A program made the position numbers and the translations under genes. DNA of 64,000 nt from Clostridiales bacterium (GTDB lineage: Bacteria > Bacillota > Clostridia > Saccharofermentanales > Saccharofermentanaceae). Each line of letters begins with the position of its first letter. The first letter of the stretch is position 1. The stretch spans positions 1 to 64,000 of the forward strand of contig JAGDCV010000047.1 of the NCBI GenBank assembly GCA_017958365.1, in the 5' to 3' direction. Of the stretch, positions 1-64,000 are shown one piece after another. Below the pieces are notes generated by a model that did no database searches, was not told where the DNA came from, and saw only the letters and a program-made list of their open reading frames with translations.

Positions 1-177
1 TGTCTTTGTACCGCTCTCGTTAGTAAAGACGCTTTCCCCGTGCTTGCGGTACAGTGCCACATAAAACTTAATGTTCGAGGAATGAATGCCATATTCCTCA
101 GAAAGTTCTTTGAGTGTAACACCATCTTCCAGGTGTTTTTTTACTATTGCCAATTTGGTTTCTCGTGTGATGAGCAT
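1..177 (-). CDS. Transposase OrfA-like helix-turn-helix protein, partial at the window edge
   Basis: Reading the minus strand from an ATG at 177-175 gives 59 codons without a stop, starting MLITRETKLAIVKKHLEDG and running off base 1. The pattern of a KLAIVKKHL helix, then LKELSEEYGIHSSNI, then a basic YRKHGE stretch is that of the HTH N-terminus of IS3-family OrfA (IS150-like) proteins. A GGGGGT ribosome binding site lies at 184-189, inside the terminal inverted repeat arm, so the gene starts very close to the element end. The catalytic DDE part would lie to the left, outside the window. It could instead be a solo HTH gene. Confidence 0.6.
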   Translation of the reverse strand, partial: MLITRETKLAIVKKHLEDGVTLKELSEEYGIHSSNIKFYVALYRKHGESVFTNESGTKT

Positions 178-180
178 AAA

Positions 181-228
181 AGTACCCCCATAAATTGTAA
201 CCTCTCGGTCCAAATTATGGGGGTAACT
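181..228. repeat. Imperfect inverted repeat at the IS end
   Basis: Bases 181-197 (AGTACCCCCATAAATTG) and 211-228 (CAAATTATGGGGGTAACT) are inverted copies with one-base differences, separated by about 13 bases. On the minus strand the structure precedes the transposase start and contains its ribosome binding site. It may be the terminal inverted repeat plus an internal transposase binding site, or a hairpin that limits transposase translation. Confidence 0.6.
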
Positions 229-238
229 TCATTAAATT

Positions 239-327
239 TGGCGGAGATGGAGAGATTCGAACTCTCGAGCCCCGGAGGGCTAACGCATTTCGAGTGCGCC
301 CCGTTATGACCACTTCGATACATCTCC
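239..327 (-). tRNA. tRNA-Ser (anticodon CGA)
   Basis: On the minus strand a 7-bp acceptor stem GGAGATG (327-321) pairs with CATCTCC (249-243). The anticodon stem CGCA/TGCG encloses the loop CTCGAAA, giving anticodon CGA, which reads UCG serine codons. A long variable arm (GCCC...GGGC), typical of class II tRNAs such as serine, is followed by a GAGAG-TTCGAAT-CTCTC T-arm. The discriminator is G and the CCA end is encoded (239-241). Confidence 0.97.
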
Positions 328-345
328 GTGCCTTGTGCGAGAGTT

Positions 346-374
346 ATTGTATATAAAAAAGCTCAAGAATTCAA
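346..374 (-). promoter_or_regulatory. Promoter of the tRNA-Ser gene
   Basis: The minus strand carries TTGAAT (374-369), a 17-base spacer, then TACAAT (351-346). Transcription would start about 12 bases before the mature tRNA 5' end at 327. The -35 box overlaps the last codons of the membrane protein gene ending at 371. A short T-run lies in the spacer. Confidence 0.7.
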
Positions 375-1084
375 ATGGTATCTCTATTTTGACCGGGCCT
401 GATGAGCCACAGGAGAGTGTAGATGACGGCAAGGATCACCGCGAGCATGATGAGCACTCCGAGAAGGTAACCCGGGTTGCCCATGAATGATTCGAGCCAC
501 TCAAGCGGTGAGTCCGATGCAGGCCAAAGCAGGTACATGTAGTTGCGGTTGATCGCCTTGTCGAGGATGTAGATCGGTACCGCTGCTGCGATAAGGAATA
601 TAAATGCATAGTGGAAGTGCCTGAATGAAGGTCTGCAGTAGCCTCTTATCAACATCAGTACCGGTATTATTACGAAGAGGATGTGCGTGAAGAAACACAT
701 GAGCGGCAGCCAGGATAGAAGAGGCCTGTAGTTCCAGTCGGGAGTTATGACGGCAAATAAAGCTCCCGGAGCTATCAGCGTTAGTGATACTTCGGAGAAG
801 AAAGCCCTTACTTTGCCGCATCCGAAGGATGCTGCCATGTTAACGAATATGCCGAGATTACAAAGGTGAAGGGGAAGGTAGTTAAGGATGTTTCCGCCTT
901 CGAGCGTAAGAAGTATGTCCTGAAGAGTCTCACAAAGAAGCACGAGCACGGACAGCGTGCGGATAAATACGCAAGATGCAGTCTCCGACATGCGCTTGCA
1001 GATGATGCCGAGGCAAATGGCTGCGGCGGGAAGTGCGGCGATTATTACAAGATGCCCGGGGCAAAACAGATCAAATCCGTCCAT
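371..1084 (-). CDS. YwaF/TIGR02206 family integral membrane protein
   Basis: A 237-residue, strongly hydrophobic protein with about six or seven predicted membrane segments. The motif LPLHLCNLG near residues 70-78 is characteristic of the YwaF (TIGR02206) family of conserved membrane proteins, whose biochemical role is not established. The basic tail after the last segment suggests a cytoplasmic C-terminus. Its ATG (1084-1082) lies within the last codons of the upstream small membrane gene if that gene's frameshift is corrected, which points to translational coupling. The pair is transcribed toward the tRNA-Ser gene. Confidence 0.75.
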   Translation of the reverse strand: MDGFDLFCPGHLVIIAALPAAAICLGIICKRMSETASCVFIRTLSVLVLLCETLQDILLTLEGGNILNYLPLHLCNLGIFVNMAASFGCGKVRAFFSEVSLTLIAPGALFAVITPDWNYRPLLSWLPLMCFFTHILFVIIPVLMLIRGYCRPSFRHFHYAFIFLIAAAVPIYILDKAINRNYMYLLWPASDSPLEWLESFMGNPGYLLGVLIMLAVILAVIYTLLWLIRPGQNRDTI

Positions 1085-1401
1085 CGGCCTTACGTTCCGC
1101 CTTGTTGTTAATGGCTCTGAATATGAGTCCGAGCACGAAAGAAACCCCCGTACAGAAGCGTCGGGATACCTGCAAGGACAGCCGTTTCTTTCTTAAAAAA
1201 CGCGAAAATAATATATATTACCGCAACTATACCGCAGAAAATGTTGCTTAGAACGGTATAGTACTTAAGGTTCTCTATGCCGACCGACGTTAGCATGGCG
1301 TTATCGTCAGGCTTTCTTGTGAACATGATAAGCACACCAATGATCATGAAGACCGATATGGCGGTGTTGAGGATCAGTCCGACTTTTTGATTTCTGCTCA
1401 T
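1071..1401 (-). pseudogene. Small membrane protein gene with an apparent +1 frameshift
   Basis: The open frame from 1401 stops at 1108 (97 residues) with a polar tail (FFRARTHIQSH). Dropping one G from the GGGGG run (minus strand, about 1146-1150) restores a reading frame continuing LLYGVSFVLGLIFRAIN and ending at 1071, about 109 residues. That adds a proper third membrane helix and a basic tail, and makes the stop overlap the YwaF-family start. The motif ENLKYYTVLSNIF resembles the N-terminal part of Pr6Pr-type membrane proteins, but those are longer. Either a real mutation or a homopolymer sequencing error. No Shine-Dalgarno sequence precedes the ATG. Confidence 0.6.
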
Positions 1402-1407
1402 GAGGCG

Positions 1408-1413
1408 ATTATA
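1408..1413 (-). promoter_or_regulatory. -10 box TATAAT six bases before the ATG at 1401
   Basis: The minus strand reads TATAAT, then cgcctc, then ATG. With a usual -10 to +1 distance the transcript would begin at the A of the start codon, and there is no ribosome binding site. This suggests a leaderless mRNA for the small membrane gene, if the start codon is right. Confidence 0.45.
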
Positions 1414-1441
1414 ACATGCATGATAATCCGCTTTTATGGGG

Positions 1442-1447
1442 TATAAT
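1442..1447 (+). promoter_or_regulatory. Candidate -10 box for the DUF4214 gene
   Basis: TATAAT about 50 bases before the ATG at 1496, with an AGGAG ribosome binding site at 1482-1486. No good -35 box is seen at the expected distance. Confidence 0.4.
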
Positions 1448-1495
1448 GAAAAGGTATAGGTAAAAAACGGTAAACAAGTACAGGAGTTTCATAGT

Positions 1496-2572
1496 ATGAA
1501 AACGGGTTCTAGACTTATAACAGCTATTACTTGCGTAGGCTTATTGATCACGGCACTTCCTATGTCGGTTCTCGCAGATAACCGCGAGCCCGCAACGGTC
1601 GTAACTCCGCCTCAGCCGATCGAGAACATCCACGATGACGGATCTTATCACGATCTTGTTCAGCCGGGATATGCAACAGGCGGTACGATGCAGTATTCGC
1701 TTGACGGCGTTACATTCTGGACCTCGATCCCTTCTGCTAATGCGGGAGGCGTTTACACCATCTATTACAGAGCACAGGGTGACAACAACCACTCTGATTC
1801 TCCCGTTAACACCTGTACGGCAGTTATCATATCTGCCAATACGGCAGGCTTCGTAGACAATCTTTATCTTCACGCTTTGGGAAGACATGTTGATGACGGA
1901 GCGCTTTCTTACTATGCACAGAGATTGACAAGCGGAACCGCTGCAGCCGATGTCGCAAGAGAGATCCTTACAAGCAGCGAGTTCACCGGAAGAAACCTGA
2001 ATAACTACGAGTTCCTTGAGGTCCTTTACAGAGGATTGTTTAACAGGGCTCCTGACGATGGCGGAAGACGCAACAACCTTGATGCAATGAGCAGGGGAAC
2101 AGACAGACTTACCATCATCAACGGTTTCCTTTCATCAGTTGAGTTCTCGAATAACTGCGCTTCATACGGAATCACCAACACGGGTTCCGCTAATGCAGTA
2201 ACAAACGTAGATGCATCCACAAGGATCAGAGCGTTTGTTGGAAGACTTTACAGGAAGTGCCTCGGCAGAAGACCTGATACGGCAGGTGCGAACTTCTGGT
2301 CCAACCAGCTTGCGAACCGCCAGATCTCAGGTACCAACTGTGCTTACGGCTTCTTCTTCAGCCCTGAGTTTACAAGTGCCAATTACTCTAATGAGGAGTT
2401 TGTAACAAGGCTCTACAATGTGTTCTTTGACAGATCTCCTGATGCACAGGGTCTTGCAAACTGGGTAGGAATGCTTAACGGCGGTGCTTCAAGAGAGTCC
2501 GTATTCTACGGTTTTGCTCACTCTGAAGAGTTCTCACGCATCTGCCAGGATTACGGTATCGTAAGAGGCTGA
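1496..2572 (+). CDS. Secreted protein with DUF4214 repeats
   Basis: 358 residues. A Sec signal peptide (basic start, hydrophobic core to about residue 21, likely cut after SVLA, residue 27) shows export. Residues about 30-115 form a beta-rich, Thr/Pro-containing segment of unknown type. Residues about 118-355 hold two DUF4214 units, seen as four helical repeats of the form F-x-x-x-LY-x-x-x-L-x-R-x-P-D-x-x-G, for example LYRGLFNRAPDDGG and LYRKCLGRRPDTAG. DUF4214 occurs in cell-surface and S-layer-like proteins, function unsettled. No catalytic motif is visible. AGGAG precedes the ATG at a good distance. It stands just upstream of a glycan-type gene cluster, so a role at the cell surface is plausible. 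Confidence 0.85.
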   Translation: MKTGSRLITAITCVGLLITALPMSVLADNREPATVVTPPQPIENIHDDGSYHDLVQPGYATGGTMQYSLDGVTFWTSIPSANAGGVYTIYYRAQGDNNHSDSPVNTCTAVIISANTAGFVDNLYLHALGRHVDDGALSYYAQRLTSGTAAADVAREILTSSEFTGRNLNNYEFLEVLYRGLFNRAPDDGGRRNNLDAMSRGTDRLTIINGFLSSVEFSNNCASYGITNTGSANAVTNVDASTRIRAFVGRLYRKCLGRRPDTAGANFWSNQLANRQISGTNCAYGFFFSPEFTSANYSNEEFVTRLYNVFFDRSPDAQGLANWVGMLNGGASRESVFYGFAHSEEFSRICQDYGIVRG

Positions 2573-2640
2573 TATCCTTTAATAACATAGCCATAACTGA
2601 TATACTACATTCATGACATTTGTTATGAAGTTGGTTGTTG

Positions 2641-3768
2641 ATGGAAAGATTTGATCGCATTATTATCGGTGCCGGTATCTACGGTATTTATTCCGCTTAT
2701 TTCTGTGGAAAGCGTAAAGAGAGTGTTCTGGTCTTGGAGTGCGATCCCACTCCTTTTCGAAGGGCTACGTATATTAATCAGGCCCGTGTTCACCAGGGTT
2801 ACCACTATCCGAGATCGATATCTACCGCTACCAAGTCTGCAGGTTACTTCGAGCGCTTTGTAAGCGACTACGGCTTTTGCATCAATAAAGAATTCGAGAA
2901 GATATATGCGACTTCAAAGCAGTTCTCATGGACTGACGGAGAGCAGTTCATGGATTTTTGCAAGGCTGCGGGAATACACTGCGAGGAGTTAAATCCCGAC
3001 CGCTACTTTAACAGCAAGATGTGTGACGGAGCTTTCCTTACAAGAGAGTACACATATGATGCCGCGATGCTCCGCGATTACTTCATGGAGAAGATAGGTG
3101 AGTTAAGTAACGTTAAGATCGTCTTCGGCGCGGATATCACAAGCATTGCCGAAGAGGGTGATGTGTATGCGGTTAGCACGGGTGACGGCAGCAAGTATTC
3201 CACGGACTTTCTCATCAACGCAACCTACGCGGGAACCAATCAGATCCTGGACATGGTAGGTTACGAGAAGTTCAAGATCAAGTATGAGCTTTGCGAGATC
3301 ATCCTGTGTGATGTCAATGAGAAGTTAAAGCCGTACGGATTTACCGTAATGGACGGACCTTTCTTCTCGATAATGCCTTTTGGCAAGACGGAGTATCACT
3401 CGCTTACGTCGGTTACGTTCACGCCTCATTCCACAAGCTATGATGACGTTCCCGTCTTCTCTTGTCAGGAAAGAAGTGAAGGGCACTGCTCGCGTGCAAG
3501 ATTAGGTAACTGCAACGACTGCCCGGCCAAGCCCGACACGGCGTTCCCTTACATGTCCAATCTTGCTCATAAGTATCTTAAGGAAGAATACGGATTTACA
3601 TATCATTCATCGCTGTTCTCGATGAAGCCTATCCTGATGACATCGGAGATCGATGACTCGAGGCCAACGGTTATCAGGAAGTATAACGACAAGCCTGTTT
3701 TCATCGGGGTGCTGTCAGGAAAGATAAATACGGTGTATGATTTGGATGAGGTGTTGAATAATGCTTAA
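2641..3768 (+). CDS. FAD-dependent oxidoreductase (DAO-like) with a cysteine cluster
   Basis: About 375 residues. An N-terminal Rossmann dinucleotide site GAGIYG (residues 10-15), with an acidic residue closing the second strand (LVLECD), marks a flavin-binding protein of the D-amino-acid-oxidase/GlpD type. The substrate domain is divergent. A Cys cluster C-x7-C-x7-C-x2-C (Cys275, 283, 291, 294) looks able to bind a metal or iron-sulfur centre and is not part of the basic DAO fold. I place the start at ATG 2641; an in-frame TTG at 2635 is possible and neither has a strong ribosome binding site. The stop overlaps the next gene's ATG by 8 bases, so it is coupled to the glycosyltransferase genes. 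Substrate unknown, perhaps a lipid-linked or nucleotide sugar. Confidence 0.75.
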   Translation: MERFDRIIIGAGIYGIYSAYFCGKRKESVLVLECDPTPFRRATYINQARVHQGYHYPRSISTATKSAGYFERFVSDYGFCINKEFEKIYATSKQFSWTDGEQFMDFCKAAGIHCEELNPDRYFNSKMCDGAFLTREYTYDAAMLRDYFMEKIGELSNVKIVFGADITSIAEEGDVYAVSTGDGSKYSTDFLINATYAGTNQILDMVGYEKFKIKYELCEIILCDVNEKLKPYGFTVMDGPFFSIMPFGKTEYHSLTSVTFTPHSTSYDDVPVFSCQERSEGHCSRARLGNCNDCPAKPDTAFPYMSNLAHKYLKEEYGFTYHSSLFSMKPILMTSEIDDSRPTVIRKYNDKPVFIGVLSGKINTVYDLDEVLNNA

Positions 3769-4705
3769 TAAGGAAAAGAATTTTGTATCGGCTGTCATCT
3801 ATGTGCATGATTCCGGGAAACAGATAGGAGACTTCCTGCGCAAGGTGGTTGATGTATTCTCAACTAACTTCGAGAACTCTGAGATCATCTGCGTTAACGA
3901 CGGTTCCACGGACGACAGCTGTCACATCATTGCCGATATAAGCAAGACCTTGGAAGGCGTCAACACCAGTGTATCCATCGTAAACATGAGTTACTTCCAC
4001 GGACTCGAACTCGCCATGAATGCGGGATCTGATCTTGCGATAGGCGACTTCGTCTTCGAGTTCGATAACTGCATTCTTGATTTCCCTGATGAGACCATCA
4101 TGAATGTATACAGAAGGGCGCTCGAGGGCTACGACATCGTAAGTGCGGCTTCAGGTGCTCCCGCGAAGCTGTCTTCCAAGCTTTTCTACAAGCTTTATAA
4201 CAGCGCATCCAACAACAGACAGAAGATAAGGTCAGAGTCTTTCAGAATCCTAAGCAGAAGGGTGATCAACCGCATCACGCAGATGAGCAGGAGCGTTCCT
4301 TACAGGAAGGTTGCTTACTCGTACAGCGGTCTTAAGTCGGACTGCATCACGTATGAGCCTACTGCAAAGATCAGCAGTCATCTTTCCTCTAGCGAGAAGA
4401 GGTTCAAAAGAGAACTTGCGATCGACTCCCTTGTCATGTTCACGGACTTCGGCTACCGCGTGTCACAGTTCATGTCAGTTTTGATGTTCGTGATACTTGC
4501 GGTGACTGTCCTATACACCTTCATAGCTTACGCCGTAAGCACTCCCGTCGAAGGCTGGACATCAACGATCCTGTTCCTGTCGGTTGTATTCACGGGTGTA
4601 TTCGTGATACTGACCATCATCATCAAGCATCTTCAGATAATAATGAGACTTATCTTCAGACGTCAGCAGTACAGCATCTTAAGCGTCGAGAAGATAACGA
4701 AATGA
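3761..4705 (+). CDS. Family 2 glycosyltransferase-like protein with degenerate DxD motif, membrane-anchored
   Basis: 314 residues. The N-terminal GT-A core keeps the ICVNDGSTDDS nucleotide-binding motif of DPM1/GtrB-type enzymes. At the position of the metal-binding DxD (MDADLQDPP in the neighbour) this protein has FDNCILDFP, so the second aspartate is Cys104 (Asp102-Asn-Cys). Two membrane segments follow near residues 235-305, as in GtrB relatives that act on undecaprenyl phosphate. It overlaps the oxidoreductase gene and sits 21 bases before a full-motif paralogue. It may be inactive and a partner of that paralogue, or use a different donor. Confidence 0.75.
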   Translation: MLNKEKNFVSAVIYVHDSGKQIGDFLRKVVDVFSTNFENSEIICVNDGSTDDSCHIIADISKTLEGVNTSVSIVNMSYFHGLELAMNAGSDLAIGDFVFEFDNCILDFPDETIMNVYRRALEGYDIVSAASGAPAKLSSKLFYKLYNSASNNRQKIRSESFRILSRRVINRITQMSRSVPYRKVAYSYSGLKSDCITYEPTAKISSHLSSSEKRFKRELAIDSLVMFTDFGYRVSQFMSVLMFVILAVTVLYTFIAYAVSTPVEGWTSTILFLSVVFTGVFVILTIIIKHLQIIMRLIFRRQQYSILSVEKITK

Positions 4706-4726
4706 TAAAGGAGCCGTAGGTTAAGA

Positions 4727-5683
4727 ATGAAGACAATATCTGTAGTCGCACCTATGTATAACGAAGAGTCTCTCGTGAATGTGTATTGCGAGGAGATGCT
4801 CAAGGTTGCGGATTCGCTTTCAGACAAGTATAAGTTCGAGATAATACTCGTTAACGACGGCTCCCGTGACGGCACCTACGCCAAGATGCTCGAGCAGCAT
4901 GAAGCTCATCCCGATAACATCGCCATCGTCTGTCTTACAAGAAACTTCGGCCTTGAAGGCGCAGTAAGCGCGGGCCTTCGTTCTGCGACGGGTGATGCCG
5001 TCATAGTAATGGATGCGGACCTTCAGGATCCGCCGTCACTTCTGCCGCAGATGATAACCAAGTGGGAGAATGGTGCCGACGTCGTTACCGGAAGCCGCAT
5101 AAGAAGAAGTAATGACGGTCTTTTCAAGAAGGCGGGTGCCGGTTTCTACTATAAGGTCTTAGGCTCGCTCTCTGGCAAGGTCAAGCTTGAGAAGAGCGCA
5201 GCCAACTTCAGGCTCCTCTCTCGAAAAGCCTGCGACATGATCCTCTCTCTTCCTGAGGTCAACAGCGTTTTCCGCGTTGAAGTGCCTTTCATAGGGATGA
5301 AGACGGATGTCGTCGAGTATGACAGGGACAAAAGATATGCGGGAAAGACCAAGTATAACCTTAAGTCCATGATCCCTTATGCATTAGACAGCATAACGGG
5401 CATCTCGATAGAGCCTTTAAGAAGGATTGCGCTGCTTCAGATAATCCCCCTTCTTCTGTTCATAGGTTCGATCGTGGGAATGATCTTAACCGAGGATTCA
5501 TTCAGATCCGCCTGGCTTGTCCTGTTCTTCGCAAGCATCCTCGTTGAGGTGCTTCTCATCGCGATCTGCGTCATGGCGGAGTACATAGGTCAGATCATGA
5601 TCGAGGTCAAGGGAAGACCTACATCACTTATCTACGAATATAAGCCTTGCAAGAATACAAAAACCGATAACAAGGGGACATGA
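4727..5683 (+). CDS. Family 2 glycosyltransferase of the GtrB/DPM1 type (polyprenyl-phosphate glycosyltransferase)
   Basis: 318 residues. VVAPMYNEE at the start, LVNDGSRDG near residue 45, and MDADLQDPP with Asp96 and Asp98 as the DxD metal ligand are classic for this family, which transfers a sugar from a nucleotide donor to a polyprenyl phosphate on the inner membrane face. A KTKYNLKSM segment and two C-terminal membrane helices (about 235-300) match GtrB/YkoT relatives. It ends in an ATGA overlap region with the aldo/keto reductase gene. The donor sugar cannot be told from sequence. In context it likely supplies a lipid-linked sugar for a surface glycan. Confidence 0.88.
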   Translation: MKTISVVAPMYNEESLVNVYCEEMLKVADSLSDKYKFEIILVNDGSRDGTYAKMLEQHEAHPDNIAIVCLTRNFGLEGAVSAGLRSATGDAVIVMDADLQDPPSLLPQMITKWENGADVVTGSRIRRSNDGLFKKAGAGFYYKVLGSLSGKVKLEKSAANFRLLSRKACDMILSLPEVNSVFRVEVPFIGMKTDVVEYDRDKRYAGKTKYNLKSMIPYALDSITGISIEPLRRIALLQIIPLLLFIGSIVGMILTEDSFRSAWLVLFFASILVEVLLIAICVMAEYIGQIMIEVKGRPTSLIYEYKPCKNTKTDNKGT

Positions 5684-5685
5684 TC

Positions 5686-6624
5686 ATGGATTTTGTTAGA
5701 ATGGGTAACTCCGGTCTCAAGCTTACGAAGGTAACCTTCGGTTCAGCTCTTACCATAGGGACCGAATCTCTCGACCGGTCGTATGCTGATGCTCTTATCG
5801 ATGAGGCATGGGGATTAGGTATCAGATCGTTTGATGTGTCCAATAACTACGGCATGGGCAAGGCCGAGGAGCTCGTTGCCGAGTCTTTGAAGAGATATCC
5901 GAGGGATGAGTATGTAATCTCAACGAAGGGTTCGTGGCCCATAGGCGACAGCGTTTACCACAGAGGATTATCACGTAAGCACATTCTCTGGGCCAATGAG
6001 GAATCCCTGAAGCGAATGAAGCTTGATTATGTTGATATCTACTATGCTCACAGATACGATCCCGATACTCCGATGGAGGAGATCGTACGCACGTTTAATT
6101 TCCTGATCAACACGGGACGCATCAGATACTGGGCAACTTCCGAGTGGCCTTTGGAGGCTTTGAAGGAATGTCATGAGGTCTGTGACAGGCTCGGGCTCGA
6201 GAAGCCTGTCATCGAGCAGTTTATCTACTCATTTGCCGTAAGGAAAGCGGAGACGAACGGCGTATTCGATCTTTGCAAGGAGAAGAACGTCGGCACATTG
6301 GGATTCTCTCCTTTGTGCCAGGGCCTTCTTACGGGAAAGTACAGGAACGGCATTCCTGAAGGATCACGCATGGATAAGAAGGATGCCATCAACTACGATA
6401 AGACAGCTAATTTCTATCAGCAGAATAAGGAGAGGATAGATGCTTTCCTTGAGTGCTGTGATAAGAACTCATTAAGGCCCGTTGACGTCGCCATCAAGTG
6501 GGGTATCCGCAAGGGTATCTATCCCGTGCTCGGCGCGAGCAGGAAAGGTCAGCTTACGGATACGTTATCGGCTCTCGATGAGAGTATCGATGAGAAGATC
6601 TGGAGTGAGTTCGAGGCTATCTGA
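5686..6624 (+). CDS. Aldo/keto reductase
   Basis: About 312 residues, the usual length for NAD(P)H-dependent (beta/alpha)8 reductases. The tetrad is visible in order: Asp in FDVSNNYGMG, Tyr in the same stretch, Lys in ISTKG, and His in YYAHRYD. The overall pattern matches the potassium-channel beta/YghZ-like branch. A start at ATG 5680 would overlap the previous stop (ATGA), but AAGGGG at 5672-5677 is only 2 bases from it and 8 bases from ATG 5686, so I prefer 5686. Its place between glycosyltransferases and a sugar isomerase-like gene suggests reduction or oxidation of a sugar or sugar derivative. Confidence 0.88.
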   Translation: MDFVRMGNSGLKLTKVTFGSALTIGTESLDRSYADALIDEAWGLGIRSFDVSNNYGMGKAEELVAESLKRYPRDEYVISTKGSWPIGDSVYHRGLSRKHILWANEESLKRMKLDYVDIYYAHRYDPDTPMEEIVRTFNFLINTGRIRYWATSEWPLEALKECHEVCDRLGLEKPVIEQFIYSFAVRKAETNGVFDLCKEKNVGTLGFSPLCQGLLTGKYRNGIPEGSRMDKKDAINYDKTANFYQQNKERIDAFLECCDKNSLRPVDVAIKWGIRKGIYPVLGASRKGQLTDTLSALDESIDEKIWSEFEAI

Positions 6625-6629
6625 TCTTT

Positions 6630-7415
6630 ATGAAGTTATCGATCTCCAACATAGGATGGGATAAGTCCCGTGATGAAGAAGTATATGAGAAGATGATCTC
6701 ATCGGGCTTTGAAGGTCTCGAGATCGCACCTACGCGTGTCTTTAATGAGAACCCTTATGAAGATTTAAACATTGTAAGGAAATGGCACGACGATATCAGC
6801 CTGAGATTCGTTATCCCTTCGATGCAGTCTATCTGGTATGGAAGATCCGAGAGTATCTTCGGTGACGATGAAGGCAGGGAAGAACTTATCAAGTATACGA
6901 AGAAGGCTGTTGTCTTCGCACGGACGATAGGGTGCGGAAATCTTGTGTTCGGCTGCCCGAAGAACCGCAATATGCCTGACGGCGCAAGCGAGCAGACCGC
7001 AGTGGATTTCTTTAAGGAACTGGGTGATTTTGCCGATGAGAACGGCACTGCTATCGGTATCGAGGCAAACCCTCCTATCTATAACACCAACTTCCTTAAC
7101 ACGACTGAGAGCGCGCTTGAGTTTATAAGGAGAGTAAGTTCTCCCGGCATCAAGCTTAACCTTGATGTGGGCACGATGATACAAAATAACGAGGATGTGT
7201 CCGTGCTTGAGGGAAGCGCTCCCCTGATCAACCATGTGCATGTAAGTGAGCCGTATCTTAAGAAGATTGCTCCGAGGGGGCTACACAGCAAGCTTTTTGC
7301 TTTTCTTAAAGCTAATGGTTATGAGCGTTTTGTTTCCATCGAGATGGGAAAGCAGGACGATCTTCATGAACTGTTTGAAGCGATGGAGTACGTAGCGGAA
7401 GCAGCGGCAGATTAA
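6630..7415 (+). CDS. Sugar phosphate isomerase/epimerase-like TIM barrel (AP endonuclease 2 fold)
   Basis: 261 residues. Metal-ligand acids typical of the xylose-isomerase-like TIM-barrel family are visible: GIEANPP (Glu), LNLDVGTM (Asp), HVHVSEP (His) and VSIEMGK (Glu). Members isomerise or epimerise small sugars or keto-acids, so the exact substrate is open. It starts 5 bases after the aldo/keto reductase stop and is the last gene of the run that begins at 2641. Its TAA overlaps the stop of the opposing EamA gene within the bases TTAA. Confidence 0.82.
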   Translation: MKLSISNIGWDKSRDEEVYEKMISSGFEGLEIAPTRVFNENPYEDLNIVRKWHDDISLRFVIPSMQSIWYGRSESIFGDDEGREELIKYTKKAVVFARTIGCGNLVFGCPKNRNMPDGASEQTAVDFFKELGDFADENGTAIGIEANPPIYNTNFLNTTESALEFIRRVSSPGIKLNLDVGTMIQNNEDVSVLEGSAPLINHVHVSEPYLKKIAPRGLHSKLFAFLKANGYERFVSIEMGKQDDLHELFEAMEYVAEAAAD

Positions 7416-8308
7416 GCTGTCTTCTTCTGCATCGAGACGGACTCTGCTACCTGAGAGAGTACTATCGCGAAGAACATGATGGCGCAGCCCGTAAGCTCTC
7501 TTGCTGTCATCATCTCCTTAAGTATGAACCATCCTGCAAGTGCTGCAAATACTGATTCCAGACACATGAGCAAAGAGGCGACTACGGGGCTTGCGTGCTT
7601 TTGTCCTATTACCTGAAGCGTGTAAGCGATACCGCAGCTCATGACACCTGAGTAAAGGAGGGCGGGAGCCGCTGCCTTTATACCGGTCAGTGTAGGCTGC
7701 TCGAAAATGAGCATCATCACGGCGCACAGCACGGCCGCCGTAAAGAACTCCATGAACGAGAGTTTGATGCCGTTAATGTTCTCACCCATGTATTTGTCTA
7801 TGAGCGTTATCTGGACGGCATAGAAGGCAGCACAGATGATGGAGAGGATGTCACCTTTGTTGAAACTTCCAAGGTCGCCCGGTTTTAAGCAAAGAAGGAA
7901 AAGGCCTGCGATAGCGATCAATATCGATACCCAGGTAAGGGGAGCGACTTTCTTCTTAAGGAATAATCCCAGGATGGGGACGAAGAACATGTATAAAGCC
8001 GTAAGGAATGCGATCTTGCCCGATGTTGAATAGTAGAAGGCAAACTGCTGGAAACATTGAGCTACCGCAAGTACCGAGCCTAATAACAAACCGGCCTTAA
8101 GTGTCTTACGGTCGATAAGGTTTGAAAGCCCGCCGTTGGATATGATGACGACGGGAAGAAGGACAAGAGTTCCGAGTGCGGTCCTGATGGCCATAAACGT
8201 GAAAGCGTCGACGGAATTGATGCCGATGCTCTGGGCTACGAATGAAGAACCCCAGATTATGGCTGTAAGTAAAAGTATGATTATTCCCTTGGGCGTTGTT
8301 TTTTTCAT
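7412..8308 (-). CDS. EamA/DMT superfamily transporter
   Basis: 298 residues with about ten predicted membrane helices in two EamA repeats, the usual size for drug/metabolite-type exporters. The WGSSFVAQSIG start of the first repeat and the glycine-rich helices with short loops fit the family. It probably exports an amino acid or other small metabolite; the substrate cannot be predicted. The gene is alone between a terminator and a convergent neighbour. TATAAT ends 7 bases before its ATG and no ribosome binding site is present, so the mRNA may be leaderless. Confidence 0.88.
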   Translation of the reverse strand: MKKTTPKGIIILLLTAIIWGSSFVAQSIGINSVDAFTFMAIRTALGTLVLLPVVIISNGGLSNLIDRKTLKAGLLLGSVLAVAQCFQQFAFYYSTSGKIAFLTALYMFFVPILGLFLKKKVAPLTWVSILIAIAGLFLLCLKPGDLGSFNKGDILSIICAAFYAVQITLIDKYMGENINGIKLSFMEFFTAAVLCAVMMLIFEQPTLTGIKAAAPALLYSGVMSCGIAYTLQVIGQKHASPVVASLLMCLESVFAALAGWFILKEMMTARELTGCAIMFFAIVLSQVAESVSMQKKTA

Positions 8309-8315
8309 GAGAGGT

Positions 8316-8321
8316 ATTATA
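8316..8321 (-). promoter_or_regulatory. -10 box TATAAT seven bases before the EamA gene ATG
   Basis: On the minus strand TATAAT, then acctctc, then ATG. No Shine-Dalgarno sequence lies between. No well-spaced -35 box is seen: a TTGACA occurs only 7 bases upstream of it. Confidence 0.45.
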
Positions 8322-8337
8322 CGCCATGTGTCAATAT

Positions 8338-8381
8338 CAAAAAGAATTGCCTCACGGCAGTATGACCATACCGTGAGGCAA
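8338..8381 (-). terminator. Rho-independent terminator after the DHH phosphoesterase gene
   Basis: TTGCCTCACGG (8347-8357) pairs with CCGTGAGGCAA (8371-8381), an 11-bp stem. On the minus strand the hairpin is followed by TTCTTTTTG. It separates the DHH gene from the EamA gene. Confidence 0.88.
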
Positions 8382-8410
8382 CCCTTTATCGCCCGAATCG
8401 AAGATTTGTT

Positions 8411-9343
8411 TTACGGATGAGTATTGAGAATGTCGATAATGCCAGGAAGCATCTCGTCGACCTTGTCATTATCTAGCTGGCAGGTACCTGCGTTAGGATG
8501 TCCGCCTCCGCCGTAGTCAAGACAGAGCTGACCGATATCGATCGTGCCTGCCTTGTTAACGATGGACTTACCGATCATGACGGCAGTATTCTGCTTCTTA
8601 AAGCCCCATGCAACGTGAACGCTGATCTCAATCTCAGGGTAGAGAGCATAAACCATGAAGCGGTTACCTGTGTAGATAGTCTCCAAAGGTCTTAAGTCGA
8701 TGACACCTACCTTATCGTGGATGACGATGGTGTCCTTAAGTTGCTGCTTGAACAGCTCCTGCTGCTCGAAGTACATATCGACTCTCTCCTTAACGTCGGG
8801 AAGAGCAAGAACTTCATCGATGGTGTGGTTTGTGCAGTACTCGATGAGCTCCATCATGAGGTCGTAGTTCGAGATCCTGAAGTTATGGAAACGGCCGAGA
8901 CCGGTTCTTGCATCCATAAGGAAGTTCATAAGGACCCAGCCTGACGGATTCAAGATCTCATCGATCGTGAAGTCGGCGCTGTCACCCTTATCAACAGCTT
9001 CCATGATCTCCTCATTAACTGTCTTGAATGTATCCTCACCGCCGTAGTACTCATATACGACACGTGCAGCTGACTTTGCAACCAGACATACATACTGGTC
9101 TGCAATGGCATCTACATCATTTCTTGAGAGCTCACTCTCGTGATGGTCGAATGCGAGACCTACTCGCGGATCGTAGGGGAGATTGGTCGTTACATCGTTA
9201 GATGTTATATCGACTTTACCGTCCTGAACATCCTTCGGGTGAACGAACTTGATATCGCCGATTATGCCTTTCTCTCTCAAGAGCATGGCGCAGACCAAAC
9301 CGTCAAAGTCACTTCTGGTTACCAGACGCATCTTACCTTCCAT
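8411..9343 (-). CDS. DHH family phosphoesterase
   Basis: 310 residues. The N-terminal SDFDG (Asp12, Asp14) and the DHH triad (Asp66-His67-His68 in LAFDHHES) are the metal ligands of DHH phosphohydrolases. A DHHA1-type GGGGHPNAG motif lies near the C-terminus. Relatives cleave short oligonucleotides, cyclic dinucleotide products or phosphoanhydrides (NrnA, exopolyphosphatase-like); this one lacks CBS or GGDEF modules, and its target is not clear. A GGGAGG ribosome binding site lies about 9 bases before the ATG, and a strong terminator follows the gene, so it is a single-gene unit. Confidence 0.87.
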   Translation of the reverse strand: MEGKMRLVTRSDFDGLVCAMLLREKGIIGDIKFVHPKDVQDGKVDITSNDVTTNLPYDPRVGLAFDHHESELSRNDVDAIADQYVCLVAKSAARVVYEYYGGEDTFKTVNEEIMEAVDKGDSADFTIDEILNPSGWVLMNFLMDARTGLGRFHNFRISNYDLMMELIEYCTNHTIDEVLALPDVKERVDMYFEQQELFKQQLKDTIVIHDKVGVIDLRPLETIYTGNRFMVYALYPEIEISVHVAWGFKKQNTAVMIGKSIVNKAGTIDIGQLCLDYGGGGHPNAGTCQLDNDKVDEMLPGIIDILNTHP

Positions 9344-9404
9344 ATCAAATACCTCCCGGGTAATTCTTCATTCTTCTATATGATAACAGTTACAAGGTAT
9401 GGAA

Positions 9405-9435
9405 TTGGAAAACAGTATGTAAATAATAGTATAAT
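9405..9435 (+). promoter_or_regulatory. Candidate promoter for the membrane protein gene at 9473
   Basis: TTGGAA (9405-9410), a 19-base spacer and TATAAT (9430-9435). The predicted start of transcription near 9442 leaves only about 10 bases before ATG 9452, supporting the later start at 9473. Confidence 0.5.
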
Positions 9436-9472
9436 ATCGCTACTTTAAAGGATGACGGAGCATTCATATCTC

Positions 9473-11122
9473 ATGGATAAAAGAAACTACGGACGTAATG
9501 TAACCATTGCAAGCTTTGCAGTATTCATAGTCCTTTTTATCTCTTACTTCATCCTTCATCAGAATACCCAGATAATATCTTCGGATAATACGACCATGTT
9601 CCCCATGATCATGGATTTTCTTAACGGGAATCATCTTCTTTCCGACTGGAATGTCAACACGAGCACCTATCTGTTTACGGATACTTTATGGTGTCTTCCC
9701 CTTATGCTTCTTGGCGTGCATGTTCCTACGATAATGAGCCTTGTCAGCGCCTTGTTTCATGCGGGGTTTGTGTCCGTATTTCTCTTCATCATCTTAAGTG
9801 ATGAGAAGAAGCGCATAAAGTCGCCTCTTGTTGCCTTATATGCGGCGGGTCTGTACCTTATGCTTTTCGCCGTGGTGCCGTATGCAGGTTATACCATAGA
9901 CAATCCTTTTTACCTCTACCTTAACCTTAACGGTCATGCCGGTACTTTCCTGTTCATGGCGGTCGAATTCCTGCTGCTTTATCTTTGGAGGGAGTCGGGT
10001 TACAAGAATAAGGTTTTCCCAGTTGTTTTTACGGTGTACGGCGTCATGGGGCAGATGTCAGATACCATGCCTTTGATGGTGTTCTTCGGCCCTCTTTGTG
10101 TTTATGGTGTATATTCTCTTGTCTGGCCGAAGCTTGAGGAAAGAAACAGGAAGAAGGACGTCTTCCTTATAATCACCCCCATCTTAATAGTTGCAGCAGC
10201 TTCTCTTATTAATAAGATCATCGGGTGGTGCGGCGGATTAAAGCTCATCGGTGTTCCCATGAGCCTTAATACTCCGGATAAGATAATGGCCAACATCAAG
10301 CCCATGATGATAAAGACGCTGATACTGTTCGGTTATGATACGAAGTATGGAATCACGATCACGCCGTATGTAGTCATTGCCTCTGCCATCGCGGTGCTTG
10401 TCGCAGCTTCGGTCATATATCAGATCGCATTGGCATTAAGGTCCGTTCCTGACAGATTCGGCCTGATTCTTGCGCTCGGCATCGTATCCAATCTGGTCGG
10501 TTTCTTCTTTATCAATACCGACGGTGAATCAGCTTCGAGATATCTGATGTCGATCCCTTTCTTCGGAACCGCATTGGCAGTTAAGTTTGTTCTCTCATTT
10601 GCTGACAGGAAAGAGACCGTAAAGCGTATCCTGTTCGCGTTAGTATTTATTATCGCGTTCGGATATGCGGCTTATAATCTTGTAAACATACGGAAGATCC
10701 CCAATTATGCCGTGGACGGTGAGGCAGCCGCAGCTTACCTTGAGGAACGCGGCGTGGAAAACGGCTACGGAAGCATCTGGATCTATACTGCCGTCTCATC
10801 CTATACGGATTTTGATACCCTGCTCATACCGATACAGTGGGATGGTCTTGGCGTAGGATTCTACCACCATAATGTCTTTACCAATCCCATGTGGTTTGAT
10901 CACGATGATATCCACTACGTGGTAGTTCAATCAGACGAAGATGATCTGTATTCCATGGGCGGCGTGCGCTCCGACTTCATCAAGTTCGCGGGAGAGCCTG
11001 ACGAGGACATGGTGTTCGGAACATACGAAGTAATGTACTACGAACGCGATCTGTCCGTATTCTCGATTACAAATGCCATGGAAACAGGCACTAATATGCA
11101 GGATCAGGTTGCGGGGAATTAA
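9473..11122 (+). CDS. Polytopic membrane protein, unrecognised (possible GT-C-like)
   Basis: About 549 residues. Eleven or so hydrophobic segments between residues about 10 and 400 are followed by a soluble C-terminal part of about 150 residues. Acidic residues in the first external loop (SSDNTTMFPMIMDF) and the general layout resemble GT-C fold glycosyltransferases that use polyprenyl-linked sugars, but I see no firm family motif. I prefer ATG 9473 to ATG 9452: GGAG at 9457-9460 precedes it, while AAAGG abuts 9452 directly. The stop overlaps that of the opposing plsC-like gene within TTAA. It may act with the glycan genes at 2641-7415, but this is inference. Confidence 0.6.
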   Translation: MDKRNYGRNVTIASFAVFIVLFISYFILHQNTQIISSDNTTMFPMIMDFLNGNHLLSDWNVNTSTYLFTDTLWCLPLMLLGVHVPTIMSLVSALFHAGFVSVFLFIILSDEKKRIKSPLVALYAAGLYLMLFAVVPYAGYTIDNPFYLYLNLNGHAGTFLFMAVEFLLLYLWRESGYKNKVFPVVFTVYGVMGQMSDTMPLMVFFGPLCVYGVYSLVWPKLEERNRKKDVFLIITPILIVAAASLINKIIGWCGGLKLIGVPMSLNTPDKIMANIKPMMIKTLILFGYDTKYGITITPYVVIASAIAVLVAASVIYQIALALRSVPDRFGLILALGIVSNLVGFFFINTDGESASRYLMSIPFFGTALAVKFVLSFADRKETVKRILFALVFIIAFGYAAYNLVNIRKIPNYAVDGEAAAAYLEERGVENGYGSIWIYTAVSSYTDFDTLLIPIQWDGLGVGFYHHNVFTNPMWFDHDDIHYVVVQSDEDDLYSMGGVRSDFIKFAGEPDEDMVFGTYEVMYYERDLSVFSITNAMETGTNMQDQVAGN

Positions 11123-11841
11123 CCCAACTCAGGATCGATGTGGAGAACCTCCATATCGTGCATCCACTTACTGAATGCATCCGTAAGCTTATGAGGATCG
11201 TTATCGTAGTCCGCGCCGTTCAAAGGCTCACCAACGTAGATCCTTATCTTCTTGCGTCTCAGGAAGCCCTTTGACGGATGAGGCCACTTCTGGGACCTCG
11301 GCCAGATCTGATATGCGCCGGAGATGTAAACAGGAACGAGCGGAACGCCTGCCTTGATGGCGATATAAGCCGCACCGTCCTTCATGGGTCCTAATTTACC
11401 GTCGTGAGTTCTTGTGCCTTCAGGGAAGACGAAGCAGATGTTGCCTTTCTCGACTTCCTTCTTAGCCTTGATAAGACCTCTTACCGGGTTTCCGTATCTG
11501 TCTACGGCGATACCTCGTCCGACCTTCATGATGAGGCGGCCTAAGTGACCATAGTCAGTCTCAAGGTCTGCTCCTACGAGAGCACACATCCACTTGAAGT
11601 GGCCTCTGGGCAGGAACTTATCGATAAGAACACCATCCGCAAAGCACTGGTGATTAGCAGCAACAACATAAGGATTGCTGTCAGGGAAGTTGTCTCTTCC
11701 GATACACTTCATGTCAACAAGAATGTCCGTCAAAAGAAGGAAACCGATCTTGGCAAGATTGCCTCTGATTCCTCGCTTTGTGGGGTACTTCTCATCAAGA
11801 TGTTTATGATGATCTTTGGGTTTTACGTTCTCGTCTGCCAT
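11119..11841 (-). CDS. 1-acyl-sn-glycerol-3-phosphate acyltransferase (PlsC-like)
   Basis: 240 residues. NHQCFAD supplies the catalytic His-x4-Asp (His64, Asp69), and FPEGTRT is the phosphate-binding block III. GVPLVPVYISG is block IV. The family moves an acyl group to lysophosphatidic acid at the inner membrane during phospholipid synthesis. There is a short hydrophobic stretch near residues 30-42. A GAGGG ribosome binding site and TATAAT (11873-11868) precede the ATG. It is divergent from an acyl-CoA synthetase gene, which fits a lipid locus. Confidence 0.87.
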   Translation of the reverse strand: MADENVKPKDHHKHLDEKYPTKRGIRGNLAKIGFLLLTDILVDMKCIGRDNFPDSNPYVVAANHQCFADGVLIDKFLPRGHFKWMCALVGADLETDYGHLGRLIMKVGRGIAVDRYGNPVRGLIKAKKEVEKGNICFVFPEGTRTHDGKLGPMKDGAAYIAIKAGVPLVPVYISGAYQIWPRSQKWPHPSKGFLRRKKIRIYVGEPLNGADYDNDPHKLTDAFSKWMHDMEVLHIDPELG

Positions 11842-11867
11842 ATGTCCCTCGTAAAAAATTCGTTTTA

Positions 11868-11873
11868 ATTATA
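11868..11873 (-). promoter_or_regulatory. -10 box TATAAT of the plsC-like gene
   Basis: Minus-strand TATAAT with about 26 bases to the ATG at 11841. The palindrome at 11881-11895 lies in the spacer and -35 area of this promoter. Confidence 0.55.
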
Positions 11874-11880
11874 TTTATCT

Positions 11881-11895
11881 TAACGATAATCGTTA
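11881..11895. promoter_or_regulatory. Palindromic operator candidate between divergent lipid genes
   Basis: TAACGAT-A-ATCGTTA is a perfect 7-1-7 palindrome. It sits in the 123-base space between the plsC-like gene (minus) and the acyl-CoA synthetase gene (plus), overlapping the spacer/-35 zone of the former. It looks like a repressor site for a homodimer. It does not match the FapR consensus I know and resembles a Fur box only loosely. Confidence 0.55.
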
Positions 11896-11964
11896 TTAAG
11901 TCAAACATAGTGGACTAAAAATAACTCAAATGTTAATATCTTATAGTTTTAGGTGGAGGCGTAA

Positions 11965-13803
11965 ATGCGCGAAGTTACAGGTACAGCAATATATAAAGCG
12001 GAATATCGTGAGAACATCCGCGAGCTGACGATGCACGCATGTGAAGTACATGCTGCACTTGATGCTTTTATATTCAGAAGAAATCCCAAAGAAGCCGAGA
12101 TACACAGGACTTTCCACGAGTACGGAGAGGACATCAAGAACCTCGGCACATATATCCTTAACAGCAAGTTTAAAGGCGAGAGAATAGCGGTAGTAGGTGC
12201 GAATTCCTACGAGTGGTTTGTCTCATATAATGCGATACTCTCGACTGACAGCGTTGGCGTTCCTCTCGACAGGATGCTTCCAGAGGACGAGCTTATCGCT
12301 TTGCTTGAGAGATCCCAGGCCAAGCTTATCTTCTACCAGCAGAAGCACCACGCCATGATGGTATCCGTTGCCAATAAGCAGAAGGAAGGCACCATCAAGT
12401 CCTGCATCGAGAAATTCGTCTGCATGTACCCCGACGGTCTTGGTAAGAACGAGACTTTGGAAGGGGATGATTTCGCTGATTTCTATGCTCTTATCGAGGA
12501 AGGTAAGGCTTTGCGCGAGAAGGGTGACGACTCCTTCATGACGACTCCCATCGACGCTGACACTCCGAGGATCATCCTCTTTACGTCAGGAACGACATCG
12601 ATGAGCAAGGGCGTACTCCTTACCCACAGGAACATCTGCTCCAACGTCTATTCCATCGCGCAGACACTCCTTGTAATGCCGGGTGACAGAGCTTTCTCCA
12701 TCCTGCCTTTGCATCACACTTTCGAAAACACATGTGACTTCTTCATCCTCGCGGCGGGAGGCTGTCTTTGCCTGTCTGACGGACTTCGCTATATCGTTAA
12801 GAACCTGAAGGAATGGCACCCCGAGGTATGTATCTCCGTGCCGCTTCTTTATGAGAATATCTACTCCAAGATCGAAGAGGGTATCAAGGCTTCGGGTAAG
12901 GAGAAGCTTATCAATGTAATGGTTCCCGTTACGAAGTTCCTCAAGAAGTTCGGCATCGACGTAAGAAGAGCCGTATTCAAGGAGATCCTTGATAACTTAG
13001 GCGGAGACATGAGGATGATCGTTATCGGCGGCGCCGGTATCGACAGAAAGTACATCGATGCTTTCACAAACTTCGGTATCGATTTCTTCATGGGTTACGG
13101 TCTTACCGAGACGAGTCCGGTTATCTCCGTTACGAATGAAGTCTGTAACGTACACGGAAGCGTAGGTCGTCCTCTGATCGGCATCACCGCTGCGATTGAT
13201 TCGGAGGATAAGTCTCCCAATACCGTAGGTGAGATCATCACGAAGTCTGACTGTATCATGAAGGGTTACTTCGAGAATGAAGAGGCAACACGAGAGGCCA
13301 TCGACGAGAACGGCTGGTTCCACACGGGAGACATGGGTTTTATCGATAAGACGGGCTCCATCCACATCACGGGACGCGTTAAGTCAATGATAGTTCTTAC
13401 CTCAGGTAAGAAGGCATTCCCTGAGGAGATCGAGGCGCTCATCGCTGAGATCAAGGGCGTTACGGAAGTATTCGTCTGGGGTGCTGATAACGGCCGCGGT
13501 GCAATCGATATCTCAGCCAAGCTTCTGATAGACAGATCTGCCATAGGAAGGGAGATCGGTGTAGAAAGAGATCCCGATGATGCGCAGGTAGCTGATTACC
13601 TTAACGATCAGATGCGTATCGTCAACCACAAGATGCCGTCCTACAAGATCGTTCACAACTACGTTTATTCCGAGACGGACATGATCAAGACAACCACGTT
13701 GAAGATCAAGAGGCCCAAGGAGCAGGAGGCGATCGAGAGCAAGATCGCAGCCGCAGGACTTACGATCCGCGACGTAAACGGAAAGAATCTCGACCGCATC
13801 TGA
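11965..13803 (+). CDS. Long-chain fatty acid-CoA ligase (AMP-forming)
   Basis: 612 residues. The AMP-binding P-loop FTSGTTSMSKG (residues 206-216) and YGLTETSP (378-385) are diagnostic of the ANL superfamily, and GWFHTGDMG plus GRVKSMIV mark the C-terminal hinge. Length and layout match FadD/FAA1-type acyl-CoA synthetases, which load a fatty acid via an acyl adenylate. TGGAGG precedes the ATG. Lying next to a PlsC-like gene, it may activate exogenous or recycled fatty acids for phospholipids. A terminator follows. Confidence 0.88.
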   Translation: MREVTGTAIYKAEYRENIRELTMHACEVHAALDAFIFRRNPKEAEIHRTFHEYGEDIKNLGTYILNSKFKGERIAVVGANSYEWFVSYNAILSTDSVGVPLDRMLPEDELIALLERSQAKLIFYQQKHHAMMVSVANKQKEGTIKSCIEKFVCMYPDGLGKNETLEGDDFADFYALIEEGKALREKGDDSFMTTPIDADTPRIILFTSGTTSMSKGVLLTHRNICSNVYSIAQTLLVMPGDRAFSILPLHHTFENTCDFFILAAGGCLCLSDGLRYIVKNLKEWHPEVCISVPLLYENIYSKIEEGIKASGKEKLINVMVPVTKFLKKFGIDVRRAVFKEILDNLGGDMRMIVIGGAGIDRKYIDAFTNFGIDFFMGYGLTETSPVISVTNEVCNVHGSVGRPLIGITAAIDSEDKSPNTVGEIITKSDCIMKGYFENEEATREAIDENGWFHTGDMGFIDKTGSIHITGRVKSMIVLTSGKKAFPEEIEALIAEIKGVTEVFVWGADNGRGAIDISAKLLIDRSAIGREIGVERDPDDAQVADYLNDQMRIVNHKMPSYKIVHNYVYSETDMIKTTTLKIKRPKEQEAIESKIAAAGLTIRDVNGKNLDRI

Positions 13804-13833
13804 CGCGGTACCAATAATAGGACAATCATACAG

Positions 13834-13877
13834 CCGCCATGAGTTATAATGTTATTATCAGATTCATGGCGGTTTTT
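13834..13877 (+). terminator. Terminator after the acyl-CoA ligase gene, running into addB
   Basis: CCGCCATGA (13834-13842) pairs with TCATGGCGG (13864-13872), followed by TTTTT. The 21-base loop contains TATAAT (13845-13850), a possible -10 for addB. The 3' arm GGCGG lies 7 bases before the addB ATG and could act as its ribosome binding site. Confidence 0.75.
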
Positions 13878-13879
13878 GT

Positions 13880-16800
13880 ATGATAAGAATAATTCCTTAT
13901 ACCTCGTACGGCCCGGTTACCGAGCTTGCCGTAGAGCGCGAGATGAAGGCCCGTAAGGACGGGCAGAATACTGTATTTATAGTCCCCGAATCCGTTAAGG
14001 CGTCAGTGGAGCGTCTGGTGTTTGACCGTCTGGTCGAAGGGAAGCCCTCAGGGGATGATGTCATGACTTCATTCGGCCCCGTAAGTGCCGGAGCGCTTGA
14101 TGTCGATGTCTTGAGTTTTGTAAGGCTTTCGTATCAGATCCTCTCCATGACCGGAAGAGAATCAGATTCTGATGACCTTCTTCTGCGTAATGTTATTTAC
14201 CGTGTGCTGACGGATTCTCCATCAGACTTCCCGAATCTTAATAAGCTCCGTACCCACTTCGAGTATGTCGATATGCTTGTCGACCTGATAGGAGACTTCA
14301 GAAGATATGATATCGATGCTGACATGATCAAGAGCAGGATAGGTTCCGAAGGGCTTACTGACAGTAAGCTTAACGAGATAGCGCTTCTTATTGAGCGTGT
14401 GAATGAGTTGGGAGAGAAGTTTGATCTTCCCGTTAACGAGAACCTTCCCGATACTGCATCTGCCATTATCCGTTCGCTTTCATCAGGTGACGCGAAGGTT
14501 TCCCGAAGACTTAAGTCATTGTCATCTTTTGTTAAGTCCAGGTTCATCGTTACGGGACTTGGAAGCGCACGTAATCTTACGCCTCAGGAGCTTCGATTGA
14601 TCAAGTCCCTGTCTGATGCCGGTGCAGAAGTCATTGTATATGCATCTGCACGTGATGAGGGAAGCGACGGAAGCTTCTCCGAGTTTGGTGAGAATACCAT
14701 AGAAGTTATGCAGCAGATGGGAGGAACGATCTGCGGGGCTATCGAAGACGGAACCTCATGCAGGAACAGGCTTAACGAATCCTCTAAGCACTATGCGATG
14801 GGAGAAGCGGTCTATAAGTGTGTTCTTCCTGAAGATGATTCAATCAGATTGTTCTCTTACACGATGGAAGATGATGCGGTGTCTTTTGTTGCCAATGAGA
14901 TCAACCGTCTTGTAAGGGAAGAGAATAAGTACAGGTATAGTGACATAAGAGTATTCTGTGCCGATGAAGAATATAAGGACAGGATAAAGAGCATATTCAG
15001 GCTGTTCGATCTTCAGATGTTCATCGACAGCAAGGTTATCCTAATGAATACGCCTGTTGTAAGGTTTGTTCTGGGGCTTCTTGATACATCGATACATAAC
15101 TATGAGTCATCGGATGTGTTAAGACTTCTCCGCACGGGCGTTCTCACGGGTGCGAGGGCAGACCTTGTTGATGTCTTTGATAACTGGCTTCTTCGTGAGA
15201 ATATCCGCGATAAGAACAGGCTTTTCAATGAGAATTTCTATAAGCTTACATACGAAGTTGACGGTCAGAAGATAGATAAAGATCCCTTCAGGATCTTTGA
15301 TAACGGTGAACTCATCGAGGATGGTCCCGGTTACCTTTATAGGCACATCGTAAAGGATGTTCTTGAACCGATCAGGAAAGTTACGGACGAGATCGATTCG
15401 AAGGCAACCATAGCAGGTAAGGCTACTGTTCTTGCGAGTTACGTCGGAAGTTTAAAGGAAGAAGTCGAGGCTCTTCGTGACGAGTTCATAGACAGGGGCG
15501 AGAATGATACGGCTCTTGCCATAGTTAAGGGTTATCAGGAGATAATGAAGCTTCTTTCATCCTTTACCGGTGAACTTAATGAATCCGAGATCAGCCGCGA
15601 ACAGTTTGCTTCGCTTGTAAGGACCGACATGAAGAATAAGTCGATGGGAAGTATCCCCCTGTGTGCCGACTCTGTCGAGATATCATCGATCGAGTCTTGC
15701 ATCTATACTTCCTGCAAGGTAATGTTTGTTCTTGGTGCAACATCGGATAACTTCCCTCATAAACCCTCGCATGAAGGAATCATCCCTTCATCGGAACTTC
15801 AGACTCTGGGACTTCCCGATAAGTCCGGCATGAGATCGAAGCAGGAGTTTATCGAGGCTTCGTTACTTCTTAATTCCGTTACTGACATGATCGTTATGAT
15901 CACCCCGAGCAGCGAGATGCCGAGTCCTGTTTTCAGCTTCCTGAGAACGGCGGTAAGTGAGGGAGATGAAGACATTACGATAACGAACGGAGATTTTGTT
16001 ACTCCCGTTTACGGTCAGGCTGTTAAGAGACGGCATCTTGCGCAGGATCCCGATTCTTCGTTTATTACGCCCGAGCACATGAAGATGCTTCTTACGGGAC
16101 GTGAGAAATGCAGCGTAACCTCGATCGAGAACTATAACAGTTGTCCGCTTAAGTACATGCTCGATTACGCATTGAGGATCAAAGTGAGAACTGACGGTTC
16201 CAACGTCGAGTCGAACGAGCTCGGAAGCCTTTGCCATTCCATGTTTGAATATGCCATGAGCGATGTTAAGGACGAGCTTTCAACGAAGTCGATAGATGAT
16301 GTCATAAGTGAGGCTTCTTCCGACGCTGTCATAAGGAAGGCAGATGAATACTTCAGAAAGGCCATAAGCGAGGAACAGATCAAGAATCCCGATAAGTACA
16401 CTGCACGTTACGCGGTCTATCCCGGAATCAAGGCGAAGAGGATATTCGAGAAGGCTTATCCGGCTATGCTCGATTACTATAAGGAATCGGGATACAGGCC
16501 TGAAGACTTCGAGGTGGAGTTAAGTGGCTTCCGGAACAAGCTTGACATAAATACAAGTGCAGACGGTATCGAATTCAACTTCGAGTTCAAAGGTTCGATC
16601 GACCGTGTTGATAAGAACGAAGAAGGCATGTTAAGAGTCGTCGATTATAAGACCTATGCCAAGAAGATCGAGCCCGATGAGACTGCGGACGGTGTTCAGA
16701 TACAGTTATTTACATACGCATACGGTCTTGAGCTTCAGCCCGGGTTTAAGGTCGATAATGTAGGTTACATAAGGACTTTGCTTCCGACCTCCAAATCCAA

Positions 16801-17071
16801 ACAGAAGGAGAAGCTGTTTAACTACATCTCGCTTGATAAGAAGTATGACCTTAGTAAGATGATGGAACACTCTTATGCAAAGCTCAAACAGGCCTGTGAG
16901 AACATAGCGAAGGGACACGGAACGGCACAGTTAACGGCAAGCAGCTTTGATAAGGCCTGTAAGTTCTGCAGCTTCAAGGGCTCATGTGGAAGGCTGCCTA
17001 ATCAGCCGAAGCCTGATGATGCTGATACGAAGACGATAGTTGAATCATGGAAAGTAGGGGGTAAGAAATAA
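13880..17071 (+). CDS. addB: ATP-dependent helicase/nuclease subunit AddB
   Basis: 1063 residues, close to the usual 1150. With AddA it forms the double-strand-break processing helicase-nuclease of Bacillota. The RecB-like nuclease motif VVDYKTYAKK lies near residue 920, and four iron-sulfur cysteines flank it as in known AddB proteins: Cys755 (NSCPLKYM) and Cys1027, 1030 and 1036 (CKFCSFKGSC). The N-terminus, where AddB normally has a Walker A (G-x-SGSGKS), reads PYTSYGPVTELA, with no glycine-lysine-serine. Its TAA overlaps the addA ATG, so subunits are made together. The start has no clean ribosome binding site except GGCGG in the preceding terminator arm. Confidence 0.93.
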   Translation: MIRIIPYTSYGPVTELAVEREMKARKDGQNTVFIVPESVKASVERLVFDRLVEGKPSGDDVMTSFGPVSAGALDVDVLSFVRLSYQILSMTGRESDSDDLLLRNVIYRVLTDSPSDFPNLNKLRTHFEYVDMLVDLIGDFRRYDIDADMIKSRIGSEGLTDSKLNEIALLIERVNELGEKFDLPVNENLPDTASAIIRSLSSGDAKVSRRLKSLSSFVKSRFIVTGLGSARNLTPQELRLIKSLSDAGAEVIVYASARDEGSDGSFSEFGENTIEVMQQMGGTICGAIEDGTSCRNRLNESSKHYAMGEAVYKCVLPEDDSIRLFSYTMEDDAVSFVANEINRLVREENKYRYSDIRVFCADEEYKDRIKSIFRLFDLQMFIDSKVILMNTPVVRFVLGLLDTSIHNYESSDVLRLLRTGVLTGARADLVDVFDNWLLRENIRDKNRLFNENFYKLTYEVDGQKIDKDPFRIFDNGELIEDGPGYLYRHIVKDVLEPIRKVTDEIDSKATIAGKATVLASYVGSLKEEVEALRDEFIDRGENDTALAIVKGYQEIMKLLSSFTGELNESEISREQFASLVRTDMKNKSMGSIPLCADSVEISSIESCIYTSCKVMFVLGATSDNFPHKPSHEGIIPSSELQTLGLPDKSGMRSKQEFIEASLLLNSVTDMIVMITPSSEMPSPVFSFLRTAVSEGDEDITITNGDFVTPVYGQAVKRRHLAQDPDSSFITPEHMKMLLTGREKCSVTSIENYNSCPLKYMLDYALRIKVRTDGSNVESNELGSLCHSMFEYAMSDVKDELSTKSIDDVISEASSDAVIRKADEYFRKAISEEQIKNPDKYTARYAVYPGIKAKRIFEKAYPAMLDYYKESGYRPEDFEVELSGFRNKLDINTSADGIEFNFEFKGSIDRVDKNEEGMLRVVDYKTYAKKIEPDETADGVQIQLFTYAYGLELQPGFKVDNVGYIRTLLPTSKSKQKEKLFNYISLDKKYDLSKMMEHSYAKLKQACENIAKGHGTAQLTASSFDKACKFCSFKGSCGRLPNQPKPDDADTKTIVESWKVGGKK

Positions 17072-20000
17072 TGGTTAAGTTCTCAGATGAACAGCTTAAG
17101 ATAATAGATGCCCCCAGATCCAATATCCTGGTATCTGCGGCGGCGGGATCGGGAAAGACAACTGTACTGTCCCAGAGGATAACATCGAAGATAATAAACC
17201 GTGAACTTCAGATAGATGAGCTTCTCGTAGTTACTTTCACGAAGGATGCTGCGGCTCATATGAGAAAGAAGATCGAGGAGAACCTTCGCAAAGCTCTTCT
17301 TGAGGGCGGTGCAGACCGTAAATACATCAAGGCTCAGATAGATAAGATCCCCGGTGCTTACATTCAGACAATGAACAGTTTCTGCAACCGCGTGGTCAGT
17401 GAGGCGGGACACATGTCTTCAGCTGCGAATGTAATGGAGCCCGGAAGTACTGTCCTTGATGAGACTTCACTTCAGATCCTTAGGAAACAGTCTGCCAATG
17501 AAGCGGTCATGGCCGTATATGATGGCATTGCCGAAGGACGCATAAGTGGAAATGAACGTGAGGATTTCCTTAATCTTGTTTTCTCCATGGGAGACGGCAA
17601 GAATGAAGGGCCGGTCGCTGATGCAGTCGAGAAGGCATATCTTAAGTTAAGAAGTCTTCCGGATTATCTAGATATAATCGACGGGATAATCGCTCACCGT
17701 AATGAGACGGATGAGTCGAAGACACTCGTAGGATTATCAGAGTTTATTTCTTTGAACGACTCTTTGATCCGCAAGGCTTGTAAGTGCAGTGATTCGTCCG
17801 CGGCGATGGTCGATAACCTTACGATCAAGGATTCGTCTAAGGATGATCTTCGTGCGGTTATCTTAACCGTAGGTAATGCAGCTTCTGCTTACATGGAACA
17901 AGCCGATAAGTGTGCTAATGACGAAGACAGGATCAAGGCGGTCAACGATTTCTTTGACCGGGTCTTTAATGAGTCTGATCCTTCAACATATCCCAGGCTT
18001 TATAACAAATCCGAATTTAAGGATCCATTGTTCATGAAGGAGTTTGGTCCCATTGCTGCTGTCTGCTGCATTAATATCAGGAATCATAAGGCAGCTGGTC
18101 ACAAGTGCTCGTCACCGTGGGGCTTTAATGAATCTGCCGCCCCACATGAGCTTAATGATGACTTTGATGTCTTCGGCCTTAAGGATCCTGATGAGCTTAT
18201 GAGTATGCAGGTAAGAAGGACATCATGTGCACGCGCTTTCGCTGCCTTGCTTAAGGATATGGATGCGCGTTTTGATGCGCATAAGAAGAAACTCAGAGGC
18301 ATCGATTTCTCGGATCAGGAGCATATGTGTCTTCGCGTGTTGAAGACACCGGAAGCAAGAGACTTGTACCGTGACAGATTCAAGGAGATCTATATTGACG
18401 AGTATCAGGACAATACTTCTCTTCAGGATACGGTAGTTGCCATGATATCGAACGGGAATGTCTTCTGCGTAGGTGATGTTAAGCAGAGCATCTATAAGTT
18501 CCGTAATGCCAATCCGTCCATGTTTATACGTAAGTCGGAAGAGTACAGGGACGATCCTTCAAAGGGCAATCTCATGGGACTTAACTGCAACTTCAGAAGC
18601 ACTCCGCAGATATTGTCTTTTGTAAACGAGATATTCGGTCAGTTGATGAGCGGCGGTGCCGCGGAGATAGATTACGACAGGGACGGACATGAACTTAATC
18701 CTTCTCCGACGGCTAAGGATGGTAGTCTTCCTGAAGTCATCATAATCAACTCGAAGAGAACGGATAAGACCATCTCTGATGACGAAGGAGTCGTAAATGA
18801 GATCAAACAGATCGAGCTTATCGTGGCGGAGATCGGGAAGAAGGTCATGGAATACCACGACCGTGGTTATGCATATAAGGATATCTTTGTGCTTACAAGG
18901 ACCAATAATTCCGCAAGAGCTGCTGCAGATCACTTAAGGTCGTTCGATATTCCTGCGCGCTGCATTGATAAGAAGCCTTTGTTCTCGGATAACGAGATCA
19001 CCGGCATCTGCAACCTTATCAAAGTCCTTGCGAATGAATATCGTGACGAGTGTCTTGCGGGTGTAATGCTTGCATGCTATTCGTTCAGTAATTTCATGCT
19101 CGATGAGCTTGCGGAGATCATCAGTTTCTCATCTTATGAGCTTCGTAAGATGAATCTTATCATCAAGGTGCGTAACTATGCGGTCAACGGTCCCGTGGAG
19201 GAGCTTCGCGACAGATGTGAAAGGTTCCTTGATGCGCTTGATGAGCTTCGTTCCGAGAGTGTCATAAGAGACATAAGCGAACTGGTGGAACTGATCTATT
19301 CAAGAACAGGAATCAAAGCGACTCTCGTTGAGAATACTCCTTATGAGGTGGATAAGCTTACGCTGTTCAAGAACTGGCTTGTAAGTAATTTCCTAAGAAG
19401 AGGAAGCGATCTTACTGAGGTTGCAGGTGTCATCGAGCAGATGCAAAGCAGACTGGAAGATGATGCATCGATCGAATACGATCTGGGAGGAGAAGACCTT
19501 GTAAGATGCATGAGCTATCACAAGAGTAAAGGTCTTGAGAACAAGTGCGTCATCGTAGCAGATGTTGATTCGTCTAACAAAACCGATACGAATGAATTCA
19601 TCAGTTTCAAGGCGGGAAATGTGCTCTCGCCCGAAGAACCTAACGGTCCGCAGTTTGTTGTGGATGATTATGATGATTCCGTATCAGTTACCACGACATC
19701 TGCAGAGAAGGCCGTTGTTAAGCAGATAGATAAGCTTGAAGCTACGGCCGAGGACATGAGACTTCTTTACGTAGCCCTGACCAGAGCCGAGGAGAATCTG
19801 TGCTTCATAAGACGCATGGATCTTGATTCGGATTCTCTCATGAAGAACGTCATCAATCCCTTGACGCAAGAAGGCAAGTATCTGTCACGTGACTTCTATC
19901 TGAAGTGTTCAGGCATAGCTAACATGATGTTGAGCGTTTTGCTTCGAATGAATAATCCTGAGTTAGCCCACATATGCGGTGTGGAAGGAACGTTCCAATA

Positions 20001-20889
20001 TAACTCTTTGTTTGACGGAGTCAAAGTCACGGTAAAGACTGCTATGGATGTTGTATGCGATGAAGTTCCCGAAGTTGAGGAGAAAGCTTCTGAGACCGAA
20101 TCTTCCGGGGAAGAGAAGCACGATGATTCAGCTGACAGGAGAGGTCAGGTCATATATGCAAGTACCGGGTCCGACAGTGCCGGGATGCCCGTCTTCGCAC
20201 CGTACAGATATGAAGATGCGATGCGGTCGCCGGCCAAGACTTCCGTATCAGCAATGAAGAGGGAAGAGGATGACTTCTATTCCCGTGATTCCGGCAATGA
20301 ACTTAAGACGGCGATCAATATGCTGGTGCCTGATACCGAGCATTACATCGGCGTGGATTCGGGATTGTCAGGTGCAGCTCTCGGTACTGCAGTTCATAAG
20401 ACCATGAACTTCATCGATCTTGAGAAGTTATCAGAAGATGCAAGTGCAGCTGACGAGCTGGATGCTTTGGTCGACGAAGGCATACTTTCTTCCAGAGAGC
20501 GTGATGCCGTAAGCCGCTTCGCGGACAATATCAAGTTGTTTGCTTCAAGTGATCTCGGTAAGGCTCTGGTTAGTGCTGATAAAGCGGGACGGGCTGAGTT
20601 TGAGAAGACTCTTGTATGTGCGATAAGGATCAATCCCGAACGCGATGACTATAAGCTTGTACAGGGTACTTTGGATGCCATGTATACCGATGATGACGGT
20701 AAGGCGGTCATAATCGACTATAAGACTGATTATCTTAAGATGGACGGTGAAGACGAGATAGTTGATGAAGTGAAGAAGCGTCATGCCGAACAGCTTGAAC
20801 TGTATGCTGCCGCAGTCGAAGCTTCGGGTTTACCCGTCAAGGCAAGATATGTATACTTACTTAGAAAGAACATGGCTATAGAGGTATAA
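17071..20889 (+). CDS. addA: ATP-dependent helicase/nuclease subunit AddA
   Basis: 1272 residues, as expected. Walker A SAAAGSGKTT lies at residues 22-31 and the UvrD/RecB motif II IDEYQDNTS near residue 445. Later helicase motifs MSYHKSKGLE and LYVALTRAEENL are present, and the C-terminal nuclease keeps IIDYKTDYL. It is the 3'-5' motor and one of the two nucleases of the AddAB complex, which loads RecA after Chi recognition. An Asp/Glu/Ser-rich linker about residues 1005-1035 looks disordered. It starts on the last base of the addB stop codon and is followed after 3 bases by a small membrane protein gene. Confidence 0.95.
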   Translation: MVKFSDEQLKIIDAPRSNILVSAAAGSGKTTVLSQRITSKIINRELQIDELLVVTFTKDAAAHMRKKIEENLRKALLEGGADRKYIKAQIDKIPGAYIQTMNSFCNRVVSEAGHMSSAANVMEPGSTVLDETSLQILRKQSANEAVMAVYDGIAEGRISGNEREDFLNLVFSMGDGKNEGPVADAVEKAYLKLRSLPDYLDIIDGIIAHRNETDESKTLVGLSEFISLNDSLIRKACKCSDSSAAMVDNLTIKDSSKDDLRAVILTVGNAASAYMEQADKCANDEDRIKAVNDFFDRVFNESDPSTYPRLYNKSEFKDPLFMKEFGPIAAVCCINIRNHKAAGHKCSSPWGFNESAAPHELNDDFDVFGLKDPDELMSMQVRRTSCARAFAALLKDMDARFDAHKKKLRGIDFSDQEHMCLRVLKTPEARDLYRDRFKEIYIDEYQDNTSLQDTVVAMISNGNVFCVGDVKQSIYKFRNANPSMFIRKSEEYRDDPSKGNLMGLNCNFRSTPQILSFVNEIFGQLMSGGAAEIDYDRDGHELNPSPTAKDGSLPEVIIINSKRTDKTISDDEGVVNEIKQIELIVAEIGKKVMEYHDRGYAYKDIFVLTRTNNSARAAADHLRSFDIPARCIDKKPLFSDNEITGICNLIKVLANEYRDECLAGVMLACYSFSNFMLDELAEIISFSSYELRKMNLIIKVRNYAVNGPVEELRDRCERFLDALDELRSESVIRDISELVELIYSRTGIKATLVENTPYEVDKLTLFKNWLVSNFLRRGSDLTEVAGVIEQMQSRLEDDASIEYDLGGEDLVRCMSYHKSKGLENKCVIVADVDSSNKTDTNEFISFKAGNVLSPEEPNGPQFVVDDYDDSVSVTTTSAEKAVVKQIDKLEATAEDMRLLYVALTRAEENLCFIRRMDLDSDSLMKNVINPLTQEGKYLSRDFYLKCSGIANMMLSVLLRMNNPELAHICGVEGTFQYNSLFDGVKVTVKTAMDVVCDEVPEVEEKASETESSGEEKHDDSADRRGQVIYASTGSDSAGMPVFAPYRYEDAMRSPAKTSVSAMKREEDDFYSRDSGNELKTAINMLVPDTEHYIGVDSGLSGAALGTAVHKTMNFIDLEKLSEDASAADELDALVDEGILSSRERDAVSRFADNIKLFASSDLGKALVSADKAGRAEFEKTLVCAIRINPERDDYKLVQGTLDAMYTDDDGKAVIIDYKTDYLKMDGEDEIVDEVKKRHAEQLELYAAAVEASGLPVKARYVYLLRKNMAIEV

Positions 20890-20892
20890 CTC

Positions 20893-21495
20893 ATGATTGA
20901 AAGCGGCAGGGTCATAAGAAGAGACTTAACACCTGAAGAGATTCAGATCCTTCTGGATCATCCCGAGTGTGTCATGTTCGAGCCGTGGAAGGCGATGAAT
21001 CCGTCGTTCAGGTTCTCTCTCATGAGGTTCGTTGTTGTTGCAGCGATCTCCCTGATGCTTGTAATAGGAGCGATGCTGCTGTTGCCCGAATCCATGCAGG
21101 CATTTCAGCCGTTTGTTATAGCCGGGGCTTTGATCCTGTTTGCGGCTTTGATCGTAGTGTCTCCTCTTTTGACAATGGCAAGAGAGAATAGGGAGATGAA
21201 GAATGCCGAAGATGACCACTACAGGGATCAGCTTAAGAAACTTCTTCCCCAAAAGCTTAAGATGAAGCTGTTCGTTGTGGACTGGATGGTCGTCGAGAAA
21301 GCTGAAGGCGGTTATTACGATGAGACAGGCAAAGAGCAATGGTTCGGTTATGTTCGCACCAGGAACTATTTTCCGATCAATAAAGGTGATGAACTGGTAA
21401 TTATCTACGAAGAGGAATATAAGAAGGATCAGTTCTACGGGTTTGTAAAGAAGACTCCCGAGACGATGAGTCTTTACGATCCTGAACAGTCCTGA
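20893..21495 (+). CDS. Small membrane protein with two transmembrane segments, unknown function
   Basis: 200 residues. A soluble N-terminal part containing RDLTPEEIQ is followed by two hydrophobic helices (about residues 42-64 and 73-92) and a charged C-terminal domain of about 100 residues with GYVRTRNYFPINKGDEL, possibly a small beta domain facing the cytoplasm. I recognise no family. It lies 3 bases after addA and so is probably cotranscribed with the repair genes. Its end overlaps the convergent tadA gene by 22 bases. Confidence 0.65.
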   Translation: MIESGRVIRRDLTPEEIQILLDHPECVMFEPWKAMNPSFRFSLMRFVVVAAISLMLVIGAMLLLPESMQAFQPFVIAGALILFAALIVVSPLLTMARENREMKNAEDDHYRDQLKKLLPQKLKMKLFVVDWMVVEKAEGGYYDETGKEQWFGYVRTRNYFPINKGDELVIIYEEEYKKDQFYGFVKKTPETMSLYDPEQS

Positions 21496-21968
21496 TCCTT
21501 TAGCTTGTTCCTGACGCGCATTTCTTTAAAAAATGCCTGCATCATCTCGCTGCATTCCTTCTCCATGATGCCGCCTTCGAATTCGACCTTGTGGTTATGA
21601 CCGTGCTCTACATTGAAGATATCGTTGCATGAGCATACCGCGCCTGACTTTGGTTCATATGCTCCGAAGTAGACTTTCCTGATCCTTGACTGGACTATCG
21701 CGCCTGAACACATGGTGCATGGTTCAAGAGTCACATACATATCCATGTCGTTAAGACGCCAGTCGCCTAATTTCTTGCATGCCTTATCAATGGCGATGAC
21801 TTCGGCGTGCATCAGGGCGTTGGACTTGGTGAGCTTCAGATTGTGCGCGCGGACGAATACCTTGCCGTCTTTTACGATCACGCATCCGATCGGGCATTCT
21901 TTCTTCTCATATGCCTTCTGCGCTTCCTTGAGCGCGGCCTTCATGAATTTTGCATGTATATCGTCCAT
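21474..21968 (-). CDS. tadA: tRNA-specific adenosine deaminase
   Basis: 164 residues. HAE (His54-Ala-Glu56) and PCTMC (Pro83, Cys84, Cys87) form the zinc site and proton donor of the cytidine/deoxycytidylate deaminase fold; MHAEVIAID and EPCTMCSGAI fit TadA, which makes inosine at the wobble base of tRNA-Arg(ACG). The gene is last in the minus-strand run from 31081 and begins 1 base after the SGNH hydrolase stop. A guanine deaminase-like role is less likely from the motif spacing. Confidence 0.9.
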   Translation of the reverse strand: MDDIHAKFMKAALKEAQKAYEKKECPIGCVIVKDGKVFVRAHNLKLTKSNALMHAEVIAIDKACKKLGDWRLNDMDMYVTLEPCTMCSGAIVQSRIRKVYFGAYEPKSGAVCSCNDIFNVEHGHNHKVEFEGGIMEKECSEMMQAFFKEMRVRNKLKDQDCSGS

Positions 21969-21969
21969 G

Positions 21970-22689
21970 TTATTCAGCTGTTCTCAGCACCGCTTCACTG
22001 TAAAGCCTTACACCGAGATATGAATCGGGATGAAGGTTATCTACCATGCAGATATAAGGGAAAGCATCATACTTATCGACGATGTACGGTGTCGAGTAGA
22101 TAAATCCCGTGTTTGTATTGTTGCAGAAAGACTCGAGAGCCATAGCGAAAGAATCGCAGTGTTCCAAAGTCTCCTGATCAGGATCGCAGAATGTCCATGG
22201 AGCGATATAGTAGAAGTGCGCATCAGGTGATAAATCACTCAGATACTGCTGAATTATCATAAGGTTTCCGATGTAATAATCAGTGGTGACACCCGGATCT
22301 CTGCAGTCGTTGGTGCCGATCGCGATTACATATACATCTGCAACAGGGATCTGATCAAGAACACCGATGATGTGGGAAGAGTAGTATCCTCCTTCCGAGA
22401 TGTTATCGATCTGTCCCGGTATGTACGGCTCGAGAGGAGCGTACCACGGAACACCTCCGTTGGCATTTCCGTGCGTGATGCTGTCACCGATAAAGCATAC
22501 GTGCCCGCCTGAGGAGATATCCTCGTAGAAACTGCTCGATCTCATCTCGTCATTAAGTTTAAGTACGGGCTTGGGATGCGGAAGGATGTTTGCAAACATA
22601 AGACTTACGACAGCGAATGCAAGCACGAGCAAAGCTAGTGCCGCATAGATGAACTTTTTAAACTTCTTCGGTGTCTTTTCGCTTGTCAT
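21970..22689 (-). CDS. Membrane-anchored SGNH/GDSL hydrolase
   Basis: 239 residues. One N-terminal membrane helix (about residues 13-35) puts the catalytic domain outside the cell. FIGDSITHG holds the nucleophile Ser70, GTNDCRD gives the Asn of block III, and DNLHPDSYLG gives the Asp-x-x-His of block V, so all SGNH blocks are intact. Such enzymes remove O-acetyl or acyl groups from glycans or lipids. The start overlaps the upstream acyltransferase gene by 32 bases, and AAGGAA precedes the ATG, so the two are coupled. An opposing acyltransferase/esterase pair is an attractive reading. Confidence 0.85.
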   Translation of the reverse strand: MTSEKTPKKFKKFIYAALALLVLAFAVVSLMFANILPHPKPVLKLNDEMRSSSFYEDISSGGHVCFIGDSITHGNANGGVPWYAPLEPYIPGQIDNISEGGYYSSHIIGVLDQIPVADVYVIAIGTNDCRDPGVTTDYYIGNLMIIQQYLSDLSPDAHFYYIAPWTFCDPDQETLEHCDSFAMALESFCNNTNTGFIYSTPYIVDKYDAFPYICMVDNLHPDSYLGVRLYSEAVLRTAE

Positions 22690-23953
22690 CAGGCTTTTCC
22701 TTCATCATCTTGTATAATTCTTCCGCCGCAAGTCTTGTCCTGGCGACGATGTCTTTCTTCTTAGGGAAGCAGTAGTACAGGCAGTCGTTTGTACCGATGC
22801 AGACTATATCGCCTATCTCATACCAGTAGTAATCGGAATAGACGCTGTAGCACGCCAGAGGTCCCTGCTCGTAGTGAAGTTCTCCTTCGCATCCGTCAAG
22901 TACGAAGCCTTCTCTCGTATGCTTCAACCTGCCCGAACCTACCATATAAAGTGCCTTAAAGTCAACGATAAGGCCGATATCGCACTCCGTATCAAGGGAG
23001 TAGGTGCCGTCTTCGAGTGACTTTCTTACCATCTGCCTTTCCCATGCATACCAGTCAGGAATGTGGGAGAAAATGGTCTCAAGTCCGTTCTTCGCATGAA
23101 GCCTGCCTAATGTGTCCATCTCGTATTCTGCGCCGCAATCGTGACAGATAAACGAGATCCCTTTGCCTTCGGTGTTGCCCTCCGACATGCAGTGGGGACA
23201 CTTGTAAAGTATGCGGTGAAGTCCGTCCGCGCGAAAATCTTCCGTAACCTCAACCTTGTTCTCCTCCTGCCACTTAAAGTAGTCAAAGGAGAAGGCATCA
23301 TCGAGAGCCTGGTTTATGTCCTTTATCTTGGTTGAAGCAAGTTCCTCCTGCGAGAACAGGCACCTCATCTCGGCAGTGACCTTTACGTCTCTTTTTTGCA
23401 GATTGTTGTAAAGCGGGTCGCGCGCGAAAGCTCCGTATGTGGTTATCATGACGATCGGCACCTTCAGGCGCTTGAACAGGACTCCCATTCTTCTCGGAAG
23501 TCTAGTTGCTGTACCATCAAAAGAGTAGCTTGCCTCGGGGTACAGAAGCACACTTGAGTTGTTGTGGTGAAGTGCATGGTCCATGTCGGATACCAGCGTT
23601 ATGTCTGTAACGAACTTGGAGGTGGGGATGCAGCCAATCTGACGCATGGCCCATTCTTTGCCGACGAGACCGTCTGACGTGCAGACGATGTTGAAGCGGC
23701 GGCCCTTAAGCATCTCGAATGCCATGACAAGGTCTATGAAGCTTGAGTGATTCATGAGTATGAGCCAGGGACCGTCGCCGGCCTTTTCCATGTCGACCTC
23801 ATTGTATGAGAAACCGACTTTCTTAAGTTCCCCTCTGGTTGCGATATTACCGATCCGCGCGAGAAGGCGGTTTTGCTTGTTCGGTTTCTTGTGGACGGGT
23901 CTTGGAAGATTCATCACTTCCCGGTATGACAGGTTCCTGGTCTTGATCTTCAT
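22658..23953 (-). CDS. PlsC-like acyltransferase fused to a zinc ribbon and C-terminal domain
   Basis: 431 residues. The N-terminal half has the acyltransferase signature: NHSSFID (His69, Asp74), a YPEAS block III, and VPIVMITTYGA block IV. After about residue 245 a zinc ribbon appears: Cys252-x2-Cys255 and Cys270-x2-Cys273 (CPHC and CHDC). The last 150 residues form an unfamiliar beta-rich domain. Known PlsC proteins are half this size, so the extra part is a distinct architecture. The gene starts 1 base after the kinase stop and overlaps the SGNH gene. Acceptor unknown; a lipid or surface glycan acyltransferase is likely. Confidence 0.75.
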   Translation of the reverse strand: MKIKTRNLSYREVMNLPRPVHKKPNKQNRLLARIGNIATRGELKKVGFSYNEVDMEKAGDGPWLILMNHSSFIDLVMAFEMLKGRRFNIVCTSDGLVGKEWAMRQIGCIPTSKFVTDITLVSDMDHALHHNNSSVLLYPEASYSFDGTATRLPRRMGVLFKRLKVPIVMITTYGAFARDPLYNNLQKRDVKVTAEMRCLFSQEELASTKIKDINQALDDAFSFDYFKWQEENKVEVTEDFRADGLHRILYKCPHCMSEGNTEGKGISFICHDCGAEYEMDTLGRLHAKNGLETIFSHIPDWYAWERQMVRKSLEDGTYSLDTECDIGLIVDFKALYMVGSGRLKHTREGFVLDGCEGELHYEQGPLACYSVYSDYYWYEIGDIVCIGTNDCLYYCFPKKKDIVARTRLAAEELYKMMKEKPDDKRKDTEEV

Positions 23954-23954
23954 G

Positions 23955-25133
23955 TTATCTGATCTTATCAGCCAGAGGCAGTATTATCTCTACCTCGACT
24001 TTATAAAGCCCTCCGTATTCGCTGCAGTTCATATTGTACTCTCCGCCGTACTTACGCACAGACCTCCTTATATTATATATGCCGAAGCCGTGATCAGGCG
24101 AGTTCTTTGAAGATTTGAATACGACCGTGTTAACTTTCTCAGCGCTCATGTTCCGCTCGACCATGAATATGAAATTGGAGTTCTTAAGAAACTCGAGCTC
24201 TATCCTTTTGTTCTCTGAAGTAAGGTCGTTTCCGTAGAGTCTGCTTACTGCCTCTATGGCATTATCGAGAAGATTAGAGAGTATGGTAACAAGATCCGCG
24301 GCTTCGATATTAAGACCTGCAAGATCACCTGTTATCGCAAGTTCGAGTCCGCGTTTGGAGGCTTTGGAACGTTTGTCTGCGATGATGGCATCTGCGATGT
24401 CGTTTCCGCTCCTGTAGGGAGGGGCGGTGTTATCTATCTCCTCGGATATCGAATCAAGATAACCAAGAAGACCTTCCCTGTCCGAATTCTCGGCCAGATT
24501 TCTTACTGCGAGCAGGTGATTCTTCATGTCGTGTCTAACGCGTCTTAATTCAAAATTGCTCTTCATCATGGCTTCGTAGTGCGAATTGCGGGAGTCAGAA
24601 AGCTTCTTGTCTATGAGCATTAGTTCCTTGTTGTATCTGTCCTGCGAGATCAGAGGTGTCAGTACGGCTATTAGGGAAGAGAGTATTCCAACCGTAAGAT
24701 AGCAAAGTGATGATGACAGATATGAATGTTCGTGTATGACCGATCCGCACAGAAAGTTGATCGTGAGTGTGAACAGATAAACGGAAAGGATGGCGCCTTC
24801 CTCCGGTACTACAGGATCGCGCCTGGAGCTACTAACGGCAGAGGGGATCATTATTAAGACAGCGGCAAGCGCACTTACCGGATAGAACATGAGATGGAGC
24901 ATCTGCTCGTCTCCGTACTGCTCAAGTGCGGTAAGAGCCCGGTGGAAGTCAAATGCGATCGTTAATACCGTTAATACGGCCAGCACGGCTGAAAATATCA
25001 GACGCATGATCTTTCCCGATTTAACGGATTCATTCAGAGTCTCTTTCCTTGCGTATATGTAATACCAGAGGATAAAGGAACCCGTAAGGACAAGAAGTAT
25101 GGTTATGAGAATGGCTAAGGCGTAAGAAGTCAT
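23955..25133 (-). CDS. GHKL sensor histidine kinase (AgrC-like)
   Basis: 392 residues. About six membrane helices fill residues 1-165. The phospho-acceptor box is RHDMKNHL (His201), then the GHKL ATPase with the N-box ILSNLLDNAIEA and G-box HGFGIYNIRRSV. This is the HATPase_c_5 branch of AgrC/FsrC/VirS, many of which sense peptides. Its ATG overlaps the LytTR regulator stop by 4 bases. The neighbours (M13 peptidase and FtsX-type ABC transporter) suggest it watches an envelope peptide. No AgrD- or AgrB-like gene is present. Confidence 0.9.
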   Translation of the reverse strand: MTSYALAILITILLVLTGSFILWYYIYARKETLNESVKSGKIMRLIFSAVLAVLTVLTIAFDFHRALTALEQYGDEQMLHLMFYPVSALAAVLIMIPSAVSSSRRDPVVPEEGAILSVYLFTLTINFLCGSVIHEHSYLSSSLCYLTVGILSSLIAVLTPLISQDRYNKELMLIDKKLSDSRNSHYEAMMKSNFELRRVRHDMKNHLLAVRNLAENSDREGLLGYLDSISEEIDNTAPPYRSGNDIADAIIADKRSKASKRGLELAITGDLAGLNIEAADLVTILSNLLDNAIEAVSRLYGNDLTSENKRIELEFLKNSNFIFMVERNMSAEKVNTVVFKSSKNSPDHGFGIYNIRRSVRKYGGEYNMNCSEYGGLYKVEVEIILPLADKIR

Positions 25134-25831
25134 CTTGCTGTCTTTCTCACATAATCGTATAGATCGTTCTTGAAGCCTTGCATGTACGACCTGCTGATGC
25201 CCACAACGCTTCCGTCATCGAGAACGGCTTCCTTATCACGGATCCTTCCGACATGAGCAAGGTTGATGGCGGAACAGCGGTGAACGCGTCTTATCGTATC
25301 GCATTCTTTATTGAAGAGCGTAATGGCATCGGTAAGCTTCATCCTCGTGGATATCGTTCCCGAAGCCGTGATTATCCTTACGTTGTTGTTATCCGATTCG
25401 ATGAACAGGACCTCGGAAGGAGCTACGAGTATCTCCTCTTTTTCCGACCTTATCAGGATGCCTTTCCTGCTTGCTTTCATTACCCGGATGTCCTCGAGTG
25501 TCTGCCTTAACTTACTGTCATCGACAGGTTTTTGAAGGAAGCGGTATGCGTTTACCTCATATCCTTCTATTGCCATTTCCGTGTGGCTTGTAAGAAAGAC
25601 AAGAGGGATATCCTTGTTGCTTTCGCGGATTATCCTCGCAGCGGACATTCCGTCCATGCCTTTCATCTCGATGTCAAGGAATATGAGGTCATACGACAGG
25701 GAGGATTCAAGCAGTTCTTCTGCACAGGAAAAAGGCTCAACTGTAACGTCGAGCCTTGGGATGATGCTTAATATCTTCTGTTCGAGATCTTTAAGAAAGA
25801 CCTTCTCATCATCGCATATAGCGATACGCAT
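25130..25831 (-). CDS. LytTR-family response regulator
   Basis: 233 residues. The receiver domain has the acidic pair Asp7/Asp8, phospho-acceptor Asp53 (IFLDIEMKGMDG) and conserved Lys in LQKPV. A LytTR DNA-binding domain fills residues about 135-230 (FIESDNNNVRI, RRVHRCSAINLAHV, ISRSYMQGFK). LytTR proteins bind 9-bp direct repeats spaced by two helical turns, and such repeats lie upstream of the M13 peptidase gene at the head of this operon (31151-31180). A GGGGG ribosome binding site precedes the ATG. Confidence 0.93.
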   Translation of the reverse strand: MRIAICDDEKVFLKDLEQKILSIIPRLDVTVEPFSCAEELLESSLSYDLIFLDIEMKGMDGMSAARIIRESNKDIPLVFLTSHTEMAIEGYEVNAYRFLQKPVDDSKLRQTLEDIRVMKASRKGILIRSEKEEILVAPSEVLFIESDNNNVRIITASGTISTRMKLTDAITLFNKECDTIRRVHRCSAINLAHVGRIRDKEAVLDDGSVVGISRSYMQGFKNDLYDYVRKTAR

Positions 25832-25863
25832 GGTTAATCCCCCAACTGCTTCCTCCCACTATA

Positions 25864-26538
25864 TTATCCAATGAGTTTACCGTTGTCGAGCCTTACGATC
25901 CTTGAACCGTACTCACTGTTTTTCTCAGAGTGAGTTACCTGAAGGATCGTCATTCCGTTTTCCTTGTTGATCCTGCCAAAAAGATCCATTATGTTCTCTC
26001 CGGAAGCCTTATCGAGGTTTCCGGTGGGCTCGTCTGCAAGGATGATCTCGGGTTCTCCGATGAGAGCTCTTGCAATTGCCACTCTTTGCTGCTGTCCGCC
26101 GGAAAGCTTCGCAGGCATTGCTTTTCCTTTGTCCGTAAGCTCCGTTATGTCGAGGATCTCATTGAGTTTCTTCTTTGTGTCCTCGTTGTATTTTCCTGCG
26201 ACTTTCAGGGGGAGGAGGATGTTGTCTTCTACGGTAAGGTTCTGGACAAGATTATAGAACTGGAATATGAATCCGATCTTGCCGAGTCTTAAGTCTGAAA
26301 GCTTATTCTCCTTGAGCTTTCCGATGTTGTTGCCGCAGACAACTATGTCTCCCGTGTAGATCCTGTCGAGTCCGCCTATGAGATACAGAAGAGTTGATTT
26401 ACCGGAACCTGAAGGTCCCATGAGTGATACGAATTCACCTTTCCGGATCGTGAGATCGGCACCTTCAAGGACCTTTACTTCGAGGTCTCCCTTACCGAAT
26501 GACTTGTATACCTTATCGACTGTAATTATCGTTTCCAT
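25864..26538 (-). CDS. ABC transporter ATP-binding protein (MacB/LolD type)
   Basis: 224 residues. Walker A GPSGSGKST (residues 41-49), the LSGGQQQRVAIARAL signature and Walker B IILADEPTGNLD mark the LolD/MacB/BceA group that pairs with FtsX-fold permeases. These complexes often act by mechanotransmission on envelope lipoproteins or peptides rather than by classic transport. Its partner is the permease gene 15 bases upstream. AAGGAG precedes the ATG. Confidence 0.95.
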   Translation of the reverse strand: METIITVDKVYKSFGKGDLEVKVLEGADLTIRKGEFVSLMGPSGSGKSTLLYLIGGLDRIYTGDIVVCGNNIGKLKENKLSDLRLGKIGFIFQFYNLVQNLTVEDNILLPLKVAGKYNEDTKKKLNEILDITELTDKGKAMPAKLSGGQQQRVAIARALIGEPEIILADEPTGNLDKASGENIMDLFGRINKENGMTILQVTHSEKNSEYGSRIVRLDNGKLIG

Positions 26539-26553
26539 TTTTGATTCTCCTTA

Positions 26554-29043
26554 TTATTCGTACTTCAGTTCTTCTGATATCTTCATCTTGCGAAGTTCCT
26601 TGAACGGGATCAGGGTGGTAAGCATGAATACGAACAGTATCAATGCGTAGTACTTGATCATCGATCCCGAATCGAATACCCCGTCCTTGAGGATATTCAG
26701 GTCTCCTTCCGTGATCACCTTAAGCAAGTGTCCCAGTATGTTGTAGAGTATGGGAGTTGCCAGTGCGGCAAACAGGGAAGACAGTCCGATCGAGAAGAGG
26801 CTCTCGAGGAAGATAAGCTTGTAAAGTTTCTTCCTTCCCAATGCCACCGAGTACAAAAGTGCAAGCTCTCTTTTACGTGTCATGAATCCGAGCGCCTGAT
26901 TACCGGCTATTCCGATGAGCGTAAGAGCTATGCTTCCGATGACTACCGCTACAAGAACACCGATGAGACCCTTCGACTGAGTCTCGTATTCTTCTATGAG
27001 ATCATTCATTGTCTTGATCTCGATGATTGAAGTCTGAGTGTTATTCTCGATAAGTTCCTTAACCAGTTCAGGATCGTCTGCATTTATCATGAGGTTTCCT
27101 AAGGCATGCTGGAACAGATGATCATACAGATCGCTGTTGATTATCACTGTGGACGTGGATATCATGGCCGTATCCGAAGTGTCCATGGTATCAGCGAGTG
27201 TAAGTACCAGGGTGCTCGGGAAATCTGTGTCAGGATTGAGTGTGATCTCTACCTCATCTCCAATTGATAATCCGAGACTATCTGCTTTGCTTTCGGAAAG
27301 GACAACTTCATTGTCAGCCAGTCCGAATCCTTCGGAAGGAAGATCCGTCAACAGACTGTGTTCCGTGTCGGATATGATCTGCAGATATGTGGAATTGGAT
27401 TCACCGATAGCTCCGTAAAGTGAAGTTGAGTAGATATAATCTGCAGCTTCAACCCCGTCGATATGAGTTACGAATCTGTAGTCGTGGTCCTCATCGCTCT
27501 GGTAAACCGTCACCAGAATGTTGCAGTTATAGTCAGGTGTTACGAGTTCCTTCTTCAACGTGGTTCCGATACTGCTTATAAGAAGCGACAGTATCATCGA
27601 GGTGATGCACAATACGGCAGTGCCCATTATTATCTTGTTCCTGGAAATATTCTCGGAAGCAAGCTGGGCTACCGGCATCTTATGCTTCCTGAACAGGGAA
27701 GACAAAAGCCTTGATGAGACTTTGATCATGTAGGGAACAAGAACTGCAAGAGCCGTTATGCCGGTGACAAGGGAAACTGCCAGCGTGATAAAGTTCTTGT
27801 TGAGAAATCCCGTTACGAGGCAGATGACAAGCAGGATGATTCCTGCATACATTCTTGTCCATGTATATTTGAACTCAGTGTCTTTGTTGTTGAAGATGAT
27901 GTCTCTTATCGGAGTCTTAACAGCCTTGAGAAGTTCGTAAAGCGGATAAGCACTCTCGATCAGTATTGCTCCAATGAATATAAACAGATAGACGTACCAG
28001 GGAGTGTTGCCTATGTAATCACCTGCATCGAATCTCTGACCGTCTGCGGACTGTAATGTAAACATGTTGGTGAACATTGATTCTTTGACACCCGAATATA
28101 ACAAAGATCCGACCGTTGTTCCGAGTAAAGCATACATTATGTTCTCGATAAGAAGAATGAATGCTGTCTTATTCCTTCTTACACCGAGGCTTCTCAGTGT
28201 TCCTATGACTGACATTCTCTCGTTTACGATCTTCTCTGCAAGACTCATTGTCACAAACACCACAAGAAGGAATGAGATCAGGAACAGAAGATAGAACAGG
28301 TTATTGATCTGTTCAATTCCGTCTGCTCTCATCATGTCATCCATGGACTGTATCTGAGCCTTCGGATCATTGCCCTTAAGCATCGTTACGACATCCTGCA
28401 CCTGATTGTCGTCGAGAACATCTATCATCCATATGGAATTCTCGATAGTGCGGGTACAGCTGATAAGTCTTGTGTTCTCGGGGGTTACTATGACGACATT
28501 ACCGTTTATGATCTGATTAGATACATCGATGATGTCTACGATGGTAAGCTCGATCTCATTCTCGTCCCTTGTCTCGAGGGTGATGGTATCACCGATATCC
28601 TTTCCGAAAGCATCAGCATAGTCACGGTTTATTATCGCCGTGGTATCGTCAATTGGTGCCGAATCGGGAAGCAGGGAAAGGGCATAGGCCTCGTTCATGT
28701 CAGTGAACGAGTAGACATCGATCGTTTCTTCAAAAGAATATGCGTAGAAGGTCGGATCCTTGGAGTATTCATACTCGCTCAGAAATGAGATTCCCACTTT
28801 GTTGATGGCGTATGAATCTTCCACGCCGTCAAGGATCTCATTTGATGATCCGGATACCAAGATATCCATCTTACCGACCATTTGCATGGCATAGCCCTTA
28901 AGAAGTGTCTGGATATTGTTGCTCATATCAAACGCCAGAAGAGCTGCAAAGCTTGCGAAAACAATGCAGACAAGAAGAACAAGAAGTCTTAACGGTCTGG
29001 CAAAGATGTTTTTAAGTGAATGTTTAATAATAATTCCCATCAA
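26554..29043 (-). CDS. FtsX-family ABC transporter permease
   Basis: 829 residues. One N-terminal helix (about 15-38) is followed by a large extracytoplasmic domain, an FtsX core with three helices (about 250-365), a middle helix pair (about 395-445), a second extracytoplasmic region and a second FtsX core (about 690-820). This duplicated layout is that of MacB-like/YtrF-like or BceB-related permeases. It would form the transmembrane part of the complex with the ATPase encoded just downstream. AAGGAG lies upstream of the ATG; it begins 10 bases after the M13 peptidase stop, so they share an mRNA. Confidence 0.9.
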   Translation of the reverse strand: MMGIIIKHSLKNIFARPLRLLVLLVCIVFASFAALLAFDMSNNIQTLLKGYAMQMVGKMDILVSGSSNEILDGVEDSYAINKVGISFLSEYEYSKDPTFYAYSFEETIDVYSFTDMNEAYALSLLPDSAPIDDTTAIINRDYADAFGKDIGDTITLETRDENEIELTIVDIIDVSNQIINGNVVIVTPENTRLISCTRTIENSIWMIDVLDDNQVQDVVTMLKGNDPKAQIQSMDDMMRADGIEQINNLFYLLFLISFLLVVFVTMSLAEKIVNERMSVIGTLRSLGVRRNKTAFILLIENIMYALLGTTVGSLLYSGVKESMFTNMFTLQSADGQRFDAGDYIGNTPWYVYLFIFIGAILIESAYPLYELLKAVKTPIRDIIFNNKDTEFKYTWTRMYAGIILLVICLVTGFLNKNFITLAVSLVTGITALAVLVPYMIKVSSRLLSSLFRKHKMPVAQLASENISRNKIIMGTAVLCITSMILSLLISSIGTTLKKELVTPDYNCNILVTVYQSDEDHDYRFVTHIDGVEAADYIYSTSLYGAIGESNSTYLQIISDTEHSLLTDLPSEGFGLADNEVVLSESKADSLGLSIGDEVEITLNPDTDFPSTLVLTLADTMDTSDTAMISTSTVIINSDLYDHLFQHALGNLMINADDPELVKELIENNTQTSIIEIKTMNDLIEEYETQSKGLIGVLVAVVIGSIALTLIGIAGNQALGFMTRKRELALLYSVALGRKKLYKLIFLESLFSIGLSSLFAALATPILYNILGHLLKVITEGDLNILKDGVFDSGSMIKYYALILFVFMLTTLIPFKELRKMKISEELKYE

Positions 29044-29053
29044 ATAAATCTCC

Positions 29054-31081
29054 TTACCATCTTGTTATTCTGTCTTCAGGTGCGACATACATGCCGTCGC
29101 CCTCTTCTACGCCGTAGATCTCATAAAAGGAGTCGAACAGCGGTACTACCGCATTTACACGTATCCTGTCCGGGCTGTGAACGTCCAGATACAGGTAATC
29201 CAAAGCGTTGTTCTTAGGCATTACGGATGCCCAAATACGGGCGTAACTCTCGAAGATCTCCTGTCTTTGTTCGTTGTTTGATGCCTGTCTTAATACGCAC
29301 TCGAGACCGCTTATGTCCGCAAGGTTCTCTCCGAGCGTAAGTTCACCGTCAACAGGGTGGATATCAAGGACCGTCTGTTCTGAATAGTACTGTGAGACGA
29401 GATCCGCCATCTGATCAAAGGCTTCACGGTCTTCCTGCGGCATCCATTCGGGGTTGTAGTTACCGTTCATGTCGAACAGCATTCCGTGATTGTCAAATGC
29501 GTGGGATATCTCATGTCCTACGACCGAGCCGATACCACCGAGGTTCTGCCAGTAAGTATTATCTGAACTGTAGAACGGATCGTTCATGATGGCTAATGTT
29601 ATGTTAATGGCATTCATGTCAGGCAGATAGCATGCGTTGACTATCTGGGGAGGCATGCCTTCGAAGCCGTTTCTCTCGATGCCGTTAATGAGTTTGTCCA
29701 TGTCCTTCTCATACTGTCTTATGTTCAAGTTATGAAGAGTATCAAAGGCCGAATGACCTATGATGTGCTCATCTTCAGGATCGACCTCGTGAGGTTCGTC
29801 GGCACCGATGTAGAATTCCATGTTGTTGAGTTTGTTTATGATGGCAGCCTTACCCTCATCGCTTAACCATTCACACTCGTTAATGATAACTATGTATTCA
29901 TCAACCAGGGCATGTGTTATGGCAGTAACATCTTCTACCGTCTCTTCGTCGTAGTAACGCTCTGCATACTCCTCTCCGAGTTGATCCTGGAACTGGGTCA
30001 TGATCGTATCAAGTGCATATCTGTCGTTGGAGAAGAGGAGCTCAGTGCCGCCGTATTCTTCAGGCAGCATGGATGAGAAGCTGTTGATAAAACTAAGAAG
30101 TGCGATATCCTGCCAAGCTTCAAGATTCTCCTCGATAAGAAGTGAATCGATAGTCTGAAGCTGTCCTTCTTCCCAAAGATATACTCCGTCCGCGGGATTG
30201 TCGGTAAGTCCCATCGTGCGCATGATGCCTTCCGAACCGACATTGGGACAAAGCTCATCTAACTCTTCGTTTGTTCTGTACAACGACAGCTTCATTGATT
30301 CGCCCCAGTCCTCTGAGATTATCTTGACCAGTTCAAGATCGGTACCGTTAGCGATATCCATGATTAGCGAAGCGTCACCAAGACTTCTTTCATCAGCCCC
30401 GGCCTCATCCATTCCGAAGTCGATAAGAAGCGACTTCATTCTGGTTGCTATGCTTTGTGCGTAATATCCGCCGTTTATTATCAATTCGAGCGAATCGCCC
30501 GTCGGACTTGTAAAGGGAACGATATTGATCGATCCTGCTGACGAATTTGCAAGGCTCGTGTCTATCCTTCCTCCGAACAGGGGATTAACTCCCCACTCGG
30601 AATAAAGCATTCCGCATACATCAAGATATTCGTCTATGGTTTGTGTGCCGAGGATCTGATCTGCAACATCGTTCATGTAGGCGATATCTTCGTCATTCAT
30701 AAAGTAGCCGCCGGTAGAAGCGTCAAGCAGCTGGTAATATGCATCGTAGATCAACTGCTCGTTAGATCCCGGAGCATACGAATCCCTGTTTCCGTCAACT
30801 ATCTCGTGAATGATCTGTTCGAGCTGATCGTCGAGCATCAATTGCAGGTCCGTGAACGATCCTGCGTTTCCGTCAGCCAGGGTGATGTCAGCATCATAAA
30901 GATACTGCGCATTGATGTATCCGTAGAAATCGTCCTGAGCCCGTATCGCGGATATGTCCTGTGCTTCCTCCAAGACTTCTCCTGTCTCGGACGGCTCGGT
31001 TTCTTCGGTAGTCTGCAAAGTGCAGCCGGATATGGCTACCGCCGATGCCAAAGCAAGTGAAATTAACTTCCCTTTTCTCAT
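29054..31081 (-). CDS. M13-family metallopeptidase lipoprotein (PepO/neprilysin-like)
   Basis: 675 residues. A lipoprotein signal with lipobox AISGC (Cys20) anchors it to the outer face of the membrane. The zinc site is HEISH (His523, Glu524, His527) with the third ligand in ENLADISGLE, as in neprilysin and PepO; NACYLPDMNAI stands for the substrate-binding NAYY motif. M13 enzymes cut peptides of up to about 40 residues. It heads an operon with an FtsX-type ABC pair and an AgrC/AgrA-like system. AAGGAG precedes the ATG, and a -10 box and LytTR-type repeats lie upstream. Confidence 0.93.
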   Translation of the reverse strand: MRKGKLISLALASAVAISGCTLQTTEETEPSETGEVLEEAQDISAIRAQDDFYGYINAQYLYDADITLADGNAGSFTDLQLMLDDQLEQIIHEIVDGNRDSYAPGSNEQLIYDAYYQLLDASTGGYFMNDEDIAYMNDVADQILGTQTIDEYLDVCGMLYSEWGVNPLFGGRIDTSLANSSAGSINIVPFTSPTGDSLELIINGGYYAQSIATRMKSLLIDFGMDEAGADERSLGDASLIMDIANGTDLELVKIISEDWGESMKLSLYRTNEELDELCPNVGSEGIMRTMGLTDNPADGVYLWEEGQLQTIDSLLIEENLEAWQDIALLSFINSFSSMLPEEYGGTELLFSNDRYALDTIMTQFQDQLGEEYAERYYDEETVEDVTAITHALVDEYIVIINECEWLSDEGKAAIINKLNNMEFYIGADEPHEVDPEDEHIIGHSAFDTLHNLNIRQYEKDMDKLINGIERNGFEGMPPQIVNACYLPDMNAINITLAIMNDPFYSSDNTYWQNLGGIGSVVGHEISHAFDNHGMLFDMNGNYNPEWMPQEDREAFDQMADLVSQYYSEQTVLDIHPVDGELTLGENLADISGLECVLRQASNNEQRQEIFESYARIWASVMPKNNALDYLYLDVHSPDRIRVNAVVPLFDSFYEIYGVEEGDGMYVAPEDRITRW

Positions 31082-31110
31082 TTCCCACTCTCCTTCATAT
31101 TGTTGAGCCT

Positions 31111-31116
31111 ACTATA
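31111..31116 (-). promoter_or_regulatory. -10 box of the M13 peptidase operon
   Basis: Minus-strand TATAGT, about 30 bases before the ATG. The -35 position (31134-31139) reads GAAGGG, a poor match, as expected for a promoter needing an activator. Confidence 0.55.
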
Positions 31117-31150
31117 ACCCTTTGCTTTGCACTCCCTTCGAAAATGTGGC

Positions 31151-31180
31151 GAATGGTACCGCGGGCGTTGTGAATGGCAC
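31151..31180 (-). promoter_or_regulatory. Pair of 9-bp direct repeats, likely LytTR regulator site
   Basis: On the minus strand GTGCCATTC (31180-31172) and GTACCATTC (31159-31151) are separated by 12 bases, a 21-bp period, the geometry recognised by AgrA-like LytTR dimers. The nearer copy ends about 11 bases before the weak -35 position of the M13 operon, where an activator would bind. Confidence 0.65.
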
Positions 31181-31209
31181 AAAAAAAGCGGACATTGCTG
31201 TCCGCTTCT
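31181..31209 (-). terminator. Terminator after the Tic20-like membrane protein gene
   Basis: AAGCGGACA (31186-31194) and TGTCCGCTT (31199-31207) form a 9-bp stem with a TTGC loop. On the minus strand the hairpin is followed by a run of T (seven A on the plus strand, 31181-31187). It ends the upstream unit just before the LytTR repeats. Confidence 0.92.
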
Positions 31210-31232
31210 TTAATATCAGTTCAAAAATGAGA

Positions 31233-31571
31233 TTATCTCAAGAACTCAAGCTTCTCGCCGATTACAGGTACTGTCCATGTGCTGTTCTGGCAAGCCTTAA
31301 CGATACCGATGATCGTAAATACGAAGAGGATCAGGCATCCGACAACGGATACGAGCTGACCTAAGAAAGGAACGATATTTACAAGACCGAATACAACATA
31401 GCAGATGCTGATAATGATACCGTTGTTAGCATGATTCCTTACATAAGGATTGTTCTTTTCAGGCTCAATCGTAAGACCCAATACCCAGAAGAAACCGACA
31501 TAGCATAATACGGCAATAAGCTTAGAATGATCAGGACGTGCGCCTGCAGACTGATTATTTGTGTTCTCCAT
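31233..31571 (-). CDS. DUF4870/Tic20-like small membrane protein
   Basis: 112 residues with three membrane segments (about 18-35, 50-68 and 70-92). HSKLIAVLCYVGFFW and NNPYVRNHANNG fit the DUF4870 (Tic20-like) family of small bacterial membrane proteins of unknown role. A GGAGG ribosome binding site lies about 7 bases before the ATG. It is a single-gene unit with its own terminator. A perfect palindrome (31608-31620) lies in its promoter. Confidence 0.8.
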   Translation of the reverse strand: MENTNNQSAGARPDHSKLIAVLCYVGFFWVLGLTIEPEKNNPYVRNHANNGIIISICYVVFGLVNIVPFLGQLVSVVGCLILFVFTIIGIVKACQNSTWTVPVIGEKLEFLR

Positions 31572-31600
31572 TCAAAACACCTCCATAACAAATATTTTTT

Positions 31601-31620
31601 ATCATACCACATATTATGTG
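31601..31620 (-). promoter_or_regulatory. -10 box and palindrome upstream of the Tic20-like gene
   Basis: Minus-strand TATGAT (31606-31601) is a candidate -10. The perfect palindrome CACATA-T-TATGTG (31608-31620) lies directly upstream, in the spacer, where a bound repressor would block RNA polymerase. Regulator unknown. Confidence 0.4.
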
Positions 31621-31642
31621 AAATCCACACAAAAATATGCTA

Positions 31643-31671
31643 TTGCGCGTAAAAAACAATCATGATACAAT
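31643..31671 (+). promoter_or_regulatory. Promoter of rpsT
   Basis: TTGCGC (31643-31648), an exact 17-base spacer, and TACAAT (31666-31671) preceded by TGA. The leader to the ATG at 31722 is about 44 bases and ends in CGGAGGG. Confidence 0.65.
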
Positions 31672-31721
31672 CTCTCGGTGCATAAAAAGAAATAAAACGA
31701 TAAAACGTCGGAGGGAATAAT

Positions 31722-31976
31722 ATGCCTAACATCAAGTCAGCTATCAAGCGCGTTGAAGTTACAAAGAAGAAGACAGCTGTTAACAAGATGCAGAGAAGCG
31801 AGATCAAGGCTGTAATCAGAAAGTCAAAGGCTGCTGTTGTTGCAGGCGAGGCTAACGAGGAGCTTCTTAAGAAGACTCAGAAGGCTGTTGATCAGGCTGC
31901 TGCAAAGGGACACATCAGCAAGCAGGCTGCTGCAAGAGCTAAGTCCAGAGTTGCTAAGGCTGCAAACGCTAAGTAA
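31722..31976 (+). CDS. rpsT: 30S ribosomal protein S20
   Basis: 84 residues, very rich in Lys and Ala. MPNIKSAIKRVEV and the AAKGHISKQAAARAKSR tail are typical of bS20, which binds 16S rRNA during assembly of the small subunit. CGGAGGG precedes the ATG. It has its own promoter and terminator, as is common for rpsT. Confidence 0.98.
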   Translation: MPNIKSAIKRVEVTKKKTAVNKMQRSEIKAVIRKSKAAVVAGEANEELLKKTQKAVDQAAAKGHISKQAAARAKSRVAKAANAK

Positions 31977-32005
31977 TTCAATTTAATCAGTTTTGATTCA
32001 TTAGA

Positions 32006-32028
32006 GGCTGCGTTATGCGCAGCCTTTT
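32006..32028 (+). terminator. Terminator after rpsT
   Basis: GGCTGCG (32006-32012), a TTATG loop, CGCAGCC (32018-32024), then TTTT. Confidence 0.9.
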
Positions 32029-32049
32029 ATTGTTTTATCAAAAATGTTG

Positions 32050-32055
32050 TATAGT
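32050..32055 (+). promoter_or_regulatory. -10 box TATAGT six bases before ATG 32062
   Basis: TATAGT, then atacgc, then ATG, with no ribosome binding site. A TTGTTT at 32030-32035 could be the -35 (14-base spacer, or 16 if TAGTAT is the -10). A leaderless start at 32062 is suggested. Confidence 0.4.
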
Positions 32056-32061
32056 ATACGC

Positions 32062-33702
32062 ATGGAAAAGAACGGATTGAAACAATTCTTATGGATAGGG
32101 AAGACAGAACTCATCTGCTGTCTGATCCTTTCATTCTTCAGGGCCGGGAGTGTTTACTTTTACAATATCAACGATCTTCCTTCGGGAGCGGGTGTCGCAT
32201 TCATGCCGGTACTCCACTTCATCCTGTCGATGGCGGTCCTGTACTCAGTCTTCATTGTTGGTAATCACCTGCTTCGTATGCCGTGCAAGAAACCCGCTTC
32301 GAAGATGTCTGACATCAAACTCTTTGTCCTGTCGTTTCTTGTCCTTCTTGTTTTATGGCTTCCGTATCTTATTATCAGTTATCCCGGAGCCATGAGCTGG
32401 GACACGTGGATAATGTTTGATGAGTTTCTTTCAGATTCCATTTCCAATTACCAGTCGGTAACTTATACATATCTGTTTATATGGTTTTTCCGGTTATCCG
32501 TTTTGCTCGGCAATATTAATCTGAGCCTGTTCTTTTTGTCCTGCAGTCACTACATTCTTTATGCGGTCATCTTCGCATATTCTTTTGTTGTATTAAGGAA
32601 ACTCGGGGTTCCTTCCTGGTTTAAGGTGATGACGTGGCTTGTATATGCATTTAATCCTTTGATCACGGGTTACATCGGCGTAGCCATAAAGGATTGTGTG
32701 TACTCGGTGCTCCTGTTCGGATCCTTCCTTGTCATGGTTGAGATATACATGGCAAAGACAGGAAAGCTTCCCGTGAGAAAGTATGTGGCTCTTGCCGCGA
32801 TGATAATAGTGGCATGTCTTGTCCGTAAGAACGGCATATATGTTTATGCCGGAGTTATCCTTGCCATGTTCTTATGCTCCATGTCCAAGAAAGCGCAGAA
32901 GAATGAGATTAAGGCAAAGACAAGGGTCACCGTAAGCGCGGCACTTGTCATCTATCTTCTGATATACATGTCTATCCAGACCGTTGTAAGACCGGTTCCC
33001 GATAATACGACGGAGATGTACTCGCTGCCTTTCCAGCAGACGGCCCGTTATGTCCGCGATCATGGGGATGAACTGACCCCGGAGCAGATAGAGATAATAG
33101 ACAATGTTCTTGAGTATGATACGTTAGCGGAGCGCTACGATCCGATGATCAGCGATCCCGTAAAGGAGCGAAGCTACGGTTCCTTTGCCGTTACGGGACC
33201 TTACTTCAAACTGTGGTTCGAACAGTTCTTTAAGCATCCCGGTACCTACTTTGCAGCAACGGGAGAACAGAACTACTATCTGTTATCACCTGAGGCGGAA
33301 GTTACTGACATAACGTACTTTATCAATGCGCATGAGTTCTATCAGCATGCCACTTATTATCCCATCAATACTTACGAGAATCTGTTCTGTCCTCCTGACA
33401 GCGTTAAGGGTTTGCAGAATGCTTTGTTCAGGTACAACGTGACGGTTCAGTTCCTGCCGTTCGTTAATCTTCTTTGGAACGGTTCTTATGCTTTCTACTT
33501 CCTTGCCATCGTGACGGCATACTTCATAAGCAGAAAGAAAGACGTAAGCATACTTGCCGTGTTCTGGATGACGATACTGTTTGTGGTGATCGGCCCTGCG
33601 ATATACGGGCACCCGCGTTATCTGTTCCCGATAATCTACAGTTTACCGGTGCTTTTCGCATATCTGTATTATCTGTGCAGGGAAGACGAGGCTGCTACTT
33701 GA
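32062..33702 (+). CDS. DUF6020-like polytopic membrane protein
   Basis: About 546 residues with some 12 membrane helices. The loop motif YPGAMSWDTW after the third or fourth helix is shared by DUF6020 proteins, which resemble GT-C glycosyltransferases and often sit near surface-glycan genes; no activity is proven. A large extracytoplasmic segment (about residues 315-460) precedes the last helices. In-frame ATGs lie at 32044 and 32062; neither has a ribosome binding site, and a -10 box close to 32062 favours the latter. The end overlaps the convergent TmcAL gene by 8 bases. Confidence 0.7.
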   Translation: MEKNGLKQFLWIGKTELICCLILSFFRAGSVYFYNINDLPSGAGVAFMPVLHFILSMAVLYSVFIVGNHLLRMPCKKPASKMSDIKLFVLSFLVLLVLWLPYLIISYPGAMSWDTWIMFDEFLSDSISNYQSVTYTYLFIWFFRLSVLLGNINLSLFFLSCSHYILYAVIFAYSFVVLRKLGVPSWFKVMTWLVYAFNPLITGYIGVAIKDCVYSVLLFGSFLVMVEIYMAKTGKLPVRKYVALAAMIIVACLVRKNGIYVYAGVILAMFLCSMSKKAQKNEIKAKTRVTVSAALVIYLLIYMSIQTVVRPVPDNTTEMYSLPFQQTARYVRDHGDELTPEQIEIIDNVLEYDTLAERYDPMISDPVKERSYGSFAVTGPYFKLWFEQFFKHPGTYFAATGEQNYYLLSPEAEVTDITYFINAHEFYQHATYYPINTYENLFCPPDSVKGLQNALFRYNVTVQFLPFVNLLWNGSYAFYFLAIVTAYFISRKKDVSILAVFWMTILFVVIGPAIYGHPRYLFPIIYSLPVLFAYLYYLCREDEAAT

Positions 33703-34876
33703 CTTTGACCGGAGGCATCTTCCACTCGTACCCGGGTTCCATCTTCGCATACTTCGCATAGACGTCATTCGCGAGCAGATCGAGTTCAAACTGGTCCTTT
33801 AACCTCGGATTGGATGAGTAAAGCTCGAGTGCATCGGAGGCGTTGCTTAATATGGGAAGCTTAGCGCATTTTCCCATGATCTTAAGGCAGTACTTTCCTT
33901 CATTCGAGAATCCGAGGATGCGGATGTACTGGACGTGCTTCTCGTTAGTGACATAAGAAGCATCCTGTCCGACCATCAAAGATGCGACCGCCCTGTATAT
34001 CCTCGTCATCGTAAAGTGCTTCGTCTGAAGGTCCTTGCCGATGTTGTTTCTTATAAACCCGTCAAGACCGTCAGACATGTATGCATATGAAGAAAGATCC
34101 CCGGACCTTCTTACGAGCAAAGATGCATCATTCATGTACTCATCGATACAGGGAATGCAAAACTCTTTGTGTGACAGGGAAGAGAGCATTACCGACAAAG
34201 CCTTATCGGGCATCTTGTCCATGAGTGTATCTGCAACCTTTGATACGCTTCCCGTGCCGCAATCAGTCAAGGCGCCGCGTACTGCCGTTGCCGAGAAACC
34301 CTCCTTACGGGAGATCATGTGTATCTTAAAGTTAACTTTGTTGCTCCTGCACGCACGAAGATAGTCTAGAGCAAGTATCGAATTCGGCTGCCTCAGCGTA
34401 TCGCTTACAACATCCGGGGCGGCGTTGCCCTTGTAGTTTCTCATGATGGCTTCTGCCCTTGCCGAAGGGAATGACTTTCCTTCGGATAAAGCCTGTTTCA
34501 AGACTTCCTCATCGGGCTCTGTTTCCGAGAGTTCATTAAGAAGGGAAGGGTCCTTGCAGTCCACGCCGAAAGCAAGATCCGTCACGACTCCTGTCCTGTA
34601 AAGAAGTTCGACGGCACCGGAGGCAAATCTTTCTGAAGGGGCACAGGCGAAAGTAAACGGGATCTCGATCGCAACATCAACACCCGAGACAAGAGCCTCC
34701 TTCGCACGTACATGCTTGGGTGACACTGAAGGAAGCCCCCTCTGCGTGAACGGACCGCTCATTACGGTCATGACTACTGCACGCGGATCTCCCACAAGAC
34801 GCTTGGCTTCGTCGATGAGATACTGATGTCCTCCGTGAAAAGGATTGTATTCGGCGATTATTCCTATAACTCTCAC
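33695..34876 (-). CDS. tmcAL: tRNA(Met) cytidine acetate ligase
   Basis: 393 residues, normal for the YlbM/TmcAL family, which uses acetate and ATP to make N4-acetylcytidine at the wobble position of elongator tRNA-Met. The nucleotidyltransferase signature AEYNPFHGGH (residues 8-17) and MSGPFTQRG near residue 40 are diagnostic. The start is GTG (34876-34874) with a weak ribosome binding site. TATAAT lies about 35 bases upstream on the minus strand, back to back with a plus-strand promoter. Confidence 0.93.
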   Translation of the reverse strand: MRVIGIIAEYNPFHGGHQYLIDEAKRLVGDPRAVVMTVMSGPFTQRGLPSVSPKHVRAKEALVSGVDVAIEIPFTFACAPSERFASGAVELLYRTGVVTDLAFGVDCKDPSLLNELSETEPDEEVLKQALSEGKSFPSARAEAIMRNYKGNAAPDVVSDTLRQPNSILALDYLRACRSNKVNFKIHMISRKEGFSATAVRGALTDCGTGSVSKVADTLMDKMPDKALSVMLSSLSHKEFCIPCIDEYMNDASLLVRRSGDLSSYAYMSDGLDGFIRNNIGKDLQTKHFTMTRIYRAVASLMVGQDASYVTNEKHVQYIRILGFSNEGKYCLKIMGKCAKLPILSNASDALELYSSNPRLKDQFELDLLANDVYAKYAKMEPGYEWKMPPVKVK

Positions 34877-34898
34877 TTTAATAAAATGCTCTTTCGTT

Positions 34899-34917
34899 TA
34901 TAATCTTTATGATTATA
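34899..34917. promoter_or_regulatory. Back-to-back -10 boxes of a divergent gene pair
   Basis: TATAAT on the plus strand (34899-34904) serves the gene at 34941; TATAAT on the minus strand (34917-34912) serves tmcAL. The two promoters overlap, so only one polymerase may bind at a time. Confidence 0.5.
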
Positions 34918-34940
34918 TTCGAACGGGCGGCTTTCCTGCA

Positions 34941-36158
34941 ATGAAAAAGAATATCAAGTTGATCGCGATAATCGCTTCCGCAGCGCTTCTTCTGGGAGGC
35001 GGCTATCTTTTGTACCAGCAATTCTACGGCGGTGCTTCAAGCATATCCGTCATTGAGTTTCCTACCATAAGTTTTGATAACACGACTGTGGCTTCGGAGC
35101 AGGGTATCGTCGCTGACTATGTCTGGATGAGGACCAAGCAGCTCATGACGGGAAAAGATGATGATACCCTTATGATACCTTCCTCATATACGATCGCGGG
35201 AAGGCTTTCATATCAGGATGCCGAGTCGTCGGGTGAATATGACCTCTCGGATCAGTCTTTGCTTCTCATGATGTATGTCGTAAGCGGTGACAGGATCAAT
35301 TCTATGAGGCTTAAAGACCAGATCCTTTCCTATTACGACTTCGCGCAGGAGAGTAACGAGGATCTCTCGGCGTGGCTTGATGCTTATCTTTACTACACGG
35401 CCACGTTCGGTTCTACAGCTGATGTTACGAGGATTGGCGAATATACGTCATACCTTTTTGATGAAGAAGGAAACATGAGGACGGAAGAGTTAAGTGTCGC
35501 CGTTTACGATCAGGGCGGCTTCTTCTCGACGGATGATCTTGGTGACGGAAGCCTCTCGACACTCGAGCAGGGAACCGAGAGACAGGAAACGGAATATACG
35601 ACGGTTGAGGGCATTGAGATAGAGACCATAGATCTTCGTCTTATACGTAATCTTGAGACTAACGGTTTCCTTCCCGAAGGAAGCTTTGATAAGAATCTGG
35701 ACCTTGTCCTCGGTGCGGTCGTTTCCGACAGCATCCCTCTTTACGCATATGCTTATGTTGACGGCATCTATGTCTATTCCCACGATGTTGCTGCTGCGGT
35801 TGACATTACTTCATCCGTGGTTACCATGAGACACTTAAGCGAGGTGGGAATGCTCCCGGAAGCTTCTTTATCGTGGCTTCGTAACCAGATGCTTAATGCT
35901 GGTGCGTTAAGAAATGAGTACTACTATACCCAGGGTACTACCGACGGTGATGAGGCTTTGGAGATATATCCCGATATCATGCACATCGCTTTGAATGTGG
36001 ATGACATGGATCTTTACAGGAATGCGGCGATGCTCGAGGGCCTTCGAGTTGCGACTTATTCGAACAGTCCGGCTCTCTCGATGATATTCAGGCAGGAGGA
36101 TGGCAGGTTTGTATTCTACGCGCGCGAGAATCTTGATGTCTGCCTTGCCGTTACCTGA
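34941..36158 (+). CDS. Membrane-anchored extracytoplasmic protein, unknown function
   Basis: 405 residues. A signal anchor follows MKKN (residues about 5-22), so the body lies outside the cell. The body is acidic, with Asp/Tyr-rich helical stretches such as LDAYLYYTATFG and AGALRNEYYYTQG; the repeat of helical hairpins hints at an (alpha/alpha)6 barrel as in GH8-like glycosidases, but no catalytic motif is certain. The reading frame is open back to 34845, but that overlaps tmcAL and the promoter, so ATG 34941 is the better start. GGCGG about 10 bases upstream is a weak ribosome binding site. Confidence 0.6.
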   Translation: MKKNIKLIAIIASAALLLGGGYLLYQQFYGGASSISVIEFPTISFDNTTVASEQGIVADYVWMRTKQLMTGKDDDTLMIPSSYTIAGRLSYQDAESSGEYDLSDQSLLLMMYVVSGDRINSMRLKDQILSYYDFAQESNEDLSAWLDAYLYYTATFGSTADVTRIGEYTSYLFDEEGNMRTEELSVAVYDQGGFFSTDDLGDGSLSTLEQGTERQETEYTTVEGIEIETIDLRLIRNLETNGFLPEGSFDKNLDLVLGAVVSDSIPLYAYAYVDGIYVYSHDVAAAVDITSSVVTMRHLSEVGMLPEASLSWLRNQMLNAGALRNEYYYTQGTTDGDEALEIYPDIMHIALNVDDMDLYRNAAMLEGLRVATYSNSPALSMIFRQEDGRFVFYARENLDVCLAVT

Positions 36159-36208
36159 CCTTGGGTGTAAACTTTTAAGGTTGTAATACTAATAAGAACA
36201 GGAGATAT

Positions 36209-37216
36209 ATGGCAATGGCATTTATCGATGAAATCAAAGCTAAGGCTAAGGCTTCAAAGAAGACAATCGTGCTTCCCGAGTCCATGGACAAGAGGACATT
36301 CGAGGCAGCTGAGAAGATCCTTAAGGAGGGTATCGCTAATCTCATCATCATCGGAACACCCGAGGAGATCGAGAAGAACGGCGCAGGCTTCGACCTGACC
36401 GGTGCTACTATCGTAGATCCGTTTAACGATCCCAATAAGCAGAAGTACATCGATAAGTTCGTTGAGTTAAGAAGCGCCAAGGGTGTTACACCTGAGATCG
36501 CCAAGGAGACGATCGAGAAGGATTACATGTACTACGCATGTCTCATGTGCAAGTGCGGTGATGCTGACGGTGCCGTTTCAGGTGCTTGTCACTCCACAGG
36601 TAATACGATCCGTCCTGCTTTGCAGCTTCTTAAGATGAAGAAGGGCGTTTCTTCCGTATCCGGTTTCTTCCTCATGGAAGTTCCCGATTGTGATCTCGGA
36701 GAGAACGGTCTGTTCATCTTCGCTGACTGCGCAGTTAACGTTGACTTCGATTCTGACAAGCTTGCTGAGATCGCCAAGGTCTCTGCGGACTCTTTCGAGC
36801 AGTTTGTAGGTAAGCCTTCCAAGGTTGCAATGCTCTCATATTCCACAATGGGTTCCGCTAAGCACGATGACGTTACCAAGGTTTCCGAGGCGGTTAAGAT
36901 CGCTCACGAGAAGTGGCCTGAACTCGATGTTGACGGCGAGCTTCAGCTTGATGCGGCTTTGGTAGAGTCCGTAGGTGCTCTTAAGGCTCCCGGAAGCAAG
37001 GTTGCAGGTCATGCAAACACTTTGGTCTTCCCCTCACTTGAGGCAGGTAACATCGGTTACAAGCTCGTTCAGAGACTTGCCAAGGCAAATGCTTACGGTC
37101 CTATCCTTCAGGGTCTTGCAATGCCTGTTAACGATCTGTCCAGAGGCTGCTATGCTGACGACATCGTCGGAACTGTTGCAATGACTGCCGTTCAGGCACA
37201 GGCTTCCGAATCCTGA
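36209..37216 (+). CDS. pta: Phosphate acetyltransferase
   Basis: 335 residues, the size of short single-domain Pta. It converts acetyl-CoA and phosphate to acetyl phosphate. KTIVLPES near the N-terminus, SYSTMGSAKHDDV, DGELQLDAALV and NTLVFPSLEAGNIGYK are standard family stretches. AGGAG at 36200-36204 serves ATG 36209 or 36215. ackA follows 31 bases later, so the two form the acetate and ATP-yielding pair of fermentation. Confidence 0.96.
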   Translation: MAMAFIDEIKAKAKASKKTIVLPESMDKRTFEAAEKILKEGIANLIIIGTPEEIEKNGAGFDLTGATIVDPFNDPNKQKYIDKFVELRSAKGVTPEIAKETIEKDYMYYACLMCKCGDADGAVSGACHSTGNTIRPALQLLKMKKGVSSVSGFFLMEVPDCDLGENGLFIFADCAVNVDFDSDKLAEIAKVSADSFEQFVGKPSKVAMLSYSTMGSAKHDDVTKVSEAVKIAHEKWPELDVDGELQLDAALVESVGALKAPGSKVAGHANTLVFPSLEAGNIGYKLVQRLAKANAYGPILQGLAMPVNDLSRGCYADDIVGTVAMTAVQAQASES

Positions 37217-37247
37217 TCGCGATAATCAATTTAAGGAGACATATAAA

Positions 37248-38444
37248 ATGAAGATTTTGGTAATCAACTGCGGAAGTTCTTCTGCCAAGTTCCAGTTGTT
37301 CGACATCGATACGGGTGATGTCCTTGCTAAGGGTAATGCTGAGCGTATCGGTATCGACGGCAAGCTCACATATAAGCCCGCAGGTAAGGATGAGTTCGTA
37401 TCCACTGAGCCCATGCCTAACCACAAGGTTGCTGTTAAGATGATCCTCGATGCGCTTGTTGATAAGGATCACGGAGTTATCTCTGACGTATCAGAGATCG
37501 CTGCAGTAGGACACAGAGTCCTCCACGGCGGTAAGTACTACAGCGATTCCGTTATCGTTAACGACGACGTTAAGGCTGTTATCAAGAAGTGCTTCCCCCT
37601 GGGACCTTTGCACAATCCTGCTAACCTCATCGGTATCGAAGCTTGCGAGGACGCGCTTCCTGCAGGTACTCCCCAGGTTGCAGTATTCGATACGGCATTC
37701 CACATGACAATGCCTCAGAAGGCATACATGTATGCTCTTCCTTATGAGCTTTCCGAGAAGTATGATATCCGCCGTTATGGTTTCCACGGCACATCTCACC
37801 GCTATGTAAGCCACAGAGTTGCTGAGTTCTTAGGTAAGCCCTACGAGGATCTTAAGATCATCACATGCCACCTCGGAAACGGTTCTTCCTTCGCAGCGGT
37901 TAAGGACGGAAAGTGCCAGGATACATCCATGGGTCTTACACCTTTGGCAGGTATCTGCATGGGTACAAGAACAGGTGATATCGATCCTGCGATCGTTCCT
38001 TTCCTTATGCAAAGAGAAGGTCTCGAGCCTAAGGAGATCGATAATCTTCTTAACAAGAAGAGCGGCGTTCAGGGTGTCTCGGGAGTATCTTCCGACTTCA
38101 GAGATCTTGCAAAGGCAGAGGCTGAAGGCAACGAGAGGGCTCACCTCGCACTTGAGATGTTTGCTTACCAGGGCAAGAAGATCATCGGTTCCTATGCAGC
38201 TGCTCTGGGCGGCGTAGACGTTATCGTCTTCACGGCAGGTATCGGTGAGAACACCGACACAATGCGTGCTGCGATGTGTAAGGATCTCGAGTTCTTAGGC
38301 GTTGAGTTTGACGAGGAGAAGAACGCAGGATTGAGAGGAAAAGAGGCTATCATCAGTAAGCCCGGATCCAAGGTTACAGTCTGCGTAATCCCCACAAACG
38401 AAGAGCTTGCAATCGCTAAGGAAACTGAGGCTTTGGTCAAGTAA
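37248..38444 (+). CDS. ackA: Acetate kinase
   Basis: 398 residues, typical. It makes ATP and acetate from acetyl phosphate. The start VINCGSSSAKFQL, the GHRVLHGG and YGFHGTSHRY motifs, CHLGNGSS and the adenosine site FTAGIGEN are all present. AAGGAG precedes the ATG. A strong terminator ends the pta-ackA operon. Confidence 0.98.
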   Translation: MKILVINCGSSSAKFQLFDIDTGDVLAKGNAERIGIDGKLTYKPAGKDEFVSTEPMPNHKVAVKMILDALVDKDHGVISDVSEIAAVGHRVLHGGKYYSDSVIVNDDVKAVIKKCFPLGPLHNPANLIGIEACEDALPAGTPQVAVFDTAFHMTMPQKAYMYALPYELSEKYDIRRYGFHGTSHRYVSHRVAEFLGKPYEDLKIITCHLGNGSSFAAVKDGKCQDTSMGLTPLAGICMGTRTGDIDPAIVPFLMQREGLEPKEIDNLLNKKSGVQGVSGVSSDFRDLAKAEAEGNERAHLALEMFAYQGKKIIGSYAAALGGVDVIVFTAGIGENTDTMRAAMCKDLEFLGVEFDEEKNAGLRGKEAIISKPGSKVTVCVIPTNEELAIAKETEALVK

Positions 38445-38482
38445 CAAAAACCTATCACGGAATATAGATTTTGTGTATATAC

Positions 38483-38510
38483 TTCGGCGGTCAAAAACCG
38501 CCGATTTTTA
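38483..38510 (+). terminator. Terminator of the pta-ackA operon
   Basis: CGGCGGT (38485-38491), a short A-rich loop, ACCGCCG (38497-38503), then ATTTTTATT. The next promoter begins right after it. Confidence 0.92.
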
Positions 38511-38539
38511 TTGACTTGGCAATTACCTATGAATACAAT
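38511..38539 (+). promoter_or_regulatory. Promoter of the ECF S component gene
   Basis: TTGACT (38511-38516), an exact 17-base spacer and TACAAT (38534-38539). The leader of about 28 bases is too short for a riboswitch. Confidence 0.8.
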
Positions 38540-38573
38540 TCTGACATCATCAAAAACAAGGAGATTGCACATC

Positions 38574-39089
38574 ATGAGCAATAATTCTTCTAAGCTTAAA
38601 AAACTGGCATATGCGGGTGTTCTGGCAGCGTTTGTATTCATCGCTACACAGATACGCGTACCTACCGCCATCGGATATATCAACTTAGGTGACGGTGTCA
38701 TACTCATAAGTTCTTTTGTATTAGGTCCCATAGCCTTTTTCCCGGCGGCGATCGGTTCTGTGTTATCCGACATTCTTGCAGGCTATGGACAGTACGTCAT
38801 TCCCACATTCCTCATAAAGGGTACGATGGGATATGTTGCAGGAGTTATCCTTCGTAAGGCTTCGCCTTCGATCGTAAGAAAACTCATTACGGGTATCATT
38901 GCAGAGATCATCATGATCGCAGGTTACTTCGCCTTCGAATCCCTGCCTTTCATGTACGGTGTCGTGGCAGCTGCAGGATCACTTTTGTTTAATGCGATCC
39001 AGGGAGTGGCGGCCATAGTAATTTTCATTCCGGTATCACTTATTCCGGCACTTAATAAAGTAAGGGGATCTTTCGCCCAAAACGAATAA
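38574..39089 (+). CDS. ECF transporter S component (substrate-binding membrane subunit)
   Basis: 171 residues with five or six membrane helices. YAGVLAAFVFIATQIRVPT and GDGVILISSFVLGP, with a glycine-rich loop, match the ECF_trnsprt-like S component family (PF07155), which captures vitamins or similar small molecules for the shared EcfAA'T module. The substrate is not evident and no ECF module gene lies nearby. The frame is open from 38511, but AAGGAG at 38558-38563 and the promoter position define ATG 38574. Confidence 0.85.
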   Translation: MSNNSSKLKKLAYAGVLAAFVFIATQIRVPTAIGYINLGDGVILISSFVLGPIAFFPAAIGSVLSDILAGYGQYVIPTFLIKGTMGYVAGVILRKASPSIVRKLITGIIAEIIMIAGYFAFESLPFMYGVVAAAGSLLFNAIQGVAAIVIFIPVSLIPALNKVRGSFAQNE

Positions 39090-39118
39090 ATGTTCTTTTA
39101 TTGGGACCGTCTTTCTGT

Positions 39119-39124
39119 TATAAT
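39119..39124 (+). promoter_or_regulatory. -10 box upstream of pcrA
   Basis: TATAAT about 40 bases before the pcrA start. No good -35 box is seen at the right distance. Confidence 0.4.
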
Positions 39125-39163
39125 CTATTGAAAGTTTTTTGACCGGATTTAATGGAGAGAATT

Positions 39164-41575
39164 GTGACTGATTTTGATAATGACGGCGGGATGGATCTGT
39201 TTGATGAATTAAGTTCGCTTTATGATCAGGAACTTGAAAGTGACGGACAGATAAGGAGTGCCGAGAGCCTCCTTGACTCGCTTAACGAAGAACAGAAGGA
39301 TGCCGTAACGCATCTTGACGGGCCGCTCCTCATCCTTGCGGGAGCAGGATCAGGTAAGACCCGCGTAATCACATACAGGATAGCGTACATGATAGAGCGC
39401 TTCGGAGTATCTCCGGGCTCTATCCTCGCTATTACCTTTACCAACAAGGCTGCCAACGAGATGAAGGAGAGGATCAACTCTCTGGTCGGCGACCGTTCGC
39501 GCTATATCTGGTGCGGTACTTTCCACAGTATCTTCGCGAGGATATTAAGAAGACATGCCGAGGACATAGGTTACGGCAAGAACTTCACCATCCTTGATAC
39601 CGACGATCAGACGAAGGTAATAAAGCAGATCATGGGTGAACTCGAGATCTCGGAGAAGACATATAAGCCCAGATTGTTCCAGTTCGAGATAACCAATGCG
39701 AAGAACCACATGATGAGCCAGCACGAGTATGAGGTTCTCGCGGGTAATGATACTTTCAGAAGACTCGCGGCTCAGGTCTTTAATGCTTACGACAGAAGGC
39801 TTAAAGAGACCAATGCCATGGACTTCGACGATATCCTCATTAATTTCGTAAGGCTTCTTCGTGATAATGAGGAAGTAGCTGCGTTTTACAGGAACAAGTT
39901 CAAGTACATCATGGTCGATGAGTACCAGGATACGAATAAGCCTCAGTATCAGGCTGTCATGCTGCTCGGTAAGGAGCATCAGAATGTCTGCGTTGTAGGT
40001 GACGACGACCAGTCCATCTATGCGTTCAGAGGTGCGGATGTCCAGATGATCTTAAACTTCGAGAAGGACTTCCCGGGTGCAAGGGTCATCAAGCTTGAGC
40101 AGAACTACAGATCCACCAAGGTGATCCTTGATGCTGCCAATGAAGTTATCTCGAATAACAAGCACAGAAAGCACAAAGCTTTAAGAACTTCGGGTGAGGA
40201 CGGCGATAAGATCATCCTCATGAATGCCGATAACGGTAATCTCGAAGCCAGATGGACTGCCGATACCATCAAGAGGATGGTGGATAAGGGCAAGTTCACA
40301 TACAGCGACTGTGCTGTCCTTTACAGGGTGAACGCCCTGTCACGTTCGATAGAGTCGGCGCTCCGCGAGAAGGGTATACCGTTTAAGGTCTACGGCGGAA
40401 TGCGATTCTATGACAGGAAAGAGATCAAGGACATCATCGCATATCTTCGTATCATCAATGACAGCCACGACGATCTTGCACTCGAGAGGATCATCAATGT
40501 TCCGAAGAGAGGAATAGGTGATACCACGGTCGATAAGATCAGGAATCTTGCCAAGGCTAACGAGATGACGATGTTCGATGTCTGTGAGTGCAGTGCCCGT
40601 TTCCCGGAACTTCAAAGATTGTCAGGAAGGCTTGTTGAGTTTACGGATCTCATTAACAGATTCAGGGATACCATGCTTGAAGACATGTCGTTCAAGGACT
40701 TTGTCGATCTCGTCGAGAATGAATCCGGAATGATACAGGAGATAATCGATGAGCGTGAGACGAAGGGTGAACTTACGGACAGAGTCGAGAACCTGAAGGA
40801 GTTGCTCTCTGAAGCAAGTGAATTCGAGAAGAACCACAGGACCGTACCGGGACAGAAGGCTTCTTTGGCCGACGAGGACGATCTTTATCTTGATGATGAG
40901 ATGAAGACTGCCGATACACTGCAGGGTCTTCTTTCCATCTACCTTGAGAATGCAGCATTGTATTCCGCGGGTGATGAATATAACGAAGGCGATGATTACG
41001 TAAGACTCATGACGATCCACAGTGCAAAAGGTCTTGAGTTCGGTGCAGTGTTCCTCATAGGTGCCGAGGACGGTATCTTCCCGGGGTATAAATCCATCTC
41101 TGACATGGTAGCGCTCGAAGAGGAAAGAAGACTCATGTATGTTGCGATAACCAGGGCCAAGAAGAATCTGTTTATCGTCGTAACAAGGCAGAGGATGCTG
41201 TTCGGTCAGACTCAGTGTCTGCCGCCTTCAAGGTTCCTCAAGGAGATAGATCCCGGACATCTTTATAAGATCGGCGGTGCACGTGAGGTTAAGCCTGCGG
41301 TATCCGAGGCTTCTTATTCATCTCCTGCCCGTGAGCAGGCGAAGAGAAGCATCGCGAGTGCGGTCAAGTCTTCCTTCACAAAGAAACCCAATAATCCTGA
41401 CGGGCTTAAGTGGAATGAGATCAAAGAGGGAATGGAGGTCGTTCACGCAAGGTTCGGAGAAGGTGTTATCCTTAAAGTTGAACCCGTTGCGGGAGATGCG
41501 CTCATTACGGTTGATTTTGACGGAATGAAGAAGAATATGCTCGCGAATGCCGCGGGACTTAGAAGGAGGGTGTGA
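39164..41575 (+). CDS. pcrA: ATP-dependent DNA helicase PcrA/UvrD
   Basis: About 803 residues. SF1A helicase motifs in order: Walker A LAGAGSGKTR, motif Ia AITFTNKAANEM, motif II VDEYQDTN, GDDDQSIYAFRGA, MTIHSAKGLEF and YVAITRAKKNL. The C-terminal MEVVHARFGEGVI Tudor-like segment is typical of PcrA. It unwinds DNA in repair and removes RecA or stalled polymerases. The frame opens at ATG 39152, but GGAGAG at 39154-39159 lies inside it and at a good distance from GTG 39164, so I choose GTG. It heads a repair and dNTP pool operon. Confidence 0.95.
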   Translation: MTDFDNDGGMDLFDELSSLYDQELESDGQIRSAESLLDSLNEEQKDAVTHLDGPLLILAGAGSGKTRVITYRIAYMIERFGVSPGSILAITFTNKAANEMKERINSLVGDRSRYIWCGTFHSIFARILRRHAEDIGYGKNFTILDTDDQTKVIKQIMGELEISEKTYKPRLFQFEITNAKNHMMSQHEYEVLAGNDTFRRLAAQVFNAYDRRLKETNAMDFDDILINFVRLLRDNEEVAAFYRNKFKYIMVDEYQDTNKPQYQAVMLLGKEHQNVCVVGDDDQSIYAFRGADVQMILNFEKDFPGARVIKLEQNYRSTKVILDAANEVISNNKHRKHKALRTSGEDGDKIILMNADNGNLEARWTADTIKRMVDKGKFTYSDCAVLYRVNALSRSIESALREKGIPFKVYGGMRFYDRKEIKDIIAYLRIINDSHDDLALERIINVPKRGIGDTTVDKIRNLAKANEMTMFDVCECSARFPELQRLSGRLVEFTDLINRFRDTMLEDMSFKDFVDLVENESGMIQEIIDERETKGELTDRVENLKELLSEASEFEKNHRTVPGQKASLADEDDLYLDDEMKTADTLQGLLSIYLENAALYSAGDEYNEGDDYVRLMTIHSAKGLEFGAVFLIGAEDGIFPGYKSISDMVALEEERRLMYVAITRAKKNLFIVVTRQRMLFGQTQCLPPSRFLKEIDPGHLYKIGGAREVKPAVSEASYSSPAREQAKRSIASAVKSSFTKKPNNPDGLKWNEIKEGMEVVHARFGEGVILKVEPVAGDALITVDFDGMKKNMLANAAGLRRRV

Positions 41576-41576
41576 C

Positions 41577-42797
41577 ATGGAAAGCAGCCTTTTTGATATT
41601 TTCGGAGATGCACTGGGACAGATCCCTGCGGAGCCCCAGCTTATAAACAACTACAAAGACGTTAAAGAGATAGAGATAATCAGGAACGAGAGGGAGAAGA
41701 GCCTTTCTCCTTTTGCCATGAGGACGAAGAACTCACGAGGCAGAAGGTTTGACGACGAGCCCTGCACCATAAGAAGTCCTTATGAGAGGGACCTGGGAAG
41801 GATAATCTTCTCTCAGTCTTTCAGGAGACTTCGTCATAAGACACAGGTCTTCTTTAACCCCAATAACGATCACATCTGTTCAAGGATAGAGCATGTCATC
41901 TACGTTAATTACATCTCTACCATCATCGGACGCGCACTGAATCTTAATATCGATCTTATCCAGGCGATCGCGCTCGGTCATGACATCGGTCATTCGCCTT
42001 ACGGCCACACGGGAGAGAGGGTGCTTAACTCATGCATCAAGAAAGTCGATCCCGGTCTTTACTTCGAGCATGAGGTCCACAGTCTCCGTGTGCTTGATGT
42101 CCTTGAGGAGCACCGTCCCGGAGAACACGGACTTAACCTTACGTTTGAGGTAAGAGACGGCATCGTATCACACTGCGGTGAGACTTACGATGAGTATAAG
42201 CTCACGCCTTACCGTGAGAAGACGGAGCAGGAGATATCCGATAAGCCCGAGAAGGACAGGACGAGGCCCTGTACTTTGGAAGGATGCGTCGTCAGGTTCG
42301 CGGATAAGATCGCATACGTCGGAAGAGACATCGAGGATGCAAGGAGAGCGGGCATCATCGGAGGTAATGAACTTGTAAGTTCGGAAGCAGCGAGAAGGCT
42401 CGGTTCAACCAATGCCGAGATAATCAATATCCTTGTCTGGGATATCGTTCACAACAGTCTTAACAAGGATGAGATCTGCATGTCGAAGGAGAACTTCGAG
42501 GCTATGAATGAGTATCTTAATTCGAACCTTAACAATATCTATAAGGCTCCGAAGATAGTTACTTATGAGAATAATATCAAGCTTCAGCTGGAAGCCATCT
42601 TTGATGCATTCATGGAATGTGTTGATGACATCGAGAAGTCTGCTCATTCAGAGAATGAGGCGATAAGGAGCTTTGCCAAGTTCTACATGAAGCATCCGGA
42701 GCCTGATTGTCCTCCGGTAAGGAAAGTTGTCGACTACATTGCAGGCATGACGGACACTTACGCCAATGCCTGCTTTGATGAACTGTACAGAGTTTAA
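41577..42797 (+). CDS. dgt: Deoxyguanosinetriphosphate triphosphohydrolase-like protein
   Basis: About 406 residues. HD-domain metal ligands appear as RRLRHKTQVF and GHDIGHSPYGHTGE (near residue 134), with a later Asp in RFADKIAYVGRD. These mark the dGTPase family, which splits dNTPs to nucleoside and triphosphate. The start is ATG 41577, with AAGGAGGG at 41563-41570 overlapping the end of pcrA; it is followed 12 bases later by yfbR. The pairing suggests control of dNTP pools beside a repair helicase. Confidence 0.9.
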   Translation: MESSLFDIFGDALGQIPAEPQLINNYKDVKEIEIIRNEREKSLSPFAMRTKNSRGRRFDDEPCTIRSPYERDLGRIIFSQSFRRLRHKTQVFFNPNNDHICSRIEHVIYVNYISTIIGRALNLNIDLIQAIALGHDIGHSPYGHTGERVLNSCIKKVDPGLYFEHEVHSLRVLDVLEEHRPGEHGLNLTFEVRDGIVSHCGETYDEYKLTPYREKTEQEISDKPEKDRTRPCTLEGCVVRFADKIAYVGRDIEDARRAGIIGGNELVSSEAARRLGSTNAEIINILVWDIVHNSLNKDEICMSKENFEAMNEYLNSNLNNIYKAPKIVTYENNIKLQLEAIFDAFMECVDDIEKSAHSENEAIRSFAKFYMKHPEPDCPPVRKVVDYIAGMTDTYANACFDELYRV

Positions 42798-42809
42798 GGG
42801 AGGAAAGAC

Positions 42810-43424
42810 ATGGATAACAAATACGGTTTCTACGCGCTCCTCGACAGGATGCAGTACATAAACCGCTGGGCCCTCATGAGGAACAGCCGTTATGAGAATA
42901 TCAAGGAGCACAGCTTTGATGTTGCGGTCATCGCCGAATCTCTTGCTGTCATTCACAATAAACTGGTAAGTGAAGGCAAGGCTCAGATCAAAGTCGATCC
43001 GTTCGAGATACAGGCTTACGGTCTTTATCACGATTGTACAGAGATCATCACGGGAGACATGCCTACTCCGATCAAGTACAGGAATGATACGCTGAAGGCC
43101 GCTTACAGGGAAGTTGAGCATGAGGCCGCGGAGAGCCTTTCATCACAGCTCCCGGATTACATGCAGGAATACTACATGAATCTTCTGGCACCGGATTTCT
43201 CGGGTGAGGAGGGAGCCTTAAAGAAGAGGCTCGTTAAGTCGGCTGACAGGATAGCGGCTTACATCAAGTGCATCCGTGAGAAGCTTGCAGGTAATACGGA
43301 GTTTGACTCCGCAATGGCGACAATAAAGGAATCTATTGATAAGATAGATTTACCCGAGGTCAGTATATTCATGGAGAATTTCACTCCTTCGTTCGGACTG
43401 ACACTCGATCAACTTAACACCTGA
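42810..43424 (+). CDS. YfbR-family 5'-deoxynucleotidase (HD domain)
   Basis: 204 residues. EHSFDVAVIAE (His34) and YHDCTEIITGDMPTP are the metal and substrate motifs of YfbR, which dephosphorylates dNMPs. KSADRIAAYIKC supplies the last HD-type Asp. GGGAGG precedes the ATG. With Dgt upstream, the products suggest stepwise disposal of surplus deoxynucleotides. Confidence 0.92.
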   Translation: MDNKYGFYALLDRMQYINRWALMRNSRYENIKEHSFDVAVIAESLAVIHNKLVSEGKAQIKVDPFEIQAYGLYHDCTEIITGDMPTPIKYRNDTLKAAYREVEHEAAESLSSQLPDYMQEYYMNLLAPDFSGEEGALKKRLVKSADRIAAYIKCIREKLAGNTEFDSAMATIKESIDKIDLPEVSIFMENFTPSFGLTLDQLNT

Positions 43425-43437
43425 TAAGGAGTAAAGT

Positions 43438-46014
43438 GTGGCGTCTAACGTTAAGCGGACAAAAGAATATCTGATCGCGGCGTGTGCTGTGCTCGCAGTC
43501 TTTGTCATCGCGATAATCATTGCCGGTGTTTCTCTTTCCGGAATGAGTATTCCTTACAATGAACCGACTTCAAAAGAGGAGGACATTGTAATACGTACGG
43601 CGGCACTAACCAATAATTCCGAGTCTGTTTACAGAGCCCTTTACCGAGTAGGTGCGGGCTTTATTACTGCAGGTGATTACACCATAAGATCACTTACAAG
43701 TTCTGATTATCTTGTTAACGGCAAGGATGACCGGGCTTTTGCTTCCGACCTTTCATCGATCATCAACGGACAGGAAGACTCCGAACAGATATCGACGATA
43801 GTCAATATGTTAAGCGACAGTTCAAGAATGTATGTCACCAATGAGATCTTACGCGAAGAAGATTCTTCCCTGAAGGCTTCGGCAAGGATCCCTGATGTTC
43901 CGGGAGACAGTTTCTCAGACTGCGTTCTTACATCCTCATTGGAGGGTGACGGCGGACTTACCATCGGTATCAGGAAGGTTGAAGGTTCATTCGTAACGAC
44001 AGGTGATGAGATAAGAACCGATTTCTTCGTTGACGGAATGTTCTATCAGGGAAACATAACGATAAGCGAGGGTGAGGAAGGATCAAAGTCTTTCGTAATG
44101 TCATGGAACACCAACGGTATCTCATCGGGTGTTCACCAGGTGCTCATACTTCTGCGTTCTTCCGACGGAAGAGGCACCGTGCTTGCGGGCGGAGATATCT
44201 ATGTTCCCGATACGATGAGGCTCGTTAATTACAACGTACAGCCGGGTTCGATATCCGAGGGCAGTAATGCATCATGGTATTCGCTCGATGCCGAGGACGG
44301 TAATGCCTATATCAACTTCGTAAATCTTTCGGGTGACATAAGGGTATCTATCTATAACGCTTATGGTGAGCTTGTCGGAACAAACGACCTTCCCGGCAAG
44401 GATCTTGAGATACTAAGGGCTTTAAGACAGGATGTTCAGGCGATCTCAGAAGAGACCGGTCTTACCGGTATTACGAATACCTTCTACATCCAGGTTGAAA
44501 GAGGTGCATTGAATGAGGATCACTTAGGATCCGTAAGCTACACGATGATCCAGAGCCGCGAAGTAGCCCAGTATAACGGAAGCTATGTTGCGGTAATCGA
44601 TGATGTAGGTAATGTTCCTACGCCTCTGCCGACCGTCGGTAATGTATCCGAATATACGGGACGTGAGATCCGCATACAGGATATGAGCAATAACATAACG
44701 ACTGCTTTCTATCAGGATCTTACATTCCTCCCGATAAACGGAGTGCTTGAGGATCTTACGATCGGTTCCACGGGAACGGGACTTCCAATGCAGTTTGTTC
44801 CTGAATTTGCTCCGAAGGTGGATAACTACGGATATATGTCACAGGATTCGATCGAAGCCATGACGATAAATGCGGTGGCGACCGAAGGCAACTTCGCGAC
44901 CATAGATGTTTCTTTGACGACTTCAGCAGGAACCGAGAGTATTCCGCTCGGTGGCTCTTTCACTTTTGCAAACGGTGAGAATGAGCTTGATGTTACTGTC
45001 CATTCGTTCGACGGTGCGGTCAGAAGCTACAGACTCTTCGTTCTCGTTGGCGATGATGCGGGCACTTTCTGTGAAGATACGCTCTCGCAATTCCCCGTAA
45101 GTTACGGAAGCGGACTCTGGCTTTTGCATTCGCTTCATTCTGACTATATCTTTACTCCGTTTGATACGGGCATGTCGTTCAACACAGTTCTTGATTATGA
45201 GGACAGCGGTTCGAGAAGTCTTGCAAACATCAATTCGAATCCTTCATGGTGCAATTCCAACAGTCCCGAGTATGACGGCGGAGGATGGCATGCGGCTAAC
45301 ATACAGACCGTAAGCTATTTCCTTGATCCCCGTAATTATCTTGATCAGACGCATATCTTCTCCCTCGAAAGCCTTGCATTCAACCCGAGCATCCACAGCG
45401 TTGACGGAGTAAGGGCGATGATAGCAGGAAGCTTCATGGATACACCCGAGTATGACTATGCCCAGGCTATCTATAACGCAGGCCAGACTGCGGGAGTCTC
45501 ACCGTATCTTCTCGCGAGCAGGATCATACAGGAGATGGGATATAACGGTGAGTCCGATCTTTGCAGAGGTGAGCTGCCGGGTTACGAAGGATACTATAAC
45601 TTCTTCAACATAGGTTCAGTTCCCGATCCATCGATAGAGAACGGTGCACTTATCAATGGTGCAAGATATGCCATGTGGGGTTCCAACCCGGATGCCCAGA
45701 CCATCGATGACGATGAGGCTGCATTGATGCTTCCCTGGGATAACATAGACGATGCCATCACGGGCGGTGCCTTATGGATTGCAAGAAGTTACATATCGGT
45801 AGGACAGAACACGCTTTACTTCCAGAAGTTTGACATCATAAGCAACAATGACGGTCTTTATGAGCACCAATACGCTCAGAATATCTCCATGGCTTACACG
45901 GAAGGTGTAAGATACTTTACGGCATACGCCTCTGGTAGTATGCTCGATGAACCGATAGAATTCGTCATCCCGGTCTATTCGGGAATGCCGGAGACATATG
46001 GAGAACTGCCTTGA
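43438..46014 (+). CDS. Membrane-anchored cell-wall hydrolase: cadherin-like domain plus glucosaminidase (GH73-like)
   Basis: 858 residues from GTG 43438 (AAGGAG 43426-43431). A signal anchor lies at about residues 13-35. Residues 50-460 are beta-rich and unassigned. A cadherin-like beta-sandwich (PF12733-like) spans about 465-545, ending RSYRLFVLVG. The C-terminal 200 residues match endo-beta-N-acetylglucosaminidase domains: AGVSPYLLASRIIQEMGYNG carries the likely catalytic Glu, and YYNFFNIGS follows. It should cleave peptidoglycan glycan strands on the cell surface. It shares its operon with another cadherin-like exported protein and a GtrA protein. Confidence 0.85.
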   Translation: MASNVKRTKEYLIAACAVLAVFVIAIIIAGVSLSGMSIPYNEPTSKEEDIVIRTAALTNNSESVYRALYRVGAGFITAGDYTIRSLTSSDYLVNGKDDRAFASDLSSIINGQEDSEQISTIVNMLSDSSRMYVTNEILREEDSSLKASARIPDVPGDSFSDCVLTSSLEGDGGLTIGIRKVEGSFVTTGDEIRTDFFVDGMFYQGNITISEGEEGSKSFVMSWNTNGISSGVHQVLILLRSSDGRGTVLAGGDIYVPDTMRLVNYNVQPGSISEGSNASWYSLDAEDGNAYINFVNLSGDIRVSIYNAYGELVGTNDLPGKDLEILRALRQDVQAISEETGLTGITNTFYIQVERGALNEDHLGSVSYTMIQSREVAQYNGSYVAVIDDVGNVPTPLPTVGNVSEYTGREIRIQDMSNNITTAFYQDLTFLPINGVLEDLTIGSTGTGLPMQFVPEFAPKVDNYGYMSQDSIEAMTINAVATEGNFATIDVSLTTSAGTESIPLGGSFTFANGENELDVTVHSFDGAVRSYRLFVLVGDDAGTFCEDTLSQFPVSYGSGLWLLHSLHSDYIFTPFDTGMSFNTVLDYEDSGSRSLANINSNPSWCNSNSPEYDGGGWHAANIQTVSYFLDPRNYLDQTHIFSLESLAFNPSIHSVDGVRAMIAGSFMDTPEYDYAQAIYNAGQTAGVSPYLLASRIIQEMGYNGESDLCRGELPGYEGYYNFFNIGSVPDPSIENGALINGARYAMWGSNPDAQTIDDDEAALMLPWDNIDDAITGGALWIARSYISVGQNTLYFQKFDIISNNDGLYEHQYAQNISMAYTEGVRYFTAYASGSMLDEPIEFVIPVYSGMPETYGELP

Positions 46015-47474
46015 TCATGAGTAAGGGTATAAGAGGGGATTTGCTTAAATCATTGAAGAGAGCGGCTGCCATCCTGGTGGCTGCTTTGATATCCCTTTCC
46101 TATTTACCGGCGGCTGTATCAGCTGACGGATCGATCACGCTTTCGTTGGCAACGCAGACCCCTACAGTTAATCCGGGAGATATCGTAAACATCAACATCA
46201 ATTGCGATAAGTTTGATTCGATCACCGAATACGGACCGGTTGAGGTCACATACGATCCCGAGCTGTTCGAGTTTGATCATCTCGTTGTTCCCGATGTATA
46301 TCAGGGATATATGGTCGCTTCGGATTCCGATACTCCGGGATTGGTCACCGTGAGTCTGGCTTTTGTCCATGATACAAATGAGGATCCTGAATTAGGTGTA
46401 ATACCTTTCTATTCCGATGTTCCTACCATGCTTTTCCAGGTGGCTTTAAGAGTCCGTTCCGATGCTTCGGGAACATCCATCGTGAGCATCGATTCGACGG
46501 GTACCTTTAAGAAGAGTGACGGATCACATGTCACGGCTTACACTGAAGCGGATCTGTCGATCGTTGTTGCACTGGGAGTATCAACGGATGCGACTTTGTC
46601 GGCACTGTCGATCGAGGGGGTAACGTTAACTCCTCCGTTTGATCCGCAGGTGTTCGAGTATTCCGCGACTGTCAGCCGAGACGTCGAGAGCGTTAATGTT
46701 AATGCGACGGCGAGTAACCTGCAGGCGATAATATCCGTGGACGGTAATGACTCGTTGGATACGGGTGAGAATGTTGTTTCCGTTCACGTTCTCGCACAGG
46801 ACGGCATACGCTGGCATGAGTACAGGATCTATGTAAACAGACAGGAGAGTTATATCCCCGAAGGTTCGGGTTTTGTGGATTCGTCCGGCGTGACATATAC
46901 ATTCCTTACTTTCCCGACTAATTATGCTCTGCCTGACGGCTTCATGCAGACAACGAGATCCATCAACGGTTATACGGTTCCCGTCTTTGCCAAGGAAGGC
47001 ATTCAAAGCGTTCTCGTATATATCTACAACGGTCAGGATGATCCTGCTTTCTACTTCTATAATCCGATTACGGGCGCAACGAGCGTATATGATCCTGATG
47101 CGACCGTCATATCGGTAGGTCAGGTCCTTACAACGAACGAAGTTCCTGAGGGCGTTGACATCCCTTCGGGATTTACTGCCGGTACAAAAGAGATTAACGG
47201 ATTCGAGATGGCCGGATTCATTAATGCTGACGACGTATTCATCAATTACTTTACTGATGATGCGGGCAATTCCGGTTTTTACATGTATGACGAAGAGGCA
47301 GACCGTTTCTACCAGATGAAGACTGTTGAGCGTTCGGCAGAGCGCGTCTTCAGGGATCTGTTCTATGTATTCTTCATCGCGAGTGTACTGCAGTCGATAT
47401 TCATCATCGTGATCATCTACGTCATCAGGAGAGTCATCAACAACAGAACGAATCCAAGGCCGAAGAGAGTTTGA
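46011..47474 (+). CDS. Exported cohesin-like/cadherin-like protein with C-terminal membrane anchor
   Basis: 487 residues. A signal peptide ends near AVSA (about residue 38). Residues 40-185 resemble a cohesin-type beta-sandwich (VNPGDIVNININC, VTYDPELFEFD). A cadherin-like domain follows (about 190-280). Two copies of a 77-residue unit begin at residues 307 and 384: (L/I)P-x-GF-x4-T(R/K)-x-ING(Y/F), ending FYxY. A membrane helix near 450-475 and a basic tail anchor the protein. The start is TTG 46011 (GGAG 7 bases upstream, overlapping the previous stop) or ATG 46017. No catalytic site is seen; a surface scaffold or sensor is likely. Confidence 0.75.
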   Translation: MIMSKGIRGDLLKSLKRAAAILVAALISLSYLPAAVSADGSITLSLATQTPTVNPGDIVNININCDKFDSITEYGPVEVTYDPELFEFDHLVVPDVYQGYMVASDSDTPGLVTVSLAFVHDTNEDPELGVIPFYSDVPTMLFQVALRVRSDASGTSIVSIDSTGTFKKSDGSHVTAYTEADLSIVVALGVSTDATLSALSIEGVTLTPPFDPQVFEYSATVSRDVESVNVNATASNLQAIISVDGNDSLDTGENVVSVHVLAQDGIRWHEYRIYVNRQESYIPEGSGFVDSSGVTYTFLTFPTNYALPDGFMQTTRSINGYTVPVFAKEGIQSVLVYIYNGQDDPAFYFYNPITGATSVYDPDATVISVGQVLTTNEVPEGVDIPSGFTAGTKEINGFEMAGFINADDVFINYFTDDAGNSGFYMYDEEADRFYQMKTVERSAERVFRDLFYVFFIASVLQSIFIIVIIYVIRRVINNRTNPRPKRV

Positions 47475-47479
47475 CGCAT

Positions 47480-48052
47480 ATGAAGGTCAAGGAGATTCTT
47501 TTTGGAAGCGACAGGCTGACGCCGAAGCAGGAGCAGATGCGCGAGATGGCATTATATCCTCTCGCAGGCATATTTACGGCTCTTGCCAACGGACTCTCGT
47601 TCATAATCATGAACATGATCCTATATAACCCGATCAATGTTGATATTTTGGGCCACAGTTACGACCTTTGCCTTATCATTAAGCAGTTCGTGTCCTGGGT
47701 GGCTACGATCATCACGGCATATACGACGAACAGGATATTCGTATTCAGATCCCACGGTAACTTCATTCTCGAACTGTTAGGTTTTGCAGCGGCAAGACTG
47801 TCGACATTTCTTCTTATCGAGATCGCCCTGTTCTCATGCATGGTCATGTGGATGGAGAATCATCTTGGTATACCCCAGGACAAACTGATCATTCTGATAG
47901 GATCGTTCGAGTTTACTTATATTTACATCGTGAAGGCGCTGAATAACATCGTGCTCGTCATATTCAACTTCGTTCTTAGCAAGTGGATAGTATTCAGGAG
48001 TTCTTCAAAGTATCAGGAGATGAAGGCGAGGGAGAAGAAGAATGTCACATAA
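47480..48052 (+). CDS. GtrA-family membrane protein
   Basis: About 190 residues with four membrane helices, the GtrA (PF04138) layout; TTNRIFVFRS and LSKWIVFRSS are the repeated motif at the end of helices 2 and 4. GtrA proteins help move polyprenyl-linked sugars across the membrane or assist sugar addition to surface polymers. The frame opens at TTG 47471 but ATG 47480 is the natural start, 6 bases after the previous stop. Its end overlaps folC by 11 bases. Confidence 0.88.
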   Translation: MKVKEILFGSDRLTPKQEQMREMALYPLAGIFTALANGLSFIIMNMILYNPINVDILGHSYDLCLIIKQFVSWVATIITAYTTNRIFVFRSHGNFILELLGFAAARLSTFLLIEIALFSCMVMWMENHLGIPQDKLIILIGSFEFTYIYIVKALNNIVLVIFNFVLSKWIVFRSSSKYQEMKAREKKNVT

Positions 48053-49424
48053 TGATGTTCCTGAGTTTTTGCAGGATGCTTTGAAATTCGGCATCAATCT
48101 CGGCCTTGAAAGAATGAATGAATTAGACAGGCTCATAGGAGACCCCCAGAAGGATCTTAAGGTGGTCCATGTTGCAGGTACCAACGGTAAAGGTTCCGTA
48201 GTTACGTTCTTAAGCTCATGTCTTGCCGAGTCCGGACTGAAGGTAGGTATCTATACGTCTCCTTTCCTTGAGAGATTCTCGGAAAGGATGAGGATCATTG
48301 ACGGCAGGGAAGGTCTTGACCGCCTGCTTAAAGATGATACGGAAGGCGAGATCAATGAAGAGGACCTTAACAGGTTAAGCCGCAGGGTCGAAGAGGCCTG
48401 CGGTGAGATGGTAAGAAACGGATTCGAGCACCCTACTGAATTTGAACTCGTAACAGCCGTCTGCTACCTGTGGTTCAAGGAACAGAAAGTCGATGTTGCC
48501 GTTCTCGAGACAGGTCTTGGAGGAAGACTTGATTCGACGAATGTCTTTGACGATCCGCTTGTTACCGTCATAACTTCGATAGGACTCGATCACCAGGACC
48601 GCCTCGGAGATACGATAGACAAGATCGCGAAGGAGAAGGCCGGGATCTTTAAGAAAGGCGCTCCCGCATATGTGTCGGACCCTGACATGATGATCCTGCC
48701 CCCTGACCTTAAGGTTCAGGTCCGTTCTGCTTTGGACGAAGCTGCCAGTGAGAAGGATGTCAGCATCAATTATGTCGACGCCCTTGAAGACTGCGTAAGA
48801 TTTACCGATGACGGCAAGATGGCCTTCGAGGCATTTGGAAAAGAATATGTGACGAGGCTTCTCGGAAGACACCAGGTCCTTAATGCTACCCTTGCCATAA
48901 GGGTGCTTAAGGATGTTTTCGAGCTTGATGAAGATGTTATCGGGGAAGGCATTTCCAAGGCAAGGTGGAAGGGAAGAGCCGAGCTTTTAAGCCTCGATCC
49001 TCCCGTTATCCTTGACGGAGGACACAATGTGCAGTGTGCGCAGAGCCTTGTTTCAACTCTTAAAGACATGTGCGGCGGACGTTTCCGCGACCTTAAATTC
49101 CGCGTGGTTATAGGGGTTATGAGCGATAAGAACGTCGAAGGCATGATAAAAACCCTCTATGATGCCGGGTTAGACCCCGTCGAGGTCTACGCCGTTAGGG
49201 TGGATAATGCAAGATCAATGGACCCGGAAGGTCTTTCTAATATTATTTATTTTGTGTATAATAACTCGATTAGGCCTATGGCATACGAGAATGCCCTCGA
49301 AGGCGTCACAAAAGCCTGCGAGAAGACGGCAGAGGACGGTATTCCGCTCCTTGTGACCGGTTCCTTGTATCTGATAGGCGAAGTGAGAGGTAAATTATGC
49401 ACGATTACAGACAACTGGCTCTGA
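48042..49424 (+). CDS. folC: Folylpolyglutamate synthase / dihydrofolate synthase
   Basis: 460 residues. The Mur-ligase-like P-loop VAGTNGKGSV (residues 43-52), YTSPFLERFSERM, and ETGLGGRLDSTN are signatures of FolC, which adds glutamate to folates with ATP. DGGHN lies in the C-terminal domain. It overlaps gtrA at the start and the next gene by 28 bases at the end. Confidence 0.95.
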   Translation: MSHNDVPEFLQDALKFGINLGLERMNELDRLIGDPQKDLKVVHVAGTNGKGSVVTFLSSCLAESGLKVGIYTSPFLERFSERMRIIDGREGLDRLLKDDTEGEINEEDLNRLSRRVEEACGEMVRNGFEHPTEFELVTAVCYLWFKEQKVDVAVLETGLGGRLDSTNVFDDPLVTVITSIGLDHQDRLGDTIDKIAKEKAGIFKKGAPAYVSDPDMMILPPDLKVQVRSALDEAASEKDVSINYVDALEDCVRFTDDGKMAFEAFGKEYVTRLLGRHQVLNATLAIRVLKDVFELDEDVIGEGISKARWKGRAELLSLDPPVILDGGHNVQCAQSLVSTLKDMCGGRFRDLKFRVVIGVMSDKNVEGMIKTLYDAGLDPVEVYAVRVDNARSMDPEGLSNIIYFVYNNSIRPMAYENALEGVTKACEKTAEDGIPLLVTGSLYLIGEVRGKLCTITDNWL

Positions 49425-50290
49425 TGCTTCGTCCCATAGAGGAGAAGGACATGATCCTCTATGACATGAGTGCAGAAGATAAGGTTTATGCGGTTAAGCA
49501 GTTCAATCGCGCACTTTTGAATTCACAAAGAGACGGTACTGACGTAGCTCAGATCATATTAAAGCCGCTTATCACGAAGTATCCTACATGGGGCGACACG
49601 GCTCTTGTTTACGGACTTTGTCTTGCAAGGGAGAAGAGCTTCAAAAGAGCTGCCGATGCCCTTGAGTATGCAGTAAACAACACGCTTGCATCCGAACAGC
49701 ACCTGAACGTGGCTCAGGAAGCCATTAAGTATGTCCGTGCCGATGAGAAGGAACCGCCTGCCGAGCCCGTTGAGGGAAGAAGACGTAAGAAAGACATCTC
49801 GTCCATGATCGGTGAGGGTTCTTCGAAGCCCGCCGCAAGAACGGCAATGCAGGCTCCCATTCTGATGAGGGCTTCATCCGGAAGGGATGACTTCAAGATG
49901 GCATCCGAGAAAGAGCGCCGCGACGTAATGATGCGAAGTAGCTCCGGCGGCGATGAGATGAGTGACGACGTAAATGTCGAGAACGTAAGGACAGCTGCAG
50001 ATAACTTAAGACTTACGGTCAGGATAGTGACGATCTTCCTGATCCTGGCAGCTTTGGCGGCACTGGTGTATTTCGTGATAATTCCCACTGCAGTCAGAGT
50101 CAGGAACAGCAGTGATACCGAAGCAAGACTTGACTATCTCATCAGCAAGCTCGATGAGAATAAGACAGATCCCGAGGTTGCAAACATAATCACGGATTAC
50201 GCACAGAACTTCGGTGACGGAACAGCACAGACGGTGCCTTCCGAACAGACACAGATAACAACAACCGAGAGCGAGGTTATTGCACAATGA
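49397..50290 (+). CDS. TPR-like protein with one transmembrane helix, unknown function
   Basis: 297 residues. Residues about 25-115 form helical hairpins with a TPR-like pattern (TALVYGLCLAREKSFKRAADALEYAV). A basic, Ser/Ala-rich linker (about 120-185) leads to one membrane helix (about 212-233) and an extracytoplasmic tail with a Thr/Gln-rich end. I recognise no family beyond the TPR-like fold. It overlaps folC by 28 bases, and its TGA overlaps the thrC ATG (ATGA), so it is made with metabolic enzymes. Confidence 0.65.
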   Translation: MHDYRQLALMLRPIEEKDMILYDMSAEDKVYAVKQFNRALLNSQRDGTDVAQIILKPLITKYPTWGDTALVYGLCLAREKSFKRAADALEYAVNNTLASEQHLNVAQEAIKYVRADEKEPPAEPVEGRRRKKDISSMIGEGSSKPAARTAMQAPILMRASSGRDDFKMASEKERRDVMMRSSSGGDEMSDDVNVENVRTAADNLRLTVRIVTIFLILAALAALVYFVIIPTAVRVRNSSDTEARLDYLISKLDENKTDPEVANIITDYAQNFGDGTAQTVPSEQTQITTTESEVIAQ

Positions 50291-51792
50291 AGTACATAAG
50301 CACGAGAGGTTACGAAGAGAAGTACACGGCACAGGAAGCCATCATCAGAGGTATCGCACCCGACGGCGGATTGTTCGTGCCCGAGACTGTACCTCATCTT
50401 GACGATGAAGAGATAGAGAGAATGAAGACAATGCAGTTCTGCGAGATATCAGCGCATGTCCTCTCGAAATTCCTTGATGACTTCTCCGAGAGCGAGCTTC
50501 TCGAGTACACAAGACAGGCATACAGCGAAGAGAAGTGGGGCGAGAATCCCGTTCCTCTCGTTCAGCTTAATTCCTATAACGAGAGGGAGTATATCCTTGA
50601 GCTGTGGCACGGACCCACGTGCGCATTTAAGGATGTGGCTTTGCAGCTTCTTCCTCACCTCATGACGGCTTCCATCAGGAAGACCGGCGAGTCAAAGAAG
50701 ATCTGCATCCTGACGGCTACGTCGGGAGATACGGGAAAGGCTGCACTTGAAGGCTTCAAGGATCTTCCCGGAACTGAGATCATCGTATTCTATCCCACAG
50801 GCGGCGTATCGGAGGCTCAGAAGCTTCAGATGGTAACGACGACCGGTTCCAATACTCACGTAATCGCAGTTAACGGCTGCTTTGACGATGCACAGACAGG
50901 CGTTAAGCAGATATTTGCCGACAAGGCTTTCAACGAGGAAGTATCAAACGGCGGTGTTAAGCTTTCTTCTGCCAATTCGATCAACTGGGGCCGTCTTGCT
51001 CCTCAGATCGCTTACTACGTTTATTCTTACGTTGAGCTTTTGAGAACCGAGAAGATCGAGAAGGGTGAGGCTATCAATATCGTTGTTCCGACAGGTAACT
51101 TCGGTAACATCCTTGCCGCATGGTATGCAAAGCAGATGGGTATTCCGGTACGCAAGCTTATCTGCGCTTCCAACAAGAACAAGGTACTGTGCGATTTCTT
51201 CTCATCCGGTAAGTACGACAGAAACAGAGAATTCTATAAGACTTCATCTCCTTCGATGGATATCCTTATCTCATCTAACCTCGAGAGACTGTTGTTCGAG
51301 ATCACGGACAAGGATGCAAACCAGGTTACGGAGTGGATGAAGGCTCTTAACACGGAGGGTACATACAAGGTGGATCCTCAGACTTTGAAGAAGATGCAGA
51401 TGCTTTTCGTAGGCGGTTTTGCTGATGAGACGGGAGTAACGAAGACGATACAGGAAGTCTACGACAGGACTGACCACGTTATCGATACTCATACTGCAGT
51501 CGGATTTAATATCTATAACCGTTACCATCAAAGATCGGGTGACGAGACGAAGACGGTATTTGCCTCCACGGCATCCCCGTTCAAGTTCTCACCTGCGGTC
51601 ATGGATGCATTAAGAGGAGAGAACTACAGTGAAGGAAAGTCGATAGAAGAGGTCATAGCCGAATTGTCGGATGAGAGTGGTCTGCCGATCCCTGAGGCTA
51701 TCAAGGATCTTTCTTCCAAGCCTGTACTTCACACGGACGTTATCGAGAAGGAAGACATGGAGCAGAAAGTCAGAAGCATCCTTCTTGCATGA
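50287..51792 (+). CDS. thrC: Threonine synthase
   Basis: 501 residues, the long type. GPTCAFKDVALQ holds the PLP-binding lysine, and TATSGDTGKAALEGF the phosphate-binding glycine loop. PTGNFGNILAAWYAK is also typical. It converts O-phosphohomoserine to threonine in the cytosol. The ATG overlaps the previous stop. No T-box or other leader is possible here. Confidence 0.96.
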   Translation: MKYISTRGYEEKYTAQEAIIRGIAPDGGLFVPETVPHLDDEEIERMKTMQFCEISAHVLSKFLDDFSESELLEYTRQAYSEEKWGENPVPLVQLNSYNEREYILELWHGPTCAFKDVALQLLPHLMTASIRKTGESKKICILTATSGDTGKAALEGFKDLPGTEIIVFYPTGGVSEAQKLQMVTTTGSNTHVIAVNGCFDDAQTGVKQIFADKAFNEEVSNGGVKLSSANSINWGRLAPQIAYYVYSYVELLRTEKIEKGEAINIVVPTGNFGNILAAWYAKQMGIPVRKLICASNKNKVLCDFFSSGKYDRNREFYKTSSPSMDILISSNLERLLFEITDKDANQVTEWMKALNTEGTYKVDPQTLKKMQMLFVGGFADETGVTKTIQEVYDRTDHVIDTHTAVGFNIYNRYHQRSGDETKTVFASTASPFKFSPAVMDALRGENYSEGKSIEEVIAELSDESGLPIPEAIKDLSSKPVLHTDVIEKEDMEQKVRSILLA

Positions 51793-51839
51793 CGCATAAC
51801 TACAGCTAAATAAAAATTTAAGATACGGGGGAAACGCAA

Positions 51840-54800
51840 ATGCCCAAGAGAGATGACATCAACAAGATCCTTATTATCGGTTCAGGCCCGATCATTATCG
51901 GTCAGGCTTGTGAGTTCGACTATTCGGGAACTCAGGCCTGTAAGGCACTGAAGAAGCTAGGTTACGAGATCGTTCTCGTAAACAGCAATCCCGCTACGAT
52001 CATGACCGACCCTGACGTTGCAGACAGGACTTATATCGAGCCTTTGAACGTTAACAGGATCGAGCAGATCATCATCAAGGAAAGACCCGATGCGCTTCTC
52101 CCTAATCTGGGCGGACAGTCGGGCCTTAATCTGTGTTCTGAGCTTGCCAAGGCCGGCGTTCTCGAGAAGTACGGCGTAGAGGTAATCGGCGTTCAGGTTG
52201 ATGCCATCGAGCGAGGCGAGGATCGAATCGAGTTTAAGAACACAATGGATTCTCTGGGTATCGAGATGCCCAGATCTCATGAAGCTTATTCGGTGGAAGA
52301 GGCTGTAAAGATCGCTGAAGAGCTTCACTATCCCGTAGTTTTAAGACCCGCTTACACGATGGGCGGCGCAGGCGGCGGTCTCGTTTATAACGTTGACGAG
52401 TTGAAGGTCGTCTGTGAGAGAGGTCTTCAGGCTTCACTTATCCATCAGGTCCTCGTAGAGGAATCCATCGCAGGATGGGAAGAGCTTGAGCTCGAGGTAG
52501 TAAGAGATGCCAAGAATAACAAGATCACGGTCTGCTTCATCGAGAATATCGACCCTATCGGTGTTCACACAGGTGACTCTTTCTGTTCAGCTCCCATGCT
52601 CACCATCTCCGAAGAGGTACAGCAGAGACTTCAGGAGCAGTCCTATAAGATCGTTGAAGCGATCCAGGTAATCGGCGGATGTAACTGCCAGTTTGCTCAC
52701 GATCCCGTATCTGACAGAACGGTTGTTATCGAGATCAACCCCAGAACTTCAAGATCTTCAGCTCTTGCTTCCAAGGCAACGGGTTTCCCGATCGCATTCG
52801 TATCAGCACTTCTTGCCTGCGGATTGTCACTCGATGAGATTCCCTGCGGTAAGTACGGAACACTCGATAAGTACGTACCTGACGGTGACTATGTAGTTAT
52901 CAAGTTCGCAAGATGGGCATTCGAGAAGTTTAAGGGTGCATCAGACAAGCTCGGTACACAGATGCGTGCCGTAGGTGAGGTCATGAGCATCGGTAAGACA
53001 TATAAGGAAGCTTTCCAGAAGGCCATAAGAAGTCTCGAGACCGGAAGATATGGATTAGGCTATGCCAAGGACTTTAATGAACTTTCAAAGGATGAGCTCC
53101 TTGCTAAGCTCGTTTATCCCACAAGCGAGAGACAGTTCATTATCTACGAGGCACTTCGTAAGGGTGCTACGATCGATGAGATCTACGACCTTACGAAGAT
53201 CAAGCACTGGTTCCTCGAGCAGATGGTTGAATTGATCGAAGAAGAGAATCAGCTCATGGCAGGCAAGGGAAGCGTTCCTTCCAAGGAAGTCCTTTACAAG
53301 GCTAAGTGCGATGGCTTCTCCGATAAGTATCTATCCAAGATATTGGAAGTATCTGAGGACCAGATCAGAAATGCTCGTTATGAATACGGCATCAAGGAAG
53401 CATGGGAGGGTGTACACGTAAGCGGAACACAGGATGCTGCTTATTACTATTCTTCCTACAACATCAAGGAAGACAAGTCTCCTTCTTCAAACAACAAGAA
53501 GGTAATGATCTTAGGCGGCGGACCTAACAGGATCGGTCAGGGTATCGAGTTCGACTACTGCTGTGTACATGCAGCTCTTGCCCTTAAGAAGCTCGGCTTC
53601 GAATCCATCATCATCAACTGTAACCCTGAGACGGTTTCAACAGACTATGACACATCAGACAAGCTTTACTTCGAGCCTTTGACACTCGAGGATGTTCTTG
53701 CAATCTATGAGAAGGAGAAGCCTTTGGGTGTTATCGCATCATTCGGAGGCCAGACACCTTTGAATCTTGCTGCTGAACTTAAGAAGAACGGCGTCAATAT
53801 CCTTGGCACATCTCCTGAGACGATCGATCTTGCAGAGGACAGAGACCTGTTCCGTGCAATGATGGATAAGCTTAATATCCCGATGCCCCAGGCCGGAATG
53901 GCTTCCACTGTTGAGGAAGCTTTGAAGATCGCTAACAAGATCGGATATCCCGTTATGGTAAGACCTTCTTACGTATTGGGCGGTCGCGGAATGGAAGTCG
54001 TTCATGATGATGATATGATGAAGATCTACATGGCTGCCGCAGAGGGTGTTACACCTGACAGACCTATCCTCATCGACAGATTCCTGCATCACGCAACAGA
54101 GTGTGAGGCAGATGCTATCTCTGACGGTAAGGAGTGCTTTGTTCCTGCAGTCATGGAGCATATCGAGCTTGCAGGTGTTCACTCCGGTGACTCTGCCTGC
54201 ATGCTTCCTTCACAGAACCTTACGGATGAGCAGGTTGCAACCATAAGAGACTACACGAAGAAGATCGCTGTTGAGATGAACGTAGTAGGTCTCATGAACA
54301 TGCAGTATGCCATCGAAGACGGTGTTGTCTATGTGCTCGAGGCTAATCCCCGTGCTTCAAGAACGGTACCGCTCGTATCCAAGGTAACCTCCGTAAACAT
54401 GGTCAAGGTAGCAACAGACATCATGACAAGCTCCATCACAGGCAGACCTTCACCCGTTCCTTCACTTAAGAACAAGAAGATCAAGCACTGCGGAGTTAAG
54501 GAGGCAGTATTCCCGTTCAATATGTTCCAGGAGGTTGACCCTGTTCTCGGACCTGAGATGAGATCAACGGGTGAGGTCTTAGGTCTTTCCGAGGATGTCG
54601 GTGAAGCTTATTACAAGGCTCAGGAAGCAACACAGACAGTTCTTCCTACGGAAGGTACACTCCTTCTTTCAGTATGCGACAGGGACAAGATCGATCTTCT
54701 GTCCGTTGCACGTGACTTCAGCGAACTCGGATTCAAGATCTGTGCAACAGGCGGAACATACGACATGATCAATAATGACGGTATTCCCGTAACTAAGGTT

Positions 54801-55061
54801 AAGAAGCTTTACGAGGGAAGACCTAATATCTCCGATATGATCACGAACGGTGAGCTTGATCTCATCATCAATACACCTGCAGGTAAGACATCAGTTCATG
54901 ATGACTCTTATATCCGTAAGGAAGCTATCAGACATAAGGTTCCTTACATGACGACTATGGCAGCTGCAAAGGCTTCTGCCGCAGGAATCAGGGCAATCAA
55001 GAACAACACACACATCGGTGTTAAGGCACTGCAGGATTATCACGCTGAGATAGAGGAATAA
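51840..55061 (+). CDS. carB: Carbamoyl-phosphate synthase large subunit
   Basis: 1073 residues, full length. Two homologous ATP-grasp halves are clear: VLIIGSGPIIIGQACEFDYSG-type N-terminus, a second start at about residue 558 (MILGGGPNRIGQGIEF), ATP-grasp loops near 170 and 710, and a C-terminal MGS-like regulatory domain (CATGGTYDMI). It makes carbamoyl phosphate for pyrimidines and arginine with the glutaminase CarA, which is not in the window. CGGGGG precedes the ATG. The 47-base gap from thrC shows no attenuator. Confidence 0.97.
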   Translation: MPKRDDINKILIIGSGPIIIGQACEFDYSGTQACKALKKLGYEIVLVNSNPATIMTDPDVADRTYIEPLNVNRIEQIIIKERPDALLPNLGGQSGLNLCSELAKAGVLEKYGVEVIGVQVDAIERGEDRIEFKNTMDSLGIEMPRSHEAYSVEEAVKIAEELHYPVVLRPAYTMGGAGGGLVYNVDELKVVCERGLQASLIHQVLVEESIAGWEELELEVVRDAKNNKITVCFIENIDPIGVHTGDSFCSAPMLTISEEVQQRLQEQSYKIVEAIQVIGGCNCQFAHDPVSDRTVVIEINPRTSRSSALASKATGFPIAFVSALLACGLSLDEIPCGKYGTLDKYVPDGDYVVIKFARWAFEKFKGASDKLGTQMRAVGEVMSIGKTYKEAFQKAIRSLETGRYGLGYAKDFNELSKDELLAKLVYPTSERQFIIYEALRKGATIDEIYDLTKIKHWFLEQMVELIEEENQLMAGKGSVPSKEVLYKAKCDGFSDKYLSKILEVSEDQIRNARYEYGIKEAWEGVHVSGTQDAAYYYSSYNIKEDKSPSSNNKKVMILGGGPNRIGQGIEFDYCCVHAALALKKLGFESIIINCNPETVSTDYDTSDKLYFEPLTLEDVLAIYEKEKPLGVIASFGGQTPLNLAAELKKNGVNILGTSPETIDLAEDRDLFRAMMDKLNIPMPQAGMASTVEEALKIANKIGYPVMVRPSYVLGGRGMEVVHDDDMMKIYMAAAEGVTPDRPILIDRFLHHATECEADAISDGKECFVPAVMEHIELAGVHSGDSACMLPSQNLTDEQVATIRDYTKKIAVEMNVVGLMNMQYAIEDGVVYVLEANPRASRTVPLVSKVTSVNMVKVATDIMTSSITGRPSPVPSLKNKKIKHCGVKEAVFPFNMFQEVDPVLGPEMRSTGEVLGLSEDVGEAYYKAQEATQTVLPTEGTLLLSVCDRDKIDLLSVARDFSELGFKICATGGTYDMINNDGIPVTKVKKLYEGRPNISDMITNGELDLIINTPAGKTSVHDDSYIRKEAIRHKVPYMTTMAAAKASAAGIRAIKNNTHIGVKALQDYHAEIEE

Positions 55062-55084
55062 TTTCCTCTTTACGGGAGTGAATT

Positions 55085-56728
55085 ATGAGAAGAAGACTTC
55101 TGACAGACCTGAATCTTGTGATTTGCGTCATGTTAGGATGTCTTCTTATCTTTTTATTCTCGTTTAAACTCTCCGGAGGAAACGTCGAGACGTGGCAGGT
55201 TCCGTTCGAATCCGGCTGGACTTATGAAGACGGGACAGAAGTGGATTTCCATGACCTCGATCAGACGCCCGGGACTCATGTGATCTTGAGAACTGTTTCT
55301 CCTGATGATGTCCGCGGAACGGACCTATGCTTTGAAACGAGCAACATATTCTTCAACGTCTATGTGAACGATGAGCTCGTATATGAGTATCATCCCGGGA
55401 TACCCCGCATCTGCGGTAGGTACTACGGAGAGTACATCCATACGGTCGATCTTGATGTCACGGATGAAGATTCGGTGCTTAAGATCGAGTATGATCCCTT
55501 GCAGGAATCACCGTGGACGACGTTCAGATATATGGAACTTCATGACGGAGCATCATATATCATCTCGCTTATCAGAAACAACATCGGAAGCTTCCTTACA
55601 AGCTTTGTCGCTCTGGTAATAGGTCTTACCATTCTGGTCGTCGGGTTTATCCTTAATATCGATAAGGACAGGATCGTCGAGACCGTATCATTGGGAACGA
55701 CTGCTATAATACTTGCCGCATGGACATGTTCGGGTTCGAGGGTGCTTCAGATAATCACAGGTAATCCTGCCGTCATACGAGTGATGGATTATCTTGATCT
55801 TATCTGGCTGCCAATACCGGTTATATTATTCGTATCGTCGGTAACCGGCATGCTTAAGTCAAAGCTTACGATCGTTAATCTGGTTCTTGTCGGGATAAAC
55901 ACGTTGTTTACCATCACGTTTGTTCTTACCGGAATGGGTGACTACAACGATGTTTTGCTTGTAACGCATCTTATCATCGCGTTCGGTTCTGTCACTACCG
56001 TGTACATGATAGTAAATGCCATCAAGGAATCCTCCAAGCTTGATAAGAGCCTTAAGTCGATGCTTCTTGCATTTGCAGTTCTTATCGTTACGGGAGCGAT
56101 AGATGCGGTAAGGTATTACACATTCTCTTCGAAGGATTCTGCCAGGTTTACAAGATATGGTCTTATAGTATTCCTAGTGATCCTGGCAAGTTATGAGCTT
56201 GGAGCAATCATAGATATCAACAGGAAGAGCGCTGAGACTGAAGTTAAGGACAGACTTGCTCATATCGACGGACTTACGGGACTTTACAACCGCCTTGCCT
56301 TTACCGAGAAGGAGGAGGCGATCCGTAACGCTGACAGCGGCACTTTCGTTGTGGTCCAGTTCGATATCAATTACCTTAAGATGGTAAACGACAACTATGG
56401 ACATGCCGAAGGCGACAGATATATAATTTCCGCTGCGCGAATCATATCTGAAAGCTTCAGCGGATACGGTAAATGCTACCGTATAGGCGGAGACGAATTC
56501 CTTTCGATAATGGAAGGGGACAGGGCTGAAGCGGATTATGAGGCCGCGATCAAGGTTTTCGAGAGGCTTGTAAAGGAGTTTAACGAGTCCCAGAAGCCTC
56601 CCGTAAAGTTTCAGATCGCTTACGGAAGATCCGTTTATGTACCGGGCAGGGATAATCTCGCCGATACCGTGAAGTCTGCTGATAAGAGCATGTATGACTG
56701 CAAGAAAATATTGAAATCTGATATATGA
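55085..56728 (+). CDS. Membrane-bound diguanylate cyclase (GGDEF)
   Basis: 547 residues. One N-terminal helix, an extracytoplasmic beta-rich sensor of about 140 residues, seven further helices (about 165-375), and a GGDEF domain: FDINYLKMVNDNYGHAEGD holds substrate and metal residues, and GGDEF lies at 468-472. The layout matches 7TMR-DISM-like sensors. The inhibitory RxxD site before GGDEF is replaced by SGYG, so product inhibition at that site is unlikely. It should make cyclic di-GMP in response to an outside signal. GGGAG precedes the ATG. Confidence 0.88.
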   Translation: MRRRLLTDLNLVICVMLGCLLIFLFSFKLSGGNVETWQVPFESGWTYEDGTEVDFHDLDQTPGTHVILRTVSPDDVRGTDLCFETSNIFFNVYVNDELVYEYHPGIPRICGRYYGEYIHTVDLDVTDEDSVLKIEYDPLQESPWTTFRYMELHDGASYIISLIRNNIGSFLTSFVALVIGLTILVVGFILNIDKDRIVETVSLGTTAIILAAWTCSGSRVLQIITGNPAVIRVMDYLDLIWLPIPVILFVSSVTGMLKSKLTIVNLVLVGINTLFTITFVLTGMGDYNDVLLVTHLIIAFGSVTTVYMIVNAIKESSKLDKSLKSMLLAFAVLIVTGAIDAVRYYTFSSKDSARFTRYGLIVFLVILASYELGAIIDINRKSAETEVKDRLAHIDGLTGLYNRLAFTEKEEAIRNADSGTFVVVQFDINYLKMVNDNYGHAEGDRYIISAARIISESFSGYGKCYRIGGDEFLSIMEGDRAEADYEAAIKVFERLVKEFNESQKPPVKFQIAYGRSVYVPGRDNLADTVKSADKSMYDCKKILKSDI

Positions 56729-56753
56729 AAGATAGAGAGGTTGGAGGTTAGTT

Positions 56754-58322
56754 ATGTTGGAAACACTCTCAGGAATTAACGACGTTATTAATTCTTTTGT
56801 GTGGACAAAGATGGGAGTATGGCTTCTTATTTTTACGGGTATCGTAATGACGATACTCACGAGGGGATTCCAGTTTACCCATGTGGGACACTGGTGGAAG
56901 AAGACCATAGGTTCGTTGCTTCATAAGAATGTCATTTCTCATACTGAAGATAGGGCGACGATCTCGCAGTTCCAGGCGCTTTGCACGGCTCTGGCAGCAA
57001 CTGTAGGCGTAGGTAATATTGCAGGTGTATCTGCTGCCATTATCTCGGGAGGCCCCGGTGCCGTATTCTGGATGTGGTTTGCTGCGATACTCGGTATGAT
57101 GACCAACTATTCGGAAAATATCCTCGGTATCTATTTCAGACGTAAGAATCACGCGGATGAGTGGTCCGGCGGTGCCATGTACTATCTTGAAGACGGACTT
57201 GGCAAGTACAAGGGAATGAAGCATGTAGGACGTATCCTCGCCATTCTCTTTGCCATTTGCGCAGTCTTTGCTTCATTCGGTATCGGTAACATGGGTCAGG
57301 TCAACAAGATCGTTCTTAACTTCACGTCTTCGTTTGACATTAAGCCGCTGTCTTCAATAGTTTTATTCACATCTGACGAGACTGATGTCACCCTTTACAT
57401 GCTCATTGCAGGTATCGTTATCATGTTCCTCGTTGGAACCGTTGTAATCGGAGGCCTTCAGAGAATCGCGAACGTTGCCGAGAAGATAGTTCCTGTCATG
57501 GTTTTATTGTTTGTCTTCGGTTCTCTTGTCATCATACTCAAGAATGTCATGATGGTGGGTCCTGCATTCGCATGCATCTTCAAGTATGCTTTCTCAGCTC
57601 CCGCTTTGTGGGGTGGTGTTACGGGTATCGGTTTTAAGACGATAATCACACAGGGATGTAAAAGAGGCGTGTTCTCGAATGAGGCAGGCCTCGGCTCGTC
57701 CGTTATGGTTCACAGTAATTCAAACGTTAAAGAGCCTGTTAAGCAGGGTCTGTGGGGTATCTTCGAGGTGTTCGCGGACACTATCATCGTTTGTACAATG
57801 ACATCTCTTGTTATCCTTACCTCAGGTGTTATCGACCTCGAGACAGGTGCCATCGAGACAACGTCGGATGCTTTGCTCGTTGCAGATGCATTCAACACTG
57901 TATTCAAGGTCGACCTGTTTGATTTTGGACGCATGTTCGTTGCCCTTGCGATCCTCGTATTTGCATTTACGACTATCCTCGGATGGTCTCAGTACGGTTC
58001 AAAGGCTGTCGAGTATCTTGCAGGTGACAAAGCTCCCATCGCAACAAAGATCTATAAGATCGTCTTTGTTCTTCTTATCGTGTCCGGTTCCCTGATGACA
58101 TCATCGATCGCATGGGATATCTCAGACACATTCAACGGACTCATGATGATCCCGAACCTTATCGGTGTTCTTGCCATGAGTCCGCTCGTTGTTAAGATCA
58201 CGAACAACTATATAGCACGCCGCATTAAAGGCGATAAGAGCGTAAAACCCATTCTTTCCTATGATCCTAAGATCGAGGAGGAGAATGCAAAGGCTCTTGC
58301 CGAGGATCCTAACCTTGACTAA
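56754..58322 (+). CDS. Sodium:alanine symporter family protein (AGCS)
   Basis: 522 residues with about 11 membrane helices. GVGNIAGVSAAIISGGPGAVFWMW and KRGVFSNEAGLGSSVM, both conserved in the AGCS family, mark a sodium-coupled importer of alanine or glycine. TGGAGG precedes the ATG. It stands between a cyclase and a prepilin peptidase-like gene on the same strand. Confidence 0.94.
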   Translation: MLETLSGINDVINSFVWTKMGVWLLIFTGIVMTILTRGFQFTHVGHWWKKTIGSLLHKNVISHTEDRATISQFQALCTALAATVGVGNIAGVSAAIISGGPGAVFWMWFAAILGMMTNYSENILGIYFRRKNHADEWSGGAMYYLEDGLGKYKGMKHVGRILAILFAICAVFASFGIGNMGQVNKIVLNFTSSFDIKPLSSIVLFTSDETDVTLYMLIAGIVIMFLVGTVVIGGLQRIANVAEKIVPVMVLLFVFGSLVIILKNVMMVGPAFACIFKYAFSAPALWGGVTGIGFKTIITQGCKRGVFSNEAGLGSSVMVHSNSNVKEPVKQGLWGIFEVFADTIIVCTMTSLVILTSGVIDLETGAIETTSDALLVADAFNTVFKVDLFDFGRMFVALAILVFAFTTILGWSQYGSKAVEYLAGDKAPIATKIYKIVFVLLIVSGSLMTSSIAWDISDTFNGLMMIPNLIGVLAMSPLVVKITNNYIARRIKGDKSVKPILSYDPKIEEENAKALAEDPNLD

Positions 58323-58339
58323 GACTGGAGGAAAACACA

Positions 58340-59140
58340 GTGCCGTTATTTGAGACAACATATATCGGAGTCTTTACCATCGTTCTTGCATTCATGTTCG
58401 GAACGGTGCTTGCGAGTTTTATTACCTGTACTGCAGGACGAATCCTTGCAGGAATGGATTGGATCAATGAGCACTCCAAGTGCGATACCTGCGGCCACCA
58501 GCTGGGCGCACTCGATCTTTTCCCGATTTTCTCGTATCTTTTGCTCGGAGGAAAGTGCCGTTACTGCGGTGCCAAGGTTCCGATAAGATGCCTCATCTCC
58601 GAGGTCCTTCTCGGAGTAGTATTCGTGATAGTCGTTCTGCTTCACGGAACCATCGATGTCGTTATGGCAAGAAATCTTCTTCTTGCAATGCTCATGATGG
58701 GACTCTCTTTCTGTGAGATCGACGGTAAGGTAATACATGAAGGTTTCATAACGGCCATGCTCGTTATCTGGATCGGTGCTTTGCCTTTTGTTCCCGACCT
58801 TAAGCTTTACATATCGGATAAGATCATCGCATGCACTTTGATCTGCGGATTGTTCATGATCGTCTCATATCTTCGTAAGTCCAAGGGTAAGGAGGGATTT
58901 AAGCCCGGATTCATTAAGCTCATGGCAGTTTACCTTCTTTATACCGGTCTTTACGCTGGTGTTGCTTTCCTTGCCGTGGGATTCATCCTTCACTCCTTCG
59001 TGAAGCCTTTCAAGAAGACGATCGTTCCCGCATTGTCCGTAACATGTCTTGTCTTCATGTGCTGCATGACAGACAGGATGGACACTTCCGTTATTTACGG
59101 GTATATTACGGCTCTTGCCGACTACATAAAAGTATTTTAA
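58340..59140 (+). CDS. A24 prepilin peptidase-like protein, second catalytic aspartate missing
   Basis: 266 residues from GTG 58340 (GGAGG upstream). The N-terminal methyltransferase-like part has its zinc cysteines (Cys48, 51, 73 and 76), between two of the membrane helices. The first catalytic Asp is present (EIDGKVI, Asp128). The second should lie in a GxGD-x-K motif; the aligned place reads KPGFIKLMA, so Phe191 replaces the Asp. PilD-type enzymes cut prepilin leaders and need both residues. No pilin or secretion genes lie nearby. It may be an inactive relative or keep only methylation. Confidence 0.75.
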   Translation: MPLFETTYIGVFTIVLAFMFGTVLASFITCTAGRILAGMDWINEHSKCDTCGHQLGALDLFPIFSYLLLGGKCRYCGAKVPIRCLISEVLLGVVFVIVVLLHGTIDVVMARNLLLAMLMMGLSFCEIDGKVIHEGFITAMLVIWIGALPFVPDLKLYISDKIIACTLICGLFMIVSYLRKSKGKEGFKPGFIKLMAVYLLYTGLYAGVAFLAVGFILHSFVKPFKKTIVPALSVTCLVFMCCMTDRMDTSVIYGYITALADYIKVF

Positions 59141-59155
59141 TAAGAGGTATGTTTA

Positions 59156-60775
59156 ATGGCTTTAACTGATGTTGAGCAGATAAAAAGAAGAAGAACGTTC
59201 GCGATCATATCGCACCCTGACGCGGGTAAGACAACAATGACCGAGAAGCTCCTTTTGTACGGAGGAGCAATTCACCTTGCAGGTTCCGTTAAGGCCCGTA
59301 AGGCAGCGCGTCACGCTACTTCAGACTGGATGGAGATCGAGAAGCAAAGAGGTATCTCGGTAACGTCATCCGTAATGCAGTTCGAGTATGACGGTTACTG
59401 CATCAATATCCTTGATACTCCAGGTCACCAGGACTTCTCTGAGGACACCTACAGAACTCTTTGCGCTGCGGATGCTGCAGTCATGCTCCTTGACGGTGCG
59501 AAGGGTGTCGAGGCACAGACGATCAAACTGTTTGAAGTCTGCCGTAAAAGAGGCATCCCGATCTTTACGTTCATCAATAAGATGGACCGTGCCGCGAAGA
59601 ATCCGTTCGACCTTATCGATGAACTTGAGAAGGTCCTCGGCATAAGATCTACACCGGTAAACTGGCCCATTGGTACTGACGGTGACTTCGAAGGCGTTTA
59701 TGAGAGAGCCTCGGGTGAAGTCCTTCTTTATGACGCTGAAAACCGTGACCACGGTGCTTCCATGGTTACGACTTCATCATCGGGTATCGATGATCCGACA
59801 TTGAAGGATCACATGACATCCGCACACTATGAGCAGCTTCGCAATGACATCGAGCTTCTTGACATGGCAGGAGACGAGTTTGATCTCGAGCGTGTGCTTG
59901 CAGGTCAGCTGACTCCCGTATTCTTCGGATCGGCCATTACTAACTTCGGTGTGGAGACGTTCCTCAAGCACTTCCTTGAGATCGCGCCGATGCCGCAGCC
60001 TCATCACGTATCTGATGACCAGGGCGATGTTGATCCGACGGACTCCATGTTCTCCGGATTCGTATTCAAGATCCAGGCTAACATGGACCCCAACCACAGG
60101 GACCGCATGGCATTCCTTCGTATCTGCTCCGGTAAGTACGAGAAGAACATGACGGTTAATCACTTAAGACTCGGAAAGAAGATCACTCTTGCCCAGCCCC
60201 AGCAGTTCATGGCTCAGGACAGAAACATCGTTGAGGATGCATATGCAGGCGACATCATCGGTATCTTTGATCCCGGGCACTTCAGGATCGGCGACACACT
60301 TATCTCGACCAACAGAAAGTTCGAGTTTGACCCTATCCCAGTGTTCGCTCCGGAGAATTTCGCGAAGGTATTCCCGAAGGATTCCATGAAGAGAAAGCAG
60401 TTCCTGAAGGGAATAGAGCAGCTTTCCGAGGAAGGTGCGGTTCAGCTTTACAAGCAGCCTGACATCGGTACCGAGACTTTTGTCATGGGTGTCGTAGGTA
60501 TCCTCCAGCTCGACGTTCTCGAGTACAGGTTAAAGACCGAGTACGGCGTTGATATTGTCCGCCAGCCTCTTTCTTATAACCTCGCAAGATGGGTCAAGTC
60601 TGACGCTGAAGGTGCGTTCGACTACAAGGATATAATACTTACATCCACGTCCATGATCGTTCTCGACCGCGATGACGAGCCTGTAGTCTTGTTCGAATCC
60701 GAGTGGGCGATAGACTGGGTAATACAGCATAATGAGAATAAGAAACTTCGATTCGAGAATATCCATTCGAAGTAA
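59156..60775 (+). CDS. prfC: Peptide chain release factor 3
   Basis: 539 residues, typical. GTPase motifs: SHPDAGKTTMTEK (G1), RGISVTSSV (G2), DTPGHQDFSEDT (G3) and NKMDR (G4). The RF3 C-terminal domain follows. RF3 recycles RF1 and RF2 after termination. AGAGGT precedes the ATG. Confidence 0.97.
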   Translation: MALTDVEQIKRRRTFAIISHPDAGKTTMTEKLLLYGGAIHLAGSVKARKAARHATSDWMEIEKQRGISVTSSVMQFEYDGYCINILDTPGHQDFSEDTYRTLCAADAAVMLLDGAKGVEAQTIKLFEVCRKRGIPIFTFINKMDRAAKNPFDLIDELEKVLGIRSTPVNWPIGTDGDFEGVYERASGEVLLYDAENRDHGASMVTTSSSGIDDPTLKDHMTSAHYEQLRNDIELLDMAGDEFDLERVLAGQLTPVFFGSAITNFGVETFLKHFLEIAPMPQPHHVSDDQGDVDPTDSMFSGFVFKIQANMDPNHRDRMAFLRICSGKYEKNMTVNHLRLGKKITLAQPQQFMAQDRNIVEDAYAGDIIGIFDPGHFRIGDTLISTNRKFEFDPIPVFAPENFAKVFPKDSMKRKQFLKGIEQLSEEGAVQLYKQPDIGTETFVMGVVGILQLDVLEYRLKTEYGVDIVRQPLSYNLARWVKSDAEGAFDYKDIILTSTSMIVLDRDDEPVVLFESEWAIDWVIQHNENKKLRFENIHSK

Positions 60776-60811
60776 CTTCATTAACATAAGACAAACGGAG
60801 GAAATTTGAAT

Positions 60812-62383
60812 ATGCAGCGCGGAGGCGGAGTATTATTACACATTTCATCATTACCGGGACCCTTTGGAATCGGAGTACTGGGAGAGGAAGCCGTTGCTTT
60901 TGCAAAGCAGCTTAGAAGCCAGGGCATGAAGTACTGGCAGGTATTGCCTCTGTCTTACCCCGGCATGGGTGACTCTCCTTACCAGAGCTTCTCTGCATTT
61001 GCGGGAAACTGGCTCTTCATTGACCCCAGAAGGCTCATGAAGAGAGGACTCCTTGCAGCAGATGATGTCGTTAAGGCGGAGTATAACGAGAACAAGTGGA
61101 GAATAAACTACGACTTCCTTAGGATCGACCGCGAGGAGCTCCTTCGAAAAGCTTTCGCGCGTGCAGACAAGAAGCTTCTTACTGAAGTGGAGAAGTTCCT
61201 TAAGGAGAATAAGTGGGCTGATGATGTTGCCATGTATCAGGCTGCCAAGGATAAGTTCTACCAGAGGGCTTGGTGGCAGTGGGATGATCAGGACCTCATC
61301 GATTACAAGCCCGAGGCCATTGCCATGTTAAGAAAGGAAGAGAACTATCTTTTCCACGGATTTGTCCAGTATATCTTCATCGAAGAGTGGACTGATATCA
61401 GAAGGCAGATCAATGAGTGCGGCATACAGATCATAGGTGACATGCCGATGTATGTTTCCGGCGATTCTGCGGACGTCTGGGCAGGAAGAGAACTGTTCAA
61501 GATGGCTACGGAAGCGCAGAAGAAGGAAGTCCGTAAGGAGTGGATCAAGGAGAATCCCGACAAGGATGTTGACAGGGATTACGAGGATATCGTATTTGCC
61601 TGCGGTGCGGGCGTACCTCCGGATTATTTCTCCGAGGACGGACAGCTCTGGGGTAATCCCATCTACGACTGGAAGAAGCATAAGGCAACAGGCTATGCGT
61701 GGTGGATGGACAGGCTTGCCGAGAACTTCAAGCTCTATGATGTCTTGAGGATCGATCACTTCAGGGCGTTCTCATCTTATTGGGAAGTTCCTGCAGGTGC
61801 CAAGACTGCCAAGACAGGTAAGTGGGTAGACGGCCCGAAGATGGATTTCTTTAAGGTATTCGATAAGACATTCGGTGACAGATCAAGACTCATTGCCGAG
61901 GACTTAGGTGAGATCACTCCCGATCTCGGTGAGTTCCTTGATGAAGTACAGCTTCCTCGTATGAAGATAATGCAGTTCGCATTTAACCCGAATGACAACA
62001 GTTCATATCTTCCTCATAACTATGAGCCTAACTGTGTTGCCTATACGGGAACTCACGATAACAATACTTTGCTCGGATGGCTCTGGGAAGCTCCCGAGAA
62101 CGAGCGTGCAGAGTGTCTTAAGTATTGTAACTTCGAAGGCGATAACTGGGGTGACGGCGGCGTTATGTCAAAGTCCTGCCGTGCGATCATAAGAACTTTG
62201 TGGATGAGCCGTGCCAATACCGTTATCATCCCGATACAGGATATGTTAGGTTACGGCGGAGACACGAGAATGAACATCCCGGGTACCGCTAACGGAAACT
62301 GGGTGGTAAGATTCTCAAAGGAGGACTTTGAATCGATCGATAACGATTGGTACAGAGAACTCAACAGACTTTACAGAAGGTAA
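60812..62383 (+). CDS. malQ: 4-alpha-glucanotransferase
   Basis: About 523 residues. The start RGGGVLLHISSLPGPFGIG is the GH77 signature; DMPMYVSGDSADVW, RIDHFRAF (nucleophile Asp), AEDLGEITPD (acid Glu) and YTGTHDNNT (third Asp) complete the active site. It rearranges alpha-1,4-glucans in maltodextrin or glycogen use. TTG 60806 is in frame, but GGAGG at 60797-60801 favours ATG 60812. Confidence 0.96.
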   Translation: MQRGGGVLLHISSLPGPFGIGVLGEEAVAFAKQLRSQGMKYWQVLPLSYPGMGDSPYQSFSAFAGNWLFIDPRRLMKRGLLAADDVVKAEYNENKWRINYDFLRIDREELLRKAFARADKKLLTEVEKFLKENKWADDVAMYQAAKDKFYQRAWWQWDDQDLIDYKPEAIAMLRKEENYLFHGFVQYIFIEEWTDIRRQINECGIQIIGDMPMYVSGDSADVWAGRELFKMATEAQKKEVRKEWIKENPDKDVDRDYEDIVFACGAGVPPDYFSEDGQLWGNPIYDWKKHKATGYAWWMDRLAENFKLYDVLRIDHFRAFSSYWEVPAGAKTAKTGKWVDGPKMDFFKVFDKTFGDRSRLIAEDLGEITPDLGEFLDEVQLPRMKIMQFAFNPNDNSSYLPHNYEPNCVAYTGTHDNNTLLGWLWEAPENERAECLKYCNFEGDNWGDGGVMSKSCRAIIRTLWMSRANTVIIPIQDMLGYGGDTRMNIPGTANGNWVVRFSKEDFESIDNDWYRELNRLYRR

Positions 62384-62388
62384 TTAAA

Positions 62389-63939
62389 TTGGACGAGTAC
62401 ATACTGGCTGTAGATCAGGGAACGACTTCAACCAAGGCATTTGCACTTGGTAAGGACGGGACGCTCATAAAGTCCCATCCCGTGAACATCACGCAGCATT
62501 ATCCTGCGCCGGGCTTTGTCGAGCACGATGCAAAGGAGATATATGTATCCGTCCTTAAGACGATGGCTGATATCCTTATCTGGAATCCCATCATCAAGAT
62601 AGACGGCCTCGCGATAACAAATCAGCGTGAGACCACCATCGCTTTCAACAAAGACACGGGAGAGCCATACTGCAATGCGATAGTCTGGCAGTGCAGAAGA
62701 ACTGCCGATATCTGCAGAAGAGAAGAGTTTACTTCGGTTGAATCCGAGATTTCACATACGACAGGATTGAAACTCGATCCTTACTTCTCGGCCACGAAGA
62801 TGAGATGGATCCTGGAGAACGCTCCCGGAACCGAGAAGGCGGCACTTTCGGGTGAATTGAGATTCGGTACCGTGGACGGCTACCTCGTCTATATGCTGAC
62901 CGGAAAGAAGAATTTCTACAGCGATTACTCGAACTGCTCGAGAACGATGCTGTTCGATATCAATAAGCTCGAGTACTCTGACAGGCTCCTTCAGTTGTTT
63001 GACATACCGAGAACGGCTCTGGCTGAACCCAAACCTTCCTGTTTTGATTATGGACAGATCAACCTCGATCCTTCAGAATTGGCTGCGCTCGGCTTAAGCG
63101 ATGACGAGATCAACGCACTTAAGAAACTGAACGGCGTCCATATCAATGCGGTTGCAGGTGATCAGGCTGCGGCATTGTTCGGTCAGACATGCTTCGAGAA
63201 AGGAACGGCCAAGACCACTTACGGCACAGGCTGCTTTACTCTCATGAACATAGGCCAGGAGCCGCAGTTCTCAGATAACGGACTTCTTACGTCCGCCGCA
63301 TGGTCTTACAAGGGTGAGACGACTTATGCTCTCGAGGGAAGCGTTTTCCAGGGAGGATCGGTCATCACATGGCTTAAGGAAGGTCTTCAGATTATCGATG
63401 ATCCTTCTGAATGCGACAGCATATGCAGATCCATACCCGATAACGGCGGTGTCTATCTTGTTCCCGCATTCTCCGGAATGGGAGCTCCTTACTGGGACCC
63501 TGACCTTCGCGGCACGATCACAGGCCTTACGGGCGGAACGGGAAGAGCTCATGTCGTAAGGGCTTCCGTTGAATCCATCGCATATCAGGTAACTGAACTT
63601 GTTGACCTCATGATGAAGGATACGGGAATAACCTCCACCCACATGAAAGTCGACGGCGGGGTCTGCGCGTGTGAATTCCTCATGCAGCTTCAGGCTGATC
63701 TTCTCGGCATAACGATAACCCGTGCAAGATCGGATGAGATGACTGCGACCGGCGTGGGAATGATGGCTGGATTAACATCAGGTTTCTTCGAATCTTTTGA
63801 AGAGCTTTCAGCCCTTTACAGAGCAAACCGAGTTTATAATCCCGGCAGGTCTTCTAAGGAATCCAATGAACTTTTGAATGAATACAGGAAAGCGGTTAAG
63901 GCTTCAATCGTAGTATCCGGGAGGAAGACCGGAGAATGA
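62389..63939 (+). CDS. glpK: Glycerol kinase
   Basis: About 516 residues. The FGGY-kinase start ILAVDQGTTSTKAF, NQRETT, WQCRRT, the YGTGCF motif and the AGDQAAALFGQ motif are typical of GlpK, which makes glycerol 3-phosphate with ATP. The frame is open from 62347 inside malQ, but AGAAGG at 62375-62380 and the family N-terminus define a TTG start at 62389. It follows malQ by 5 bases, and its TGA overlaps the next ATG. Confidence 0.95.
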   Translation: MDEYILAVDQGTTSTKAFALGKDGTLIKSHPVNITQHYPAPGFVEHDAKEIYVSVLKTMADILIWNPIIKIDGLAITNQRETTIAFNKDTGEPYCNAIVWQCRRTADICRREEFTSVESEISHTTGLKLDPYFSATKMRWILENAPGTEKAALSGELRFGTVDGYLVYMLTGKKNFYSDYSNCSRTMLFDINKLEYSDRLLQLFDIPRTALAEPKPSCFDYGQINLDPSELAALGLSDDEINALKKLNGVHINAVAGDQAAALFGQTCFEKGTAKTTYGTGCFTLMNIGQEPQFSDNGLLTSAAWSYKGETTYALEGSVFQGGSVITWLKEGLQIIDDPSECDSICRSIPDNGGVYLVPAFSGMGAPYWDPDLRGTITGLTGGTGRAHVVRASVESIAYQVTELVDLMMKDTGITSTHMKVDGGVCACEFLMQLQADLLGITITRARSDEMTATGVGMMAGLTSGFFESFEELSALYRANRVYNPGRSSKESNELLNEYRKAVKASIVVSGRKTGE

Positions 63940-64000
63940 GTCAGCTTTACATAGTATTCTTCGAGATGGCAGTTGTACTTGCTATCGGTGTTGTTCTCGG
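63936..64000 (+). CDS. Start of a membrane protein gene, cut by the window edge
   Basis: ATG at 63936 overlaps the glpK stop (ATGA). The 21 readable codons, MSQLYIVFFEMAVVLAIGVVL, form one hydrophobic helix. GGAG at 63931-63934 is very close; GGGAGG at 63920-63924 is better placed. The family cannot be told. Confidence 0.6.
   Translation, partial: MSQLYIVFFEMAVVLAIGVVL

Follow-up and report, generated by a model that had tools for sequence, protein, structure and literature searches.

A conserved direct-repeat pair ahead of an M13 peptidase operon: a predicted autoregulatory LytTR operator in uncultured Clostridia

Is the short direct repeat that lies ahead of an M13 peptidase operon in a Clostridiales bacterium the operator of a regulator encoded within that same operon? 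The window analysed here is a stretch of 64,000 nucleotides (positions 1 to 64,000 of contig JAGDCV010000047.1, assembly GCA_017958365.1), and the genes of the operon lie on its minus strand. The leading gene (29054-31081, start at 31081) encodes an M13 peptidase of the neprilysin/PepO type, recognized by its Pfam M13 domains and its match to the NCBIfam PepO model; it bears the lipoprotein signal ISGC and intact HEISH and ENLAD motifs, with C20, H523, E524, H527, E585, N586 and D589 as the invariant residues. Downstream, across gaps of 10, 15 and 32 nt, follow an FtsX/MacB-type ABC permease with two FtsX domains (26554-29043), a LolD/MacB-type ABC ATPase (25864-26538) and a LytTR response regulator, the proposed binder of the operator (25130-25831). 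The regulator gene overlaps by 4 nt that of an AgrC/ComD-like GHKL histidine kinase (23955-25133), which matches the AgrC model weakly. Directly after the kinase come genes for an acyltransferase (22658-23953) and, overlapping it, a GDSL/SGNH lipase-like protein (21970-22689). Both are possibly operonic, the acyltransferase because equally long ORFs (431, 239 and 164 aa) recur in this downstream position in a close relative, G052.

The preliminary description of this locus had credited the regulator with a LytTR domain, and both a receiver (PF00072) and a LytTR domain (PF04397) were found, the pairing that marks regulators of the AgrCA/ComDE/VirSR type. The kinase (PF14501, GHKL) agrees with the membrane kinases of such systems in its hydrophobic N-terminal segments, and carries the H-box RHDMKNH, which we take to be of the HPK10 type. 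Profile comparison matches the LytTR domain to the structures of AgrA (E 4e-4) and ComE (E 4e-5). The FhRhHRS motif with which LytTR proteins bind DNA (PMC4227749) has the counterpart IRRVHRC in the window regulator, and the H184 and R185 of this motif are invariant across eleven divergent relatives.

On the minus strand, GTGCCATTC (31180-31172) and GTACCATTC (31159-31151) are identical at 8 of 9 positions, with the 12-bp gap and 21-bp period originally reported for them; LytTR-family operators likewise consist of two direct repeats, each some 9 bp long, with 10-13 bp between them and two helical turns from one to the next. The geometry had been likened to that of AgrA-like proteins, and while the 9-12-9 spacing is indeed present, the conserved element is longer, with a 13-8-13 layout that is VirR-box-like. 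Its units are a distal repeat at 31178-31166 and a proximal repeat at 31157-31145, and the window pair can be written GCCATTCACAACG-N8-ACCATTCGCCACA, or in full, as a predicted 34-nt LytTR operator (31145-31178), GCCATTCACAACG-cccgcggt-ACCATTCGCCACA. The consensus of the 13-bp repeats in 38 relatives, again with 8 bp between them, is GCAATTCACCACA; one of the 38 rows, L192, is mis-sited owing to a wrong start coordinate (leave-one-out score -3.6), whereas the operon counts below use the right one.

Taken alone the window pair is modest, suggestive evidence, because when the 99-nt intergenic sequence is shuffled, 18% of trials yield a 9-mer repeat with no more than one mismatch at some period, although only 0.43% do so at period 21. 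A PWM built from the 38 aligned relatives without the window, mis-sited row included, gave the window site 28.5 bits, whereas the second-best place in the window, both strands considered, reached 6.4 bits; the iid expectation for a score of 28.5 bits is 0.001 per genome. The pattern GTRCCATTC-N12-GTRCCATTC, with up to three mismatches allowed, has a single match in the whole 1.87-Mb genome.

Beyond the repeats lies the -10 element that had been proposed for this promoter, TATAGT (31116-31111), 28 nt past the operator; this distance is 27-29 nt in most relatives. As for the weak -35 that had also been proposed, the repeats do end just upstream of the -35 position, but no recognizable -35 hexamer occupies it, the bases at a 17-nt spacer from TATAGT being GAAGGG, and a promoter scan of the window reported no -35/-10 pair in the M13 upstream region. 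On the other side, the terminator said to insulate the unit is present: an intrinsic terminator on the minus strand (31181-31207, comprising 31207-31186 and then a T run to 31181) abuts the operator. It serves an upstream gene (31233-31571) and lies between that gene and the operon; the gene encodes a small membrane protein, DUF4870-like by a match below the curated cut-off.

M13 homologues occur in 71 of the 85 genomes of the genus. We fetched 60 neighbourhoods, assigned gene order by BLAST, and later added from named genomes 10 loci with the regulator and 15 without it. The M13-FtsX-ABC core does not vary, while the regulator-kinase pair follows it in only some of the operons. The repeat pair precedes every one of the 39 operons in which a LytTR regulator and kinase come immediately after the core and none of the 43 in which they do not; this count leaves out two loci of unusual gene order (L191 and L195) and four neighbourhoods that end before the regulator position. 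Each of the 39 regulator-bearing operons has period 21, even though 19-23 was allowed, and consensus scores are at least 18 of 26 in these, against at most 16 in the regulator-free ones. Among the loci added from named genomes, the pair is found in all 10 with the regulator and in none of the 15 without. The M13 tree, a quick one, has supported branches on which the regulator label changes at least seven times in all, and in each of the 7 independent gains or losses the site changes with the regulator (sign test p=0.016). Because the scoring consensus had been derived from the very promoters being scored, we also ran a consensus-free test, in which a 13-mer self-repeat at period 21 appears in 34/39 operons with the regulator and 2/43 without. 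Thus the proposed test of the idea, that the repeats be conserved upstream of homologous operons, was passed on the strength of the regulator linkage, the gains and losses, and the near-constant distance to the -10.

The same comparison bears on two other readings of the site. Shuffling, as noted, readily produces some repeat in a spacer of this length, but that the pair is such a chance repeat is scarcely credible given its conservation, fixed period and near-fixed -10 distance in divergent species; comparative conservation rules out a chance origin. Alternatively, the operator might serve another LytTR protein: the genome encodes a second one, paired with a DUF6608 protein on contig C37, which could in principle bind here. 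This we consider very improbable, since the site comes with the operon-linked regulator (39/39 against 0/43), and the C37 operon has period-21 repeats of its own, TGCATCTTAG/TGCAACTTGT, which differ from those studied here. In the C37 locus (L001:271-340), where the LytTR gene is accompanied by genes for the DUF6608 membrane protein and an alpha/beta hydrolase, the repeats lie above a possible TAAAGT -10, an arrangement that may reflect LRS-like autoregulation.

Some loci depart from the simple rule of a regulator directly downstream. In L191 (YAD3003) the M13 operon has a site, and the regulator and kinase lie in an adjacent upstream operon with its own site; in L195/L133 an additional DUF4003 gene stands between the site and M13, which are ~1.1 kb apart. 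Both L191 and L195 fit the operator idea once the gene order is read. L049 only looks like an exception: an additional 106-aa ORF intervenes, and the pair lies ahead of it, ~445 nt upstream. Regulator-free M13 operons (L046, L052, L054, L057, L090 and others) often have TTAAGGTT-type repeats upstream of M13 instead, with self-repeats at period 22 in 14/43 and at period 33 in 17/43. This 11-bp phasing suggests an OmpR-type regulator; possibly the regulator has been swapped on a constant M13-FtsX-ABC operon.

What the sequences show is a conserved element that is strictly tied to the regulator and stands at a near-fixed distance from the -10, together with the gene order. From these we infer binding, its dependence on phosphorylation, activation rather than repression, and a signal. 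The self-regulation suggested in the preliminary description gains support from the linkage of site and regulator, and it is highly probable that the operon's own LytTR regulator uses the repeat pair as its operator, for positive autoregulation. The AgrC/ComD-like kinase would sense an envelope or peptide signal and phosphorylate the regulator; two regulator LytTR domains would then sit on the same face of the helix, bound to the two 13-bp repeats (21 bp being two turns), and recruit RNA polymerase to a promoter that has a -10 but no real -35. Peptidase, ABC transporter, regulator and kinase would be raised together. A peptide is a plausible signal by analogy, because PepO degrades signalling peptides in streptococci (PMC5167397). 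The same regulator might instead bind the site as a repressor, keeping the operon off until a signal relieves repression, as LytTR repression is known for CoxC, where the operator overlaps the -35 (PMC11347149). We judge this unlikely: with 28 nt between its end and the -10, the pair lies immediately above the -35 position, which is the placement of an activator site, and a promoter with no recognizable -35 also speaks against repression.

Among known systems, the VirR boxes of Clostridium perfringens come as a pair of imperfect 12-bp direct repeats with 7-8 nt between them, within a 34-nt region immediately above the -35 (PMC2838878, PMC2688746). As in VirSR, a LytTR response regulator is present here, and the operator equals that two-box layout and length. 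The VirR box CCAGTTNTNCAC presumably matches the C-A-x-T-T-x-x-x-C-A-C frame of the window repeats. Unlike in VirSR, the operator precedes the regulator's own operon, which also encodes an M13 peptidase and an FtsX-type transporter, and both the repeat consensus and the bacterial family differ. With AgrA, ComE and BlpR the system shares paired direct repeats above the promoter and the prospect of autoregulation via the regulator's own operon. The BlpR site, ACCATTCAG (PMC4739721), resembles ACCATTCGC here, with the core ACCATTC corresponding to its start, but conservation in the present repeats runs four bases further (CCAC). No AgrD/ComC-type pheromone peptide gene with a processing exporter was recognized in the operon or among the listed ORFs, in which small peptides were sampled non-exhaustively. 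The LytTR repeats of S. mutans, 9 bp with a 12-bp gap, lie just above the -35 and mediate autoregulation (PMC6193735), and so share with the window pair the 9-12-9 geometry and, as predicted here, autoregulation. In such an LRS, however, the regulator lacks a receiver and a membrane inhibitor stands in place of receiver and kinase, both of which the window operon encodes.

How far does the operator reach beyond this operon? A degenerate pair pattern with up to two mismatches occurs at 79 places in 46 of the 85 genomes, against 3 for a backward control, and many of these sites are not before M13. Genes adjoining them encode Rce1-like CPBP peptidases (L130, L140, L142, L143), S41 peptidases (L139, L148 and the second gene in L130), M48 peptidases (L145, L151), clostripain C11 (L136, L147), an alpha/beta hydrolase (L138) and a DUF4003-regulator-kinase operon (L146). 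For comparison, VirR of C. perfringens controls a clostripain gene. In a rough null of 63 nearby ORFs no classic peptidase family was among the 25 commonest Pfam families, a tally apart from 33 rarer ones. We regard the peptidase genes beside sites as a qualitative enrichment, and some of the sites could belong to paralogous LytTR regulators. Scanning for further pairs, as had been suggested, thus finds them across the genus; the window genome (80% complete) has one convincing site. Relaxed patterns added four matches there, of which the best (C51, 1 mismatch), the one inspected, lies inside a coding gene and the others have 2 mismatches, and we set aside a larger regulon within this 80% complete assembly; a C11 peptidase was sought in it and not found.

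Two further observations came from this survey. In G052 (L144:596-892) the 98-aa ORF behind one such pair has a double-glycine-like leader (LNLNDLKSVYGG) and possibly encodes a secreted peptide; a response-regulator-like ORF and another ORF come next. Separately, identical copies of CAACTTACCACTAACTTACCACTATTTACGAC occur at three places in two genomes (L094, which is G001:C4; G001:C35; G081:C41), and this sequence probably belongs to a repeated or mobile element and is not an operator.

Our literature search turned up no paper on LytTR in combination with M13 peptidase. The type of LytTR switch is already known; what appears to be undescribed is a connection between it and a set of envelope peptidases. 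Tentatively, a LytTR two-component system may govern an envelope-peptidase regulon in this rumen-associated clostridial lineage. Its core would be the M13 lipoprotein and exporter, joined in some species by peptidases of the CPBP, S41, M48 and clostripain types under the same operator. The system may serve to detect and remove peptides that are extracellular or membrane-bound, with the peptidase feeding back on its own signal. The analysis provides an exact predicted operator and a putative regulon for an apparently undescribed two-component system of uncultured gut and rumen Clostridia. Since regulator and operator come and go together while the M13-FtsX-ABC core stays, the family amounts to a natural experiment in promoter rewiring, and a common operator before M13, S41, M48, CPBP and clostripain genes suggests that one signal controls surface proteolysis.
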